Positions 1 to 64,000 of a stretch of DNA of 64,000 bases are shown piece by piece. Position 1 is the stretch's first letter, and every line of letters starts with the position of its first letter. Both the position numbers and the translations under genes were made by a program. The notes under the pieces were generated by a model that ran no database searches, had not been told where the DNA came from, and saw only the letters and a list, made by a program, of their open reading frames with translations. The DNA lies in contig NZ_CP059165.1 of the NCBI RefSeq assembly GCF_013466425.1, forward strand, positions 2,666,001 through 2,730,000. The letters run 5' to 3'. This DNA comes from Mycobacterium vicinigordonae (GTDB lineage: Bacteria > Actinomycetota > Actinomycetes > Mycobacteriales > Mycobacteriaceae).

Positions 1-1
1 A

Positions 2-1020
2 ACCGGTCGCGCCAACATCACCGTCACTGAGCACGAGGGCGTCACTACCGAGCAGGTACGCCGTGGCGACGAGCGGCTCGGTCAGGCTGGTGTGCCCGCC
101 GACCGGATTGCGGCTCAAGCATTTTCGTCGTTCAACTCCGCAACGCTGGTCACCGTCGGACGAGACACGCAGATCGCCGAGCCGATCAACATCACGGTGG
201 AGGGGCCCGGGGCCGGCTCGACCGCCTACGGGCACCTGCAGATCCGGGTGCAGGAGCTCGGTGAGGCCGTCGTCGCCGTCGACCATCGGGGCAGCGGAAC
301 CTACGCAGACAACCTCGAATTCGTGGTCGCAGACGCCGCCCGGCTCACCGTCATCTGGATTGCCGACTGGGCCGACGACGCCGTGCACGTCAGTGCGCAC
401 CACGGCCGCCTCGGTAAGGACGCGGTGCTCAAGCACACCACCATTACCCTGGGTGGCGAGGTGGTCCGCATGTCAGCCACCGCACGCTTCGCCGGCCCGG
501 GCGGCGACGCGGACCTGCTGGGGTTGTACTTCGCCGACGACGGTCAGCACCTTGAGTCGCGGCTGCTGGTCGACCACGCCAAGCCCAACTGCCGGTCCAA
601 CGTGCTTTACAAGGGGGCGTTGCAAGGGGATCCGTCGTCCAAGCGGCCCGATGCGCACACCGTCTGGATCGGCGATGTTTTGATCCGTGCCGAGGCCACC
701 GGCACCGACACCTTCGAGATGAACCGCAACCTGGTCCTCACCGACGGCGCGCGCGCCGACTCGGTGCCGAACCTGGAGATCGAGACGGGTGAGATTGCCG
801 GGGCCGGACACGCCAGTGCCACCGGGCGTTTCGACGATGAGCAGCTGTTCTACCTGCGCTCGCGTGGCATCCCCGAAGAGCAGGCCCGTCGCCTGGTGAT
901 CCGCGGATTCTTTGGCGAGATTATCGCCAAGATCGCGGTGCCCGAGATTCGCGAACGCCTGAGCGCAGCCATCGAACACGAGTTGGAACTTACGGAGAAA
1001 GCCGAGAAGACCGAAGCCCT

Positions 1021-1024
<4 letters not shown>
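2..1024 (+). CDS. sufD: SufD, Fe-S cluster scaffold subunit (5' truncated by window edge)
   Basis: This is the C-terminal part of SufD, which with SufB and SufC forms the SufBC2D scaffold that builds Fe-S clusters in the cytosol. The frame is already open at base 2 and gives 340 residues, so roughly the first 57 residues of a protein of about 397 are missing. A GTG at base 92 is internal and not the start. The beta-helical SufD core and the C-terminal segment ending in a glutamate-rich tail are visible, with the family-typical stretch LYFADDGQHLESRLLVDHA. The stop codon overlaps the sufC start by four bases (ATGA), so translation is coupled. In M. tuberculosis (Rv1462) the suf operon is the only complete Fe-S assembly system. 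Confidence 0.96.
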
Positions 1025-3029
<2,005 letters not shown>

Positions 3030-3031
3030 CT

Positions 3032-3493
3032 TTGCGTCTCGAGCAGATGTACCAGGACGTGATCCTGGACCACTACAAGCACCCGCATCACCGTGGACTG
3101 CGGGAGCCGTTCGGCGCGCAGGTGTTTCACGTCAACCCGGTGTGCGGAGACGAGGTCACGCTACGGGTCGCGTTGTCCGAGGACGGCGGGACCGTCGCCG
3201 ACATCTCCTACGACGGGCAGGGCTGCTCGATTAGCCAAGCGGCGACGTCCGTGCTGACCGACCAGGTGATCGGACAAAGCGTGCCGCAGGCGCTGCAGAC
3301 CGTCGACGCGTTCACCGAGATGGTGTCCTCGCGCGGGAACGTGCAGGGCGACGAAGATGTGCTGGGCGACGGAGTAGCGTTTGCAGGTGTGGCCAAGTAT
3401 CCGGCGCGGGTCAAATGCGCACTGCTCGGCTGGATGGCGTTCAAAGATGCACTGGCGCAGGCCCACGCAACCTTCGAGGAGGTCGACAAATGA
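3032..3493 (+). CDS. sufU: SufU, zinc-dependent sulfur transfer protein
   Basis: This is a SufU/IscU-like protein of about 153 residues. In Gram-positive and actinobacterial systems SufU binds zinc and accepts the persulfide from SufS by ligand exchange. The zinc ligands are visible: Cys38 and Asp40 in NPVCGDE, Cys65 in DGQGCSIS and Cys129 in ARVKCALLGW. The start is unclear. The best candidate is TTG at 3032, two bases after the sufS stop. The preceding in-frame codons are CTG ACT, where M. tuberculosis is recalled to begin Met-Thr. The gene overlaps sufT by four bases (ATGA). Confidence 0.93.
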   Translation: MRLEQMYQDVILDHYKHPHHRGLREPFGAQVFHVNPVCGDEVTLRVALSEDGGTVADISYDGQGCSISQAATSVLTDQVIGQSVPQALQTVDAFTEMVSSRGNVQGDEDVLGDGVAFAGVAKYPARVKCALLGWMAFKDALAQAHATFEEVDK

Positions 3494-3858
3494 GCGAAAC
3501 CGCGCTGCCCGGTAGCGAGACCACCGGCCCCGACGAGGAACTGCTCGCCGACATCGAAGAGGCGATGCGCGACGTCGTTGACCCCGAACTCGGGATCAAC
3601 GTTGTCGACCTCGGCCTGGTCTACGGCCTCAACCTGGAAGATGGGGAGGAAGGCACCGTCGCACTGGTCGACATGACCCTGACGTCGGCGGCCTGTCCGC
3701 TGACCGACGTCATCGAGGATCAGTCACGCTCGGCGCTGGTGGGCAGCGGCTTAGTCGACGAGATCCGAATCAACTGGGTGTGGAACCCGCCCTGGGGCCC
3801 GGACAAGATCACCGAAGACGGCCGCGAACAACTCCGGGCCCTGGGCTTCACCGTCTGA
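3490..3858 (+). CDS. sufT: SufT, DUF59/MIP18-family Fe-S maturation protein
   Basis: This 122-residue protein of the DUF59 (MIP18) family helps mature Fe-S proteins alongside SufBCDSU. The hallmark DPELGINVVDLGLVYGL is near residue 30, and the conserved cysteine is in TLTSAACPLTD. The ATG at 3490 was chosen because it overlaps the sufU stop (ATGA) and leaves the canonical N-terminus; a longer reading frame upstream would lie inside sufU. It is the last gene of the operon and converges on the lipoprotein gene with only nine bases between stops. Confidence 0.94.
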   Translation: MSETALPGSETTGPDEELLADIEEAMRDVVDPELGINVVDLGLVYGLNLEDGEEGTVALVDMTLTSAACPLTDVIEDQSRSALVGSGLVDEIRINWVWNPPWGPDKITEDGREQLRALGFTV

Positions 3859-3867
3859 CGGCCCGGC

Positions 3868-4596
3868 TCAGCGGTGATGGGGTTCGCCCCCTTCGGTGCA
3901 CTTGCCCTTATGGGCTGGTTGCAGGCTGATGGACGTCGCCTGTAGCGCGCCGTTATTCTCGCTGCCGCGTGCGGTGAGGCACTTGCCCTGCGTGATGGCT
4001 TGTGAGTTGGTTGGGGCCTCTTTGGTGTACCTCGTCTTATCGGTGACCGTCACCGTCTGAGAACCTGAGGCGGTGTTCACCGTGATCGTGTTGCCCGCGA
4101 CGGATGCCACGGAACCTTCGACCGCCGGCTTCTTGCCCGGGCCGGTCGTCGTGGGCGTCCCAGATGGCGTGGGCGTGGTTGGCTGCCTGGCTTCCGGGCA
4201 TTTGCCGTTGTTGGCAGGGCTGACTCGCACCGATGCAGCGGTGACGGGGCTGCCGGGCTGAGATTCGTCCTTGGACCGCGCGGTGATGCAATTGCCCGCA
4301 GTGACGTCGGTCAGGGCCGCCGCAGCAACCTCGGTGACCTTTGTTGAATCGGTGAAATCGACTGTGGCAGTGCCATTTTGTTGAGTCACTTGGGCAGCGT
4401 TACCGGAGACCGAGGCAATCAATCCACGAACCTGCGTCTCGCCCTTGGGTGGTGCCGACGAGGCCGCCGTTGTCGGAGAGGCGACCGCCGTGCTCGACGT
4501 GGCGCTTGGGCTGGAGGTGTTGGACGAGCTACACGCCGCGGCGGACAACGCGGCGGCGCCGGCAATCGCAGCGAGTGCGAATCGAGTACTTAACAA
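3868..4596 (-). CDS. Putative lipoprotein with two DUF5666-like repeats
   Basis: The product (about 242 residues) has a lipoprotein signal: Arg5, a hydrophobic run, then LSAAAC with the lipidated cysteine at Cys22. A Ser/Thr/Pro-rich linker follows, then two similar domains of about 80 residues. Each has the pattern V(E/R)G-x-(I/V)ASV-x-GN and ends near a Cys-containing GKC motif, and they resemble DUF5666. I prefer the TTG at 4596, because GGGAGGA lies just upstream; TTG at 4608 would add four residues and place the ribosome site inside the gene. M. tuberculosis has PE_PGRS29 at this place, so the gene is a species-specific occupant. Its function is unknown; it is probably attached to the outer face of the membrane. 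Confidence 0.8.
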   Translation of the reverse strand: MLSTRFALAAIAGAAALSAAACSSSNTSSPSATSSTAVASPTTAASSAPPKGETQVRGLIASVSGNAAQVTQQNGTATVDFTDSTKVTEVAAAALTDVTAGNCITARSKDESQPGSPVTAASVRVSPANNGKCPEARQPTTPTPSGTPTTTGPGKKPAVEGSVASVAGNTITVNTASGSQTVTVTDKTRYTKEAPTNSQAITQGKCLTARGSENNGALQATSISLQPAHKGKCTEGGEPHHR

Positions 4597-4669
4597 CGGT
4601 CCTCCCAAATCGTCGGTGGTTCTGACGATCGGGTCTACCTGGTGAAGCTGTGCGATATCTGTGTGCTAC

Positions 4670-6499
4670 TTAGAAGGCATCTTCGTCCAAGCGCATGATG
4701 TCGTCATCGGTGTGCTCGATGACGGTGCGCAGGCCCGCCAGCTTGGGCAGCATGTTCTTGGCGAAGAAGCCCGACACCGCCACCTTGCCTTGGTAGAACG
4801 CGCGGTCGGTGTCGGAGACGTCGCCTTGCAACGCTGCCTGGGCGACGCCGGCCTGCACCAGCAGCCGCCAGCCGATGATCAGGTCGCCGACGGCAAGCAG
4901 GTATCGCACCGATCCCAGACCGACCTTGTAGATATCGGTCGGATTCTGGGCCGCCGACATCAGGTAGCCCATCAGCGCGGTCGTCATGGCCGTGACGTCT
5001 TCCAGCGCGGCCTGCACTAGTTCGGCTTGGTCCTTGAGCGACTCGTCGACGTTCTCCAGGGTCTTGTTGATTTGCGTCGTCACGTGCTCCAACGCCTGGC
5101 CGTGGTCGCGGACGATCTTGCGGAAGAAGAAGTCCATGGCCTGAATCGCGGTGGTGCCTTCGTAGAGCGAGTCGATCTTGGAGTCGCGGATGTACTGCTC
5201 GATCGGGTAGTCCTGCAAGAAACCCGAACCGCCCAGTGTCTGCAGGGATTCGGTCAGCACCTCGTAGGCGCGCTCGGAGCCGACGCCCTTGACGATCGGC
5301 AGCAGCAGGTCGTCGACGCGGTGCGCCATGCTCGGATCCGCACCCGAAACCTGTTGTGCGACAGCGTCGTCCTGATGTGCCGCCGCATAGAGATACAGCG
5401 CGCGCAGGCCCTCAGCGTACGCTTTCTGGGTCATCAGGCTGCGCCGCACGTCGGGATGGTGCATGATCGTCACCCGCGGCCCGGTCTTGTCGGTCATCTG
5501 AGTTAGGTCGGCGCCCTGCACCCGCTCCTTGGCGTAGGCCAGCGCGTTGAGGTAGCCGGTGGACAAGGTGCCGGAGGACTTGACGCCGATCGTCATGCGG
5601 GCGTGCTCAATCACGGTGAACATCTGCGCGATGCCGTTGTGCACGCCGCCCACCAGGTATCCGACGGCCGGAACGTCGGTGGCGCCGAAGGTCAGCTCGC
5701 AGGTGGGAGAGGTCTTGAGCCCCATCTTGTGTTCCAGGTTGGTGACGTACACGCCGTTGCGGGCGCCGAGTTCTCCGGTCTGCGGGTCGAAAAGATAGTT
5801 GGGCACATAGAACAAGCTCAGTCCTTTGGTGCCCGGGCCGGCGCCTTCGGGGCGGGCAAGCACCAGATGGAAGATGTTTTCGGTGGTGTCGCCGACGTCG
5901 CCGCCGGAGATGAAGCGCTTGACGCCTTCGATGTGCCAGGTGCCGTCCGGCTGCTCGAACGCCTTGGTGCGGCCAGCACCCACGTCGGAGCCGGCGTCTG
6001 GCTCAGTGAGCACCATGGTGGCTTGCCAGCCTCGCTCGATTCCCATTGCAGCCCAACGTTTTTGCTCCTCGTTGCCTTCGAGGAACAGCGGCTGGGACAA
6101 CACCGGGCCGAAGTTCAAGAAGGACACCGACGGGTTGGCGCAATAGATCATCTCGTTGACCGCCCAGGTGAGGGGCGCCGGCGCGGCCATGCCGCCGATC
6201 TCCTCGTCCAGGCCCAGACGCCACCACTCGGCGTCTTTGATCGCCTGCAGTGTCCTGGCCACCTCCGGCGGGATGCTGACGCTGTGCGCGGCCGGGTCGA
6301 ATACCGGCGGGTGCCGGTCGGCGAACGCAAAAGTCTCGGCGATCGGCCCCTCGGCCAATCGTGCCGCTTCCGCCAGGATGGTGCGTGCGGTGTCGATGTC
6401 CAGATCGGCGTAGCGACCGGTGCCCAGCACCGTGCCGAGGTCAAGAACCTCGAACAGGTTGAACTCGAGATCGCGCACGTTGGCGATGTAGTGCCCCAA
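4670..6499 (-). CDS. fadE15: FadE15-type acyl-CoA dehydrogenase
   Basis: This FAD-dependent acyl-CoA dehydrogenase catalyses the first step of beta-oxidation, forming the trans-2-enoyl-CoA. It belongs to the larger (about 600-residue) FadE5-like subgroup that begins GHY-x-x-NVRD-x-x-FNLFEVL. The flavin-binding [11 protein letters not shown] and the catalytic-glutamate segment [14 protein letters not shown] are present, followed by the long C-terminal extension. I chose TTG at 6499: it has GAAGGA seven bases upstream and gives 609 residues, the recalled length of Rv1467c. A GTG at 6514 would place that site inside the gene. The physiological chain length cannot be read from the sequence. Confidence 0.92.
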
Positions 6500-6777
6500 T
6501 GCGGTTCCTTCCACTCAAGCGTGGTTGGCCTAAGTGTGGACGACGCCGGAAAACGTACGCAACCGTAGGTAGCGACGGACTTGGTCGGGCAGTGGGTGGT
6601 TGACCGGCGCCGGGTGGGGTGCGTTGCTGCGGCGGCCTCGCGTTATGCGTTGTGCCATAGGTCAATTCGGTGGGATTCCGAAGGCATACCGAAACTGAAC
6701 CGAGACCTCAGGCGATGTCTGCATCAATAGAATCGGTGCATCCTGACCAATTCCCACCCCTGCCTGAGGCTGCCGCA

Positions 6778-8745
6778 ATGACCGTCACCGCAATCGAAGT
6801 GGCTGCCGCAGAGGCAGTTGTCGACCGCGTCTCATCCACAGCCGGCCGTCCGCTGGGTTGGCTCGCAGCATTGTGGTCGGTGATGTCGGTGCGCTGGGCG
6901 GCAGTGGCGCTGGTGCTGTTCGCCGCCGCCCTGGCGACTCAGGTCAGCGGTGCGCCGCCGGACGTCTGGTGGTCGCTGTATCTGGCCTGCTATCTGGCCG
7001 GTGGCTGGGGTTCGGCGTGGGCAGGTGCGCAGGCGTTGCGAAACAAGGCGCTCGACGTGGACCTGCTGATGATTGTGGCCGCGGTCGGTGCGGTGGCCAT
7101 CGGACAAATCTTCGACGGTGCGCTGCTTATCGTGATCTTCGCGACCTCGGGTGCCCTCGACGACGTCGCCACCAGGCATACGGCGGATTCGGTCAAGGGC
7201 TTGTTGGACCTGGCGCCCGAAACGGCCGTGGTGATCGACGGCCACGGCGACGAGCGGGTGCTGGCGGCCGACGAACTGGTGGTCGGCGACCGGGTGGTGG
7301 TGCGGCCGGGGGAGCGCATCCCCGCCGATGGTGCGGTGCTGTCGGGGCGTTCCGACGTCGACCAGTGCTCCATCACCGGCGAATCGATACCGGTCGTCCG
7401 GACCGTCGGTGACGAGGTGTTTGCCGGCTCGGTCAACGGGTCCGGCGTGTTGCATATGGTCGTCACCCGCGACCCGTCACAGAGTGTGGTCGCCCGGATC
7501 GTCGAAATGGTGTCCGAAGCCTCGGCGACCAAGGCGAAAACCCAGCTGCTCATCGAGAAAATTGAGCAGCGCTACTCGGTGGGTGTGGTGGTGGCCACCC
7601 TCGCACTGGTCGTAGTTCCGTTGCTTTGGGGCTCGCCGCTGCAACCGGTCCTGCTGCGTGCCATGACATTCATGATCGTCGCCTCTCCGTGCGCGGTAGT
7701 GCTGGCCACCATGCCGCCCTTGTTGGCCGCCGTCGCCAACGCTGGCCGACACGGGGTGCTGCTCAAGTCCGCGGTCGTCGTCGAACATCTCGCCGACATC
7801 ACCGTGGTCGCCTTGGACAAGACGGGCACGCTGACTGCCGGGACGCCCCGCCTCACTACGGTGCAAACGTTGCGCCCCGACTTGATCGACGAGCGAAGAA
7901 TGCTCCAATTAGCTGCTGCTGCAGAGCAATTCAGTGAGCATCCACTGGGTCGCGCGATTGTCGAGGAAGTTCGCCAGCGTGGTCTTGCTATTCCGCCGGC
8001 CGAGGATTTCCGCGCCTTGCCGGGGCACGGCGTGCGCGCTGTGGTCTGCGACGATTTCGTCGAAGTGTGCAGTCCCCAGAGCTTTCGGGGTACGCCGCCG
8101 ACCACGCTGGCACCGATTGTGCAGTCCGGAGCCACCTGCGCGCTCGTCGTAATGAATGGGGTCGCCGTCGGCGTGCTCGCGCTGACCGATGTGATCCGGC
8201 CCGACGCCGCGGAGTCGGTGGCGGCACTGACTGGGCTGATGGCGACGCCACCGGTGCTGCTGACCGGGGACAACGCGCCTGCGGCCCAGCGGGTAGCCCG
8301 CGATGCCGGGATCTCCGACGTGCGCGCGGCGCTCCTCCCCGAGCAAAAGGTGGACGCGGTGCGTGCTTTGCAGGCCAGGGGACACCGGGTGCTCGTCGTC
8401 GGTGACGGCGTCAACGATGCGCCTGCGATGGCCGTGGCTTGTACATCGCTGGCGATGGGCGCGGGTGCGGACCTCACCCTGCAGACCGCCGACGGTGTCA
8501 CCGTGCGCGACGAGCTGCACACCATCCCGACCATCATCGGGTTGGCCCGACAGGCCCGCCGGGTGGTGACGGCGAACCTGGTGATTGCCGGAAGCTTCCT
8601 CACGGTGCTGGTGGTCTGGGATCTGTTTGGGCAACTGCCATTGCCGCTCGGGGTGGCCGGTCACGAGGGATCCACGCTGTTGGTCGCCCTCAACGGCCTG
8701 CGACTGCTGACCAACCGAACTTGGCGCGCCGCCGCGTCGCGGTGA
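6778..8745 (+). CDS. ctpD: CtpD, P1B4-type metal-exporting ATPase
   Basis: This inner-membrane P-type ATPase (655 residues) belongs to the P1B4 subgroup. In mycobacteria CtpD exports Co2+/Ni2+/Fe2+ and supports redox-stress survival. The phosphorylation motif DKTGTLT, the TITGES-equivalent SITGES, the GDGVNDAP hinge, the transmembrane metal motif SPC (ASPCAVVLA) and HEGST near the last helix are visible. SPC plus HEG(S/G)T is the P1B4 signature. The ATG at 6778 gives MTVTAIEVAAAEA, which aligns with the M. tuberculosis start; GTG at 6670 or ATG at 6715 would add a poorly conserved extension. The gene precedes two thioredoxin genes, an arrangement conserved with M. tuberculosis. Confidence 0.93.
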   Translation: MTVTAIEVAAAEAVVDRVSSTAGRPLGWLAALWSVMSVRWAAVALVLFAAALATQVSGAPPDVWWSLYLACYLAGGWGSAWAGAQALRNKALDVDLLMIVAAVGAVAIGQIFDGALLIVIFATSGALDDVATRHTADSVKGLLDLAPETAVVIDGHGDERVLAADELVVGDRVVVRPGERIPADGAVLSGRSDVDQCSITGESIPVVRTVGDEVFAGSVNGSGVLHMVVTRDPSQSVVARIVEMVSEASATKAKTQLLIEKIEQRYSVGVVVATLALVVVPLLWGSPLQPVLLRAMTFMIVASPCAVVLATMPPLLAAVANAGRHGVLLKSAVVVEHLADITVVALDKTGTLTAGTPRLTTVQTLRPDLIDERRMLQLAAAAEQFSEHPLGRAIVEEVRQRGLAIPPAEDFRALPGHGVRAVVCDDFVEVCSPQSFRGTPPTTLAPIVQSGATCALVVMNGVAVGVLALTDVIRPDAAESVAALTGLMATPPVLLTGDNAPAAQRVARDAGISDVRAALLPEQKVDAVRALQARGHRVLVVGDGVNDAPAMAVACTSLAMGAGADLTLQTADGVTVRDELHTIPTIIGLARQARRVVTANLVIAGSFLTVLVVWDLFGQLPLPLGVAGHEGSTLLVALNGLRLLTNRTWRAAASR

Positions 8746-8762
8746 CGTACGCTCGACGCCAA

Positions 8763-9116
8763 ATGACAGCAGCAGCGACGCGAGACCTCACCGTTGTCGA
8801 CTTTCGGCAGGCGGTCAAAGGCAACGACCATGTCTTCGTCTACTTCTGGGCGCCCAACTGCGCGCCGTGTGAGCTGTTCACGCCGAACTACGAAAGGTCG
8901 GCCGCGGACTGCCCGGACATTGTGCACGCGAAGGTCAACTTTGAAACCGAGCAGGAGCTGGTCAAGACTGCCGGGATCAAGCTGCTTCCGACGCTGATGG
9001 CGTTCAAGAAGGGGCAACTGGTGTTCAAGCAGGCGGGCATCGCCAATCCCGCGGTGATGGCGGACCTGGTCCGGCAGCTGCGGGCGTATCGAACCTCGAC
9101 CGCTAGTTTGCTGTAA
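8763..9116 (+). CDS. trxA: Thioredoxin TrxA-like with a CAPC active site
   Basis: This 117-residue protein has a thioredoxin fold and corresponds to Rv1470. The active site is CAPC instead of CGPC, and the residue before it is Asn (WAPNCAPCELF) where a tryptophan is normal. The cis-proline loop KLLPTLMAFKKG is intact. It starts 17 bases after ctpD, so it is probably co-transcribed. M. tuberculosis TrxA is reported to be a poor substrate of thioredoxin reductase, and the altered active site fits a specialised role next to a metal exporter. Confidence 0.9.
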   Translation: MTAAATRDLTVVDFRQAVKGNDHVFVYFWAPNCAPCELFTPNYERSAADCPDIVHAKVNFETEQELVKTAGIKLLPTLMAFKKGQLVFKQAGIANPAVMADLVRQLRAYRTSTASLL

Positions 9117-9157
9117 CCGTCGGGAACAACCACTGGGGGCGACGCGTTACCGCAGAC

Positions 9158-9502
9158 GTGACTACCCAAGACCTGACTGCCGCGCAGTTCAACGACACCA
9201 TCAACGGCAACGACATCGTTCTCGTCGACTTCTGGGCGTCCTGGTGTGGCCCGTGCCGGGCCTTCGCGCCGACGTTCAAGGCGGCCTCGGAGAAGCATCC
9301 CGACGTCGTGTTCGCCAAGGTGGACACCGAGGCCGAGCAGGAGCTGGCCGCGGCCGCCCAAATTCGGTCCATCCCCACCTTGATGGCGTTCAAGAAGGGC
9401 AAGCTGCTGTTCAACCAGGCCGGTGCGCTACCTCCGGCCGCCCTGGACGATCTGGTGCAACAGCTCAAGGATTATGAACAACCCGAGGTAACCGAGGTCT
9501 AG
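9158..9502 (+). CDS. trxB1: Thioredoxin TrxB (TrxB1) with a canonical WCGPC site
   Basis: This 114-residue thioredoxin has the standard motif FWASWCGPCRAF and the cis-proline loop RSIPTLMAFKKG. It reduces protein disulfides in the cytosol. The GTG start follows trxA by 41 bases. The two proteins share extended similarity (QELxxxAxIxxxPTLMAFKKGxLxFxQAG), so they look like a tandem duplication in which the first copy has diverged at the active site. Confidence 0.93.
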   Translation: MTTQDLTAAQFNDTINGNDIVLVDFWASWCGPCRAFAPTFKAASEKHPDVVFAKVDTEAEQELAAAAQIRSIPTLMAFKKGKLLFNQAGALPPAALDDLVQQLKDYEQPEVTEV

Positions 9503-9612
9503 GCTCCGCGAGAGCTTCTGGGCGCCTGCAGCTGCGCTGCTATCGGGTGGCCCGGATTTCGAGGCGGCGTCACACCGGGGAAGCCGCGTCCTTCCTGCGA
9601 TACCGTGCACGG

Positions 9613-10422
9613 GTGAATCTGGTCCTCCTGGAACACCCGCGCCCCGAGATCGCCCTAATCACCCTCAACCGTCCCGAGCGGATGAACTCCATGGCATTCG
9701 ATGTGATGGTGCCGTTGCGGGAAATCCTGGAACAAGTCGGTTACGACAACTCGGTGCGGGTGGTGGTGCTCACCGGGGCCGGTCGCGGATTCTCGTCGGG
9801 AGCCGATCACAAATCCGCGGGCAGCGTTCCGAACGTCGACGGTCTGACCCGACCGACGTACGCATTGCGTTCCATGGAGGTCCTCGACGACGTCATCCTC
9901 AAGCTGCGCCGCCTGCACCAGCCGGTGATTGCCGCGGTAAACGGCGCGGCGATCGGCGGCGGACTGTGCCTGGCTTTGGCTGCCGATATCCGGGTGGCCT
10001 CTACCAGCGCTTATTTCCGAGCAGCCGGCATCAACAACGGTCTGACCGCGAGCGAGCTGGGCCTGAGCTACTTGCTGCCCAGGGCCATCGGGGCGTCGCG
10101 GGCGTTCGAGATCATGCTGACCGGCCGCGACGTCAGCGCCGAAGAAGCCGAGCGGATCGGTTTGGTGTCCTGCCAAGTGCCGGACAACCAGCTGCTGGAC
10201 ACCTGCTACGCAATCGCAGCACGCATGGCGGCGTTCTCCCGGCCCGGCCTTGAGTTGACCAAACGCACACTATGGAGTGGACTGGACGCCGGTAGTCTTG
10301 AGGGGCACATGCAGGCTGAGGGCCTGGGACAGCTATTCGTCCGTCTGCTCACCTCCAACTTCGAAGAAGCGGTTGCCGCACGTGCGGAAAGACGGCCAGC
10401 GGTGTTCACCGACGACAAGTGA
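9613..10422 (+). CDS. echA12: EchA12, crotonase-family enoyl-CoA hydratase/isomerase
   Basis: This crotonase-fold protein has about 269 residues. The oxyanion-hole motifs GRGFSSGADHKS and NGAAIGGGLCLALAADIR are present. In the second block the first catalytic-glutamate position of classical hydratases is not obviously kept, so the reaction could be hydration, isomerisation or another crotonase reaction. The GTG at 9613 gives a family-typical N-terminus (MNLVLLEHPRPEIALITLNRPERMNS). A GTG at 9547 would add 22 residues. It corresponds to Rv1472. Confidence 0.9.
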   Translation: MNLVLLEHPRPEIALITLNRPERMNSMAFDVMVPLREILEQVGYDNSVRVVVLTGAGRGFSSGADHKSAGSVPNVDGLTRPTYALRSMEVLDDVILKLRRLHQPVIAAVNGAAIGGGLCLALAADIRVASTSAYFRAAGINNGLTASELGLSYLLPRAIGASRAFEIMLTGRDVSAEEAERIGLVSCQVPDNQLLDTCYAIAARMAAFSRPGLELTKRTLWSGLDAGSLEGHMQAEGLGQLFVRLLTSNFEEAVAARAERRPAVFTDDK

Positions 10423-10438
10423 CAACTAAGGAGCAGAT

Positions 10439-12076
10439 GTGATCACGGCAACGGACCTCGAGGTCCGCGCTGGTGCGCGCATCCTGCTCTCGCCGGACGG
10501 ACCCGATCTACGGGTGCAGCCCGGCGACCGGATCGGCTTGGTCGGACGCAATGGCGCGGGCAAGACGACCACCATGCGGATCCTGGCGGGGGAGGGCCAG
10601 CCCTACGCTGGCTCGGTCAGTAGAAGAGGCGAAATCGGTTATCTGCCACAGGATCCCAAAGAGGGCGACCTTGACGTGCTGGCCCGCGACCGGGTGTTGT
10701 CGGCCCGCGGTCTCGATGTGCTGCTCACCGATCTGGAAAAGCAGCAGGCGTTGATGGCCGAGGTTGCCGACGACGCCGCCCGCGACCGCGCCATCCGTCG
10801 TTATGGGCAGCTCGAAGAGCGCTTCGTCGCCCTGGGCGGCTATGGTGCCGAAAGTGAAGCGGGCCGCATCTGCGCGAGTCTCGGTCTGCCCGAACGTGTT
10901 TTGACGCAAAAGTTGCACACTCTGTCCGGTGGTCAGCGCCGGCGCGTCGAACTCGCGCGCATCCTGTTCGCGGCGTCGGAAGGGGGAGCCGGCGCCTCAG
11001 GTTCGGGGACAACGCTGTTGCTCGACGAGCCGACCAACCACCTAGACGCGGACTCGGTTGGCTGGCTTCGCGATTTCCTCCGCTCGCACAACGGCGGGCT
11101 CATCATCATCAGCCACAACGTCGAGCTGCTCGCCGACGTCGTCAACAAGGTCTGGTTCCTCGACGCGGTACGCGGCGAAGTCGACGTCTACAACATGGGC
11201 TGGCAAAAGTACCTGGACGCCCGCGCCACCGACGAGCAGCGACGACGGCGGGAACGCGCCAACGCCGAACGCAAGGCCACCGCGCTGCGCAACCAGGCCG
11301 CCAAGCTGGGCGCCAAGGCCACCAAAGCCGTTGCGGCGCAGAACATGTTACGGCGTGCCGATCGCATGATGGCTGCCCTGGACGACGAGCGCGTCGCCGA
11401 CAAGGTGGCCCGCATCAAGTTCCCCACCCCGGCCCCGTGCGGCCGCGTCCCGCTAGTGGTCAAAGGGCTGAGCAAGACCTACGGTTCGCTCGAGGTCTTT
11501 ACCGGACTGGATCTGGCGATCGACCGCGGCTCGCGTGTTGTCGTGCTCGGTCTCAACGGTGCCGGCAAGACAACCCTGCTGCGGCTGCTGGCCGGAGTCG
11601 AGACACCCGACACCGGTGGTCTGGAACCCGGACACGGCTTGCGGATCGGTTACTTCGCGCAGGAGCACGACACCCTCGACAACGACGCGACGGTCTGGGA
11701 GAACATCCGCCACGCCGCACCGGAATCAGGCGAACAGGAGTTGCGGGGTTTGCTCGGCGCATTCATGTTCAGCGGCGCGCAACTTGAGCAGCCGGCCGGC
11801 ACTTTGTCCGGCGGCGAGAAGACCCGGCTGGCACTGGCCGGTCTGGTCGCCTCGACGGCCAACGTGTTGCTCCTCGACGAACCCACCAACAACCTCGACC
11901 CGGCCTCGCGCGAGCAGGTACTCGACGCGTTGCGCAGCTATCAAGGTTCGGTTGTGCTGGTCACCCACGACCCGGGCGCTGCCGAGGCCCTCGACCCGCA
12001 GCGCGTGCTGCTGTTGCCCGACGGCACCGAGGACTTCTGGTCCGAGGAGTATCGCGACCTGATCGAGTTGGCCTGA
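10439..12076 (+). CDS. ABC-F family ATPase (ribosome-associated type)
   Basis: This protein of 545 residues has two ABC domains in tandem and no membrane segments, which is the ABC-F layout. Walker A motifs are GRNGAGKTT and GLNGAGKTT; the signatures are LSGGQRRRVELAR and LSGGEKTRLALAG; both Walker B ends read LLLDEPTN. An Arg/Ala-rich helical linker between the domains corresponds to the P-site tRNA interaction region. ABC-F proteins act on ribosomes as translation factors or antibiotic-protection factors; older annotation as a macrolide transporter is unlikely to be literal. The GTG start has AAGGAG six bases upstream. An ATG two bases earlier is followed at once by a stop in its own frame. 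It corresponds to Rv1473. Confidence 0.93.
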   Translation: MITATDLEVRAGARILLSPDGPDLRVQPGDRIGLVGRNGAGKTTTMRILAGEGQPYAGSVSRRGEIGYLPQDPKEGDLDVLARDRVLSARGLDVLLTDLEKQQALMAEVADDAARDRAIRRYGQLEERFVALGGYGAESEAGRICASLGLPERVLTQKLHTLSGGQRRRVELARILFAASEGGAGASGSGTTLLLDEPTNHLDADSVGWLRDFLRSHNGGLIIISHNVELLADVVNKVWFLDAVRGEVDVYNMGWQKYLDARATDEQRRRRERANAERKATALRNQAAKLGAKATKAVAAQNMLRRADRMMAALDDERVADKVARIKFPTPAPCGRVPLVVKGLSKTYGSLEVFTGLDLAIDRGSRVVVLGLNGAGKTTLLRLLAGVETPDTGGLEPGHGLRIGYFAQEHDTLDNDATVWENIRHAAPESGEQELRGLLGAFMFSGAQLEQPAGTLSGGEKTRLALAGLVASTANVLLLDEPTNNLDPASREQVLDALRSYQGSVVLVTHDPGAAEALDPQRVLLLPDGTEDFWSEEYRDLIELA

Positions 12077-12139
12077 CCCGAACAAGTCCGTTTCGGCAAA
12101 ACCTCCCATTTGTGGCGCCGGATTCTTACGCTATGTGCC

Positions 12140-12340
12140 ATGCGGAAGTCAACCCAGACCCGCGAACAGTTGTTGCGTGAGCTGCGTAGCGCCTACGAGG
12201 GAGGCGCCAGCATTCGCAACCTGGCGGCCTCCACCGGCAGGTCCTACGGATGCGTGCACAGCATGCTGCTCGAATCGGGCGCCACGATGCGTGGCCGCGG
12301 CGGACCCAATCACCGCTCGCGCGCCTCACGCCTGACCTGA
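12140..12340 (+). CDS. Small helix-turn-helix protein (Rv1473A-like)
   Basis: This 66-residue basic protein contains a helix-turn-helix of the kind seen in small actinobacterial regulators: LRSAYEGGASIRNLAASTGRSYGCVHSMLLESG, followed by a basic tail. The ATG at 12140 gives MRKSTQTREQLL; an upstream extension to 12110 is possible but not family-like. It is 63 bases downstream of the ABC-F gene on the same strand. The target is unknown. Confidence 0.82.
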   Translation: MRKSTQTREQLLRELRSAYEGGASIRNLAASTGRSYGCVHSMLLESGATMRGRGGPNHRSRASRLT

Positions 12341-12413
12341 CGCCGTGCCCACCGTTCGTTCGCCGCGAACGTGACGGGAAGGCAGAACCCCGGTGCCCGT
12401 AATCGCCGCCTCG

Positions 12414-12995
12414 TCACACTCGCTCAGGTGCGGACGGTGTTCGGACCGAGTTCTCCACCAGATCCAGCACGGCGGCCAGTCGCTGTGGGTCCTCGCCCGA
12501 CGCCAGCCGGGCCACCAGGCCGTCGAGCACCAGGTCCAGGTAGCACTGCAGCACATCGGCGGGCACGTCGTTGCGCACCCGTCCGGCCTGCTTTTGGCGG
12601 CGCAGCCGCTCGGTGGTGGCCGCCGCCAGCTCCGCGGATCGTTCGGCCCAGCCGCGGCTGAACTCAGGATCGTGGCGAAGCTTGCGGGCGATCTCCTGCC
12701 TGGTGGCCAGCCAGTCGAATTCCTCTGGCGATGCCAGCATTTCGCGCATCACCTGGATCAGACCCGAGCGCTGCGTAACCTCTGCCATGCGTTGGGTGTC
12801 CTCCTGCGCTAAGGCGAAGAACAACGCATCCTTGTCGCGGTAATGGTGGAAGATCGCGCCGCGCGACAACCCGATCTCCTTTTCCAGCCGGCGCACGGTC
12901 GCCTGTTCGTAGCCGTATTCGGCGAAACAGCGGCGTGCGCCGTCGAGGATCTGGCGGCGTCGGGCCTCCAGATGGTCCTCGCTGACTTTTGGCAC
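12414..12995 (-). CDS. acnR: TetR-family regulator, probable aconitase repressor AcnR
   Basis: This 193-residue TetR regulator has an N-terminal helix-turn-helix (ARRCFAEYGYEQATVRRLEKEIGLSRGAIFHHYRDKDALF) and an all-helical ligand domain. It lies 27 bases downstream of acn on the same strand, the position of AcnR in Corynebacterium glutamicum, where it represses acn. A near-match to the AcnR operator lies upstream of acn (15909-15924). The GTG at 12995 is the first start before the HTH. The name rests on synteny, family and operator. Confidence 0.85.
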   Translation of the reverse strand: MPKVSEDHLEARRRQILDGARRCFAEYGYEQATVRRLEKEIGLSRGAIFHHYRDKDALFFALAQEDTQRMAEVTQRSGLIQVMREMLASPEEFDWLATRQEIARKLRHDPEFSRGWAERSAELAAATTERLRRQKQAGRVRNDVPADVLQCYLDLVLDGLVARLASGEDPQRLAAVLDLVENSVRTPSAPERV

Positions 12996-13022
12996 GAGCG
13001 CGGCCGGATCTTCGGGTACCCG

Positions 13023-15842
<2,820 letters not shown>

Positions 15843-15908
15843 ATCAACTCCCGTGGATTAAGTTCTTCGCCGCCGACGGGCCGTGTCGACGGTGCGGTGC
15901 AACTTTAA

Positions 15909-15924
15909 CAGTACGCTTGTCCTG
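15909..15924. promoter_or_regulatory. Probable AcnR operator upstream of acn
   Basis: The sequence CAGTACGCTTGTCCTG is an imperfect inverted repeat 67 bases upstream of the acn start. It agrees with the published C. glutamicum AcnR consensus (CAG-n-AC, four-base centre, GTACTG) except at two positions. This is a pattern match made by eye; binding is inferred. Confidence 0.55.
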
Positions 15925-16123
15925 CAATGTGTGGCACCCGTGCTTTTCCAGTCTTGTCCTGTCGCGGGCCTGGCGAAACCCCTGGCGGCGAGCCCTTCGG
16001 TGAATCCTTTCTCGGCCTTTGGGCAGTGAACGGCGCACGTGATCACCGGTACCCAACCAGCGAGGGCCGCCACCGACACGGCACAGGTACGGTGCTCCTA
16101 GCACTACGGGAGGAGCGAGACCA

Positions 16124-16693
16124 ATGACCGGACGCGAACTATTCGGCGAACTGCCGCTGCCGCAGACAATCCCGTTCCTGCCCGAGTACATCCCGGTCGA
16201 CGTCGACATCGCCGCGGTCAAGGCCCAGGTCGCGGCCGACGGCGTGGCCGCCCCGCCGGGACCGGAGCCGGGACTGCTCGACGTCGTCAACCACGCGCGC
16301 AGCGACGGCATCACCCTCAAGATCGTGCTGCTCGATCACAACCCGCCCCACGACACCGCGCTGCGCGATATCGCGACCGTCATCGGCGCCGACTACCCGG
16401 ACTCCACCGTGTTGGTACTCAGTCCCAGTTATGTCGGCAGCTACAGCTCGCACTTCGCACGGGTCACCCTCGAGGCGGGCGAAGACCATTCCAAAACCGG
16501 TAATCCGGTGCAGTCCGCGCAGAATTTTCTGCACGAACTCGAGACCCCTGAGTTTCCCTGGACTGCGCTCACCATTGTTTTGCTGATCGGGGTGTTTGCG
16601 GCCGCGGCCGGCACCCGCTTCCTGCAGCTGCGCAACAGGCAGCCAGCAACGTCGGAAGCTGGCGCTGTAGCGCCGTCCAGCAAAGACGCCTAG
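16124..16693 (+). CDS. Rv1476-family membrane protein
   Basis: The product has 189 residues with a soluble N-terminal domain of about 145 residues and one transmembrane helix near the C-terminus (WTALTIVLLIGVFAAAAG), then a short polar tail. The N-terminal domain contains TLKIVLLDHNPP and STVLVLSPSYVGSYSSHF, typical of this actinobacterial family (DUF6676). The gene lies directly upstream of ripA in M. tuberculosis too, so a role near the septal peptidoglycan hydrolases is possible but unproven. GGGAGGAG ends eight bases before the ATG. Confidence 0.88.
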   Translation: MTGRELFGELPLPQTIPFLPEYIPVDVDIAAVKAQVAADGVAAPPGPEPGLLDVVNHARSDGITLKIVLLDHNPPHDTALRDIATVIGADYPDSTVLVLSPSYVGSYSSHFARVTLEAGEDHSKTGNPVQSAQNFLHELETPEFPWTALTIVLLIGVFAAAAGTRFLQLRNRQPATSEAGAVAPSSKDA

Positions 16694-16706
16694 CGCATCT
16701 ACACAG

Positions 16707-16723
16707 GTCACAACCCTGTAACA
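16707..16723. promoter_or_regulatory. MtrA-type direct repeat, distal box (ripA upstream region)
   Basis: The sequence GTCACA-ACCCT-GTAACA is a direct repeat of a six-base element with a five-base spacer. The response regulator MtrA of mycobacteria and corynebacteria binds direct repeats of GTAACA/GTCACA-like hexamers, and ripA is a reported MtrA target. It lies 213 bases before the ripA start. Confidence 0.55.
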
Positions 16724-16768
16724 ACTCTTCAGCGGTGCCTAGGCCGCCGCAGTTGGCAAACGGTTCAG

Positions 16769-16785
16769 GTCACTGTTCGGTCACA
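16769..16785. promoter_or_regulatory. MtrA-type direct repeat, proximal box (ripA upstream region)
   Basis: The sequence GTCACT-GTTCG-GTCACA has the same 6-5-6 layout as the box 62 bases upstream, with one substitution in the first hexamer. Two such boxes in one non-coding stretch support regulation of the ripA-ripB operon by MtrA. Assignment is by pattern only. Confidence 0.55.
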
Positions 16786-16790
16786 GTAAA

Positions 16791-16807
16791 CGCACTTCCA
16801 GAGTGCG
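16791..16807. repeat. Small perfect inverted repeat upstream of ripA
   Basis: CGCACT and AGTGCG flank a five-base centre. This six-base-arm palindrome lies just after the proximal MtrA-type box. It could be another operator half-site pair or a chance feature. Confidence 0.4.
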
Positions 16808-16935
16808 ATTTGTGACTTGCGTTTCTTCAGCGTCATCTGTGACGTACGGTGCGAATGATGCTTCTGATGCTATTGGCGCTTTCAGCTAAAACGAGCGCCG
16901 TCCGTCCGATTTAAGCCCTAGGAGATTCAAGTCGT

Positions 16936-18360
16936 ATGAGACGGACACGCCCCGGCACCGCCTCTCAAACCGCCGCCCGCTTGATGCGCCCAGCGGTTCC
17001 GGTGGTGCTGAGTGTGGCGTTGATGCTCTGCAACCCGGAGCTGGTCAGCGGAGTAGCAAATGCCGAGCCGGCCCCCGACTCGATGGCCATGCTGATCGCC
17101 AACGTCGCCAAGGCGAACCAGCGTCTCGAGGACCTCAGCTCTACCGTCGAGCAGGAACAGGAGAGCGTCAACAAGGCACTGGTAGCCGTCGAGGAAGCGC
17201 GCGAACACGCCGACGCGGCGGCACGTGACGTGGAAGCCAGCCAGCAGGCGGTCAAGGATGCCACCGCGGCGATCGCCACGGCCCAACAGCGGTTCAACAC
17301 CTTCGCGGTGGCCACGTATATGAAGGGCCCGTCCGGCGGATATCTGATGGCGCGCAGCCCGGAGGACATGATCGCCGCGGCCATCGATGCCCGCGCCATA
17401 GCGACCAGTGCGCAGACGGTCATGGCCAAGTTGCAGCGAGCGCGCACCGAGCAGGTGAACAAAGAGTCGGTGGCCCGGCAGGCCAAGCAGAAGGCTGACA
17501 AGGCCGCGGCCGACGCCAAGGGGAGCCAAGACGCGGCCGTAGCGGCGCTGGCAGAGACCCAGCGCAAGTTCGACGAACAGCGTGACGAAGTCAATCGCCT
17601 GGCCGCCGAGCGTGACGAGGCCGAATCACGGCTGCAGCAGGCAAGGTTCGTGGCCTGGACCCAATCCGGCGGACAAGGCACCCCGCCCGGCATGTGGGAC
17701 AGCGCGTCCGGCCCGAACGGCGGGCGCCGCTGGGACGGCTGGGACCCCACCCTCCCGCAGATCCCCAGCGCCAACATCCAGGGCGACCCGATTGCGGTGG
17801 TCAACCAGGTGCTGGGCTATTCGGCCACCTCGGCACAGGTCACCGCGCAGATGGGGCGCAGCTTCCTGCAGCAGCTGGGGATCCTGCGGCCCAACGACAG
17901 CGGCATCACCAACGCACCGGCCGGGGCCACCTCCGGACGGATTCCGCGGGTGTACGGCCGACAGGCCTCCGAGTACGTAATCCGTCGCGGCATGTCTCAG
18001 ATCGGCGTGCCGTACTCCTGGGGCGGTGGAAACGCGGCCGGCCCCAGCCACGGCATCGACTCCGGGGCCAATATCACCGGTTTCGACTGCTCGGGTCTGG
18101 TCCTGTACTCGTTCGCCGGGGTGGGCATCAAGCTGCCGCACTATTCGGGCTCGCAGTACAACCTCGGGCGCAAGATTCCTACCTCCCAGATGCGACGCGG
18201 CGACGTCATCTTCTACGGCCCGGGTGGCAGTCAGCACGTGACGATCTACCTCGGCGACGGTCAGATGCTCGAGGCCCCCGACATCGGTTTGAAGGTGCGC
18301 ACAGCGCCCGTGCGCACCAGCGGCATGACGCCCTTCGTGGTCCGCTACATCGAGTATTAA
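16936..18360 (+). CDS. ripA: RipA, septal peptidoglycan D,L-endopeptidase
   Basis: RipA cuts peptide cross-links at the septum so daughter cells can separate. The 474-residue protein has a signal peptide (hydrophobic run at about residues 18-42), a long alpha-helical coiled-coil segment of Ala/Glu/Lys-rich sequence to about residue 235, a flexible Gly/Pro-rich linker and a C-terminal NlpC/P60 domain. The catalytic residues are Cys385 (TGFDCSGLV), His434 (SQHVTIYLG) and Glu446 (MLEAP). The helical N-terminal segment is the known autoinhibitory/partner-binding part, and RipA works with RpfB. AGGAG lies upstream of the ATG. Downstream are ripB and moxR1. Confidence 0.97.
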   Translation: MRRTRPGTASQTAARLMRPAVPVVLSVALMLCNPELVSGVANAEPAPDSMAMLIANVAKANQRLEDLSSTVEQEQESVNKALVAVEEAREHADAAARDVEASQQAVKDATAAIATAQQRFNTFAVATYMKGPSGGYLMARSPEDMIAAAIDARAIATSAQTVMAKLQRARTEQVNKESVARQAKQKADKAAADAKGSQDAAVAALAETQRKFDEQRDEVNRLAAERDEAESRLQQARFVAWTQSGGQGTPPGMWDSASGPNGGRRWDGWDPTLPQIPSANIQGDPIAVVNQVLGYSATSAQVTAQMGRSFLQQLGILRPNDSGITNAPAGATSGRIPRVYGRQASEYVIRRGMSQIGVPYSWGGGNAAGPSHGIDSGANITGFDCSGLVLYSFAGVGIKLPHYSGSQYNLGRKIPTSQMRRGDVIFYGPGGSQHVTIYLGDGQMLEAPDIGLKVRTAPVRTSGMTPFVVRYIEY

Positions 18361-18369
18361 CGAGGTTTT

Positions 18370-19086
18370 ATGCGGCACAACAGATTTCGATTGATCGGTC
18401 TAGCCTGGATCACCACCTTGGTATCCGGGCTATTGATCGCTGTCGCAGCGCCGGCCGCTGCCGACCCCGGCGAATGGGACCCCACCCTGCCGGCGGCAAC
18501 CAGCGCCGGGGCACCGGGCGACCCGCTGGCCGTCGCCAACGCCTCGCTGCAGGCTACTGCGCAAGCTACCCAGACCACTTTGAACCTGGGTCAGCAGTTT
18601 CTTAGCGGGCTGGGCATCAACTTGGGCGGCGCCACGCCGGCGGCCAACAACACCACCGGCAGTCGCATTCCACGGGCGAATGGCAGGCAAGCCATCGAGC
18701 ACGTGATACAGCGCGCCGGATCGCAAATGGGTGTTCCCTACTCCTGGGGTGGTGGCTCGCTTGATGGCCCGAGCAAGGGCGTGGAGGACGGTGCCAACAT
18801 CACCGGCTTCGACTGCTCGGGCCTGATGCGCTACGCCTTCGCCGGCGTTGGCGTGCTGATACCGCGGTTCTCCGGTGACCAGTACAACGCCGGACGCCAC
18901 ATCCCCCAGAACGAGGCCAGGCGTGGCGATCTGATTTTCTACGGTCCCAATGGCAGGCAGCACGTCACCTTGTATCTGGGCAACGGGCAGATGCTGGAGG
19001 CCTCCAGCCTGGCTGGCAAAGTCACCATCAGCCCGGTGCGCAAGCCCGGCATGACGCCCTACCTGACTAGGATCATCGAGTACTGA
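18370..19086 (+). CDS. ripB: RipB, secreted NlpC/P60 endopeptidase
   Basis: RipB is a 238-residue paralogue of RipA with a signal peptide (residues 1-32, ending at AAADP) and the NlpC/P60 domain, but without the coiled-coil part. The catalytic set is Cys149 (TGFDCSGLM), His198 (RQHVTLYLG) and Glu210 (MLEAS). The segment just after the signal peptide (GEWDPTLPAATSAGAPGDPLAVAN) repeats the linker of RipA, which points to origin by duplication. The gene follows ripA after nine bases. Confidence 0.96.
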   Translation: MRHNRFRLIGLAWITTLVSGLLIAVAAPAAADPGEWDPTLPAATSAGAPGDPLAVANASLQATAQATQTTLNLGQQFLSGLGINLGGATPAANNTTGSRIPRANGRQAIEHVIQRAGSQMGVPYSWGGGSLDGPSKGVEDGANITGFDCSGLMRYAFAGVGVLIPRFSGDQYNAGRHIPQNEARRGDLIFYGPNGRQHVTLYLGNGQMLEASSLAGKVTISPVRKPGMTPYLTRIIEY

Positions 19087-19239
19087 GCCGGATGCGCGGG
19101 GTGCATGCAGCCCCGTCAGCGATTCGGTGACGTCGACGGATTCCGGGACGCCTGGAATAGTTGAACGCGGGCACGAAGCTGCCCGGCGACATTGGTCGTG
19201 ACAGCAAGTCGTGTCCGAAGAGCTGTGGAGGGTTATTTA

Positions 19240-20358
19240 ATGACACAAGCAGGTGGCGGTTACCCGGGCCAGGGTGCTCACTCGGGCCCACCCACCCAGG
19301 AGGCGCCGGCGGGCGGTGCCGACGGGTTGGCCGCCGAGGTGCACACCCTGGAGCGGGCGATATTCGAGGTCAAGCGCATCATCGTCGGCCAGGACCAATT
19401 GGTCGAGCGGATGCTCGTAGGCCTGCTCGCCAAGGGGCACGTACTGCTCGAAGGTGTCCCCGGCGTCGCCAAGACGCTGGCGGTCGAGACCTTCGCGAAG
19501 GTCGTCGGCGGCTCGTTCGCGCGCATCCAGTTCACCCCTGACCTGGTACCCACCGACATCGTCGGAACCCGCATCTACCGGCAGGGCAAAGAGGAGTTCG
19601 ACACCGAACTGGGTCCGGTGGTGGTCAACTTCCTGCTCGCCGACGAGATCAACCGCGCGCCGGCCAAGGTGCAGTCGGCGCTGCTCGAGGTGATGGCCGA
19701 ACGCCACGTGTCCATCGGTGGCAAGACTTTCCCGCTGCCCAACCCGTTCCTGGTGATGGCGACGCAGAACCCGATCGAGCAGGAGGGGGTGTACCCGCTG
19801 CCGGAGGCGCAGCGCGACCGCTTCTTGTTCAAGATCAACGTCGGCTATCCGTCGCCGGAAGAGGAACGCGAGATCATCTACCGGATGGGTGTCACGCCGC
19901 CGCAGCCCAAGCAGATTCTGGGCACCGGCGACCTGCTGCGCCTGCAGGGCGTCGCGGCCAACAGCTTTGTGCACCACGCGCTGGTCGACTACGTGGTGCG
20001 TGTCGTTATGGCGACTCGACACCCCGAGCAGTTGGGGATGAACGACGTCAAGACGTGGATTGCATTCGGCGCCTCGCCACGTGCCTCGCTGGGCATCATC
20101 GCCGCCTCGCGAGCGCTGGCCCTGGTGCGTGGGCGCGACTATGTGATCCCGCAGGACATCATCGACGTGATTCCTGACGTATTGCGGCACCGGCTGGTGC
20201 TCACCTACGACGCGCTAGCCGACGAGATCACCTCGGAGACCGTGATCAGCCGGGTGTTGCAGACGGTAGCGCTGCCGCAGGTCAATGCCGTTCCGCAGCA
20301 AGGGCATTCGGTTGGTCCGGTTATGCAGGGTGCCACCGTGGCGGCTGGCGGTCGGTGA
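19240..20358 (+). CDS. moxR1: MoxR1, AAA+ ATPase chaperone
   Basis: This 372-residue MoxR-family AAA+ ATPase has Walker A GVPGVAKT, Walker B DEINRAP and sensor region MATQNPIEQEG. MoxR proteins act with von Willebrand factor A (VWA) proteins to mature or remodel protein complexes, and the next two genes encode exactly such partners. The ATG at 19240 with GGAGGG seven bases upstream gives a Gly/Pro-rich N-terminus like the M. tuberculosis protein; an earlier GTG in frame is less likely. Confidence 0.95.
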   Translation: MTQAGGGYPGQGAHSGPPTQEAPAGGADGLAAEVHTLERAIFEVKRIIVGQDQLVERMLVGLLAKGHVLLEGVPGVAKTLAVETFAKVVGGSFARIQFTPDLVPTDIVGTRIYRQGKEEFDTELGPVVVNFLLADEINRAPAKVQSALLEVMAERHVSIGGKTFPLPNPFLVMATQNPIEQEGVYPLPEAQRDRFLFKINVGYPSPEEEREIIYRMGVTPPQPKQILGTGDLLRLQGVAANSFVHHALVDYVVRVVMATRHPEQLGMNDVKTWIAFGASPRASLGIIAASRALALVRGRDYVIPQDIIDVIPDVLRHRLVLTYDALADEITSETVISRVLQTVALPQVNAVPQQGHSVGPVMQGATVAAGGR

Positions 20359-21320
20359 CCGACTCGAAACCCGCCGCGGATAAGCCCGCGGTTCGTCATC
20401 CGCCGTCGATGATGCGCGGCACCATCGACGACCCAAAGTTGTCGGCGGCGCTGCGCACCCTCGAGCTGACGGTCAGCCGCAAGTTGGACGGCATCCTCCA
20501 CGGCGACCATCTGGGGTTGATACCCGGGCCGGGCAGCGAACCCGGGGAGTCGCGCATCTACCAGCCCGGCGACGACGTGCGCCGGATGGACTGGGCGGTT
20601 ACCGCACGCACCACCCACCCGCATGTACGGCAGATGATCGCCGACCGCGAGTTGGAGACCTGGCTGGTGGTGGACATGTCGGCCAGCCTGGACTTCGGCA
20701 CGTCGACGTGCGAGAAGCGTGACCTCGCGGTGGCGGCCGCGGCGGCCATCTGTTACCTCAACGTCGGTGGCGGTAATCGGCTTGGTGCGCTGATTTCCAA
20801 TGGCGCCAACACGATTCGAGTACCGGCGCGATCCGGCCGCGAGCACGTGCAGACGCTGCTGCGCACCATCGCGACCACGCCGAAGGCGCCGGTCGGGGTG
20901 CGTGGCGACCTGGCCGAGGCCATTGACGCGCTGCGCCGGCCGGAGCGCCGCCGCGGCATGGCGGTCATCATCAGTGACTTCCTGGGGCCCATCAACTGGA
21001 TGCGGCCGCTGCGTGCCATCGCGGCGCGCCACGAGGTGCTGGCCATCGAGGTGCTCGACCCCCGCGATGTGGAGCTACCGGACATCGGCGATGTCGTGCT
21101 GCAAGACGCCGAGTCCGGAGCCGTTCGTGAATTCACCATTGATGCACAGCTGCAAACTGATTTCTCCAGGGCCGCGGCGGCTCACCGCGCCGACGTAGCC
21201 CGCACGATCCGCGGTTGCGGTGCCCCGGTCATGACGCTTCGTACCGACCGGGACTGGATTGCCGACATTGTGCGCTTTGTTTCCCATCGCCGGCGCGGGG
21301 CTATGGCGGGGCGCCGGTGA
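20355..21320 (+). CDS. DUF58 VWA-like protein of the MoxR operon
   Basis: This 321-residue protein carries DUF58, recognised by [29 protein letters not shown] near residue 60 and the downstream VWA-like segment [12 protein letters not shown]. It is cytosolic with no clear membrane helix. It starts with GTG overlapping the moxR1 stop (GTGA), so the two are translated together. It corresponds to Rv1480. It presumably couples MoxR1 to its target. Confidence 0.92.
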
Positions 21321-21348
21321 CCGGCTGCTACAAGATGACGGGTCTGTT

Positions 21349-22356
21349 ATGACGTTGCCGTTGCTGGGGCCGATGTCGCTGTCCGGCTTCGCACATTCCT
21401 GGTGGTTTCTTTTCCTGCTGCTCGTGGCCGGGCTGGTCGCACTGTATGTGGTGTTGCAGCTCGCACGGCAGCGGCGCATGCTGCGCTTCGCCAACATGGA
21501 GTTGTTGGAAAGCGTTGCGCCCAAACGTCCTTCGAAGTGGCGACACGTGCCGGCGATCCTACTGGTGTGTTCGTTGGTGTTGTTGACGGTCGCCATGGCC
21601 GGGCCCACCAACGATGTCCGGATTCCGCGGAACCGTGCGGTGGTGATGCTGGTGATCGACGTGTCGCAGTCGATGCGCGCCACCGATGTCGAACCGAACC
21701 GGATGGCCGCGGCTGAGGAGGCGGCCAAGCAGTTTGCCGGTGAGTTGACCCCGGGAATCAACCTCGGCTTGATCGCCTATGCGGGTACCGCCACGGTGTT
21801 GGTCCAACCCACTACGAACCGGGATGCGACAAAGGCCGCGCTGGACAAGTTGCAGTTCGCTGACCGCACCGCCACCGGGGAGGCGATCTTCACCGCCTTG
21901 CAGGCCATCGCCACCGTCGGCGCGGTGATCGGCGGAGGCGACACGCCTCCGCCGGCGCGCATCGTCTTGTTCTCCGACGGCAAAGAGACGATGCCGACTA
22001 ACCCCGACAACCCGAAGGGCGCCTATACCGCCGCCCGCACCGCCAAGGACCAGGGCGTGCCGATTTCGACGATCTCGTTCGGCACCCCCTACGGCTTCGT
22101 CGAGATCAACGACCAGCGCCAGCCAGTTCCCGTCGACGACGAGACGATGAAGAAGGTCGCGCAGCTTTCCGGCGGTAACTCCTACAGCGCCGCGACGCTG
22201 CAGGAGCTGAAGCAGGTGTACTCGTCGCTGCAGCAGCAGATTGGGTACGAGACGATCAGGGGTGACGCGAGTACCGGGTGGTTGCGGTTGGGTGCGTTGG
22301 TGTTGGCGACCGCCGCGCTGGCGGCCTTGCTGATCAACCGCCGATTGCCGACCTAG
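21349..22356 (+). CDS. Membrane-anchored VWA protein of the MoxR operon (UPF0353)
   Basis: The product (335 residues) has two N-terminal membrane helices (about residues 15-35 and 60-80), a VWA domain with an intact metal-binding MIDAS motif ([12 protein letters not shown], DxSxS), and a C-terminal helix ([18 protein letters not shown]). It corresponds to Rv1481. Together with MoxR1 and the DUF58 protein it forms the usual MoxR-VWA set. The ATG at 21349 was preferred over an upstream in-frame start inside the previous gene because it gives the recalled family length. Confidence 0.92.
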
Positions 22357-22460
22357 CTTTTCTGGTGGCGCGAATGGCACCGGGTTGTGGGTTTCGGTAG
22401 CCGGGGGTGACGACAAAAACCCAAGGCGCGCCGTCGCGAGCCGATTTCGGCGCAACCACA

Positions 22461-23249
<789 letters not shown>

Positions 23250-23256
23250 GAACTAG

Positions 23257-24081
<825 letters not shown>

Positions 24082-24087
24082 GGCGCA

Positions 24088-25092
24088 ATGGATTTTGACG
24101 CTGTCCTGCTGCTCTCGTTCGGCGGGCCGGAGGGGCCGGAGCAGGTTCGGCCGTTCCTGCAGAACGTCACCCGGGGCCGCAATGTGCCGCCTGAGCGCCT
24201 CGACGAGGTGGCGGAGCACTACCTGCATTTCGGCGGCGTGTCGCCGATCAACGGCATCAACCGCGCGCTGATCGATCAGCTGCGAGCCGCCCAAGAGCTG
24301 CCCGTCTACTTCGGCAACCGCAATTGGGGGCCGTACGTCGAAGACGCAGTAAAAGAGATGCGCGACAATGGTATTCGTCGTGCGGCAGTTTTCACTACCT
24401 CGGCGTGGAGCGGCTATTCCAGCTGCACGCAGTACGTGGGGGACATCGCCCGGGCGCGCCAGGCCGCCGGCGACAACGCGCCCGACCTGATTAAACTGCG
24501 CACCTACTTCGACCATCCGCTGTTCGTCGAGATCTTCGCCGAAGCGGTGACGAATGCCGCCGAAAAACTGCCCCAAGCGCGCTTGGTATTCACCGCGCAC
24601 TCCATTCCGATCATCGCCGACCAGCGTTGTGGTCCCAACCTGTACTCTCGTCAAGTTGCATATGCCGCAAAGCTTGTCGCGAAAGCGGTGGGCTACGCAG
24701 ATTACGACCTGGTGTGGCAGTCGCGCTCAGGCCCACCGCAGGTTCCGTGGCTCGAGCCCGACGTCGGCGATCACTTGACCGTGCTGCACCAACAAGGTGT
24801 CAAGTCCGTAGTCGTCTGTCCCATCGGCTTTGTCGCCGACCACATCGAGGTGGTGTGGGACCTCGACCAGGAGTTGCGGCTGCAGGCCGAGGCGCTGGGG
24901 GTAGCCTTTGCCAGAGCCGCGACGCCCAATGCTGACCCTCGATTTGCCAGGCTGGCAACCGATTTGATCGACGAACTGCGCCAGGGCAGGGAGCCGGTAC
25001 GGGTCGCCGGTGCCGACCCGGTCGACGGTTGCTTGGCCAGCGGCAACGGCGCACCGTGCCGTCCGCCGCATTGCGCGGCGAAACCCGGCTAG
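24088..25092 (+). CDS. hemH: Ferrochelatase (coproporphyrin type)
   Basis: This 334-residue ferrochelatase inserts iron into coproporphyrin III in the actinobacterial haem route (also named hemZ or cpfC). Family motifs include [17 protein letters not shown] and FTAHSIPI with the metal-binding histidine. A cysteine cluster near the C-terminus ([16 protein letters not shown]) together with an internal Cys (SGYSSCTQY) fits the [2Fe-2S] site reported for actinobacterial ferrochelatases. The ATG is six bases after inhA. Its stop overlaps the stop of the convergent next gene by four bases. Confidence 0.95.
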
Positions 25093-25994
25093 TCTGTCCA
25101 GGCCGAACTCAGGATCGCATCGACTGCGGCCATGCGCGCCGAGCGCACCACTGCGGTCAGCGGCCGGAGTGCGTCGGTGGCGATCCGGACCTCCGAAGAT
25201 GATTGTGTCCCACCGAGTTCCGGTGCGGAGGTCACCCGGTCGGACGGCCGACTCGATCCGGCGCTGACCGCAATGATCGCATCGACATGCGCAGCGTTTT
25301 CTAGCACCCGCAGCGCGCGGGTGGGCGCATGATCGGGAACCCGGTGCTGGCGCGCGGATTCCAGCATCTGCTCGACGAGTCCTCGTGGATTGTCAACGTC
25401 GCTGGCAGATTCCAGACCCATGGCGCTTAATGCATCGGCGGCTGAACGCACTGCCGATCGCAGTGCGTATTCGGCCCCGCCGAGATCGTGACAGTCGTAC
25501 GCCGGAGGACCGGGCAGCGAGTACACCATCCAGGTGAGAGCAAGCAGTTCGGGCTCGCCGCTTTCGGTGTCGTCGTCGGTGTCGCTGTAGGTGAAGTCGG
25601 GCACCAGGCCGATCGCGGTGTTTGGGTCGGTCGGATGGCTGATGATGACCGCCTCACCGGCAACCAGCGCGTCGCTCGCAAACTGTGTTCCGGCAAAAAG
25701 TCCGCGCACGTCGCCGGGCACCGGCAGCACCACGTTGATGGTGCCACGCAACGACGACGACGGCGCCGGCGAGCGCCCGACGGCCCCCCGCAGGGTCTGC
25801 AGTAGGCACACCGTCCCGGCGTCACTCACATCGGGCCAGGGCAATCCGGTGTGACCTGCCGCGACAGCGTCGTATGCGGCAACGGATTGCCTTGGCGCCC
25901 AGAGGGATAACGCGTCGAGAACGTCGTCGGGCGCAGCCTTTCCGGCGAGCCAGGCATTGGCCCACATCGACAGCGAGACACTCGGGCACCACAT
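25089..25994 (-). CDS. Conserved hypothetical protein (Rv1486c-like)
   Basis: This 301-residue protein is conserved among mycobacteria but has no domain I recognise. It starts [19 protein letters not shown] and includes a His/Gly/Pro-rich loop and an acidic run near [15 protein letters not shown]. No signal peptide or membrane helix is evident, so it is probably cytosolic. I chose ATG 25994 over the long read-through upstream, which would lie inside the divergent NfeD gene. It converges on hemH with a four-base overlap. Confidence 0.8.
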
Positions 25995-26061
25995 GGTCTC
26001 GCAGTGTAGTGGCTCGCCGCCGTTGACGTGGTTTGTCGGGGATCCCGCGTATTCTGTGCCC

Positions 26062-26496
26062 ATGCCCGTCGCGCTGATCTGGCTAATCGGAGCGTTGGTT
26101 CTCGTCGGTGCTGAAGCGCTTACCGGCGACATGTTCCTGCTGATGCTCGGTGGGGGCGCGCTGGCCGCGGCCGGCGCCAGTTGGCTGACGGACTGGCCGC
26201 TGTGGGCAGACGGACTGGTGTTCCTGTTTGTCTCGGTGTTGCTGCTGGCTACCGTCCGGCCAACCTTGCGTCGTCGTCTGACATCGGCCAAGGCGCCGGT
26301 GATGGGAGTAAAGGCGCTGGAGGGCAAGAACGCGTTGGTGCTCGACCGGGTCGCCCACGACAACGGCCAAGTCAAGCTTGACGGTCAGGTGTGGACCGCG
26401 CGCCCGCTGAACGACGGTGACGTCTACGAGGCCGGTCAGTCGGTCACCGTCGTGCACATCGACGGCGCGACCGCGGTGGTCTTCAAGAACGCGTAG
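26062..26496 (+). CDS. NfeD-like membrane protein
   Basis: The product (144 residues) has two to three N-terminal membrane helices ([33 protein letters not shown] and the next hydrophobic run) and a C-terminal OB-fold of NfeD type ([28 protein letters not shown]). NfeD proteins are partners of SPFH/stomatin proteins, and the next gene encodes one, only 13 bases downstream. It corresponds to Rv1487. Confidence 0.91.
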
Positions 26497-26509
26497 AGGA
26501 GGAATTTCG

Positions 26510-27637
26510 GTGGGTGTGACAGTGCTGGTTTTGTTGCTCGTGCTGGTGGGGTTCACCGTCATCATCGTGGCCAAGTCGGTGGCCCTGATTCCGCAGGCCG
26601 AGGCGGCGGTGATCGAGCGGCTAGGGCGGTACAGCCGCACCATCAGCGGACAGCTGACGTTGCTTGTGCCATTTATCGACCGCGTGCGAGCCCGGGTGGA
26701 CCTGCGCGAGCGGGTGGTGTCGTTCCCGCCGCAGCCAGTCATCACCGAGGACAACCTGACGCTGAACATCGACACCGTCGTCTACTTCCAGGTCACCGTC
26801 CCGCAGGCGGCGGTGTACGAGATCAGCAATTACATCGTCGGTGTGGAACAGCTCACCACCACCACGCTGCGCAATGTCGTCGGTGGCATGACCCTCGAGC
26901 AGACGCTGACCTCCCGCGACCAGATCAACGCCCAATTGCGCGGCGTGCTCGACGAGGCCACCGGTCGCTGGGGCTTGCGGGTCGCGCGGGTGGAATTGCG
27001 CAGTATCGACCCGCCGCCGTCCATTCAGGCGTCGATGGAAAAGCAGATGAAGGCCGACCGGGAAAAGCGGGCGATGATCCTGACCGCCGAGGGCACCCGC
27101 GAAGCCCAGATCAAGCAGGCCGAAGGACAGAAGGCAGCACAGATCTTGGCCGCCGAGGGCGCCAAGCAGGCAGCCATTCTGGCCGCTGAGGCCGATCGGC
27201 AGTCCCGGGTGCTGCGGGCCCAAGGTGAGCGCGCAGCTGCCTATCTGCGGGCCCAAGGGCAGGCCAAGGCCATCGAGAAGACGTTCGCCGCCATCAAGGC
27301 CGGCCGGCCTACCCCGGAGATGTTGGCATACCAGTATTTGCAGACGCTGCCCGAGATGGCGCGCGGCGATGCCAACAAGGTGTGGGTGGTCCCCAGCGAT
27401 TTCAACGCGGCGCTGCAGGGGTTCACCCGACTGCTCGGCAAGCAGGGCGAGGACGGGGTGTTCCGGTTCGAGCCCTCGCCGCCCGACGACACCGCCAAGC
27501 ATGCCGCCGCCGACGACGACGCCGAGGTCGCCGACTGGTTCTCCACCGACACCGGCCCGGCCATCTCCCAGGCGAAGGCCACCACCGATGTCGTTGCCCG
27601 CAATCCGCTGGGTACCTCACCCGAGATTCGTCAATAG
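26510..27637 (+). CDS. SPFH/stomatin-family membrane protein (slipin/QmcA type)
   Basis: This 375-residue protein has an N-terminal membrane anchor (residues 2-22), an SPFH domain with the family stretch VERLGRYSRTISGQLTLLVPFIDRV-like sequence, and a long Glu/Ala/Lys coiled coil that ends at about residue 265. It organises membrane microdomains and probably pairs with the NfeD-like protein. GTG 26510 has AGGAGGA about seven bases upstream. It corresponds to Rv1488. Confidence 0.92.
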   Translation: MGVTVLVLLLVLVGFTVIIVAKSVALIPQAEAAVIERLGRYSRTISGQLTLLVPFIDRVRARVDLRERVVSFPPQPVITEDNLTLNIDTVVYFQVTVPQAAVYEISNYIVGVEQLTTTTLRNVVGGMTLEQTLTSRDQINAQLRGVLDEATGRWGLRVARVELRSIDPPPSIQASMEKQMKADREKRAMILTAEGTREAQIKQAEGQKAAQILAAEGAKQAAILAAEADRQSRVLRAQGERAAAYLRAQGQAKAIEKTFAAIKAGRPTPEMLAYQYLQTLPEMARGDANKVWVVPSDFNAALQGFTRLLGKQGEDGVFRFEPSPPDDTAKHAAADDDAEVADWFSTDTGPAISQAKATTDVVARNPLGTSPEIRQ

Positions 27638-27646
27638 GATTGCGCA

Positions 27647-28006
27647 ATGAGCCCTTTGACATCACCGAAGACCTATGCCGGCCTCGCCGCCTTCCACGCG
27701 GTAGATGCGGTGCTGTGTGCACTGCAGGTGCCACCGATCAAGAAGGCGTTGGACACCGTCGAATGCCCGGAAAACATCCGCCCGGTGTTTCCGGTGGTGA
27801 AGGTGGCGGCAGCGGTTGGGCTGGCCTCGGTGACCCGATTCCCGGGGTTGGCGCGGCTGACGACGGCAATGCTGACGCTGTATTTCATCTTGGCAGTCGG
27901 CGCGCATGTGCGGGTGCGCGACAAGGTCGCCAACACGATTCCAGCGGCGACCTTCCTGGCCGTTTTCGCGGCGATGACGGTGAAGGGCCCGGACACGGAC
28001 GCTTAG
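27647..28006 (+). CDS. Small four-helix membrane protein (DoxX-like)
   Basis: This 119-residue protein has about four hydrophobic helices, with PPIKKALDTVECPENIRPVFPVVKVAAAVGLASVTRFPG typical of DoxX-like small membrane proteins. It corresponds to Rv1489. It follows the SPFH gene after nine bases and may be part of the same operon. Function unknown. Confidence 0.85.
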   Translation: MSPLTSPKTYAGLAAFHAVDAVLCALQVPPIKKALDTVECPENIRPVFPVVKVAAAVGLASVTRFPGLARLTTAMLTLYFILAVGAHVRVRDKVANTIPAATFLAVFAAMTVKGPDTDA

Positions 28007-28135
28007 TGTGGCCTCCGGATCCGGGCAATGGGCGTGTACTGAAGTTGGGTCCCAACGCATCCGACCTCAACGGGGTCGTTTCCCGGATTCGGCAGGCCCA
28101 GTGGCGTAGCGGTGGATGTGGCAGGCCGGTCTCAG

Positions 28136-28179
28136 CTCTGCGAGGGCGCTCAGGTGGCCCTGAGCGCCCTTGTGCAGAG
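28136..28179. terminator. Strong bidirectional hairpin between convergent genes
   Basis: Arms GGGCGCTCAGG (28144-28154) and CCTGAGCGCCC (28159-28169) pair perfectly over 11 bases with a four-base TGGC loop. Outer arms CTCTGC (28136-28141) and GCAGAG (28174-28179) extend the stem past a small internal loop. It sits between the DoxX-like gene and the convergent proline-rich gene. It lacks a long U tract, as is common in mycobacterial terminators. Confidence 0.75.
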
Positions 28180-28187
28180 TAAGGGCC

Positions 28188-28721
28188 TTAGCGCGGGGGA
28201 GTTGCCGACGCGCTCGGCGGCGGGGTCGGCGATGCCGGGGGCTGTCCCGGCCCAGGCCGTTGCTGTCCACCGGGTCCGCCGGGCGGCATAGGACCGCCCA
28301 CCGGGGGCGGCCCAACGGGCAACGGAGGCGGCATCATGCCGGGCCCGCCCGGGCCCATGGGGGGAGCCATGCCCAACGGGCCGCGCGGTCCCGCCATAGG
28401 ACCACCTGGCCCACCAGGGCCCGGGTAGCCGAAAGGCGCGGGCGGCCCAAACCCTGGTCCGGACGGCCCGAACCCCGGCCCGGCTGGCGCCGGGGGTCCT
28501 CCGAAAAACATCAGCAGCATCGCAGCACCCGCGGTGAGCACGGAGCCGACGAAGCCGCCCAACAAGCCGGCGCCGATCAGGACGCGGGTGGAGTGGCGTC
28601 GTTCCTCGGCCGCGGCGGGCGCCGCTGGCGTAACGGGAGCGGCGGGCGCGACGGGCGCCGCCGGGGCAGCGGGCGCGACGGCTGCCGGGTCGGTAGTCGG
28701 CGCGTGGTCGTCGGGGGTCAT
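28188..28721 (-). CDS. Proline/glycine-rich single-pass membrane protein
   Basis: The 177-residue product has an Ala/Pro-rich N-terminal region (repeats of PAAPAAP), a transmembrane helix (STRVLIGAGLLGGFVGSV then TAGAAMLLMFFGG) and a C-terminal tail of about 95 residues made almost entirely of Pro, Gly and Met. The tail would be outside the membrane. The ATG at 28721 has GAGGAG five bases upstream. It is divergent from the two-component system, whose kinase also carries a polyproline outer loop. Function unknown; low-complexity tails of this sort are common in actinobacterial wall-associated proteins. Confidence 0.78.
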   Translation of the reverse strand: MTPDDHAPTTDPAAVAPAAPAAPVAPAAPVTPAAPAAAEERRHSTRVLIGAGLLGGFVGSVLTAGAAMLLMFFGGPPAPAGPGFGPSGPGFGPPAPFGYPGPGGPGGPMAGPRGPLGMAPPMGPGGPGMMPPPLPVGPPPVGGPMPPGGPGGQQRPGPGQPPASPTPPPSASATPPR

Positions 28722-28765
28722 GTGACTCCTCGTGGTCGCTGGATTTGTTGGTAACTGCGACGGTA

Positions 28766-28792
28766 GAAGCCGAAGTTGAAGCGAATCTGAAG
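28766..28792. repeat. GAAG direct repeats in a divergent promoter region
   Basis: GAAG occurs at 28766, 28772, 28778 and 28789, the last two as TGAAG copies 11 bases apart. OmpR/PhoB-type regulators usually bind direct repeats at 11-base spacing. The site lies between the proline-rich membrane protein gene and the response regulator gene. Confidence 0.4.
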
Positions 28793-28892
28793 AAAGCAGG
28801 CCGGGCCGGGCGGTAAGCGCGCCGAGCGTAACGTCACGACGAAACCGGCCCGAAGTTCGCGGCCATGCCACGCACGCAACTAAGAAGGGATC

Positions 28893-29603
28893 ATGACCGA
28901 AAGCCGTCCAGCGACCGACCAGTTCAGCGTCGGCGCACCCCGGGTGTTGGTGGTCGAGGACTCCGAAACGATCCGGGAAATGGTCAGCGAGGCGCTGGCC
29001 GACGTCGGCTACCACACCGACTCCCGTTGCGACGGAACGGGATTGGAAGAAGCCCTGGAGGGCCTGCGCCCCGACTTGGTGGTGCTCGACGTGATGCTGC
29101 CGGGCCGGGACGGATTCGAGCTGATCGACGTCATCCGCGAATGGGGCGATGTCGGGATCGTGATGATCACCGCGCGCGACGGCCTGCCCGACCGGTTGCG
29201 TGGCCTCGACGGCGGCGCCGACGACTACGTCGTCAAACCGTTCGAGCTCGCCGAGCTCGTGTCGCGGGTTGGTGCCGTGCTGCGCCGACGGGGACGGCTG
29301 CCCAAGGTGGTGCAGTTCGGCGACCTGCTGCTCGACGTCGACGCGGGGGTGGCCGCGCGGTCCGGGCATCCGCTGGACCTGACCGCCACCGAGCTGCGGC
29401 TGCTGGAATTCCTGGTCGAACAGCGCGGCCGGATCGTCAGCGCCACCCAGATCCTCAGCGCGGTATGGGGATACGACGCCTACGACCCTAACCTGGTGCA
29501 GGTGCACGTCAGCGGGTTGCGGCGCAAACTCGAAGCGCACGGTCCGCGGATCCTGCACACGGTCCGCGGTATCGGCTACCGGTTGCAGCCGCCGCGATCG
29601 TGA
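28893..29603 (+). CDS. OmpR/PhoB-family response regulator
   Basis: This 236-residue response regulator has a receiver domain with the phosphoacceptor Asp in VVLDVMLPGRDGFEL, the acidic pocket VVEDSETI, the conserved Thr and Lys (VMITARD, YVVKPFELAEL) and a C-terminal winged helix (LTATELRLLEFLVEQRGR ... VHVSGLRRKLE ... VRGIGYRL). The stop overlaps the kinase start, so the pair is co-translated. M. tuberculosis does not, to my memory, have a two-component pair between Rv1489 and Rv1491c. Confidence 0.93.
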   Translation: MTESRPATDQFSVGAPRVLVVEDSETIREMVSEALADVGYHTDSRCDGTGLEEALEGLRPDLVVLDVMLPGRDGFELIDVIREWGDVGIVMITARDGLPDRLRGLDGGADDYVVKPFELAELVSRVGAVLRRRGRLPKVVQFGDLLLDVDAGVAARSGHPLDLTATELRLLEFLVEQRGRIVSATQILSAVWGYDAYDPNLVQVHVSGLRRKLEAHGPRILHTVRGIGYRLQPPRS

Positions 29604-31072
29604 CAGACCCGGTCACCGCCACCCCGTCGCTGCAGCGACGGGTGATTGTGCTGGTCGTGGCGCTTCTGGCGGTGCTGCTAGTGGTGCTGGGCGTCACGAT
29701 CGACTTCATGCTCCGCACCCAGGCTGAGCGCAACCTGCACGACAGGCTGCTGGCCGCGACGTCCCGCGCTGACGCGCTGGTGGGTGTCAACACCCCGCCG
29801 GACCTGCTGGCCGCCCAACTCAACGGCGGCAGCGTGCGCGCGCTGGTGGTGATGGCCGACGGCGCCACCTACGGCGATCCCGGCATCAGTCCTGACACCA
29901 AAGCCGGTTCCACTGTCCCGCCGCCCCCGCCACCGCCTCCCCCTCCCGTGCCCGGCCCGATTGCGCCGGGCTTGCCGCCGCTGGCGTCCGGTGCGCCGCC
30001 GCTGCCCCCGCCGCCACCCATGCCGCCCGACTCGACCGCGACGGTCGTCGTCCACCCGTTGCCTGACGGCGCGCGGCTGATCCTGGTCGCCGATACCACC
30101 CAGACCACGCAGGTGACCCGCCAGCTCCGGCAGATCATGATCGGCGCGGGCCTGGCGACGCTGCTGCTTGCCGGGCTACTGCTGGTGGCGGTCAGCCGGG
30201 CCGCGCTGCGCCCGTTGGAGCGGCTGACCGCGCTGGCTAAGGACATCGCGACCGGCGATCGCGGCCGGCGGTTGCGGCCGTCTCGAGCCGACACCGAATT
30301 AGGACGTGCTGCAACGGCTTTCGATGTCATGCTGGATGCGCTCGAGGACTCCGAATTGAGGGCTCGGCAGGCCGCCGACACCGCGCAGCGCGCCGAAGCG
30401 GCGACCCGGCAGTTCCTGGCCGACGCCGCGCACGAGTTACGCACGCCGATCGCGGGCATCCAGGTCGCCGCCGAGCAACTTGCTGCCCACCAGACCGATG
30501 TAGAGGACGCTCAGCATCGGCGCGCCAGCCTGCTGCAATCCGACGCCCGTCGCGCAGGCAGGCTGGTCGCCGACATGTTGGACCTCAGCCGTATCGACGC
30601 CGGGTTGGTGTTGGATAGGCAGGACACCGACCTGGGCGCCACCGTCGACGCGGAGGTGCAACGGGCGGCGATGCTGGCCCCTCAGCTCTCGATCGTCCGC
30701 ACCGGGCTGCCGACGCTGAATGTCGACGCCGACCCGACCCGGATCGCGCAGATTCTGTCCAACCTGCTCGACAACGCGCGCCGGCACACCCCAGCGGGCG
30801 GGGCGATCACCATCGACGTGAGTGCGGACAGTGCGGTTGCCGTCGTCACCGTCACCGACACCGGTCCGGGCGTTCCCGACGACGAGCGCTACCGCATCTT
30901 TGAACGTCTGGTGCGGCTGGACTCCGACCGGGCTCGCGACCACGGGGGTGCCGGACTGGGGCTGTCGATCGCACGAGCGCTGGCCCGTGCCCACGGCGGC
31001 GATCTGGTATGCGTGCCGCACGACGGCGGAGCGCGTTTCCGGTTGAGCCTGGAGCTGCCGCCGCGGATGTGA
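29600..31072 (+). CDS. Sensor histidine kinase with polyproline sensor loop
   Basis: This 490-residue kinase has TM1 (residues about 11-36), a periplasmic loop of about 140 residues that includes ten consecutive prolines and further proline runs, TM2 (MIGAGLATLLLAGLLLVAVS), HAMP, HisKA with the phosphoacceptor His in LADAAHELRTPIAG, and HATPase (NLLDNARRHTPAGG, DTGPGVPDDER, GGAGLGLSIARALARAHGG). GTG 29600 overlaps the regulator stop (GTGA). The polyproline loop is unusual for a ligand-binding domain and may sense or span the cell wall. Confidence 0.92.
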   Translation: MTDPVTATPSLQRRVIVLVVALLAVLLVVLGVTIDFMLRTQAERNLHDRLLAATSRADALVGVNTPPDLLAAQLNGGSVRALVVMADGATYGDPGISPDTKAGSTVPPPPPPPPPPVPGPIAPGLPPLASGAPPLPPPPPMPPDSTATVVVHPLPDGARLILVADTTQTTQVTRQLRQIMIGAGLATLLLAGLLLVAVSRAALRPLERLTALAKDIATGDRGRRLRPSRADTELGRAATAFDVMLDALEDSELRARQAADTAQRAEAATRQFLADAAHELRTPIAGIQVAAEQLAAHQTDVEDAQHRRASLLQSDARRAGRLVADMLDLSRIDAGLVLDRQDTDLGATVDAEVQRAAMLAPQLSIVRTGLPTLNVDADPTRIAQILSNLLDNARRHTPAGGAITIDVSADSAVAVVTVTDTGPGVPDDERYRIFERLVRLDSDRARDHGGAGLGLSIARALARAHGGDLVCVPHDGGARFRLSLELPPRM

Positions 31073-31108
31073 TCGCGCCGCGAAATCGGGTAGCAGGCGA
31101 GGGACGCG

Positions 31109-32008
31109 TCAGCCGGTCACAATGCTCAAACCCCACTGTTCGAGCCACGGGCGCACCAGCTCAGCCACCGAAAATGTCGCCGCGGTCGAGCAGCCCGGAT
31201 TGGGGTCGTTGGGGCGTCCGCCGCGGATGTGGATCCCGACGGCGACAGCGCCGTCCTTCTGGATCAGGTAGACCGGTCCACCGGAGTCGCCGCATTGGCT
31301 GGCCGCCAGGAACACCACCTTGCTCTCGGTGACTTCGGTGATCTGTCCGCATTCCACCCGGCCGGTTTTCATGCCGTATTTGCACAGCTGCTGCCCGATC
31401 TGCACGTTCTCAGCGACGCGCATCACTGGCATTGATGACTTGATCGAGGGTGTCTGCGGCAGCTTGTCGGCGTCGAGGGCGATCAGTCCGATATCGTGTT
31501 GTTCGCCGTAGGTTCCTTCGCTGACGGTCTGGTCGAAGGTTCCCACCGTCACGTAGGACTCGCCTGCGGAGTTGACGCTGACCTTGCTCGCTTCGCCCGG
31601 CTTGTTGCAGTGACCGGCGGTGAGCACTCCGGGCTGGCCGCTTTGGGCGCGAACCAAAAACCCTGCAGTGCAAGCCATCCCGCCGGTGCCGTCGGCGAAG
31701 CTGACGGCGATGGCGGTGCCCGGCCCGATGCTGGTCGCCGCAGGCAACAGGAAGGGGATGGCGATGGGCGGATCTTCAGGCCTGCGCACCGCCGTGCCTG
31801 GACCGGGCAGGAAAATGGCCACCACGAACGATGCCGCGCTGAGCAGCGCGAAGAACGAGAGCCGCCAGCTGTAGGTGCGCCGGTCGGAGCGGCGGGGCGC
31901 CGCAGCCAACGGCCAAGCGGCCACCGCCAGGCACAGCAACGCACCGATCACAAGCAAGATGGCGCGCAGCGACGCTTGCGGCGTCATGTGGGCGAGCGCA
32001 CCGACCAT
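31109..32008 (-). CDS. Membrane-anchored trypsin-like serine protease
   Basis: The 299-residue protein has two N-terminal membrane helices (about residues 13-36 and 50-69) and a chymotrypsin-fold protease domain. The triad is complete: His133 (LTAGHC), Asp172 (EQHDIGLIALD) and Ser242 (CGDSGGP). Several cysteines (112, 134, 209, 220, 239, 272) could form disulfides, which fits an extracytoplasmic domain. Substrate unknown. A later ATG (residue 8) is possible. It is 38 bases downstream of the VTT-domain gene in the same direction and converges with the kinase gene. Confidence 0.88.
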   Translation of the reverse strand: MVGALAHMTPQASLRAILLVIGALLCLAVAAWPLAAAPRRSDRRTYSWRLSFFALLSAASFVVAIFLPGPGTAVRRPEDPPIAIPFLLPAATSIGPGTAIAVSFADGTGGMACTAGFLVRAQSGQPGVLTAGHCNKPGEASKVSVNSAGESYVTVGTFDQTVSEGTYGEQHDIGLIALDADKLPQTPSIKSSMPVMRVAENVQIGQQLCKYGMKTGRVECGQITEVTESKVVFLAASQCGDSGGPVYLIQKDGAVAVGIHIRGGRPNDPNPGCSTAATFSVAELVRPWLEQWGLSIVTG

Positions 32009-32046
32009 GAGGTCGATCTTTCAGGCAAGGGCAGACGCGCTCAAAC

Positions 32047-32820
32047 TCAAACCGAGCCGACAGGCTCTTGGTCGATGGCGGGGGCGGCGGTGCCAGCGGC
32101 ATGGTGTGCCGCATGATGCTGCCGGTACTTGCGAATCTCGTAGACCAACCCGCACAGCCCCAGCGCGCCGGTGCACACCGACACCAGCACAAGCAGGGGA
32201 TTGCCGTCCCCGGCGAACGCGTTGCCCAGGATCACCACCGCCGCGGTGCCAGGCAGCAGGCCGACGATCGTGGCCGACAGGTAAGGCATCACCCGCACCG
32301 CCGACGCACCGGCGGCGTAGTTGATCACCGCGAAGGGCACAGCAGGGATGAACCGCAGAGACAGGATGGCCAGCCAGCCGCGTTCGCGCAGCCGCTCGTC
32401 AAGTCGAGCCACCGCGCGTCGGCGATCCAGCCGATTGAGCCGCCAGCCGGTCGCACGTACCAGCAGCAACGCCAGCACCGCACTGGCCGTGCTAGCCGTC
32501 ACCGCGATCGCCACCCCGATCACCGGTCCGAACAGCAGACCAGCGGCGATGGTGAATGCGGTGCGCGGGAACGGCGGCACCGTGACCACGGTGTGGACCA
32601 ACCAGAATGCTAGCGGGAACCACGGCCCCACCGAGCGCGCCCAGTCGCGCATTTCGACGGCCGTGGGCAGCGGTACCAGTAACGCGACGGCCACCACGAT
32701 TGTGATTCCCACCACGGTGACGACAAGTCGCGGTCGCGAAGCCTGCCGCAGCCCACCGCGCAGCGCGACGCCGATGCCGCGCACGGTATCGGTAGTTTTG
32801 CTGATTGCGGGGGTGGTCAC
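32047..32820 (-). CDS. VTT-domain (DedA/TVP38-type) membrane protein
   Basis: This 257-residue protein has about five hydrophobic segments and a VTT (SNARE-associated Golgi, TVP38/TMEM64) domain, seen in PPFPRTAFTIAAGLLFGPVIGV and LRFIPAVPFAVINYAAGAS, the paired re-entrant loops of the family. Relatives are lipid scramblases or flippases in many bacteria. It corresponds to Rv1491c. GTG 32820 gives MTTPAISKTTDTVRGIG, close to the recalled M. tuberculosis start; no strong ribosome site is seen. Confidence 0.88.
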   Translation of the reverse strand: MTTPAISKTTDTVRGIGVALRGGLRQASRPRLVVTVVGITIVVAVALLVPLPTAVEMRDWARSVGPWFPLAFWLVHTVVTVPPFPRTAFTIAAGLLFGPVIGVAIAVTASTASAVLALLLVRATGWRLNRLDRRRAVARLDERLRERGWLAILSLRFIPAVPFAVINYAAGASAVRVMPYLSATIVGLLPGTAAVVILGNAFAGDGNPLLVLVSVCTGALGLCGLVYEIRKYRQHHAAHHAAGTAAPAIDQEPVGSV

Positions 32821-32943
32821 GATTGCCAAGGGTACGGGGCGGCGGTGAATACCGAGTTTCCTTCGGCTGGCGTTTCGCCTCACAGAGCAGTGCGGCCGCC
32901 CGCAACGCGATTGCTGTTTTGCGGCGCTAATCAATTAGCCTAA

Positions 32944-32950
32944 TTTGCAA
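32944..32950 (+). promoter_or_regulatory. Possible RamB/PrpR-like half-site upstream of mutA
   Basis: TTTGCAA lies 40 bases before mutA and is close to the TTTGCAAA-type elements bound by RamB/PrpR regulators of acetate and propionate metabolism in Corynebacteriales. Just upstream, GCTAAT-CA-ATTAGC (32926-32939) is a perfect palindrome. Both are tentative. Confidence 0.3.
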
Positions 32951-32989
32951 GTCACATGCCCCAAACAACTGGGAAAACAGGAGCAGTCG

Positions 32990-34864
32990 GTGTCCATTGA
33001 CGTACCCGAGCTGGCGGACCTCGAAGAGGTCCGCGGTCGTTGGCGCAGTGCGGTCGCCGGAGTGCTATCCAAGAGCACCCGGACCGACCCGGCCGAGTTG
33101 GGCGAAGAACCCGAGCAGCGGCTGGATACGCCGACCTACGACGGGTTTGTCATCCACCCGCTCTACACCGTGTTCGACGAGCTGCCCGAGCCGCCACTAC
33201 CCGGCCAGTGGCCGTTTCTGCGGGGCGGGGACCCGACGCGCGACGTCAAGTCCGGCTGGAAGGTCGCCGAGGCGTTTCCGCTGCCCGGCCTGACCCCCGG
33301 TGAGGCCAACTCGGCGCTGTTGGCCGCCCTCGGCGAGGGCGTCAGCGCCCTGATGATCCGGGTAGGGAACGGCACAGTGGCGCCGTCTGACCTTGGGGCG
33401 CTGCTCGACGGGGTGTACCTGAGCATGGCGCCGGTGATCCTGGACGCCGGCGCTGAGTACACCGCGGCCGCTGACGCGATGCTGGCGCTAGTGGACGCGG
33501 TGGACGAGGACCAGCGCGCGACGGTGTCGGTCGACTTGGGCGCGGACCCGCTGACCGCGACGCTGAGCGACCGCAGCGCCCCGCCCGTAGTGGACGTCGT
33601 TGCCGTTGCTAGACGGGCTACCGGCAAACAGGGGGTGCGCGCGATCACCGTCGACGGACCCGCCTTCAACAATCTGGGCGCCACCGCGGCGTGGGAACTT
33701 GCCGCCACCATCGCCGCGGGAGTGGCCTATCTCAGGGTGCTCACCGAAGCGGAGTTGTCAGTCTCGGAAGCGTTGCGGCAGATCAGTTTCCGGCTCTCCG
33801 CCGATGACGACCAGTTTATGACGCTGGCAAAGATGCGCGCCGCGCGTCAGTTGTGGGCCCGGGTAGCCGAGGTGGCCGGCGATCCCGACGGCGGCGCTGC
33901 AATTCTGCACGCGGAGACGTCGCTGCCGATGATGACCCAGCGCGACCCGTGGGTGAACATGCTGCGCACCACACTGGCCGCGTTCGGTGCGGGGGTGGGC
34001 GGCGCCGACACCGTGCTCGTGTACGCGTTCGACGTGGCGATCCCAGGCGGATGGCCGGGTACGGCGACCAGCTTCGCGCGCCGTATTGCCCGCAACACTG
34101 AGCTGCTGCTGCTGGAGGAGTCGCACGTGGGCCGCGTGCTCGACCCCGCCGGCGGGTCGTGGTTCGTTGAGGACCTGACTAAGCAGCTCGCTGAGCAGGC
34201 CTGGCAGCATTTCCAGTCCATCGAGTCGCACGGCGGCTTCGTCGCGGCTGGCGATTTCCTCAAGGTTCAGCTGGACGAGTTGGCGGCGAAACGCGCCGAC
34301 GACATCGCACATCGCCGCATCGCCATCACCGGCATCAATGAGTTTCCCAATCTCGCCGAAGCGCCGCTGCCGCAAGGTGCTTCGATGGGCCGCGCCGGGC
34401 AGGTCGTTAGGTACGCGGCCGAATTCGAGGCGCTGCGCGATCGCTCGGATGCCTATCTCGCCGAGCACGAGGCGCGCCCGCAGGTGTTGTTGTTACCGCT
34501 GGGTCCGCTGGCCGAGCACAACATTCGCACCACTTTCGCGTCGAACCTGTTGGCCTCGGGCGGTATCGAAGCGGTCAACCCCGGTACCGTTGACGCCGCC
34601 GGCGTAGCCCAGGCGGTCGAGGCCGCGAATTCGGCCGCCGCGAATTCGGCCAAGGTCGCGGTGGTCTGTGGCACCGACAAGAGGTACGCCGAGGAAGTCT
34701 CTGCCGTGGTGCAGTCCGCTCGTGATGCCGGCATCGAGCGGATATACCTGGCCGGACCGGAGAAAGCCGTCGCTGAGGCCGAGCACCGGCCTGACGAGTT
34801 TCTGACGATGAAAATTAATGCGGTGCAAACACTTTCCGATCTACTGACGCGATTGGGGGCCTAG
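32990..34864 (+). CDS. mutA: Methylmalonyl-CoA mutase small (beta) subunit
   Basis: MutA is the non-catalytic partner of MutB; the heterodimer interconverts succinyl-CoA and (R)-methylmalonyl-CoA using adenosylcobalamin, and so links propionate to the TCA cycle and to methyl-branched lipid synthesis. The 624-residue protein keeps the mutase barrel ([34 protein letters not shown] segment) but lacks the DxHxxG cobalamin motif. GTG 32990 has CAGGAG six bases upstream and matches the family start MSIDVPE. It ends one base before mutB. Confidence 0.95.
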
Positions 34865-34865
34865 T

Positions 34866-37130
<2,265 letters not shown>

Positions 37131-37225
37131 TGACCGCCTACTCTGCCCGCGAGTGCAACCAGGCTGCGACGAGCGCGTCGATTCTCGACGGTGCGGTGAC
37201 GTCGGTGGTTCGGAAGGCGGGTTGA

Positions 37226-38494
37226 GTGGGTACCGACGAACTCGCCGAGAATGCGTCGGAAAGCGCACAACTCGACCGCAAAGGCGCGCGGTGTTACGTC
37301 TTTTTGGCTGGCTGGGTGATTTTCTGGGCGGTGGTACATTTATTTATCGTGTTGGCTGTTTTCTCCAACACTGTCATGTTGTTGTCGTACTATGCCGTCA
37401 GCTACCGAAATGGCTTCGTCCGCCGTGGACTTGCGGGTGAACTTTTAAGAGTGTTCCCTGAATCAGATTATTTTGGGGCCGCGTACGCGATCTTGTGGGT
37501 TTCGACAATAGTCTGGCTGATCGCACTCGGCGTTTTAATGTGGCTGGTTCTTTCGCCTAACATCCGCTCTGAGCGACGAGTATTACTAGCACTATTGATC
37601 CCAGTACTTCCATTCTCCTATTCATACGCGATCTATAACTCACACCCCGAGATATTGGGGATGAGTGCCCTGCTGGCTTTCAGCATCGCAATCTGGAAGG
37701 CGCGAACGAGTCGGGTTCGCGTCATCGCGAGTTCGCTCTACGGAATCGCCATAGCCGTTTTATCTTTCATACACGAGGCGATTCCGTTAGAGTTCACGCT
37801 GGGCACGGTCCTGGCGATTATTGTTTTGCCAAAGGGTGCGACAGACTCCGAGCGGCGCCGCTGCTTTTCGTTGGCAGCGCTGCCCGGGCTGGCCGCCGTC
37901 GGTACCATTGTTTTGCTGGGGCGCCGCGACATCTCCGCGCAGTTGTGTACGCAAGTCCCGCACGGCATGGTGGACGATCCGCGCGGCACGGTACCCAACA
38001 CGTCGCATAAGGCGTTTGGCTGTATCTTCGGGCAATTTCAGGGCCAATCGGACCTTCACGATTGGGTGTGCAGCAAGATAATTTTTTTCTTCGACCTCGA
38101 CACGTTTTCTATGGCCCGCGTGGTAGCTTCTTTCGGGATCCCGCGCCTCTTCGCTTCTTTCGTGCTAGGCGTGGTGTTTTTTGTTGCAACACTGTCGGTG
38201 CTGCGATTGGTTTGCGGAGCGCCGGCTCGGCCTTTCTTTCGTGCGGTTGGCGAGCATAAAGCGATCGCCGCGCTGGCGGCAGTACTAGTGATTCCATTAT
38301 TTGTGACCGCCCTAGACTGGACCCGCTGGTGGACCATGATGGCGCTCGATGTGGGCATCGCCTATATCCTCTACTCGCTGGACAAACCAGAGATCGAGCA
38401 ACGGCCGCCGAAGAGGACCGTGCTGGTGTCGATAGCGATTATCATGGTGCTGGCCGTCATCCCCTTTGGAGACGTCAACAATGTCGGGGGATAA
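37226..38494 (+). CDS. Polytopic membrane protein of unknown function
   Basis: This 422-residue protein has about nine to eleven hydrophobic segments and a short polar N-terminus. The loop SYRNGFVRRGLAGELLRVFP, after the first membrane helix, resembles loops in uncharacterised membrane proteins from polysaccharide loci, and the overall layout suggests a GT-C-like or EpsG-like protein, but no catalytic residue can be assigned. Base composition is visibly richer in A/T than its neighbours. It lies between mutB and meaB, where M. tuberculosis has the mazEF4 toxin-antitoxin genes, and ends three bases before meaB. It looks like a transferred gene. Confidence 0.82.
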   Translation: MGTDELAENASESAQLDRKGARCYVFLAGWVIFWAVVHLFIVLAVFSNTVMLLSYYAVSYRNGFVRRGLAGELLRVFPESDYFGAAYAILWVSTIVWLIALGVLMWLVLSPNIRSERRVLLALLIPVLPFSYSYAIYNSHPEILGMSALLAFSIAIWKARTSRVRVIASSLYGIAIAVLSFIHEAIPLEFTLGTVLAIIVLPKGATDSERRRCFSLAALPGLAAVGTIVLLGRRDISAQLCTQVPHGMVDDPRGTVPNTSHKAFGCIFGQFQGQSDLHDWVCSKIIFFFDLDTFSMARVVASFGIPRLFASFVLGVVFFVATLSVLRLVCGAPARPFFRAVGEHKAIAALAAVLVIPLFVTALDWTRWWTMMALDVGIAYILYSLDKPEIEQRPPKRTVLVSIAIIMVLAVIPFGDVNNVGG

Positions 38495-38497
38495 ATT

Positions 38498-39520
38498 GTG
38501 AGTTTCGCGGAAAACGAACGAGCGGGCAAGAAAACGACACCGCGCGACGCACCGATGGCTGAGCTGGCCAACGCGATCCGCGGCGGCGACCGCGCCGCGC
38601 TGCCGCGGGCCATCACCCTATTGGAATCAACCCGCGCCGACCACCGGGAGCGGGCGCAGCAGCTGCTCCTGGAACTATTGCCCGATTCCGGAAACGCCCA
38701 CCGGGTGGGTATCACCGGCGTGCCGGGAGTGGGGAAGTCCACCAGCATCGAGGCCCTGGGTATGCATCTGATCGAGCAGGGGCACCGGGTGGCGGTGCTG
38801 GCCGTCGACCCGTCCTCGACCCGCACCGGCGGCTCGATTTTGGGCGACAAGACGCGCATGGCGCGGCTAGCCACACACCCCGACGCATACATCCGGCCAT
38901 CTCCGACGTCAGGGACTCTAGGGGGCGTAGCAAAGGCCACCCGAGAAACAGTGGTGCTGTTGGAGGCGGCGGGATTTGACGTAATCCTGATCGAGACGGT
39001 GGGAGTCGGGCAGTCCGAGGTGTCGGTGGCCAACATGGTCGACACGTTCGTGCTGTTGACTTTGGCGCGTACCGGGGATCAGTTGCAGGGCATCAAGAAG
39101 GGGGTCCTGGAGCTAGCCGACATCGTGGTGGTCAACAAGGCCGATGGTGCGCACCTCAAGGACGCGAAGATGGCCGCCAGGGAGTTGTCGGGAGCGCTTC
39201 GGTTGATCTATCCACGTGAAACACTATGGCGCCCACCCGTTTTGACGATGAGCGCGGCCGAGGGCACCGGATTGACAGATCTGTGGGAGACCGTCGAGAA
39301 GCACCGCAAGGTGCTCACTGAGGCCGGCCAGTTCGAGGCGCGCAGGCGCGATCAACAGGTGGAGTGGACCTGGCAGATGGTGCGCGACGCGGTGCTGGAC
39401 CGGGTGATGTCGAACCCCGAGGTGCGCAAGGTCCGCCGGGACGTCGAGCGTCAGGTGCGCGAGGGTGAGCTGACCCCGGCACTAGCCGCCCAGCAAATAC
39501 TTGAGATAGCGACGACCTAA
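38498..39520 (+). CDS. meaB: MeaB, G-protein chaperone of methylmalonyl-CoA mutase
   Basis: MeaB (340 residues) is a SIMIBI GTPase that protects methylmalonyl-CoA mutase and gates cofactor loading. Walker A is GVPGVGKST, the switch region contains DPSSTRTGGSILGDKTRM, and the guanine-specificity motif is NKAD. GTG 38498 is three bases after the membrane protein stop; an ATG at 38555 (MAELANAIRGGDRAALP) would be a shorter start. Separation from mutAB by an unrelated membrane gene is unusual, since the three normally form one unit. Confidence 0.94.
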   Translation: MSFAENERAGKKTTPRDAPMAELANAIRGGDRAALPRAITLLESTRADHRERAQQLLLELLPDSGNAHRVGITGVPGVGKSTSIEALGMHLIEQGHRVAVLAVDPSSTRTGGSILGDKTRMARLATHPDAYIRPSPTSGTLGGVAKATRETVVLLEAAGFDVILIETVGVGQSEVSVANMVDTFVLLTLARTGDQLQGIKKGVLELADIVVVNKADGAHLKDAKMAARELSGALRLIYPRETLWRPPVLTMSAAEGTGLTDLWETVEKHRKVLTEAGQFEARRRDQQVEWTWQMVRDAVLDRVMSNPEVRKVRRDVERQVREGELTPALAAQQILEIATT

Positions 39521-39583
39521 CAGATCGGTAAATATGTCCGAATTTGCCGGTGAGCACTTAGACCATTGAAGTAAATTCGATCT

Positions 39584-40870
39584 GTGACGGTAGACATCGG
39601 AGTCGATCGCCGCGCTGTTCCTCCCCACTACGCCCCTGACGCAGGGCATGGTGTGTTCGGCGCCGCGGACTCGCAATTTGGTTGCGTCGTTCGTTTGTTT
39701 TCTAGCATGTTCCCTGGTCACCGCTTCGGCGGTGGGGCATTGGCCGTGTATCTCGACGGACAACCCGTCGTCGACGTCTGGAAGGGCTGGGCGGACCGGG
39801 CCGGAGAAGTGCCATGGGCGGAGAACACCGCTCCGATGGTGTTCTCGGCGACCAAGGGCATGGCCGCGACGGTGATCCATCGCCTGGCCGACCGCGGTCT
39901 AATCGACTACGACGCGCCGGTTGCCGAGTACTGGCACGCCTTCGGGGCCAACGGCAAGGCGTCCATGACCGTCCGCGAAGTAATGAAGCACACCGCGGGC
40001 CTATCGGGCCTGCGCGGCGCCGACCAGGTGACCGTGCTCAACCACGTCGCAATGGAAGAGCGGCTGGCGGCGGCCTCGCCGGGTCGTCTGCTGGGTAAGC
40101 CCGCCTATCACGCGCTGACCTTCGGCTGGCTGATGTCCGGGCTGGCGCGGGCGGTCACCGGCAAGGACATGCGCATCCTGTTTCGCGAGGAACTCGCCGA
40201 GCCGCTGAACTCCGACGGCTTCCACCTGGGCCGGCCGCCGACCGAGTCGCCCACCAAGGCCGCCGAGATCATCATGCCGCAGGACATCGCCGCCAATCGG
40301 CTGTTCACTTTCGCGGTGCAGAAGGTCGCCAACAATTTCTCCGGCGGCTACCGCTCGATGTATTTCCCAGGCGTGATCGCCGCGGTGCAGGGCGACAACG
40401 CCATGCTGGACGCCGAGATTCCGGCGGCCAACGGCGTGGTGACGGCGCGCGCGCTGGCACGGATGTACGGTGCGATCGCCAACGGTGGGGAGGTGGAGGG
40501 CACCCGATTCCTGTCGCGTCGGCTGGTCGCGGGTCTGACCGGTGAACGGGTCATGCAGCGCGACCACAACATCTTCATGCCGATGGCGTTCCACCTGGGC
40601 TACCATGCGCTGCCCTTCGGCAATGTGATGCCGGGGTTCGGGCACGTGGGTCTGGGCGGTTCGGTCGGGTGGAGTGACCCTGAGACCGGATTGGCCATCG
40701 GGGTGGTGCACAACCGGCTGCTGACGCCGCTGGTGCTAACCGATCACGCCGCGTTCGTGGGGCTGTACAAGCTGGCTCGCCAAGCCGCGGCCAAGGCCCG
40801 CAAGCGGGGGTATCGGCCGGTGCACGGGCTGGGGGCGCCCTACTCCGAGCCGGGTGCGGTGGCGGGCTAG
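39584..40870 (+). CDS. lipL: LipL, serine beta-lactamase-like esterase/lipase
   Basis: LipL (428 residues) belongs to the class C beta-lactamase-like esterases. The nucleophile motif SxxK appears as FSATKGM, and a downstream Tyr/Gly motif (YHALTFGW) fits the YxN-equivalent. M. tuberculosis LipL hydrolyses short esters and has weak beta-lactamase activity. GTG 39584 fits the family N-terminus. It converges on the dodecin gene with a four-base gap. Confidence 0.93.
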   Translation: MTVDIGVDRRAVPPHYAPDAGHGVFGAADSQFGCVVRLFSSMFPGHRFGGGALAVYLDGQPVVDVWKGWADRAGEVPWAENTAPMVFSATKGMAATVIHRLADRGLIDYDAPVAEYWHAFGANGKASMTVREVMKHTAGLSGLRGADQVTVLNHVAMEERLAAASPGRLLGKPAYHALTFGWLMSGLARAVTGKDMRILFREELAEPLNSDGFHLGRPPTESPTKAAEIIMPQDIAANRLFTFAVQKVANNFSGGYRSMYFPGVIAAVQGDNAMLDAEIPAANGVVTARALARMYGAIANGGEVEGTRFLSRRLVAGLTGERVMQRDHNIFMPMAFHLGYHALPFGNVMPGFGHVGLGGSVGWSDPETGLAIGVVHNRLLTPLVLTDHAAFVGLYKLARQAAAKARKRGYRPVHGLGAPYSEPGAVAG

Positions 40871-40874
40871 CTCC

Positions 40875-41093
40875 CTAGCGATACGAATCTTCTAGGCGGA
40901 AGCCAACTTTCATGGTGACCTGATAGTGGGCTACGGCGCCCTCTACCAGGTCACCGCGGACGGACTGAACTTCGAACCAGTCCAGGTTGCGCATGGTGTT
41001 CGCCGCGCGGGCGAGGCCACTCTTGATCGCTTCGTCGACACCGTCGGGTGAGGTCCCGACGATCTCGATCACGCGGTAGGTGTGATTGCTCAT
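40875..41093 (-). CDS. Dodecin, flavin-binding protein
   Basis: This 72-residue dodecin forms 12-mer shells that store or buffer flavins. It contains the conserved tryptophan in LDWFEVQSVRG and the HYQVTMKVGFRLE strand. It corresponds to Rv1498A. The ATG is the only reasonable start. It marks the left border of the glycan island. Confidence 0.95.
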   Translation of the reverse strand: MSNHTYRVIEIVGTSPDGVDEAIKSGLARAANTMRNLDWFEVQSVRGDLVEGAVAHYQVTMKVGFRLEDSYR

Positions 41094-41141
41094 CGTGTCC
41101 CCTCGACTTGCTGATATCGCGACCCTATACGCGAGTGCGGG

Positions 41142-42158
41142 TCAATCGAGGTTTCCGAATGCGGCGATTTGCTCTTGAGTTACCACCAGCGGATCGGCGC
41201 CGTCGTGCACGCGTCGTTCCCAGTCGATGGTCCAGGTGATGGCTTCGCGGAAGCCGAGCCGATTGCGCCAGCCAAGTTCTTTCTGCGCCTTGGTGGCGTC
41301 GAGGGCGAGCAGGTTCGCCTCGTGCGGGTGATCGCCGGGCTGGTTTTCCCAGCGGGCGCCACCGCCCCACAGTTCGGCCGCCAGGGTGGCAACCTGACCG
41401 ACTTCGACGAAGCTGTCGCGGCCTGGCCCGATGTTCCACTGGCCCGCACCAGAGCCGGCCAGCAGCGCGTCAGCGATGCTGAGATAGCCGCTAAGGCAGT
41501 CCAGCACATGTTGCCACGGGCGCACCGCGTGGGGGAAGCGCAGCAGGGGAGGCCTGCCACTTGCGAAGGCGCGCACCAGATCTGGCATCAGCCGCTCGGG
41601 GCTGACGTCGCCGCCGCCGATGACGTTGCCGCCACGGGCGATCGCGGTGGGGCAGCCGGGATAGCTGCGGACCCACGACTGGGTAAGCAGGTCAGCCATC
41701 GCCTTGGAGGCGCTGTAGGGGTCGTCACCGCCCAGGGGGTCGGTTTCGACGTAGCCGGCCTCCTGGTTGATGTTGCGGTAGACCTTGTCGGTGGTGATGA
41801 CCGCGTGCGCGCGCACCGAGGGGGTCTTGCTGACAGCTTCGAGGACGTTGAGGGTACCCATCGCGTTGGTCTCGTAGGTATATCGTGGCTCGCGATAGGA
41901 CTCCCGGACCTGCGACTGAGCGGCCATGTGCACGACGACGTCAGGTGAGATCTCCTCCACAGCGGCAGCGGTAGCCGGGGCGTCGCGGATGTCGACGCGC
42001 AGGTCGTTGATTAGTTCTTCGTCCAACCGGGCCGTCTCGAACAGGCTTCCCTCGGGGGGATCGAGGGCCAGGCCGGAGACTTGGTGGCCGCGGCTGAGCA
42101 GCAGCAGGATGAGCCAGGGGCCTTTGAAGCCGGTATGGCCGGTGATCAGGTAGTGCAT
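41142..42158 (-). CDS. CDP-glucose 4,6-dehydratase-like SDR
   Basis: This 338-residue SDR has the RfbG-type cofactor motif LITGHTGFKGPWLILLLL, the VALDPPEGSLFE-like region, and catalytic Tyr/Lys in DDPYSASKAMAD, with Thr/Asp in ITTDKVY. RfbG enzymes turn CDP-glucose into CDP-4-keto-6-deoxyglucose, the precursor of 3,6-dideoxy and branched deoxy sugars. No CDP-glucose synthase (RfbF), RfbH or aminotransferase is nearby. GAGG lies upstream of the ATG. The frame stays open for 110 codons further upstream (to 42488), overlapping the start of the divergent gene, but that part is not SDR-like. Confidence 0.88.
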   Translation of the reverse strand: MHYLITGHTGFKGPWLILLLLSRGHQVSGLALDPPEGSLFETARLDEELINDLRVDIRDAPATAAAVEEISPDVVVHMAAQSQVRESYREPRYTYETNAMGTLNVLEAVSKTPSVRAHAVITTDKVYRNINQEAGYVETDPLGGDDPYSASKAMADLLTQSWVRSYPGCPTAIARGGNVIGGGDVSPERLMPDLVRAFASGRPPLLRFPHAVRPWQHVLDCLSGYLSIADALLAGSGAGQWNIGPGRDSFVEVGQVATLAAELWGGGARWENQPGDHPHEANLLALDATKAQKELGWRNRLGFREAITWTIDWERRVHDGADPLVVTQEQIAAFGNLD

Positions 42159-42422
42159 GGTCGCCTCGGCCCTCTGGTCGCAAACCTGGAAATGGGATCT
42201 CCTCGTGTGCAGAGTCGTGAAAGCACATAGTAGTGGTGGCCTCTCGGCCAACAACATGCGATACGCATGGAAAGTCTCGCGTTCCCGTACCTGCGGTATG
42301 AATTGTGAAAGCCGCATGTGGACGGCAAAAAGCTCGTACCCTCGTTCCATCGGATTCTCGACTTTGCCGTCGAGGGCCAGGGTTGCGTCGTCGGATTCTT
42401 GGATAAAGCCGGGAAATGAGGG

Positions 42423-43697
42423 GTGGTGGCGGTCCGCGTGGCAAATCAGCCGCAGAAGCGAATCTGCATTATCGGGGGTGCCGGTCACGTCGGCCTACCA
42501 CTGGCACTGGTGTTGGCGGACGAAGGCTACTGTGTCGACATCCTGGACACCAATGCCGTCGCATTGAAGACCATCATGGCCGGCAAGATGCCGTTCATCG
42601 AGAACGGTGCCGAGGAACTCCTCAAACGTTTGCTGCCAACCGGGCGTATTTCAGCTAGTACAGACTCATGGATTGTAAGGAACGCGGACATTGTCATCTG
42701 CGTCGTGGGCACTCCCGTCGATGAGTTCCTGACTCCGCAGGCGCATACGTTCTTTCGCATTATCAACGAAATCAGCCCTTACTTTCACGATGAGCAAACT
42801 CTGGTTCTCAGAAGCACGGTCTACCCGGGGCTCACCCAGCGTGTCCAAGATCTGTTCTACGAGCGCGGGATTGGGGTTCACGTCACTTTCTGCCCAGAAC
42901 GCATCGCTCAAGGCCATTCGATTCGGGAGTTGCGGATCATTCCGCAGATAATCAGCGGATTTGACGCTGAGGGTTTACGGGTAGTTCGCGAGTTGTTCTC
43001 GCACATCACCCCCGAAATCATCGAGGTAGAGCCGCAGGAAGCAGAGCTGGCCAAGTTGTTCTGCAACAGCTACCGCTACATTCAATTCGCGGTAGCCAAT
43101 CAATTCTATCTGCTCAGTCGTGAGGCAGGTGTCGACTACAGCCGCGTTCATCACGCAGCAACGTACAAGAATGGTCGGGTCGACAGCCTTCCACGTGCCG
43201 GGCTGGCCGCGGGTCCGTGTCTTCTCAAGGACACAATGCAGCTGGCCGCGTTCAGCAATAACAACTTCATGCTCGGGCACTCGGCGATGCTTATCAACGA
43301 AGGTCAGCCGCAGTTCATCGTCAACATGCTCAAACAGCGTGTTGATTTGCGGGACAAGGTTGTTGGCATCTTGGGCATGACGTTCAAGGCCGACTGCGAC
43401 GATACCCGTGACTCGCTTAGCTTCAAGCTCAGGCATCTTCTTCTGCTCGAAGCCAAAGAGGTCATCCGGCACGACCCGTTCTTGGCGGGCCCGGACTATT
43501 ACCCGCTGGACACAGTTATAGATCGCGCCGATGTCATCGTTGTGGGCGTCCCTCACTCGGCGTATCGGGGCCTGCGCGTCCCAGCGGGCAAGGTCGTCGA
43601 GGATGTTTGGGGGTGCCTTGACGCCGACTGCGCTGCGGCAGACGCAGTTAGACAGCCCGAATTGCTCCAGCTCGAGGTGGAGGCAGCAGCTCGGTGA
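42423..43697 (+). CDS. Nucleotide-sugar 6-dehydrogenase (UDP-glucose/UDP-ManNAc DH family)
   Basis: This 424-residue enzyme oxidises the C6 hydroxyl of a nucleotide sugar to a uronate in two NAD+ steps. The Rossmann motif is GGAGHVGLPLALVLA; the central helix carries Lys211 and Asn215 (AKLFCNSYRY); the catalytic cysteine is Cys266 in GPCLLKD; the C-terminal domain begins with GILGMTFKADCDDTRDS. It resembles WecC or UGDH, and the substrate cannot be told from sequence. GTG 42423 was kept; a GTG at 42438 is possible. It overlaps the next gene by four bases. Confidence 0.9.
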   Translation: MVAVRVANQPQKRICIIGGAGHVGLPLALVLADEGYCVDILDTNAVALKTIMAGKMPFIENGAEELLKRLLPTGRISASTDSWIVRNADIVICVVGTPVDEFLTPQAHTFFRIINEISPYFHDEQTLVLRSTVYPGLTQRVQDLFYERGIGVHVTFCPERIAQGHSIRELRIIPQIISGFDAEGLRVVRELFSHITPEIIEVEPQEAELAKLFCNSYRYIQFAVANQFYLLSREAGVDYSRVHHAATYKNGRVDSLPRAGLAAGPCLLKDTMQLAAFSNNNFMLGHSAMLINEGQPQFIVNMLKQRVDLRDKVVGILGMTFKADCDDTRDSLSFKLRHLLLLEAKEVIRHDPFLAGPDYYPLDTVIDRADVIVVGVPHSAYRGLRVPAGKVVEDVWGCLDADCAAADAVRQPELLQLEVEAAAR

Positions 43698-44713
43698 AGG
43701 TTCTCGTAACGGGCAGTGCGGGATTCATCAACGGTTACGTGGTCGACGAGTTGCTTCGGGCCGGCCACGAAGTTGTCGGAATTGACAACTATTCGAAGTA
43801 CGGACCAGTCAAGAAGTCCTACGATGATCACCCGAACTATCACTTTGTCGAAGGTGACGTCAAAGACGTCGACTTGATGTTCCAACTTGTCGAGGGCTGC
43901 GAGCAGATGGTCGCCAGCGCTGCGCGCATCGGCGGCATCACGTACTTCCACGAGTACGCCTACGACCTGCTCGCCGAGAACGAGCGCATCGCGGCGGCGC
44001 ATTTCGACGCTGCCATCTACGCCCACCAAAAAGGGTGGCTAAAGAAGATCAACGTAATTAGTTCCTCGATGGTGTTCGAGAATGCAACTATTTTCCCGAC
44101 ACCTGAGAAGCACATCACCGAATGTCCGCCCCCAACAAGTACTTACGGTTTTCAGAAGCTGGCGTGTGAGTACTTTGCTCATGGTGCGTACGAGCAATAT
44201 GGGCTGCCATACACCATCATTCGCCCCTTCAACTGCGTTGGCACAGGCGAACAGCGGGCGCTAGGGGGCCGTGAAATCCCTAGTGGGAACGTCAAACTCG
44301 CGATGAGTCATGTGGTCCCGGACTTGATCCAGAAAGTGGCCAAAGGCCAAGACCCGTTACATATACTCGGCGACGGCACCCAAGTTCGTCATTACACTTA
44401 CGGCGGAGATCTGGCCCGTGGCATCCGGACCTGCATGGAGCACCCGGCGGCACTGAACGGGGATTTCAACCTTTCCACGCCGGAAGCGACGACGGTGTTG
44501 GAACTGGCGGAAGTGATTTGGCGCAAGATGCGGCCGGACACGCCGTTCCGCTATGAAAGCGATCCGCCTTTCGAGCACGATGTCCAGCTCCGCTCGCCCG
44601 ATGTCGAGAAGGCAGCGGAAATGCTGGGGTTCTCCGCAACGACGCGACTCGATGCCATGCTTGACGAGGTCATACCGTGGGTCACCAACGCGGTTGAGGC
44701 AGGCTCGATATAA
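43694..44713 (+). CDS. NAD-dependent epimerase/dehydratase (extended SDR)
   Basis: This 339-residue extended SDR has the cofactor motif TGSAGFINGYVVDELL, a Ser in VISSSMVFE and catalytic Tyr/Lys in STYGFQKLACEYF. It starts with GTG overlapping the previous stop (GTGA), so it probably acts on the same nucleotide sugar, for example as a 4-epimerase or as a uronate decarboxylase giving UDP-xylose. The latter would suit a xylose-containing lipooligosaccharide, but this is only a hypothesis. Confidence 0.88.
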   Translation: MKVLVTGSAGFINGYVVDELLRAGHEVVGIDNYSKYGPVKKSYDDHPNYHFVEGDVKDVDLMFQLVEGCEQMVASAARIGGITYFHEYAYDLLAENERIAAAHFDAAIYAHQKGWLKKINVISSSMVFENATIFPTPEKHITECPPPTSTYGFQKLACEYFAHGAYEQYGLPYTIIRPFNCVGTGEQRALGGREIPSGNVKLAMSHVVPDLIQKVAKGQDPLHILGDGTQVRHYTYGGDLARGIRTCMEHPAALNGDFNLSTPEATTVLELAEVIWRKMRPDTPFRYESDPPFEHDVQLRSPDVEKAAEMLGFSATTRLDAMLDEVIPWVTNAVEAGSI

Positions 44714-44742
44714 CGTGCACGGTTGGTACTCTTAGGGGCGCC

Positions 44743-46224
44743 ATGCGTATCGCGGGTGATATCGATCTCCAGCAGCTGTACCGCAATCGATTCGGCCATG
44801 ACGCCGACTCGCGATCTGCAATATGGAGAGTATTGGTCCAAGACTTCTTTCAGGCATGGGTCAGACGCAGCGACACCGTACTTGACCTAGGTTGTGGTTA
44901 CGGCGAGTTTCTTAACCACATAACCGCGGCTCGACGTATCGGGGTCGATCTGAACCCGGATACTGCCAAAATGGTGAACAGCGGGGTCGAGTTTCATCAC
45001 AGTCGAGCCGACAAGCTTGACTTCCTTTCTGAGGATTCGGTTGACGTCGTTTTCAGCAGCAATCTGTTAGAGCATCTGCAAACCAAGGAGGAAGTGGAAC
45101 GCACCATCGCCGAAGTGCGGCGAGTGTTGAAACCGGGCGGCCACTTCATCGCGCTAGGTCCCAATATTCGCTTTCTACCCGGCGAATATTGGGACTATTG
45201 GGACCATACTGTACCTATCAGTGATCGCTCCTTGAGTGAGCTACTACAAATTAACCAATTCGAAGTGCTGGAAAACTACGAACGTTTTCTTCCGTACTCG
45301 ATGTACTCACCGTTGCCGAAGTCGCCGTTTCTGGTCCAGCTGTACCTGCGCTCACGATCAGCCTGGCCGCTAATTGGGAAGCAGTTCTTGATCCGTGCCC
45401 GGAAGATGGCAACTCTCCCAGACCAGCAAGAGCAGCTCATCAGTGTGGTCATCCCGGTGTACAACGAGGGCGAGAACATTCAAGTCTGCATCAGGCGGCT
45501 TAACGAGGCACTATCCGGCACACCGCACGAACTGATTATCTGCTACGACTTCGACGAAGACACCACGCTGCCCGCAATCGAGGCGATGGCCGACCGGCCT
45601 TCCACCGTCCGTTTGGTTAGAAACTCGCTGGGCAAGGGGGTGGCCAATGCGTTGATTGCCGGTTTTGCCGCTGCCGCGGGCGACGTCGTCGTCACCAGCA
45701 TGGCAGATTTGTCGGACCCGCCCGCAGTTATTCCTTTGATGGCAGCGAAGATTCGCGACGAAGGTGCCGACGTTGTCAGTGGATCACGGTATATGCGTGG
45801 CGGCTCCCAGCAAGGGGGGCCGCGGTTGAAGACCCTGATGTCGAGAACGGCCGGGCTAAGTCTGCACTACGTAGGGCGCCTACCCACCCGCGACGCAACG
45901 ACCAACTTCCGTGGATATAGTCGCCGATTTCTGCAAGACGTAGCAGTGGAGAGCGTCCGTGGCTTCGAGGTGGGCTTGGAGCTCACCACCAAAGCGCACC
46001 TTCTCGGTTATCGAGTAGATGAGGTTCCGAGCAGCTGGGTGGACCGGACTGCCGGCACCAGCAGGTTCGACCTCGCCGGATGGTTGCCTGCCTATCTGCA
46101 TTGGTATGGGCTGGCCATGCGGCGGCCGTTGCTGCGTTGGACCGGTGGAGGGCTTGCCTCATTAGGGGTGCTAGGTCTATTGCGTCGGAAGCAAAGCGAC
46201 AGTAGTCAAACTCGGAAGTTGTGA
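44743..46224 (+). CDS. Methyltransferase-GT2 fusion protein
   Basis: One open frame of 493 residues joins two enzymes. Residues 1-215 form a class I SAM methyltransferase (motif I VLDLGCGYGEF at 46-56, with SSNLLEHL following). Residues 233-460 form a GT2 glycosyltransferase like dolichyl-phosphate mannose synthase: ISVVIPVYNEGENI, the acidic DFDEDT at 269-274, DLSDPPAVIP and SRYMRGG. A hydrophobic C-terminal stretch (GGGLASLGVLGLL) could touch the membrane. An internal ATG at 45406 could start the GT2 part alone. The fusion suggests that methylation and glycosyl transfer act on the same acceptor. Confidence 0.86.
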   Translation: MRIAGDIDLQQLYRNRFGHDADSRSAIWRVLVQDFFQAWVRRSDTVLDLGCGYGEFLNHITAARRIGVDLNPDTAKMVNSGVEFHHSRADKLDFLSEDSVDVVFSSNLLEHLQTKEEVERTIAEVRRVLKPGGHFIALGPNIRFLPGEYWDYWDHTVPISDRSLSELLQINQFEVLENYERFLPYSMYSPLPKSPFLVQLYLRSRSAWPLIGKQFLIRARKMATLPDQQEQLISVVIPVYNEGENIQVCIRRLNEALSGTPHELIICYDFDEDTTLPAIEAMADRPSTVRLVRNSLGKGVANALIAGFAAAAGDVVVTSMADLSDPPAVIPLMAAKIRDEGADVVSGSRYMRGGSQQGGPRLKTLMSRTAGLSLHYVGRLPTRDATTNFRGYSRRFLQDVAVESVRGFEVGLELTTKAHLLGYRVDEVPSSWVDRTAGTSRFDLAGWLPAYLHWYGLAMRRPLLRWTGGGLASLGVLGLLRRKQSDSSQTRKL

Positions 46225-46273
46225 CGCAATTCGTTGCCAGCGCAGAGTACACAACTCTGGGAAAGAGTAGTCA

Positions 46274-47881
46274 ATGGCTGAGCAAGATGATCAACAACAC
46301 TCGCCGATAGATGCGAATACCCGCACTGCGGATTCTGTCTTGAATGCTAGTTGCGATGCTACAACGAGCTCGGCCGAGTCTTTATCCGAGTCGCCGCCAC
46401 ATCCAAAAGTTTCATTCGGACTGCTGGCAGCGGTTGCATGCGTGGTGCTCGGTGCAAAGCTTCTAGTAATCTCGGTACTCGGTTCTCCATCACCGCTTTT
46501 AGATCAATGGGACGGAGAGGGCGACAATTTATATGTTCCCTATTTGAGGGATGAGTTGACAATTTCGCACCTCTTTGCATCGCATAACGAACATCAAATT
46601 GTCCTCTTTCGTTTGCTGGCACTATTTCATTTAGAACTGGCAGGAGAATGGAACCCGCGTCTGGAGATGATTCTTGGCGCATTAATTCATGTCGTCGTAG
46701 TTACCTGGTTAGTAGCGCTGCTCATACCGCTAATCTCTCCGCAGCGCCGACTGCTTTCTGCCTGCTTTATCGCTTTCGTCTTTGCGCTACCAATCGGCTA
46801 TGAAAACCTACTCTGGGGCTTCCAGGACCAGATCTATTTTTCGTTACTTTTCGGTCTCGCGACCATCGCCGCATTTGTCGTCGCAGAGCCTTTCTCTTTG
46901 CGGTGGTTTGGTGGTTTGACCGCTGCGGTACTGAGTTACTTCTCCTTTGCGACAGGGGTAGCCGCGATCCTCGTCGCCGGTGCCCTAATCAGCCTACAAA
47001 TGGGAACCCGTGTCAGGAGGCGGCGTGGGCGCGAATATGCAGGACTTTTCGTGTTGGCGTTGATAGCTGGAATGATGATCCTGTGGACAATATCGCGCGC
47101 GAATTCAACGACCACCACTCCGTTGGCATTCATTATCGGATTTGTTGTACTCGCCGGCCCGACCATAGTGGGAACAATTGTCATCCAAATACCGGTTATC
47201 TGGTTTATTAAACACACGGTAGCAAGGCGCCCAGTAATCTCTGACCCGGCTTGGGTAGCAATTGGAATTGCTGGATGGGTTTTACTACAGCTCGTATTGA
47301 TCGCCTACGGGCGCGGGACTGTTTTTGGTGTCCGGTACTTAGATATACTCTTACCGATGTATCCAGTAGCGCTTGTAGCTGTATTCACATATGCCGATGC
47401 GACACGCGGTATGCAATTTGAAAAATATACCAGACGCGCCAGTGTCGCTTGGGTTTTTGGGATAGTAACGGCTGTCGCATTATTGGGCTACTTCGCTTCG
47501 ATTCTCCAGTCGATCGACTGGTCTAGGTCGGCAAACCAGCAGATGTCAAAAGTGCAAGCATATCTTCACACCGGAGACCGCAACGATCTCAGGCCAAAAG
47601 TCGGCGGCGGCAACACCGTGGATGTCTCTTTTCCCAATGCTCAGAAACTGGCATCAATTCTTGACAAGCGCGATATCAGGGCCATCCTGCCGCCCCAACT
47701 CCGTCCTGCCGACGCAGACATCGGTCAGGCTCGAAACCGCATGTGGCTTCGCGGTAGGTTTGCCAGTTCCACCGCAGCGACAATGCACGTCGTCCTCTCC
47801 ATTGGCCCGGCATTTCTAGCAGTAGGTGTGGGTCTGTTCTTTGCGATTGGCGCAAGACGGAAAGCTTTCGCGGCAGACTAA
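46274..47881 (+). CDS. Large polytopic membrane protein, possible GT-C-like enzyme
   Basis: This 535-residue protein has a Ser/Thr-rich cytosolic N-terminus of about 45 residues and about ten to twelve membrane helices. After the first helix there is an outer loop with SPLLDQWDGEGDNLYVPYLRD and ASHNEHQIVLFRLL. An acidic outer loop placed just after helix 1 is the usual site for GT-C active residues, but no family can be named with confidence. Codon usage is visibly A/T-richer than in core genes. It corresponds in place and type to the membrane genes of the M. tuberculosis Rv1500s region. It is 49 bases after the fusion gene. Confidence 0.82.
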   Translation: MAEQDDQQHSPIDANTRTADSVLNASCDATTSSAESLSESPPHPKVSFGLLAAVACVVLGAKLLVISVLGSPSPLLDQWDGEGDNLYVPYLRDELTISHLFASHNEHQIVLFRLLALFHLELAGEWNPRLEMILGALIHVVVVTWLVALLIPLISPQRRLLSACFIAFVFALPIGYENLLWGFQDQIYFSLLFGLATIAAFVVAEPFSLRWFGGLTAAVLSYFSFATGVAAILVAGALISLQMGTRVRRRRGREYAGLFVLALIAGMMILWTISRANSTTTTPLAFIIGFVVLAGPTIVGTIVIQIPVIWFIKHTVARRPVISDPAWVAIGIAGWVLLQLVLIAYGRGTVFGVRYLDILLPMYPVALVAVFTYADATRGMQFEKYTRRASVAWVFGIVTAVALLGYFASILQSIDWSRSANQQMSKVQAYLHTGDRNDLRPKVGGGNTVDVSFPNAQKLASILDKRDIRAILPPQLRPADADIGQARNRMWLRGRFASSTAATMHVVLSIGPAFLAVGVGLFFAIGARRKAFAAD

Positions 47882-47963
47882 CCGCGAGGAGCGCGACGAG
47901 ATCTCAGATTAGCGGTAAAGATATCCGCGCTGAACCAGTCGCTGCCGGCTTCAGCATTTGCCG

Positions 47964-48080
47964 TCAGACCCGAGACAGCGACGCGGCGAAGACCTCTACA
48001 CCCTCATCTCGGATGAGCGTGTCCAGATTCTCAGTTTGGTATATCTGCGATCGGTAACCGTGTTGTCTTGAACAGGCTCG
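47964..48080 (-). pseudogene. Possible C-terminal remnant of a lost gene
   Basis: In the 200-base gap between the membrane protein and the FkbM gene, one minus-strand frame reads GYRSQIYQTENLDTLIRD followed by EGVEVFAASLSRV and a stop. Its amino-acid composition looks like a true protein C-terminus and unlike random high-GC translation. No start is available without running through the FkbM gene in another frame. It may be what is left of a deleted island gene. Confidence 0.3.
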
Positions 48081-48081
48081 A

Positions 48082-48813
48082 TCAGTTGACTTCCCGGAAA
48101 AAAATTCCGTCAGCTTGGAGCATTCTTCCGTTCCGCATATCGGTGAAGCAGGGCCGCAAGCCTGTTGGGGTGAAACCCAGCGAGGCGGCGATATCCAGGG
48201 CCTCGCGTATGAGTGTCCCTCCTTCGTACAAGGGTAGGAAGGAAAGTTCAAGTTGTATTCCGGCACAATAGTTTTGAATTGTTTCACCGCCGCCGGCGAG
48301 AACTTCTTTTTCAAACCCTTGGACGTCGATCTTTAGGAACGCGACATCAGACGGCTGTAGGATATCAGCAGCCACTGAATCGAGGCGCCTTACGGGAACT
48401 TCTTCGGTGCCAACATAATTGGCCGGAGGATAGGCTTCCTGATGACTCTTGAGCATCGGTAGCACCGAACTACTTTCACCCGCGTTGCCCGCGACGTTGA
48501 TGGAAATGGTTCCGTCGGAATCGCCCAGTGCGCTGCGATGGCATTCCCATCGCGGATCGGTTGACGCCCTGCGCTCCAAGATGGCGTAAGGCCCAGATAG
48601 CGGTTCGAACGAGACAATGCGGCCTTGGAAGCCCGCTGCACGCAAATCGCTCGCGTATTGCCCGGAGTTTGCACCAATGTCAAGAATTACAGTTACCCGG
48701 TGGGATTCGAGTTGGCGCATAAAATTGCGCTCAAAGTCCCAGTCGGGGCGGTAGCGGGATAACTCGATACCACTGCGGCGCAATAGGTTACGAGCGCGGT
48801 GTGAGAATTTCAC
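48082..48813 (-). CDS. FkbM-family SAM methyltransferase (Rv1513-like)
   Basis: This 243-residue O-methyltransferase of the FkbM family has motif I VILDIGANSGQYASDL, the FEPL segment (IVSFEPLSGPYAILE) and the active-region KIDVQGFEKEVL. It probably methylates a sugar hydroxyl of the glycolipid. The length equals that recalled for Rv1513, which likewise follows gmdA-epiA. GTG 48813 gives MKFSHRARNLLRR. It is 40 bases after epiA. Confidence 0.9.
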   Translation of the reverse strand: MKFSHRARNLLRRSGIELSRYRPDWDFERNFMRQLESHRVTVILDIGANSGQYASDLRAAGFQGRIVSFEPLSGPYAILERRASTDPRWECHRSALGDSDGTISINVAGNAGESSSVLPMLKSHQEAYPPANYVGTEEVPVRRLDSVAADILQPSDVAFLKIDVQGFEKEVLAGGGETIQNYCAGIQLELSFLPLYEGGTLIREALDIAASLGFTPTGLRPCFTDMRNGRMLQADGIFFREVN

Positions 48814-48853
48814 TGCGCCACAGTAACACGCAAAACCGCTGTGTACGGCTGCT

Positions 48854-49822
48854 TCATTGCCGCACTGTGTTTGCGTTCTCACGGTACCAAGCCACCGTGG
48901 CCTCGATTCCGTCACGAAGTGAGATTCCAGGTCTCCAACCGGCCTGCTGAAGTACTGAAACATCCAGTAGCTTGCGTGGCGTTCCATCGGGTTTGCTTTT
49001 GTCCCAGCGGGTTTCACCGCTGTAGCCAACAGCCGCGGCGACCAGCTCGGCGATCTCGCTGATCGTGTGGTCGACACCAGTGCCAACGTTGACCTGTTGC
49101 GGTCCATCGAAGTGTTCCAGCAGGTAGAGACACGCACTCGCCAGATCATCGACATGTAGTAGCTCGCGGCGCGGAGTTCCGGTGCCCCAGTTGGTTACTT
49201 CCGGCTTGCCACTCGCCTTCGCGTCCTCGTATCTGCGGATTAGCGCCGGAAGCAGATGTGAGCCGGATGGAGAGAAATTATCGCCAGGGCCATAGAGGTT
49301 GGTGGGCATCGCCGAAATCCACGGCAGACCGTGCTGGCGTCGTATTGCCTGCACCTGCAGAATGCCGGCGATTTTTGCAATCGCATAGGCATCATTCGTT
49401 GGTTCCAGAGGTCCGGTGAGGAGGGCGCTTTCTGGGATGGGCTGTGGGCTGAACTTGGGATAGATGCATGAGGAGCCGAGGAATAGCAAGCGCGGGACGT
49501 GCGCCGACACGGCGGCGTCGAGCAAATTTACCTGGATCTGCAGGTTTTCGGAGAGAAAATCAGCGGGACGCGTGCTGTTGGCCATGATGCCGCCGACCCT
49601 GGCCGCCGCATCAATGACGACACTTGGTCTCGATTCGCGGATGAAGTCGAACGTCGCGGCCCTGTCGGTCAAATCGACTTCGCTGCGGGACTTAAGGATC
49701 AGGTTGGTGAAGCCCTCGCTGGTGAATTGGCGCACCAGGGCAGACCCGACCAGTCCGCGGTGGCCAGCGATGTAGACCGGGACGGCGCGGTCGAGTTTGC
49801 CGACCGCAGTGTTCGCACTCAT
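48854..49822 (-). CDS. epiA: EpiA, GDP-L-fucose synthase family
   Basis: This 322-residue SDR (GMER family) has the cofactor motif [15 protein letters not shown], Ser in [15 protein letters not shown] and Tyr/Lys in [11 protein letters not shown]. The family epimerises and reduces GDP-4-keto-6-deoxy-mannose, the product of GmdA, to GDP-L-fucose. The start overlaps the gmdA stop (ATGA), so the two are made together. L-fucose is reported in M. kansasii-type lipooligosaccharides. Confidence 0.93.
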
Positions 49823-50841
49823 GTCAGGCCTGAGGGCACTGGTTTGTCTATCCACGGTTTGCCCTCGCACTCGAGCGCGGCAATGTCGGCGTCGACCATG
49901 ATTCGTGCAAGCTCGCCCGTGTGCACGGAAGCTCGCCACCCAAGGGCGTCGGCTGCTTTGGACGCGTCACCGATCAGAGAATCGACTTCGGTGGGCCGCA
50001 AATAGCGCTCGTCAAACTTGACATGCTCCTGCCAGTCGAGTCCGGCATGCTCGAATGCCGTCTGGGCAAACTCTTGCACGGTGTATCCGCGCCCGGTCGC
50101 GAGTACGTAGTCATCGGGCTCCGAAGCCTGCAGCATCCGCCACATGCCTTCGACGTATTCAGGCGCGTAACCCCAATCGCGGACCGCGTCGAGGTTGCCC
50201 ATGTAGACGTCGGATTGGATCCCTGCTTTGATGCGGGCTACCGCTCGCGTAATCTTCCGAGTCACGAATGTCTCACCGCGACGGGGTGATTCGTGATTAA
50301 ACAAGATGCCATTGACTGCGAACAGCCCATAAGCCTCGCGATAGTTACGTGTCACCCAGTACGAGTAAACTTTTGCGGCGCCGTAGGGGGATCGCGGATA
50401 GAACGGTGTCAGCTCGTTCTGAGGCGGGGGCGACGCACCGAACATCTCGGATGAAGATGCCTGGTAGAACCGGCACTGAACCCGGGAAAGGCGAACGGCC
50501 TCTAGCAAACGCATAGATCCCGTACCCGTGGTGTCGCCGGTATGAACGGGTTCGTCAAAGCTGACTCGCACATGCGATTGCGCCGCAAGGTTGTAGACCT
50601 CGTCGGGTTCGATCGTGCTCAGCAAGGTCACTAGGCGGGTTCCGTCAATCAAGTCGCCGTAGTGCAGGAACAGGCGTGCACCCGATTCGTGGGGGTCGAC
50701 GTACAGGTGGTCGATACGCGACGTGTTGAACGTCGAAGCCCTACGGATCAGCCCATGTACCTCGTAGCCCTTGCTCAGCAGAAGTTCGGCGAGATATGAA
50801 CCATCCTGTCCCGTGATTCCGGTGATCAGGGCTCGTTTCAT
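49819..50841 (-). CDS. gmdA: GmdA, GDP-mannose 4,6-dehydratase
   Basis: This 340-residue SDR makes GDP-4-keto-6-deoxy-D-mannose. The cofactor motif is [18 protein letters not shown]; catalytic Tyr/Lys lie in [12 protein letters not shown]; the Ser/Glu pair is in [10 protein letters not shown]; and the GMD-specific [16 protein letters not shown] is present. It is first in the gmdA-epiA-fkbM operon. In M. tuberculosis (Rv1511-Rv1513) the same block is on the other strand relative to meaB-lipL. Confidence 0.95.
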
Positions 50842-51299
50842 CGGATTCCTACGCGTCCCATGGTAACCGTCCTGCTCCTTGCGTTGGTGTACCTGGCGTG
50901 CCCCCATAGTTGCTTCATACTAGATGTCGACTGGCAAGCAACCGGGTAATACTGGGGCTCAGGCCGCCGCGTCGGTGCCGCTTCGATAGGGATCGAATCT
51001 GCGCTGCGGTGGCTTGCTACTCGACGAGCTCCGCAGCGATCATTGGCTGGCCCCTTTGGAGTCGAACGGTCTGGACCGGTCCCGGCTTCCTGAAGCACGT
51101 TCGAGTCCAACCGTTGCCGCCGACGGGATGGGGATGTCAATTCCAACGCTGCATTTTCTTTGTTGGCAGTAATCACTTTCTGATGCCACATTCGACGATC
51201 GTAGTGTGACTTGGCAGTGTGCGATCTGGCGCTGGTTCGCACGGTCGCCTTGCGGATACAAAAATGTTAACGAGTTTTGACTTGTGACGAAGTGTTATA
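50842..51299. other. Non-coding region upstream of gmdA
   Basis: These 458 bases hold no gene I can support; the frames here have random-looking composition. A promoter for the gmdA operon is expected near its left end on the minus strand. The right end is A/T-rich (around 51260-51300), next to the stop codon of the following gene. No repeat or IS end was recognised. Confidence 0.5.
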
Positions 51300-51959
51300 T
51301 CAATTTTCAGAATTGGCACTCAACTCGATGACGACAGAGTCCATACCTGCGCGGATTAATGCGCTGGGAAATGCGGCTCGCGCTGCGCTCGTAATCGCAT
51401 CGAGTTCAGGGAAGCCGGCAAGACCCGAGCCGAAGAGGCGGAGATCGTCGATCACTACCGTCGTTCCTGCTGGCGTTACGGTTGCGAGGCGGCCCAGTGT
51501 CGACTCCGCTGGCTCCATTTCAGCCCCTTCTGCGGTGCCAGGGCCGGAGAAATGCCCATCAAGAAATACTAGTGGAGGTGCCGGGCAGCTCGCGATAATC
51601 TTCGGGATTTCGACGAGCGAGTCGCCGTGGATAATGTTGATGTTGGGGTTTTGTGCGAACTTCCGCTCGGCGGCAGCATATAGCTCATCGTGCAGTTCGA
51701 CCGAGAACACCTGATCCACGTGCGGGGCCATGAACGCAGTCGTTGCGCCCTTATATGTACCGGCTTCGACGAAGATTCGATGCCCACGTGACTGCAGCAC
51801 ATGAAGAAGATGGCGGTGCTTTGCAGCCGCTGGTGGCGAGACGAGGTGTTCGCCTCGAAGCCACGCGTACACGGCTGCGCGGCGGGTGGGCTCCAACGAC
51901 TTCGATCTACCGCCGGCGTGCAACGCGACTCCCGCTAGGTGACGCCTAATGAATGCCAT
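51300..51959 (-). CDS. Class I SAM-dependent methyltransferase-like protein
   Basis: The 219-residue product has a Rossmann-like core with motif I FVEAGTYKGATTAFMA, an acidic motif II (QVFSVELHDELYAAAERKF) and PLVFLDGHFSGPGTAEG, a layout seen in TylF/cephalosporin-hydroxylase-like methyltransferases. The substrate is unknown; a sugar hydroxyl is likely from context. It is isolated, with non-coding stretches of more than 450 bases on both sides. Confidence 0.78.
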   Translation of the reverse strand: MAFIRRHLAGVALHAGGRSKSLEPTRRAAVYAWLRGEHLVSPPAAAKHRHLLHVLQSRGHRIFVEAGTYKGATTAFMAPHVDQVFSVELHDELYAAAERKFAQNPNINIIHGDSLVEIPKIIASCPAPPLVFLDGHFSGPGTAEGAEMEPAESTLGRLATVTPAGTTVVIDDLRLFGSGLAGFPELDAITSAARAAFPSALIRAGMDSVVIELSANSEN

Positions 51960-52451
51960 AGCTGCTGACCATAGCTGCGACTACCACTCGGCAACACAGG
52001 TTTAACCAAAAACCGCTGGTGAAATGATGTCGCCTGCGGGGGCGCCAAGGGCGGCATCTCGTGGCAGTGGGCTAGCAGGCGCGTACTTGCGCCTCGGATA
52101 CGAAGGACGCGAGTAACCACCTTTGTCCAAGACGCCAACGGCGCAGCACGGAGCGAGATCGGACACCGCGCTCTCGCAACACTCCTGCGTCCGTCGACCT
52201 GATTTGGTGTCGGGATGCCGAACTGACATTGACGCCATGTTGGGGCTCAGTCCGCTTGAAGGGGCGTTCACGAATACGACGCCAGTGAATGACGTGCTGG
52301 CTCGGGCGCCAGCGCATCAGGCCTCAGAATAGTGATGCGTTCCAGGCGCTGCCTCGTAATCACCTGAAGAGGTTCTTGCGCTGAAATGAATTCGGAGATT
52401 GCGTTAAGAACTCCTAAGACACATTCGTCTAATCTTTCGAATGTTGATATA
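51960..52451. other. Non-coding region between two island genes
   Basis: No gene can be supported in these 492 bases; short open frames are Arg/Ser/Ala-rich without family features. Near the right end, CATTCG (52422-52427) and CGAATG (52438-52443) could form a hairpin, and GTTGATATATCAAC (52443-52456) is a perfect 14-base palindrome over the stop of the glycosyltransferase gene. The region may be a scar of lost genes. Confidence 0.45.
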
Positions 52452-53198
52452 TCAACGTTTGCTCAATGCTCCTATTTTCTTTGGTGTCTTAAAGCCCGCT
52501 ATCTTTCGATTGAAGAGCTCTAAGGCCGATGCCTTGAGATACAGCGGTAGGCGCTTTTCCATCTCTCTGTCTCGACCGTTACTGAGTCCGGAAACGTCGT
52601 TGAAGTTTGCGACTACTATGTCCATGTATTGGATGTCTAGCGCTGGATTTGAGAAACAACGGATATTGAAATCCCAGTCCGCCCAGAGCGGGTATCGCAA
52701 ATTGTAGGGGCCGATACCAGCAAAAAGCTCTCGGCGATAGAACATCGACTGATGACAAATGTTCTTCTCGAACAGCAGACGGTCGAGGTCGAACCGACCG
52801 GCATAGCGAGATGATGTCGACCGCATCAACACATCGCCGTACACCAGGTTGCTAGTCTGGTGTGCGTCGATGAACGCAGCGACTTTCGCCAAAGTCGCAT
52901 CCTCGTACAAGGTGTCGTCGCCGCCGAGGAAGTACACCCACGCTCCGGTGGACTTGTCGACGCCACGGTTCATAGCGTCGTAAACGCCTTTATCGGGATC
53001 ACTTTGAATCACCAGCCTATGTGCCAAGCGGGCGCGGAAGCTTTCCGCGATCTCGACGGTGCTGTCAGTCGATCCGCCATCCACTATGAGTAGTTCGTAG
53101 TCGCTGTAGGTCTGCCGAGCGACGCTCTCGACGGTGGCATGCAAACTCGACGCCACGTTGTAGGTAGGGACGATTATTGAAAACATGGGCTCGGGCAC
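52452..53198 (-). CDS. GT2 glycosyltransferase (Rv1514c-like)
   Basis: This 248-residue GT-A enzyme begins FSIIVPTYNVASSLHATVESV and has the acceptor motif GGSTDSTVEI, DKGVYDAMNRG, the DxD-equivalent LGGDDTLYE and a C-terminal WADWDFNIRCF. It is soluble or peripheral and acts on nucleotide sugars in the cytosol. Start is GTG 53198, or ATG four codons on. It resembles Rv1514c, which follows the gmdA block in M. tuberculosis. Confidence 0.9.
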   Translation of the reverse strand: MPEPMFSIIVPTYNVASSLHATVESVARQTYSDYELLIVDGGSTDSTVEIAESFRARLAHRLVIQSDPDKGVYDAMNRGVDKSTGAWVYFLGGDDTLYEDATLAKVAAFIDAHQTSNLVYGDVLMRSTSSRYAGRFDLDRLLFEKNICHQSMFYRRELFAGIGPYNLRYPLWADWDFNIRCFSNPALDIQYMDIVVANFNDVSGLSNGRDREMEKRLPLYLKASALELFNRKIAGFKTPKKIGALSKR

Positions 53199-53437
53199 GG
53201 CGCGATGCTAGCAGTGGGCCTCCATCTCAGCCGGTGATTGACGATCGAGATCCTAAACTCCTAGCCCAGGGTGCGAAACGCGCTGCCGCCCAGGCTGTGC
53301 GGTCCGCGAACTTGGACTGCAACTAAGGATTTCCCGCCGCCAAGACGCAGACCTGGCGGCTTGAACTCGAACCAGACATATCGACGATTCATCAATGCTC
53401 GGCGTCGCTCAGAACCGCCTCGGGCGAACCGCTACCA

Positions 53438-54259
53438 ATGTACGGTTACTTCGTGTCGTTACTAGTCGCAGTGCCGGTCTTCGGCCAACACGAGTACACA
53501 CACGCCCTTGTCGCCGATTTGGAGCGTGAGGGTGCGGACTATCTCATCATCGACAACCGAGGTGACTACCCAAAGATCGGCAACGAACGGGTGAGCATAC
53601 CGGGGGAGAATCTCGGCTGGGCCAAAGGAAGCGATCTCGGTTTTCGAATTGCGTTCTCCGAGGGCTACTCCCACGCCATGACGCTTAACAACGACACCCG
53701 CGTTTCCAAGGGATTCGTCGCCGGTCTGCTCGATCCCGGCCTGCCAGACGATGCGGGAATCGTCGGCCCGATGATTGACCAGGGGTTTCCTTGCGCCATA
53801 CCTGATCAGCAGCCCGAGGCCGCGAATTATGTCCCGCGGCAACAATTTCGGGCAGTGCCGGCAGTCGAGGGAACGGCGCTGATGATGTCGCGGGAATGTT
53901 GGGACGCCCTCGACGGAATGGATCTCGACAGCTTTGGCCGCTACGGGTGGGGGATCGACCTTGATCTAGCGTTGCGCGCGCGAAATGCTGGATTTGGCGT
54001 TTACGTAACCGAAATGGCTTATATCAATCACTTCGGTGGCAAGACTGCAAAGGCCAATTTCGGAAGCTGGCGATACGAGTGGAACGCCAACTTCGCGTTG
54101 GTGCGCGGGTTGGGACGTGTCCACGGCCGCAAGTGGCGCGACGAATTTCCCGGAGCGCTGATGGGCGAGGGGCCATCTGGATGGCGTGCAAAGGCCATGC
54201 TTACAGCGGCGATGGCGGGGGAGACAGCTGCCCTGGTGGATCGCCGGCGCGGGCTGTAG
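53438..54259 (+). CDS. WbbL2-like rhamnosyltransferase, copy 1
   Basis: This 273-residue GT2 enzyme of the WbbL type has VPVFGQHEYTHALVADLE, the nucleotide-binding DNRGDYP, LNNDTRVSKGF, and VEGTALMMSRECWDAL with GWGIDLDLALRARNAGFGVY. It is a close paralogue of the gene at 59167, and both resemble M. tuberculosis WbbL2 (Rv1525). WbbL2-type enzymes are thought to add rhamnose to glycolipids. Its C-terminus after residue 220 differs from copy 2. Confidence 0.88.
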   Translation: MYGYFVSLLVAVPVFGQHEYTHALVADLEREGADYLIIDNRGDYPKIGNERVSIPGENLGWAKGSDLGFRIAFSEGYSHAMTLNNDTRVSKGFVAGLLDPGLPDDAGIVGPMIDQGFPCAIPDQQPEAANYVPRQQFRAVPAVEGTALMMSRECWDALDGMDLDSFGRYGWGIDLDLALRARNAGFGVYVTEMAYINHFGGKTAKANFGSWRYEWNANFALVRGLGRVHGRKWRDEFPGALMGEGPSGWRAKAMLTAAMAGETAALVDRRRGL

Positions 54260-54439
54260 CGGCCTCAATCTTGGGAATGTGTAACCAACCTCCGCGGCTT
54301 TGACCTTCTCTCATTGAGTTTTCGCGTCCTAGGACGAGGACCCTGCAGCGGGGAACTCCGGCTACCCCCGACCGGCGCGGCGCGATCTCAGGTGGCCAAG
54401 TTCTCCCTGGATCAGGTCGACTTCGAACGGCTTTGATGC

Positions 54440-54474
54440 CTTGAGCTGGATACTGCGCAAGGCTCCAGCTCAAG
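54440..54474. terminator. Hairpin between convergent copy-1 wbbL2 and drrC-like genes
   Basis: CTTGAGCTGGA (54440-54450) pairs perfectly with TCCAGCTCAAG (54464-54474) across a 13-base loop. It overlaps the stop codon of the ABC permease. An 11-base perfect stem at a convergent junction fits a transcription terminator, though it has no U tract. Confidence 0.55.
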
Positions 54475-55261
54475 CGCTGCACTCGGCCGCGACGCGGTAG
54501 CCTCGCACTGCAAGTGGAATGAACAGTGCGATCAGCGCCACTGCCCAAGCCACAGTCAGCCCCAACGGCAACAGGACAGGCCCCTCATGCGCCAGTGCGC
54601 GCATGACTTCGATCGGTGGCGACATGGGCTGTACCCGAACCACCGGCTGTATCCAATGCGGAAAGAGTGCGACCGGAGTGGTTCCTGAACTGATGAAGAC
54701 CAGCGCGGTGATTGCCGCCGCCAGATAGGTGACAATCGCACGTCCGTTGCTGCGTACTGCCAAGGTCATTACCAATGCCGTGAATCCCACTACGACAAGC
54801 GGTGGGATGAGGATGTAAGCAATCGCGGTGTGCCACCCATGCGCGAAACGCAGACCCATGCCTGTTCCGACAATCGTGATGAGGATAGTTCCCAACAGAG
54901 CACGCGCAGCTTCAGCGATCAGCCGTCCTCCGATCGCGCTCGCTCGGTGCACCGGCAACACCCACATGCGACTCAGCAATCCGGACGAACGCTCCATGGG
55001 GATACCGACGGCACCACCCAGAGCCCCGAACATGCCAGCCAGCACCGCGCACATCGGCACCAAGCCGTAGATGCTGTCTACGCCGGTCACCTTATGGATC
55101 TGCTCGCCAAGTACTGCTTTGTATACCACCAGGAGGCAGATAGGGAGGATAACAGTGGCGAGCACCGCAGCCGGTTCACGCCGCCACCGGATCATGATGC
55201 GACCGGCGTGCAGCCAGCTATGCCTCAGCAGTGCACTTAGCGTGCCGGCATTGAAGTTCAT
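54470..55261 (-). CDS. ABC-2 permease, DrrC-like
   Basis: This 263-residue ABC-2 membrane subunit has about six helices and the C-terminal motif LFPHWIQPVVRVQPMSPPIEVMRAL that is typical of daunorubicin-type DrrB/DrrC permeases. It is the last gene of a three-gene operon and its ATG overlaps the previous stop (ATGA). It would form a heterodimer with the adjacent permease to export a lipid or glycolipid. Confidence 0.88.
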   Translation of the reverse strand: MNFNAGTLSALLRHSWLHAGRIMIRWRREPAAVLATVILPICLLVVYKAVLGEQIHKVTGVDSIYGLVPMCAVLAGMFGALGGAVGIPMERSSGLLSRMWVLPVHRASAIGGRLIAEAARALLGTILITIVGTGMGLRFAHGWHTAIAYILIPPLVVVGFTALVMTLAVRSNGRAIVTYLAAAITALVFISSGTTPVALFPHWIQPVVRVQPMSPPIEVMRALAHEGPVLLPLGLTVAWAVALIALFIPLAVRGYRVAAECSA

Positions 55262-56001
55262 CGGCTGCGCCTCTGCAACCGCAGCGTGGTTGCGCCGAAA
55301 ACCACGAACATCCCGAAACACCACCACAAGGCCGCCTTTGCATGATCGACGGGTATGTGCCCGCTCGCTAAACCGCGCAGGGTTTCGGCAGTCCGCGAAA
55401 CGGGTTGGTTGCGTACAAAGGGCCGCGCCCATTCAGGAAAAGTCTTCTCAGGCGCGACGCCCGTGGAGAGCAAGACCAGCACCAACTGTGGGACCAGCAA
55501 GATCTGGCTTGTCGTTTCGATGTTGCCGCCGCTGGACCCCAGCGCGTCCGCGCCGAGCGACACTGCCAGGCAAAGCCCCAACGCAAGCCCGACGAAGGCC
55601 AGTCCGTAGGTAAGTCCGCCGGCCATCCGGAATCCGAACGCGTACCCGGCAGTCATGGTTGCCAGCAACGCGATCGATGCCCGTACCAGCGTGGCGGTGA
55701 CACGCGCGCTCACTGGTGAGAAAGCGGCGATCGGCAACGTCCGCAGTCGCGTACCAAGCCCGAACACGCGATCACGACCCGCACGATCGGCGGTAAGCGC
55801 TGCAGCCATGATCATCGATTGGACCACCACCGCCGGCAACACATACTGGGGATAGGTCATCTGGCCGGTATCGATGAGGCCATGGGTCGCCATGGTCAAT
55901 CCGACCAGGCTCACGATCGGTACGAAAATCTCGAAGATGATTCCGGAATCGCGCAACGTGTTTCGAAGCGAGCGTTCGGTAAGGGCAACGAGTGCAGTCA
56001 T
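55258..56001 (-). CDS. ABC-2 permease, DrrB-like
   Basis: This 247-residue permease has about six helices, with FPEWARPFVRNQPVSRTAETLRGL near the C-terminus, the same motif class as its partner. The ATG at 56001 overlaps the ATPase stop (ATGA), so translation is coupled. DrrABC systems in mycobacteria export phthiocerol dimycocerosates and related lipids; the substrate here is inferred to be a glycolipid from context. Confidence 0.88.
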   Translation of the reverse strand: MTALVALTERSLRNTLRDSGIIFEIFVPIVSLVGLTMATHGLIDTGQMTYPQYVLPAVVVQSMIMAAALTADRAGRDRVFGLGTRLRTLPIAAFSPVSARVTATLVRASIALLATMTAGYAFGFRMAGGLTYGLAFVGLALGLCLAVSLGADALGSSGGNIETTSQILLVPQLVLVLLSTGVAPEKTFPEWARPFVRNQPVSRTAETLRGLASGHIPVDHAKAALWWCFGMFVVFGATTLRLQRRSR

Positions 56002-56945
56002 GATTGCGCAACGGTTGGGTTGGTGAGGTGCAAAAACGCCTCGTCGAGCGAGGGCTTCCGCAGCGAGATATCCGCGATTTCGATTCCGATCGTATCGATC
56101 CGCCGGAACACCTCGCCCAGCGTGGCCACGCCATCGCGGGCAAGCACGGAGACCGAGTTGTTGTCGGCGTCGAGGTCGATGCCGTCGAGGCCGGCCAATG
56201 CCTCCGCAACCAACGGTAGATGCGCGGGATTGGCAGGCGTGACCTCGCAATAACTGGTGCCAACTTTGCGCTTGAGTTCGGCCGCGGTGCCGCTGGCTAT
56301 CACCTGACCGTGGTCAAACACAACGAGCGAATCACTCAGCACATCGGCCTCTTCGAGGTACTGGGTGGTGAGAAGCACGGTCACATCCTGTTCGGCAAGC
56401 GAACTGACAATGCTCCACACATCGCGTCGACTTCGCGGGTCGAGCCCGGTGGTGGGTTCGTCGAGAAAAAGAACTTTGGGCTGCACGACGAGAGCGCTGG
56501 CGAGGTCGACACGGCGCCACATGCCCCCGGAAAACGTTGATACCCGGCGGTCGGCCGCTGCGACCAGGTCGAACTGTCCGATCAACTCGTCGGCGCGGGC
56601 CTTGGCCTGCTTGCGGCCGAGTCCACGCATCCGCCCGAACAGGACCAGGTTTTCCCGGGTGGTCAGCATCGGGTCCACGGCAGTGAACTGCCCGGTGATG
56701 CCGATCTGGGAGCGCACTTTGGCCGACTGGCGGACAACGTCGTATCCGGCGACCATTGCGCGCCCCGAACTGGGGCGCATGAGCGTGCACAGGATGTTGA
56801 GGGTGGTCGTCTTGCCGGCACCGTTATGGCCGAGAATGGTGCATACGGACCCCGCCGGAACCGCGAAATCTACGCCGCGCAACGCAGGCGTGCCTCCCGG
56901 GAATGTCTTAGTGAGGCCAGTGACCTCGACCGCAAGTTGGCCCAC
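55998..56945 (-). CDS. ABC transporter ATPase, DrrA-like
   Basis: This 315-residue ATPase has Walker A GHNGAGKTT, the signature FSGGMWRRVDLA, Walker B VLFLDEPTTGLD and the H-loop equivalent TTQYLEEA. The C-terminal regulatory part has the DrrA-type segment EIADISLRKPSLDEAFLHLTN. It leads the operon; GTG 56945 is the first start, and the divergent gene begins 195 bases away. Confidence 0.92.
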   Translation of the reverse strand: MGQLAVEVTGLTKTFPGGTPALRGVDFAVPAGSVCTILGHNGAGKTTTLNILCTLMRPSSGRAMVAGYDVVRQSAKVRSQIGITGQFTAVDPMLTTRENLVLFGRMRGLGRKQAKARADELIGQFDLVAAADRRVSTFSGGMWRRVDLASALVVQPKVLFLDEPTTGLDPRSRRDVWSIVSSLAEQDVTVLLTTQYLEEADVLSDSLVVFDHGQVIASGTAAELKRKVGTSYCEVTPANPAHLPLVAEALAGLDGIDLDADNNSVSVLARDGVATLGEVFRRIDTIGIEIADISLRKPSLDEAFLHLTNPTVAQS

Positions 56946-57140
56946 GGGGGGAGTATTTCATGTCCTATCGCCGCACGCTGGATTTTGGAACGATCGTTCA
57001 GATTTTGCAGTACAAACGGGGTCCAGCATCGTGATTCGCGAGTAGAGGGACCGCTGCGCTCACCGATTCCCTGGAATCAGCCTGTGGCCTGCGCTTCGGC
57101 TGATAGTCTGGCGGCCGTCTTAGCAAGCGAACGGACCGAG

Positions 57141-57803
57141 ATGACCTCCCTGCCACACTTTTTCACCGAAGATCGTCCGCGACTAGAGCGCCGCACCAAC
57201 TGGCGGCGCACCGCGCGGCGGGCGCAGGCCACGCTCATACCGTGGTCGCCCCGGGTGCTGGGAAAGAGGCTGGAAAGTCAGGCCGCCATGCTCGGCGGTC
57301 TTGTCAGCCGCGGTGAGACGGTCCTCGACGTCGGATGCGAAACCGGGCATCTGTGCATGTACCTCGCCGATATGTACGGCGTGACCGCTACCGGGATCGA
57401 CGTCCATGACGCACGCACCATTCCGATCGACTTCCAGGTATTCGATGGCAGGTCAATCCCATTCGAGGACAACAGCTTCGACTCCGTCGTTCTGAGTTTT
57501 GTGCTGCACCACTGCAACGACCCGATGGCATTGATCAAGGAATGTCGCCGGGTGGCTCGACGGACCATTATCGCGTTCGAAGATCTCCCTGAAACACGGG
57601 TCGAGAAGATGATGACCAAGGTTCACATCGGCCTCTTCAAGCTGGCCTACCGACTGGAGCCGGCCGGCGATTATCGGACAGCCCTCGAATGGCTCGGTGA
57701 CAACTCCACCGAGATGGTCGAGACCCCGTTGCCGCTGGATTGGTTCGACGTCTTGTACCGAGTTCCGCACGTGATGCTCACTTACCAACTGGGCAAGGAC
57801 TGA
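57141..57803 (+). CDS. Type 11 SAM methyltransferase
   Basis: This 220-residue class I methyltransferase has motif I TVLDVGCETGHL, VTATGIDVHD, and LSFVLHHCNDPMALIKECRRV (motifs II-III). A C-terminal hydrophobic/aromatic part (WFDVLYRVPHVMLTYQL) may bind a lipid acceptor. It probably methylates a glycolipid sugar. ATG 57141 starts the protein; longer upstream reading is not protein-like. The GT1 gene follows after 34 bases. Confidence 0.85.
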   Translation: MTSLPHFFTEDRPRLERRTNWRRTARRAQATLIPWSPRVLGKRLESQAAMLGGLVSRGETVLDVGCETGHLCMYLADMYGVTATGIDVHDARTIPIDFQVFDGRSIPFEDNSFDSVVLSFVLHHCNDPMALIKECRRVARRTIIAFEDLPETRVEKMMTKVHIGLFKLAYRLEPAGDYRTALEWLGDNSTEMVETPLPLDWFDVLYRVPHVMLTYQLGKD

Positions 57804-57837
57804 AGGAAATCGAGCGCGAGAAGGCTAACGCGTCCCG

Positions 57838-59073
57838 ATGAAATTCGCCCTAGCCAGCTGCGGGACCCGCGGTGACGTCGAGCCCTGTGCTGCTGTGGGA
57901 CTCGAGCTGCTGAACCGGGGGCACGAAGTTGTGATGGCGGCGCCGCCGGACCAAGTCGGCTTTGTTCAGGGCATGGGACTGACCGCGGTGCCGATGGGCC
58001 CCGCCACCGGGGAGATTCCCGAGGTTTTCGTGACCCCGTGGACGATCAAGGATCCAATTAAGCCGGTTCGAGAAGCGCTCGACCACATCACTCAGCGGTG
58101 GGCCGAGGTCAGCGAAACGTTGAAGTCGTTGGCCGACGGGGCGGATTTGCTGCTGACCGGCGTCTCGTATCAGGAATCCGCCGCCAACGTCGCAGAGCAC
58201 TACGGCATTCCTGTGGCCGCATGGCATCACGTGCCGATGCGGCCGAATGGGCATCTCATTTCCATCGTTCCGGCGACGCTGCTCCGATCGGCGATGAAGT
58301 TCAGCGACTGGGCACAATGGCGTGTGGTCAAACGCGCTGAGGACACTCAACGGGGCCAACTCGACTTACCCCGAGCCAAGGGCCCAGCATCAAGGCGAAT
58401 GGCGGAACGCGGAGCGGTGGAGATGCAGGCCTACGATGCGCTGTGTTTTCCGGGCTTGGCGGCCGAATGGAGCGGGCAGCGGCCCTTTGTCGGAGCGTTG
58501 ACCGCCGAACTGCCAACAGACCTCGATGACGACGTTTTGACGTGGATCGCTGCGGGAAAACCGCCGATCTACTTCGGGTTCGGCAGCATGCCGGTTAAAT
58601 CCCCAGCCGACATGGTTCGCATGATCAGCGCGGCATGTGAGACGCTTGGTGAGCGGGCCTTGATCTGCTCCGGGGCAACTGATTTAGCGGATATTCCGGA
58701 TTCCCGGCGGGTGAAGATCGTGCGCGGGTTCAGTCATGCAGCGGTGTTCCCGGCTTGCCGGGCAGTGGTCCACCACGGCGGTGCCGGTACTACCGCCGCG
58801 GGCATGCGCGCTGGCATTCCGACCCTGATCCTCTGGGTCGCATCCGATCAACCAATCTGGGCGGCGGTGGTCAAGCGGCTCAAAGTCGGTAGAGCGCGTC
58901 GATTCTCACGGACGACCGGCAAGTCACTGACCAAGGATCTGCGCCGCATACTTGCATCGCAGTACGACGACCGTGCCCGCGAGGTGGCCGCCCAGATGAC
59001 GAAAGCCAGGGCCAGCGTCTGCAGTGCCGCCGATCTGTTGGAACATGCCGCGCAGAACAAGGGAATTCGTTGA
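57838..59073 (+). CDS. GT1 UDP-glycosyltransferase (Rv1524/Rv1526c-like)
   Basis: This 411-residue GT-B enzyme starts MKFALASCGTRGDVEP, the standard start of mycobacterial glycolipid GT1 enzymes, and has the donor-binding motif VVHHGGAGTTAAGMRAG with a downstream ASDQPIWA. Relatives glycosylate lipooligosaccharides and glycopeptidolipids. It corresponds in type to Rv1524, which also precedes wbbL2 in M. tuberculosis. Confidence 0.92.
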   Translation: MKFALASCGTRGDVEPCAAVGLELLNRGHEVVMAAPPDQVGFVQGMGLTAVPMGPATGEIPEVFVTPWTIKDPIKPVREALDHITQRWAEVSETLKSLADGADLLLTGVSYQESAANVAEHYGIPVAAWHHVPMRPNGHLISIVPATLLRSAMKFSDWAQWRVVKRAEDTQRGQLDLPRAKGPASRRMAERGAVEMQAYDALCFPGLAAEWSGQRPFVGALTAELPTDLDDDVLTWIAAGKPPIYFGFGSMPVKSPADMVRMISAACETLGERALICSGATDLADIPDSRRVKIVRGFSHAAVFPACRAVVHHGGAGTTAAGMRAGIPTLILWVASDQPIWAAVVKRLKVGRARRFSRTTGKSLTKDLRRILASQYDDRAREVAAQMTKARASVCSAADLLEHAAQNKGIR

Positions 59074-59166
59074 TCCGGCTGCGCAGCGACGGCTGCGTCG
59101 CTGCGCAAAAGTGGGGGCCGTTCTCCGGGAGCTCGTCCCAATGGTCGGCCCGACGGATACCGATCG

Positions 59167-59961
59167 ATGTACGGTGACTACGTGTCGGTACTGATTACAA
59201 TTCCGGTTTTCGGTCAGCACGAATACACCCACGCCCTAGTCCGTGACTTGGAGCGAGAAGGTGCCGATTACGTCATCGTCGACAACCGTGGTGACTATCC
59301 CAAGATCTGCAACGAGCGTGTCATTGCACCGGGTGTGAACCTGGGCTGGGCGGGCGGCAGCGAACACGGTTTTCGAATTGCGTTCGCCGAAGGCTATTCC
59401 CACGCAATGACCCTCAATAACGACACCCGCATCTCCAAGGGATTCGTTGCTGGACTCCTCGACCCACGGCTACCCGACGATGCCGGAATCGTCGGCCCGA
59501 TGTTCGACCACGGATACCCATACGCGATGGACGACCTCAAGCCCGACGCCGCGAACTACCGCCCGCGACCGCAATACCGCGTAGTTCCCTCCGTGGAGGG
59601 CACGGCCCTGGTGGTGTCCCGCGAGTGCTGGAAAGAAACCGGTGGGATGAACCTGGTGGACTTCAAGCAATACGGGTGGGGCCCCGACCTCGATCTCGCC
59701 TACCGCGCCCGCAAGGCCGGATACGGGGTGTACACCACAGAAATGGCCTATATCAATCACTTTGGCCGCAAGACGGCAAACGCGCATTACGGTGCATGGC
59801 GGTACGAAATCTCGGCCAACATAGCCATGCTCCAAGGCCTGCGGCACTTGCACGGTGTCGGCGTTGCGCTAAACATCATGCGGCAGATCGGATTTGCCCA
59901 TGACCGGAAATGGCACCGAGTAATCCCGTTGGCAGATTCGACAAGCCAGATGCAGGATTGA
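59167..59961 (+). CDS. wbbL2: WbbL2-like rhamnosyltransferase, copy 2
   Basis: This 264-residue GT2 enzyme has VLITIPVFGQHEYTHALV, DNRGDYP, LNNDTRISKGF and WGPDLDLAYRARKAGYG. It keeps the full-length WbbL2 C-terminus (NIMRQIGFAHDRKWHRVIPL) that copy 1 lacks, so it is the better Rv1525 orthologue. It follows the GT1 gene, as in M. tuberculosis, and converges with the acyltransferase gene after 18 bases. Confidence 0.9.
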   Translation: MYGDYVSVLITIPVFGQHEYTHALVRDLEREGADYVIVDNRGDYPKICNERVIAPGVNLGWAGGSEHGFRIAFAEGYSHAMTLNNDTRISKGFVAGLLDPRLPDDAGIVGPMFDHGYPYAMDDLKPDAANYRPRPQYRVVPSVEGTALVVSRECWKETGGMNLVDFKQYGWGPDLDLAYRARKAGYGVYTTEMAYINHFGRKTANAHYGAWRYEISANIAMLQGLRHLHGVGVALNIMRQIGFAHDRKWHRVIPLADSTSQMQD

Positions 59962-59979
59962 TCCGGATGCTTCGGTCGA

Positions 59980-61329
59980 TCAACAGAAAATCTCCGCGGA
60001 AAGGTCGAACTCGGCCAATGTGCGCTCTGTAACCTCGCGCAACGCGTCTTGGGACTTCTCCATGCCGTCAAGGTAGGCATTAACAGAGATAAACACTCTG
60101 CCGTGAATCCGGCCGGACACCACAAACAGTTGGCCCCGCATTCCATCCAAGACGCGCTTGGTGATGCCGGGTTCGATCAAGCGTCCGGACGCGTAGGCGG
60201 CATCGGTGCCGTCCGGGCGGTTCACCGCCGGATCGAAATCTCCAAGATTGGAGCAACCGATGGGCAGTTGTGCTGAGCCCATGCCGATTTGAGCAGCTCG
60301 GCGGGCAAGCCACTTCGGAGCAACCGATGTCAATGGCAAAGGGGCCAATACCTGATCGGAGGTCGCGGCCAGGTCCGCGAAGGCTTGCTTCGCCTTGATC
60401 CGAACATCACTGAGGTCGGACGCCAAATTGGTTGGATCGACTGACGCCACCGGCAATACCATTGCGTTCCCACGGGTATCGTCTGCTGTTCGATCGCTGA
60501 TGGGCAAGGAAAGTGTGACCATGCCATTGCCGTCAACGCGTCCCAGCCGTACGCCTACCCTGCTGGCGAACCCCGCAAGCAGCGTATGGCTGTTTCCGCC
60601 AATAGCTCTTGCCCGCACATCCCAGTCATCGAGGCCAATGAACGCAGTGGCTGTCGGTACCACCACAGCCAGTTCGCGTCCGAGTTTGCGTGTCGAACGT
60701 GGTCCCGATCGCTTGAAGGACGCGGCGACCCCCATGCGCCGTTGCCGGGCCAAACGAATCGTCGCTCGCAACGCTCGGCCTAATTGCGGCGTCGATGCGA
60801 TGAATTGCCGTCCATCCTCGGCGATAGCGCGACGACGCGAACGTGACCCGGGGCCGGGATATCCCAGGTCACGGGTCCTGCCGCTGGCCGCATCCGCGAT
60901 GGCGCTGACGAAACCGAGTCCGTCGACGACGGTGTGCGAGGCCACCAGACTCACGGCGGTGCCGCCGTCGTACAGCGGCAGTGCACCAAGATGCCAACTC
61001 GGCCCGTCCTCCGGATCGATCGGTACGTATGCGCGCTCGCGGAACCAGTTGTGCACTTCGGCACGCGGGCGTGGTGTGTCAGTCATGGCGACGTGTTGCG
61101 GCCCTCGGCAATAAACCCATCTGTCTCGGGTGAAGGGCAGGGGAGAACGTTCAACTCGGCGTCCCAGCAACCCGTAGCCGAGATTCTCGTGAAATCGTCG
61201 CAGTCCAACCATGCTCATCGGCTTGTTGTAGATCCAATTGAACTGGCACAGAGCGCCATAGCCAAGCGCGCCCAGGCCCAGGAACGATGCCTGATCCATG
61301 TGTGCGAGACGATTATCCACTCTGTCCAC
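59980..61329 (-). CDS. PapA-type acyltransferase
   Basis: This 449-residue protein is a polyketide-associated acyltransferase of the condensation/WS-DGAT superfamily. The catalytic histidine motif HxxxDG is HTVVDG, His132 and Asp136. A second family block, GCSNLGDFDPAVN, is in the C-terminal half. PapA enzymes transfer pks-made acyl chains to trehalose or phthiocerol. The start is GTG 61329 or ATG at residue 11. It neighbours the FAAL and MmpL genes as in LOS loci. Confidence 0.88.
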   Translation of the reverse strand: MDRVDNRLAHMDQASFLGLGALGYGALCQFNWIYNKPMSMVGLRRFHENLGYGLLGRRVERSPLPFTRDRWVYCRGPQHVAMTDTPRPRAEVHNWFRERAYVPIDPEDGPSWHLGALPLYDGGTAVSLVASHTVVDGLGFVSAIADAASGRTRDLGYPGPGSRSRRRAIAEDGRQFIASTPQLGRALRATIRLARQRRMGVAASFKRSGPRSTRKLGRELAVVVPTATAFIGLDDWDVRARAIGGNSHTLLAGFASRVGVRLGRVDGNGMVTLSLPISDRTADDTRGNAMVLPVASVDPTNLASDLSDVRIKAKQAFADLAATSDQVLAPLPLTSVAPKWLARRAAQIGMGSAQLPIGCSNLGDFDPAVNRPDGTDAAYASGRLIEPGITKRVLDGMRGQLFVVSGRIHGRVFISVNAYLDGMEKSQDALREVTERTLAEFDLSAEIFC

Positions 61330-61472
61330 GCTAGATTAACGGCGCCGGGTTACGGCGCGATCAGACCGCCGGCATCACGGTCAGACCCGCCGATGATCCT
61401 TCGAAAGATTGGTACGACCGTACCTTGACGGTTCCTGCCGCAAACTCATCCGGCACCGGTAACCTGATCTGC

Positions 61473-63224
61473 GTGGTTGAGTCCTCCCTTACAGCAGTGC
61501 TGCGCGAGCGCGCGAGCTTGCAGCCCAACGAGACGGCATTTACCTACATTGACTATGAACAAGATTGGAACGGGGTTCTCATCACCCTCACCTGGTCGCA
61601 GCTGCACAAGCGGGCGTCCAACCTCGGTGAACAGCTGAAAGCTCATGGCTCAGTAGGCGACCGGGCGCTCATTCTTGCGCCGCAAGGACTCGATTACATC
61701 GTGGGTTTCCTTGGTGCGTTGCAAGCCGGCCTCATCGCGGTTCCGCTATCGGTGCCCTACGGCGGTGCCCACGACGAGCGGACCGTTTCGGTTCTGCAGG
61801 ACACATCGCCCGCTGTGATTCTCACCACGTCGTCTGTATTGGCCAACGTCCGCGAGGTGGTCGAGGCTAACGCTGGATCGGCTTCGGCGACAATCGTGGA
61901 AGTTGACCAACTGGACCTTGATTCGCGGCAACGACCGCAGGGGCCAAGGTCTCGGGCCGCCCAGAGCGACCGTCCCGATTTCCTGTATTTGCAGTACACC
62001 TCGGGGTCTACCCGTACCCCGGCCGGCGTAATGGTCTCCAATGCGAACGTTTTCGCCAATTTCGGGCAGGTCATGGGCGACTTCTTCGTGGAGCACGGTG
62101 GCGTCGCCCCGCCGGGTCTAACCGCGGTTTCGTGGTTACCTCTCTACCACGACATGGGCCTGCTACTGGGCATCATTATGCCGATCCTGGCGGGCGTCCC
62201 GACCGTACTCACCAGCCCGGTAGGCTTCTTGCAGCGCCCGTCCAGGTGGTTGCGGCTGCTCGGGGAATACGGTTGCACCATTTCCGCTGGCCCGAACTTC
62301 GCCTTCGAATTGGCGGTGCGCAAGTCGCCCAACGAGGACCTGGAAGGACTCGACCTCAGCGGCGTGCACACCATTCTCAACGGCAGCGAGCGCGTTCAAG
62401 CCTCGACCCTAAAGAGATTCGCTGATCGCTTCGCTCCTTTCAACTTTCCGGCAAGAGCGCTGCGGCCCGCCTACGGAATGGCGGAAGCGACCGTGTACAT
62501 CGCGACCCGTAAGGTCGGCGAGCCACCGGAGATCGGCCATTTCGACAAAGAAAAGCTGCCCGCCGGCGAAGCTGTCCGGTGTGAAATCGGTTCTGGCACA
62601 CCATTAGTCAGTTATGGCGCCCCGCAATCGATGCACGTTCGCGTCGTCGACGCGGACACCGGCCGTGAATGCCCGGCGGGCGGCGTCGGCGAAATCTGGG
62701 TTCATGGCGACAACGTGGCATCCGGTTACTGGCAAAAGCCTGAAGAAAGCCAAACTTCCTTCGCGGCAAAGATTGTCGATCCCACACCGTCGACACCGGA
62801 AGGCCCATGGTTGCGAACCGGCGACTCCGGGTTCTACTCCGACGGCGAGCTTTTCATCATCGGCCGTATCAAAGACCTGCTAATCGTCTACGGACGCAAC
62901 CATTCTCCCGACGACATCGAAGCAACAATCCAGGAGATCACCGCCGGCCGTTGCGCGGCCATCGCCGTTCCCGACAAAGGTATCGAGAAGCTCGTCGCGA
63001 TTATCGAGCTCAAGAAGCGTGATGACAGCGCTGAAGCCACGGACAAACTGCGTTTGGTCAAACGCGAAGTCACATCAGCCATTTCGAAGTCACACGGACT
63101 CAAGGTCGCGGACCTGGTGCTGGTGTCGCCGGGCTCGATCCCAATCACGACAAGTGGCAAGATTCGGCGGTCGCAGTGCGTCGAACTGTACCAGCAGGAC
63201 GAGTTCGCCAGGTTAGACGCGTAG
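61473..63224 (+). CDS. fadD25: FadD25-type fatty acyl-AMP ligase (FAAL)
   Basis: This 583-residue FAAL activates a long-chain fatty acid as acyl-adenylate and hands it to a partner polyketide synthase. The P-loop is [11 protein letters not shown]; the FAAL-type [12 protein letters not shown] and the C-terminal KIRRSQC with catalytic Lys follow. GTG 61473 gives [20 protein letters not shown], the recalled FadD25 start and length; an upstream GTG/ATG would add unrelated residues. It converges with the mmpL gene after 37 bases. Confidence 0.92.
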
Positions 63225-63261
63225 CACGGCGCGGCTGACTGTCAGGGCGACGTCGTCGCGC

Positions 63262-64000
63262 TCACTCGGCGCCGAGGTTTTCCTGGGCGCCGCTGTTCAC
63301 CGCCGCTGTGACGACCGGACGGTGGGCGATGACGCTGTAACCGAATAGCGGCAGGGAATGGCCGAGGTATTCGTCGTCTTGCTTCTTTTTCTTCTTCTTA
63401 CCGTTGGCGGCACGCACGGGGGTCGTGCTTCTACCCGCCCGTTGGAGATCAGCAGTCACTTGGGTGGGCAATCCACTCAGGTCAAACAGCGGAAGCGCAT
63501 GTCTCGGTTCGGCATGGCCTCTGGCGGCTGGGCTCGGCTTGCGCGAAGCGGAACGCTTCCGTGCGTTAGCGGCCGCCTCCGCGCGGGTCCGGGGCCTCGG
63601 CGGGGGCTTGCGCTTCGCGGGGTCCGGCATAAGTTTGAACCTGACCAACTGATCGGTGATCATAGCCAGCTTCTTCTTCCGGGAGCGCGTGATGGCCTCC
63701 GCTTCCGCCGTCGGCTTGCCGAGACTGGAAGGCCACCAGTTCTTTTGACCGAGCAGTGCCGCGATGGCCGGCACCGTGATGGTGCGAACCAAGAACGTGT
63801 CGATCAGAATTCCGACCCCGATGATAAAGCCGGCCTCTGCCATAGTGCTGATACTGGCAGTCAGCAGCCCGAACATCGAAGCGGCGAAGATCAGACCCGC
63901 CGAGGTGATCACTCCGCCGGTGGAGCCCACGGTGCGGATAACGCCGATGCGCACGCCATGCGGGGACTCGTCACGTATTCGCGAGATGAGCAGCATGTTG
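63262..64000 (-). CDS. mmpL12: MmpL12-type RND lipid transporter (C-terminal part, cut by window edge)
   Basis: This is the last about 245 residues of an MmpL lipid exporter; the rest lies beyond base 64000. The frame starts inside [19 protein letters not shown], the conserved MmpL block after the second periplasmic domain, followed by two membrane helices ([30 protein letters not shown]) and a basic cytosolic tail. The tail has six consecutive lysines and two copies of H(A/S)LPLF. In LOS loci MmpL12 exports the acyltrehalose or the LOS. Confidence 0.9.

Follow-up and report, generated by a model that had tools for sequence, protein, structure and literature searches.

A conserved, probably laterally acquired gene cassette in Mycobacterium vicinigordonae with a lipid-linked uronic acid as its most likely product

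Mycobacterium vicinigordonae carries a real and conserved cassette of three adjoining genes, encoding a nucleotide-sugar dehydrogenase (NSD), an SDR and a fusion of a methyltransferase with a GT2 glycosyltransferase (MT-GT2), which has probably been transferred and whose product is most likely a lipid-linked uronic acid. The reading that we prefer, and to which we give a little more belief than doubt, is that these genes form a laterally acquired cassette for a uronic acid linked to polyprenyl phosphate, and that a GT-C protein, here a membrane protein of 535 residues (MP535), would pass the sugar on to an envelope glycan. The genes were studied in a window of 64,000 nucleotides, by which we mean the whole stretch of DNA that was analysed, from a genome of 6.27 Mb in a single contig.

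Gene layout and base composition

The original prediction, made from the sequence of the window, had placed five genes together between dodecin and gmd, and the gene coordinates bear this out; the families that it had named (a CDP-glucose 4,6-dehydratase-like enzyme, a dehydrogenase, an SDR, a methyltransferase-GT2 fusion and a large membrane protein) were recovered by the family scans. The left border of the island is dodecin (40875-41093, minus strand), and next to it, also on the minus strand, lies the CDP-glucose 4,6-dehydratase. Its open reading frame as listed runs from 41142 to 42488 and with 448 residues is too long, as the family matches start at about residue 111-113; an internal Met gives a protein of 338 residues at 41142..42158. 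This gene is divergent from a unit on the plus strand that consists of NSD (42423..43697), SDR (43694..44713), MT-GT2 (44743..46224) and MP535 (46274..47881). The four genes are co-directional, with an overlap of 4 bp followed by gaps of 29 and 49 bp, and are arranged like one operon. Judging by this layout, both promoters are presumably found between the dehydratase and NSD, at 42159..42422.

On the other side the island is flanked, on the minus strand, by genes for an FkbM-family methyltransferase (48082..49155 as listed, with the true start probably further in; TIGR01444), for a GDP-L-fucose synthase-like protein, fcl (48854..49939, start uncertain; NF047922 at 428 bits, under the cut-off of 500), and for GDP-mannose 4,6-dehydratase, gmd (49819..50907, start uncertain; TIGR01472 at 495 bits against a cut-off of 415). 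Together with a second GT2, ABC transporter genes, a GT28-type glycosyltransferase, an AMP-binding (FadD-type) enzyme and an MMPL protein they make up surroundings of the LOS type. Two downstream open reading frames of 2,092 and 2,083 residues look, by eye, like polyketide synthases.

The GC content is 57.3% for NSD, 56.9% for SDR, 56.7% for MT-GT2 and 51.8% for MP535, compared to 65.7% in the reference positions 1-37000 of the window. The dehydratase, at 66.4%, is at core level, and the foreign-looking unit therefore begins at NSD; the expectation that several genes would be richer in A/T than the core holds for these four genes and not for the dehydratase. That the enzyme set is unusual was also confirmed, as the dehydratase, for a deoxysugar branch, and NSD with SDR, for a branch that probably leads to a nucleotide-uronate, adjoin a locus of gmd, fcl and glycosyltransferase genes. 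Among named species the island genes come closest to those of M. paragordonae (96% for SDR) and M. gordonae (90-91% for NSD), and the genome is one of the M. gordonae clade.

Occurrence within Mycobacterium

When 198 genomes of the genus were drawn, NSD (E<=1e-40), SDR (E<=1e-80) and MT-GT2 (E<=1e-40) were each present in 17, the genomes were the same 17 for all three, and the genes stood side by side in every one of them. The probability of such a co-occurrence by random draw, with kinship ignored, is about 7e-25. The version in genome G018 is divergent (NSD 49, SDR 67, GT2 51 and MT 46%) and has MT and GT2 as separate neighbouring genes after SDR, so the methyltransferase is part of the unit there too.

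A second comparison covered the surroundings of NSD in 27 named mycobacterial loci (L003-L030, leaving out L029). SDR and MT-GT2 follow 3' of NSD in 25 of them, with 30-42 bp between the matches; the two exceptions are L022, which ends at a contig edge, and L026, where NSD is followed by a 519-residue open reading frame with 7 TM segments and no SDR was seen within the 2 kb examined. The gene lipL is found in 26 of the 27 loci, and the chromosomal site is thus a shared one. In a plasmid collection there was no match to SDR (E<=1e-40) or to NSD (E<=1e-60). M. tuberculosis, M. kansasii and M. marinum are not among the 51 NSD loci, which were found through exact peptide words with one genome per species, and this is only suggestive of an absence of the cassette from these three.

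Occurrence in other phyla and probable lateral gain

Clusters of NSD, SDR and GT2 genes also occur in Planctomycetota, Margulisbacteria, Saganbacteria, Dehalococcoidia and other actinomycetes. Among 24 non-mycobacterial loci found through NSD (L029 and L031-L053), SDR adjoins NSD in 10 (61-75% identity; L052 ends at a contig edge) and not in 14, and a GT2 of 31-65% identity is present somewhere in the locus DNA of 16. The gene order NSD-SDR-GT2 is kept in L031 (Margulisbacteria), L038 (Saganbacteria) and L040 (Dehalococcoidia). A search led by SDR gave 12 positives in 296 Actinomycetota genomes, and nine of these loci, all outside Mycobacterium, were compared, leaving out the genome studied here, G017 and a 49% match in G323. 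All nine have NSD no more than about 1 kb from SDR, and GT2 is alongside in every locus except L087, between NSD and SDR in six cases and after SDR in two.

A concatenated, unrooted tree of 20 loci divides Mycobacterium and the Planctomycetota locus L029 from the other 13, eight of which are actinomycete, with 100% support, and the separate trees of NSD and SDR agree with this division. The GT2 tree places L029 with L033 and L037, which are also Planctomycetota (81%). From the low GC content and the split in the tree we infer that the mycobacteria probably acquired the cassette laterally.

Predicted functions of the cassette enzymes

NSD scores 254.4 bits against TIGR03026 (cut-off 189.8) in the family scan. 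Its best solved relative is 4r16 of P. horikoshii (142 bits), annotated as a UDP-ManNAcA dehydrogenase, and Cys266, Lys211, Asn215 and Asp270 of NSD align with that structure, all in conserved columns of the family. A Cys, a Lys, an Asn and an Asp have catalytic roles in nucleotide-sugar 6-dehydrogenases, and we expect NSD to be such an enzyme, with an NDP-uronate as its product.

SDR matches PF01370, and among the matches listed in the family scan no equivalog model was over its cut-off. It belongs to a subfamily of at least 7,998 proteins at E<=1e-60, a lower bound because only 8,000 were scored in the protein search. Tyr151, Lys155 and the loop SSSMV (123-127) are invariant in 48 aligned sequences. 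The best match in the PDB reached 123 bits in a profile search, and we found no solved or characterised close member of the subfamily in this analysis. The extended-SDR epimerase fold with its YxxxK motif is present; that fold is common to many SDR classes, and a structure comparison of the SDR model does not discriminate among them.

One of the six best solved relatives is the UDP-glucuronate 4-epimerase of Bacillus cereus (6zl6). The two proteins share the fold, the Tyr and Lys of YxxxK (Tyr151 on Tyr149, Lys155 on Lys153) and a Ser-rich loop, in which Ser124 falls on Thr126 and Ser125 on Ser127; the Thr and the Ser of 6zl6 are presumably those that hold the carboxylate of UDP-GlcA. They differ in that the identity is only 24-25%, that Met126 replaces Ser128, that Gln187 stands opposite Arg185 and that the SDR subfamily has motifs of its own (SSSMV, FQKL and SHVVPD). 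According to excerpts of the work on the B. cereus enzyme, the carboxylate is bound by Thr and Ser residues in the case of UDP-GlcA and by Arg185 in the case of UDP-GalA (PMC12338863). An equivalence of Arg185 with the invariant Arg188 of SDR fails column for column, as Arg188 comes one column later, next to an insertion; it may or may not serve in place of Arg185. We favour a C4-acting, epimerase-like enzyme of NDP-sugars, and think of a uronate as its substrate mainly because of its partner NSD.

It is rather doubtful that NSD and SDR act on a UDP-HexNAc, in which case the lipid would carry a HexNAc-uronate (e.g. GalNAcA or ManNAcA) and the later steps would be the same. The annotation of 4r16 points in that direction, as does the presence of the UDP-GlcNAc 4-epimerases WbpP and WbgU among the structures nearest to SDR, but NSD stays far under the cut-offs of the equivalog models for UDP-ManNAc dehydrogenases, and likewise of those for UDP-glucose dehydrogenases, and no test favours HexNAc over hexose or the opposite.

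In MT-GT2 a class I methyltransferase (PF08241, about residues 30-180) precedes the GT2 domain (PF00535, about residues 228-470). The best seven of 26 solved relatives of the GT2 half are DPMS, ArnC and sll0501, the last of which we take to be GtrB, and the top one is the dolichol-P-mannose synthase 5mlz with 96 bits; at the DXD position the alignment reads MAD against DAD in 5mlz. The GT2 half is thus closest to DPMS and ArnC and would be a transferase of the polyprenyl-phosphate type.

MP535 has about 10 TM segments and no family match in Pfam or NCBIfam, and its predicted model has a GT-C-like transmembrane fold. Asp77, just after the helix 45-69, is invariant in 50 sequences, and the GT-C superfamily has a conserved acidic residue in the first outer loop. 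MP535 is a candidate GT-C transferase that would use a lipid-linked sugar. L082 has a homologue immediately 3' of its cassette (hhalign 96.3%, E 1.9e-9, 128 columns). No match was obtained when its profile was run by hmmsearch against 22 multi-TM open reading frames from relatives, nor for the tested neighbours in L033, L086 and L029 or for MP422 (37226-38494) as relatives of it.

With a GT2 of the polyprenyl-phosphate type and a membrane protein whose model is GT-C-like, the sugar is probably attached to a lipid. These two traits go beyond the single-gene roles given in the original prediction, of which the family calls stood. It is unlikely that the genes instead are an ordinary supply of soluble sugar nucleotides for LOS, in which the GT2 would work directly on LOS inside the cytoplasm and the membrane protein would have no part. 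Genes for envelope glycolipids do adjoin the island, and MP535 is separable from the NSD-SDR-MT-GT2 cassette, but the best GT2 matches are polyprenyl-phosphate transferases, the GT2 is fused to a region of 10-11 TM segments in L033 and L037, and the cassette genes of L031 and L038 stand, as judged by eye, amid unrelated-looking neighbours.

Other classes of SDR fit less well. The catalytic motif of sugar-nucleotide 4,6-dehydratases is T-D-E/K, which the true dehydratase of the island has as TDK and which SSSMV at 123-127 does not contain. GDP-mannose 3,5-epimerase and GDP-fucose synthase use a catalytic Cys, which has no counterpart in SSSMV, and both are weak PDB relatives. In UDP-xylose synthase the catalytic Glu lies in a TSEV motif, and UXS and ArnA carry the same STSEVF motif as 8vr2, the chain through which the residue-level comparison was made. 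Met126, one of the residues invariant in the 48 sequences, stands where 8vr2 has this Glu; decarboxylation is therefore unlikely, and of the uronate or xylose-type sugar foreseen for the island the uronate is favoured by NSD and SDR together and the xylose disfavoured. It is very unlikely that NSD and SDR oxidise and decarboxylate their substrate to UDP-xylose or a different UDP-pentose as the source of LOS xylose, even if UDP-glucuronate decarboxylases are found among the PDB relatives of SDR (about 85 bits) and excerpted accounts list xylose in the LOS of M. kansasii (with glucose, 3-O-methylrhamnose, fucose and N-acylkansosamine; PMC4403928) and M. marinum (with caryophyllose; PMC12507525), since both of these xylose-LOS makers are absent among the named NSD matches (exact peptide words, one genome per species).

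Proposed pathway and its relation to known systems

In the preferred pathway to a polyprenyl-phosphate-linked uronic acid, NSD would turn an NDP-hexose, either UDP-Glc or a UDP-HexNAc, into an NDP-uronate by oxidation at C6, and SDR would epimerise this product at C4, e.g. to UDP-GalA. Polyprenyl (decaprenyl) phosphate would then receive the uronic acid through the GT2 domain, and the methyltransferase part of the fusion may methylate the sugar or its carboxylate. After flipping, a GT-C enzyme on the outer face of the membrane would join the uronic acid to an acceptor, possibly the LOS of the adjacent locus.

Mycobacteria to our knowledge make no LPS, and we therefore do not claim literal membership of the Rgt system, which we nevertheless see as the closest working model for an Rgt/Arn-like lipid-linked uronosylation by the cassette. 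In rhizobia, as described in parts of two accounts, RgtE is a bactoprenyl-phosphate GalA transferase, found with the GalA transferases RgtD and RgtF (PMC7663294, PMC5644692). The logic that we propose to be shared, a likeness by published description and not by alignment, is that a uronic acid is placed on polyprenyl phosphate and then handled by a further transferase. Rgt acts on lipid A, whereas here the supply enzymes, the methyltransferase and the GT2 form one unit, and the SDR subfamily and the membrane protein are new. Compared to the polyprenyl-phosphate sugar systems ArnC/ArnT and DPM/PMT, the difference is that the donor is predicted to be a uronic acid.

We know of no lipid-linked uronic acid that serves as a donor for the mycobacterial envelope. 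If the preferred reading is true, a donor of this kind would be new there and would furnish the surface glycans with acidic sugars. The excerpted LOS accounts of M. kansasii (PMC4403928) and M. marinum (PMC12507525) do not mention uronic acid, and the excerpts of the open-licence literature searched, including for uronic acids in mycobacterial LOS, gave no description of the cassette or its product. In other mycobacteria the loss of LOS is, in a partial account, tied to rough colonies and a changed interaction with the host (PMC8093194).

A more tentative extension, possible rather than probable, is that a self-contained NSD-SDR-(MT)-GT2 cassette, spread over many phyla and defined by the conserved SDR subfamily, makes one hitherto undescribed lipid-linked sugar that is not plain GalA, with a Planctomycetota-like source and interchangeable GT-C partners. 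Because the core genes cluster in bacteria of several phyla, for many of which metagenome assemblies are the sole record, one enzyme set solved in a cultivable mycobacterium could tell what thousands of environmental proteins do.

A separate branch for a deoxysugar

The dehydratase scores 363.5 bits against TIGR02622 (cut-off 278.45) and is the sole match over that cut-off in the genome. Its best PDB matches are the CDP-glucose 4,6-dehydratases 1rkx and 1wvg, with which it shares the family and the TDK motif; unlike in those systems, the cytidylyltransferase is 2.3 Mb off in this genome. That gene, at 427406, is an rfbF-like glucose-1-P cytidylyltransferase (TIGR02623, 456.8 bits against a cut-off of 300.25), and it is adjoined by a PF00908 3,5-epimerase-like gene and two genes of the O-methyltransferase type. 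A branch of the caryophyllose or kansosamine type was considered and set aside, since the genome's six PF01041 hits, though above the Pfam cut-off of 19.8 bits, are weak (at most 37.5 bits) and partial.

All five genes had been expected to serve one combined pathway, and this did not hold. The dehydratase occurs in 31 genomes of the genus, in 16 of them at 75% identity or more and in 15 at 46-53%; eight of the former and three of the latter have the cassette. The dehydratase at the higher identity (16 genomes) and the NSD-SDR-GT2 cassette (17 genomes) thus overlap in eight only, and a single pathway is unsupported. The deoxy sugar foreseen besides GDP-fucose keeps its enzyme, as a separate CDP-6-deoxysugar branch in which the dehydratase would use the distant rfbF-like cytidylyltransferase and 3,5-epimerase-like gene. 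Such a branch shifts its place between genomes, since in M. gordonae DSM 44160 nucleotidyltransferase, PF00908 and C-methyltransferase (PF08484) genes lie downstream of the cassette itself.

Genomic surroundings of the cassette

In M. gordonae DSM 44160, genes for a nucleotidyltransferase, a 3,5-epimerase-like protein and a sugar C-methyltransferase lie 3' of the cassette (positions 17010-19607 of its fetched locus, L003), and this gene set suggests that this species makes a branched deoxysugar. In M. innocens a GtrA-type gene (PF04138; L008:18365-18880) is found close to the cassette; a gene of this type did not come to notice in the window's own island. In two loci from Planctomycetota the cassette GT2 is joined to a multi-TM region in one ORF (L033:12265-15705, and L037:12252-14792 on the minus strand).

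Duplicated or TGA-containing copies occur within Mycobacterium. In genome G007 there is a second copy of the nucleotide-sugar dehydrogenase gene (contig C51:122350-123543), which belongs to a duplicated cassette and carries one in-frame TGA, and the match to the methyltransferase-GT2 fusion in genome G074 (C1:393510-394979) contains one TGA. Genome G195 has, together with the fusion, an additional stand-alone methyltransferase relative (46%; C1:277023-277667) immediately 5' of the dehydrogenase gene.

Other genes in and near the window

A 422-aa protein with about 9 TM segments (window 37226-38494), flanked by mutB and meaB, had no Pfam match and was unmatched when compared with MP535, the 535-aa membrane protein directly after the cassette. 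Its gene is lower in GC, and 45-50% relatives are found at the equivalent mutB/meaB site in some other mycobacteria. On the 3' side of the window, the same contig (G000:C1) has two very long ORFs of 2,092 aa (L126; 2735702-2741980) and 2,083 aa (L127; 2752704-2758955), spaced by about 11 kb, which by eye look like polyketide synthases.
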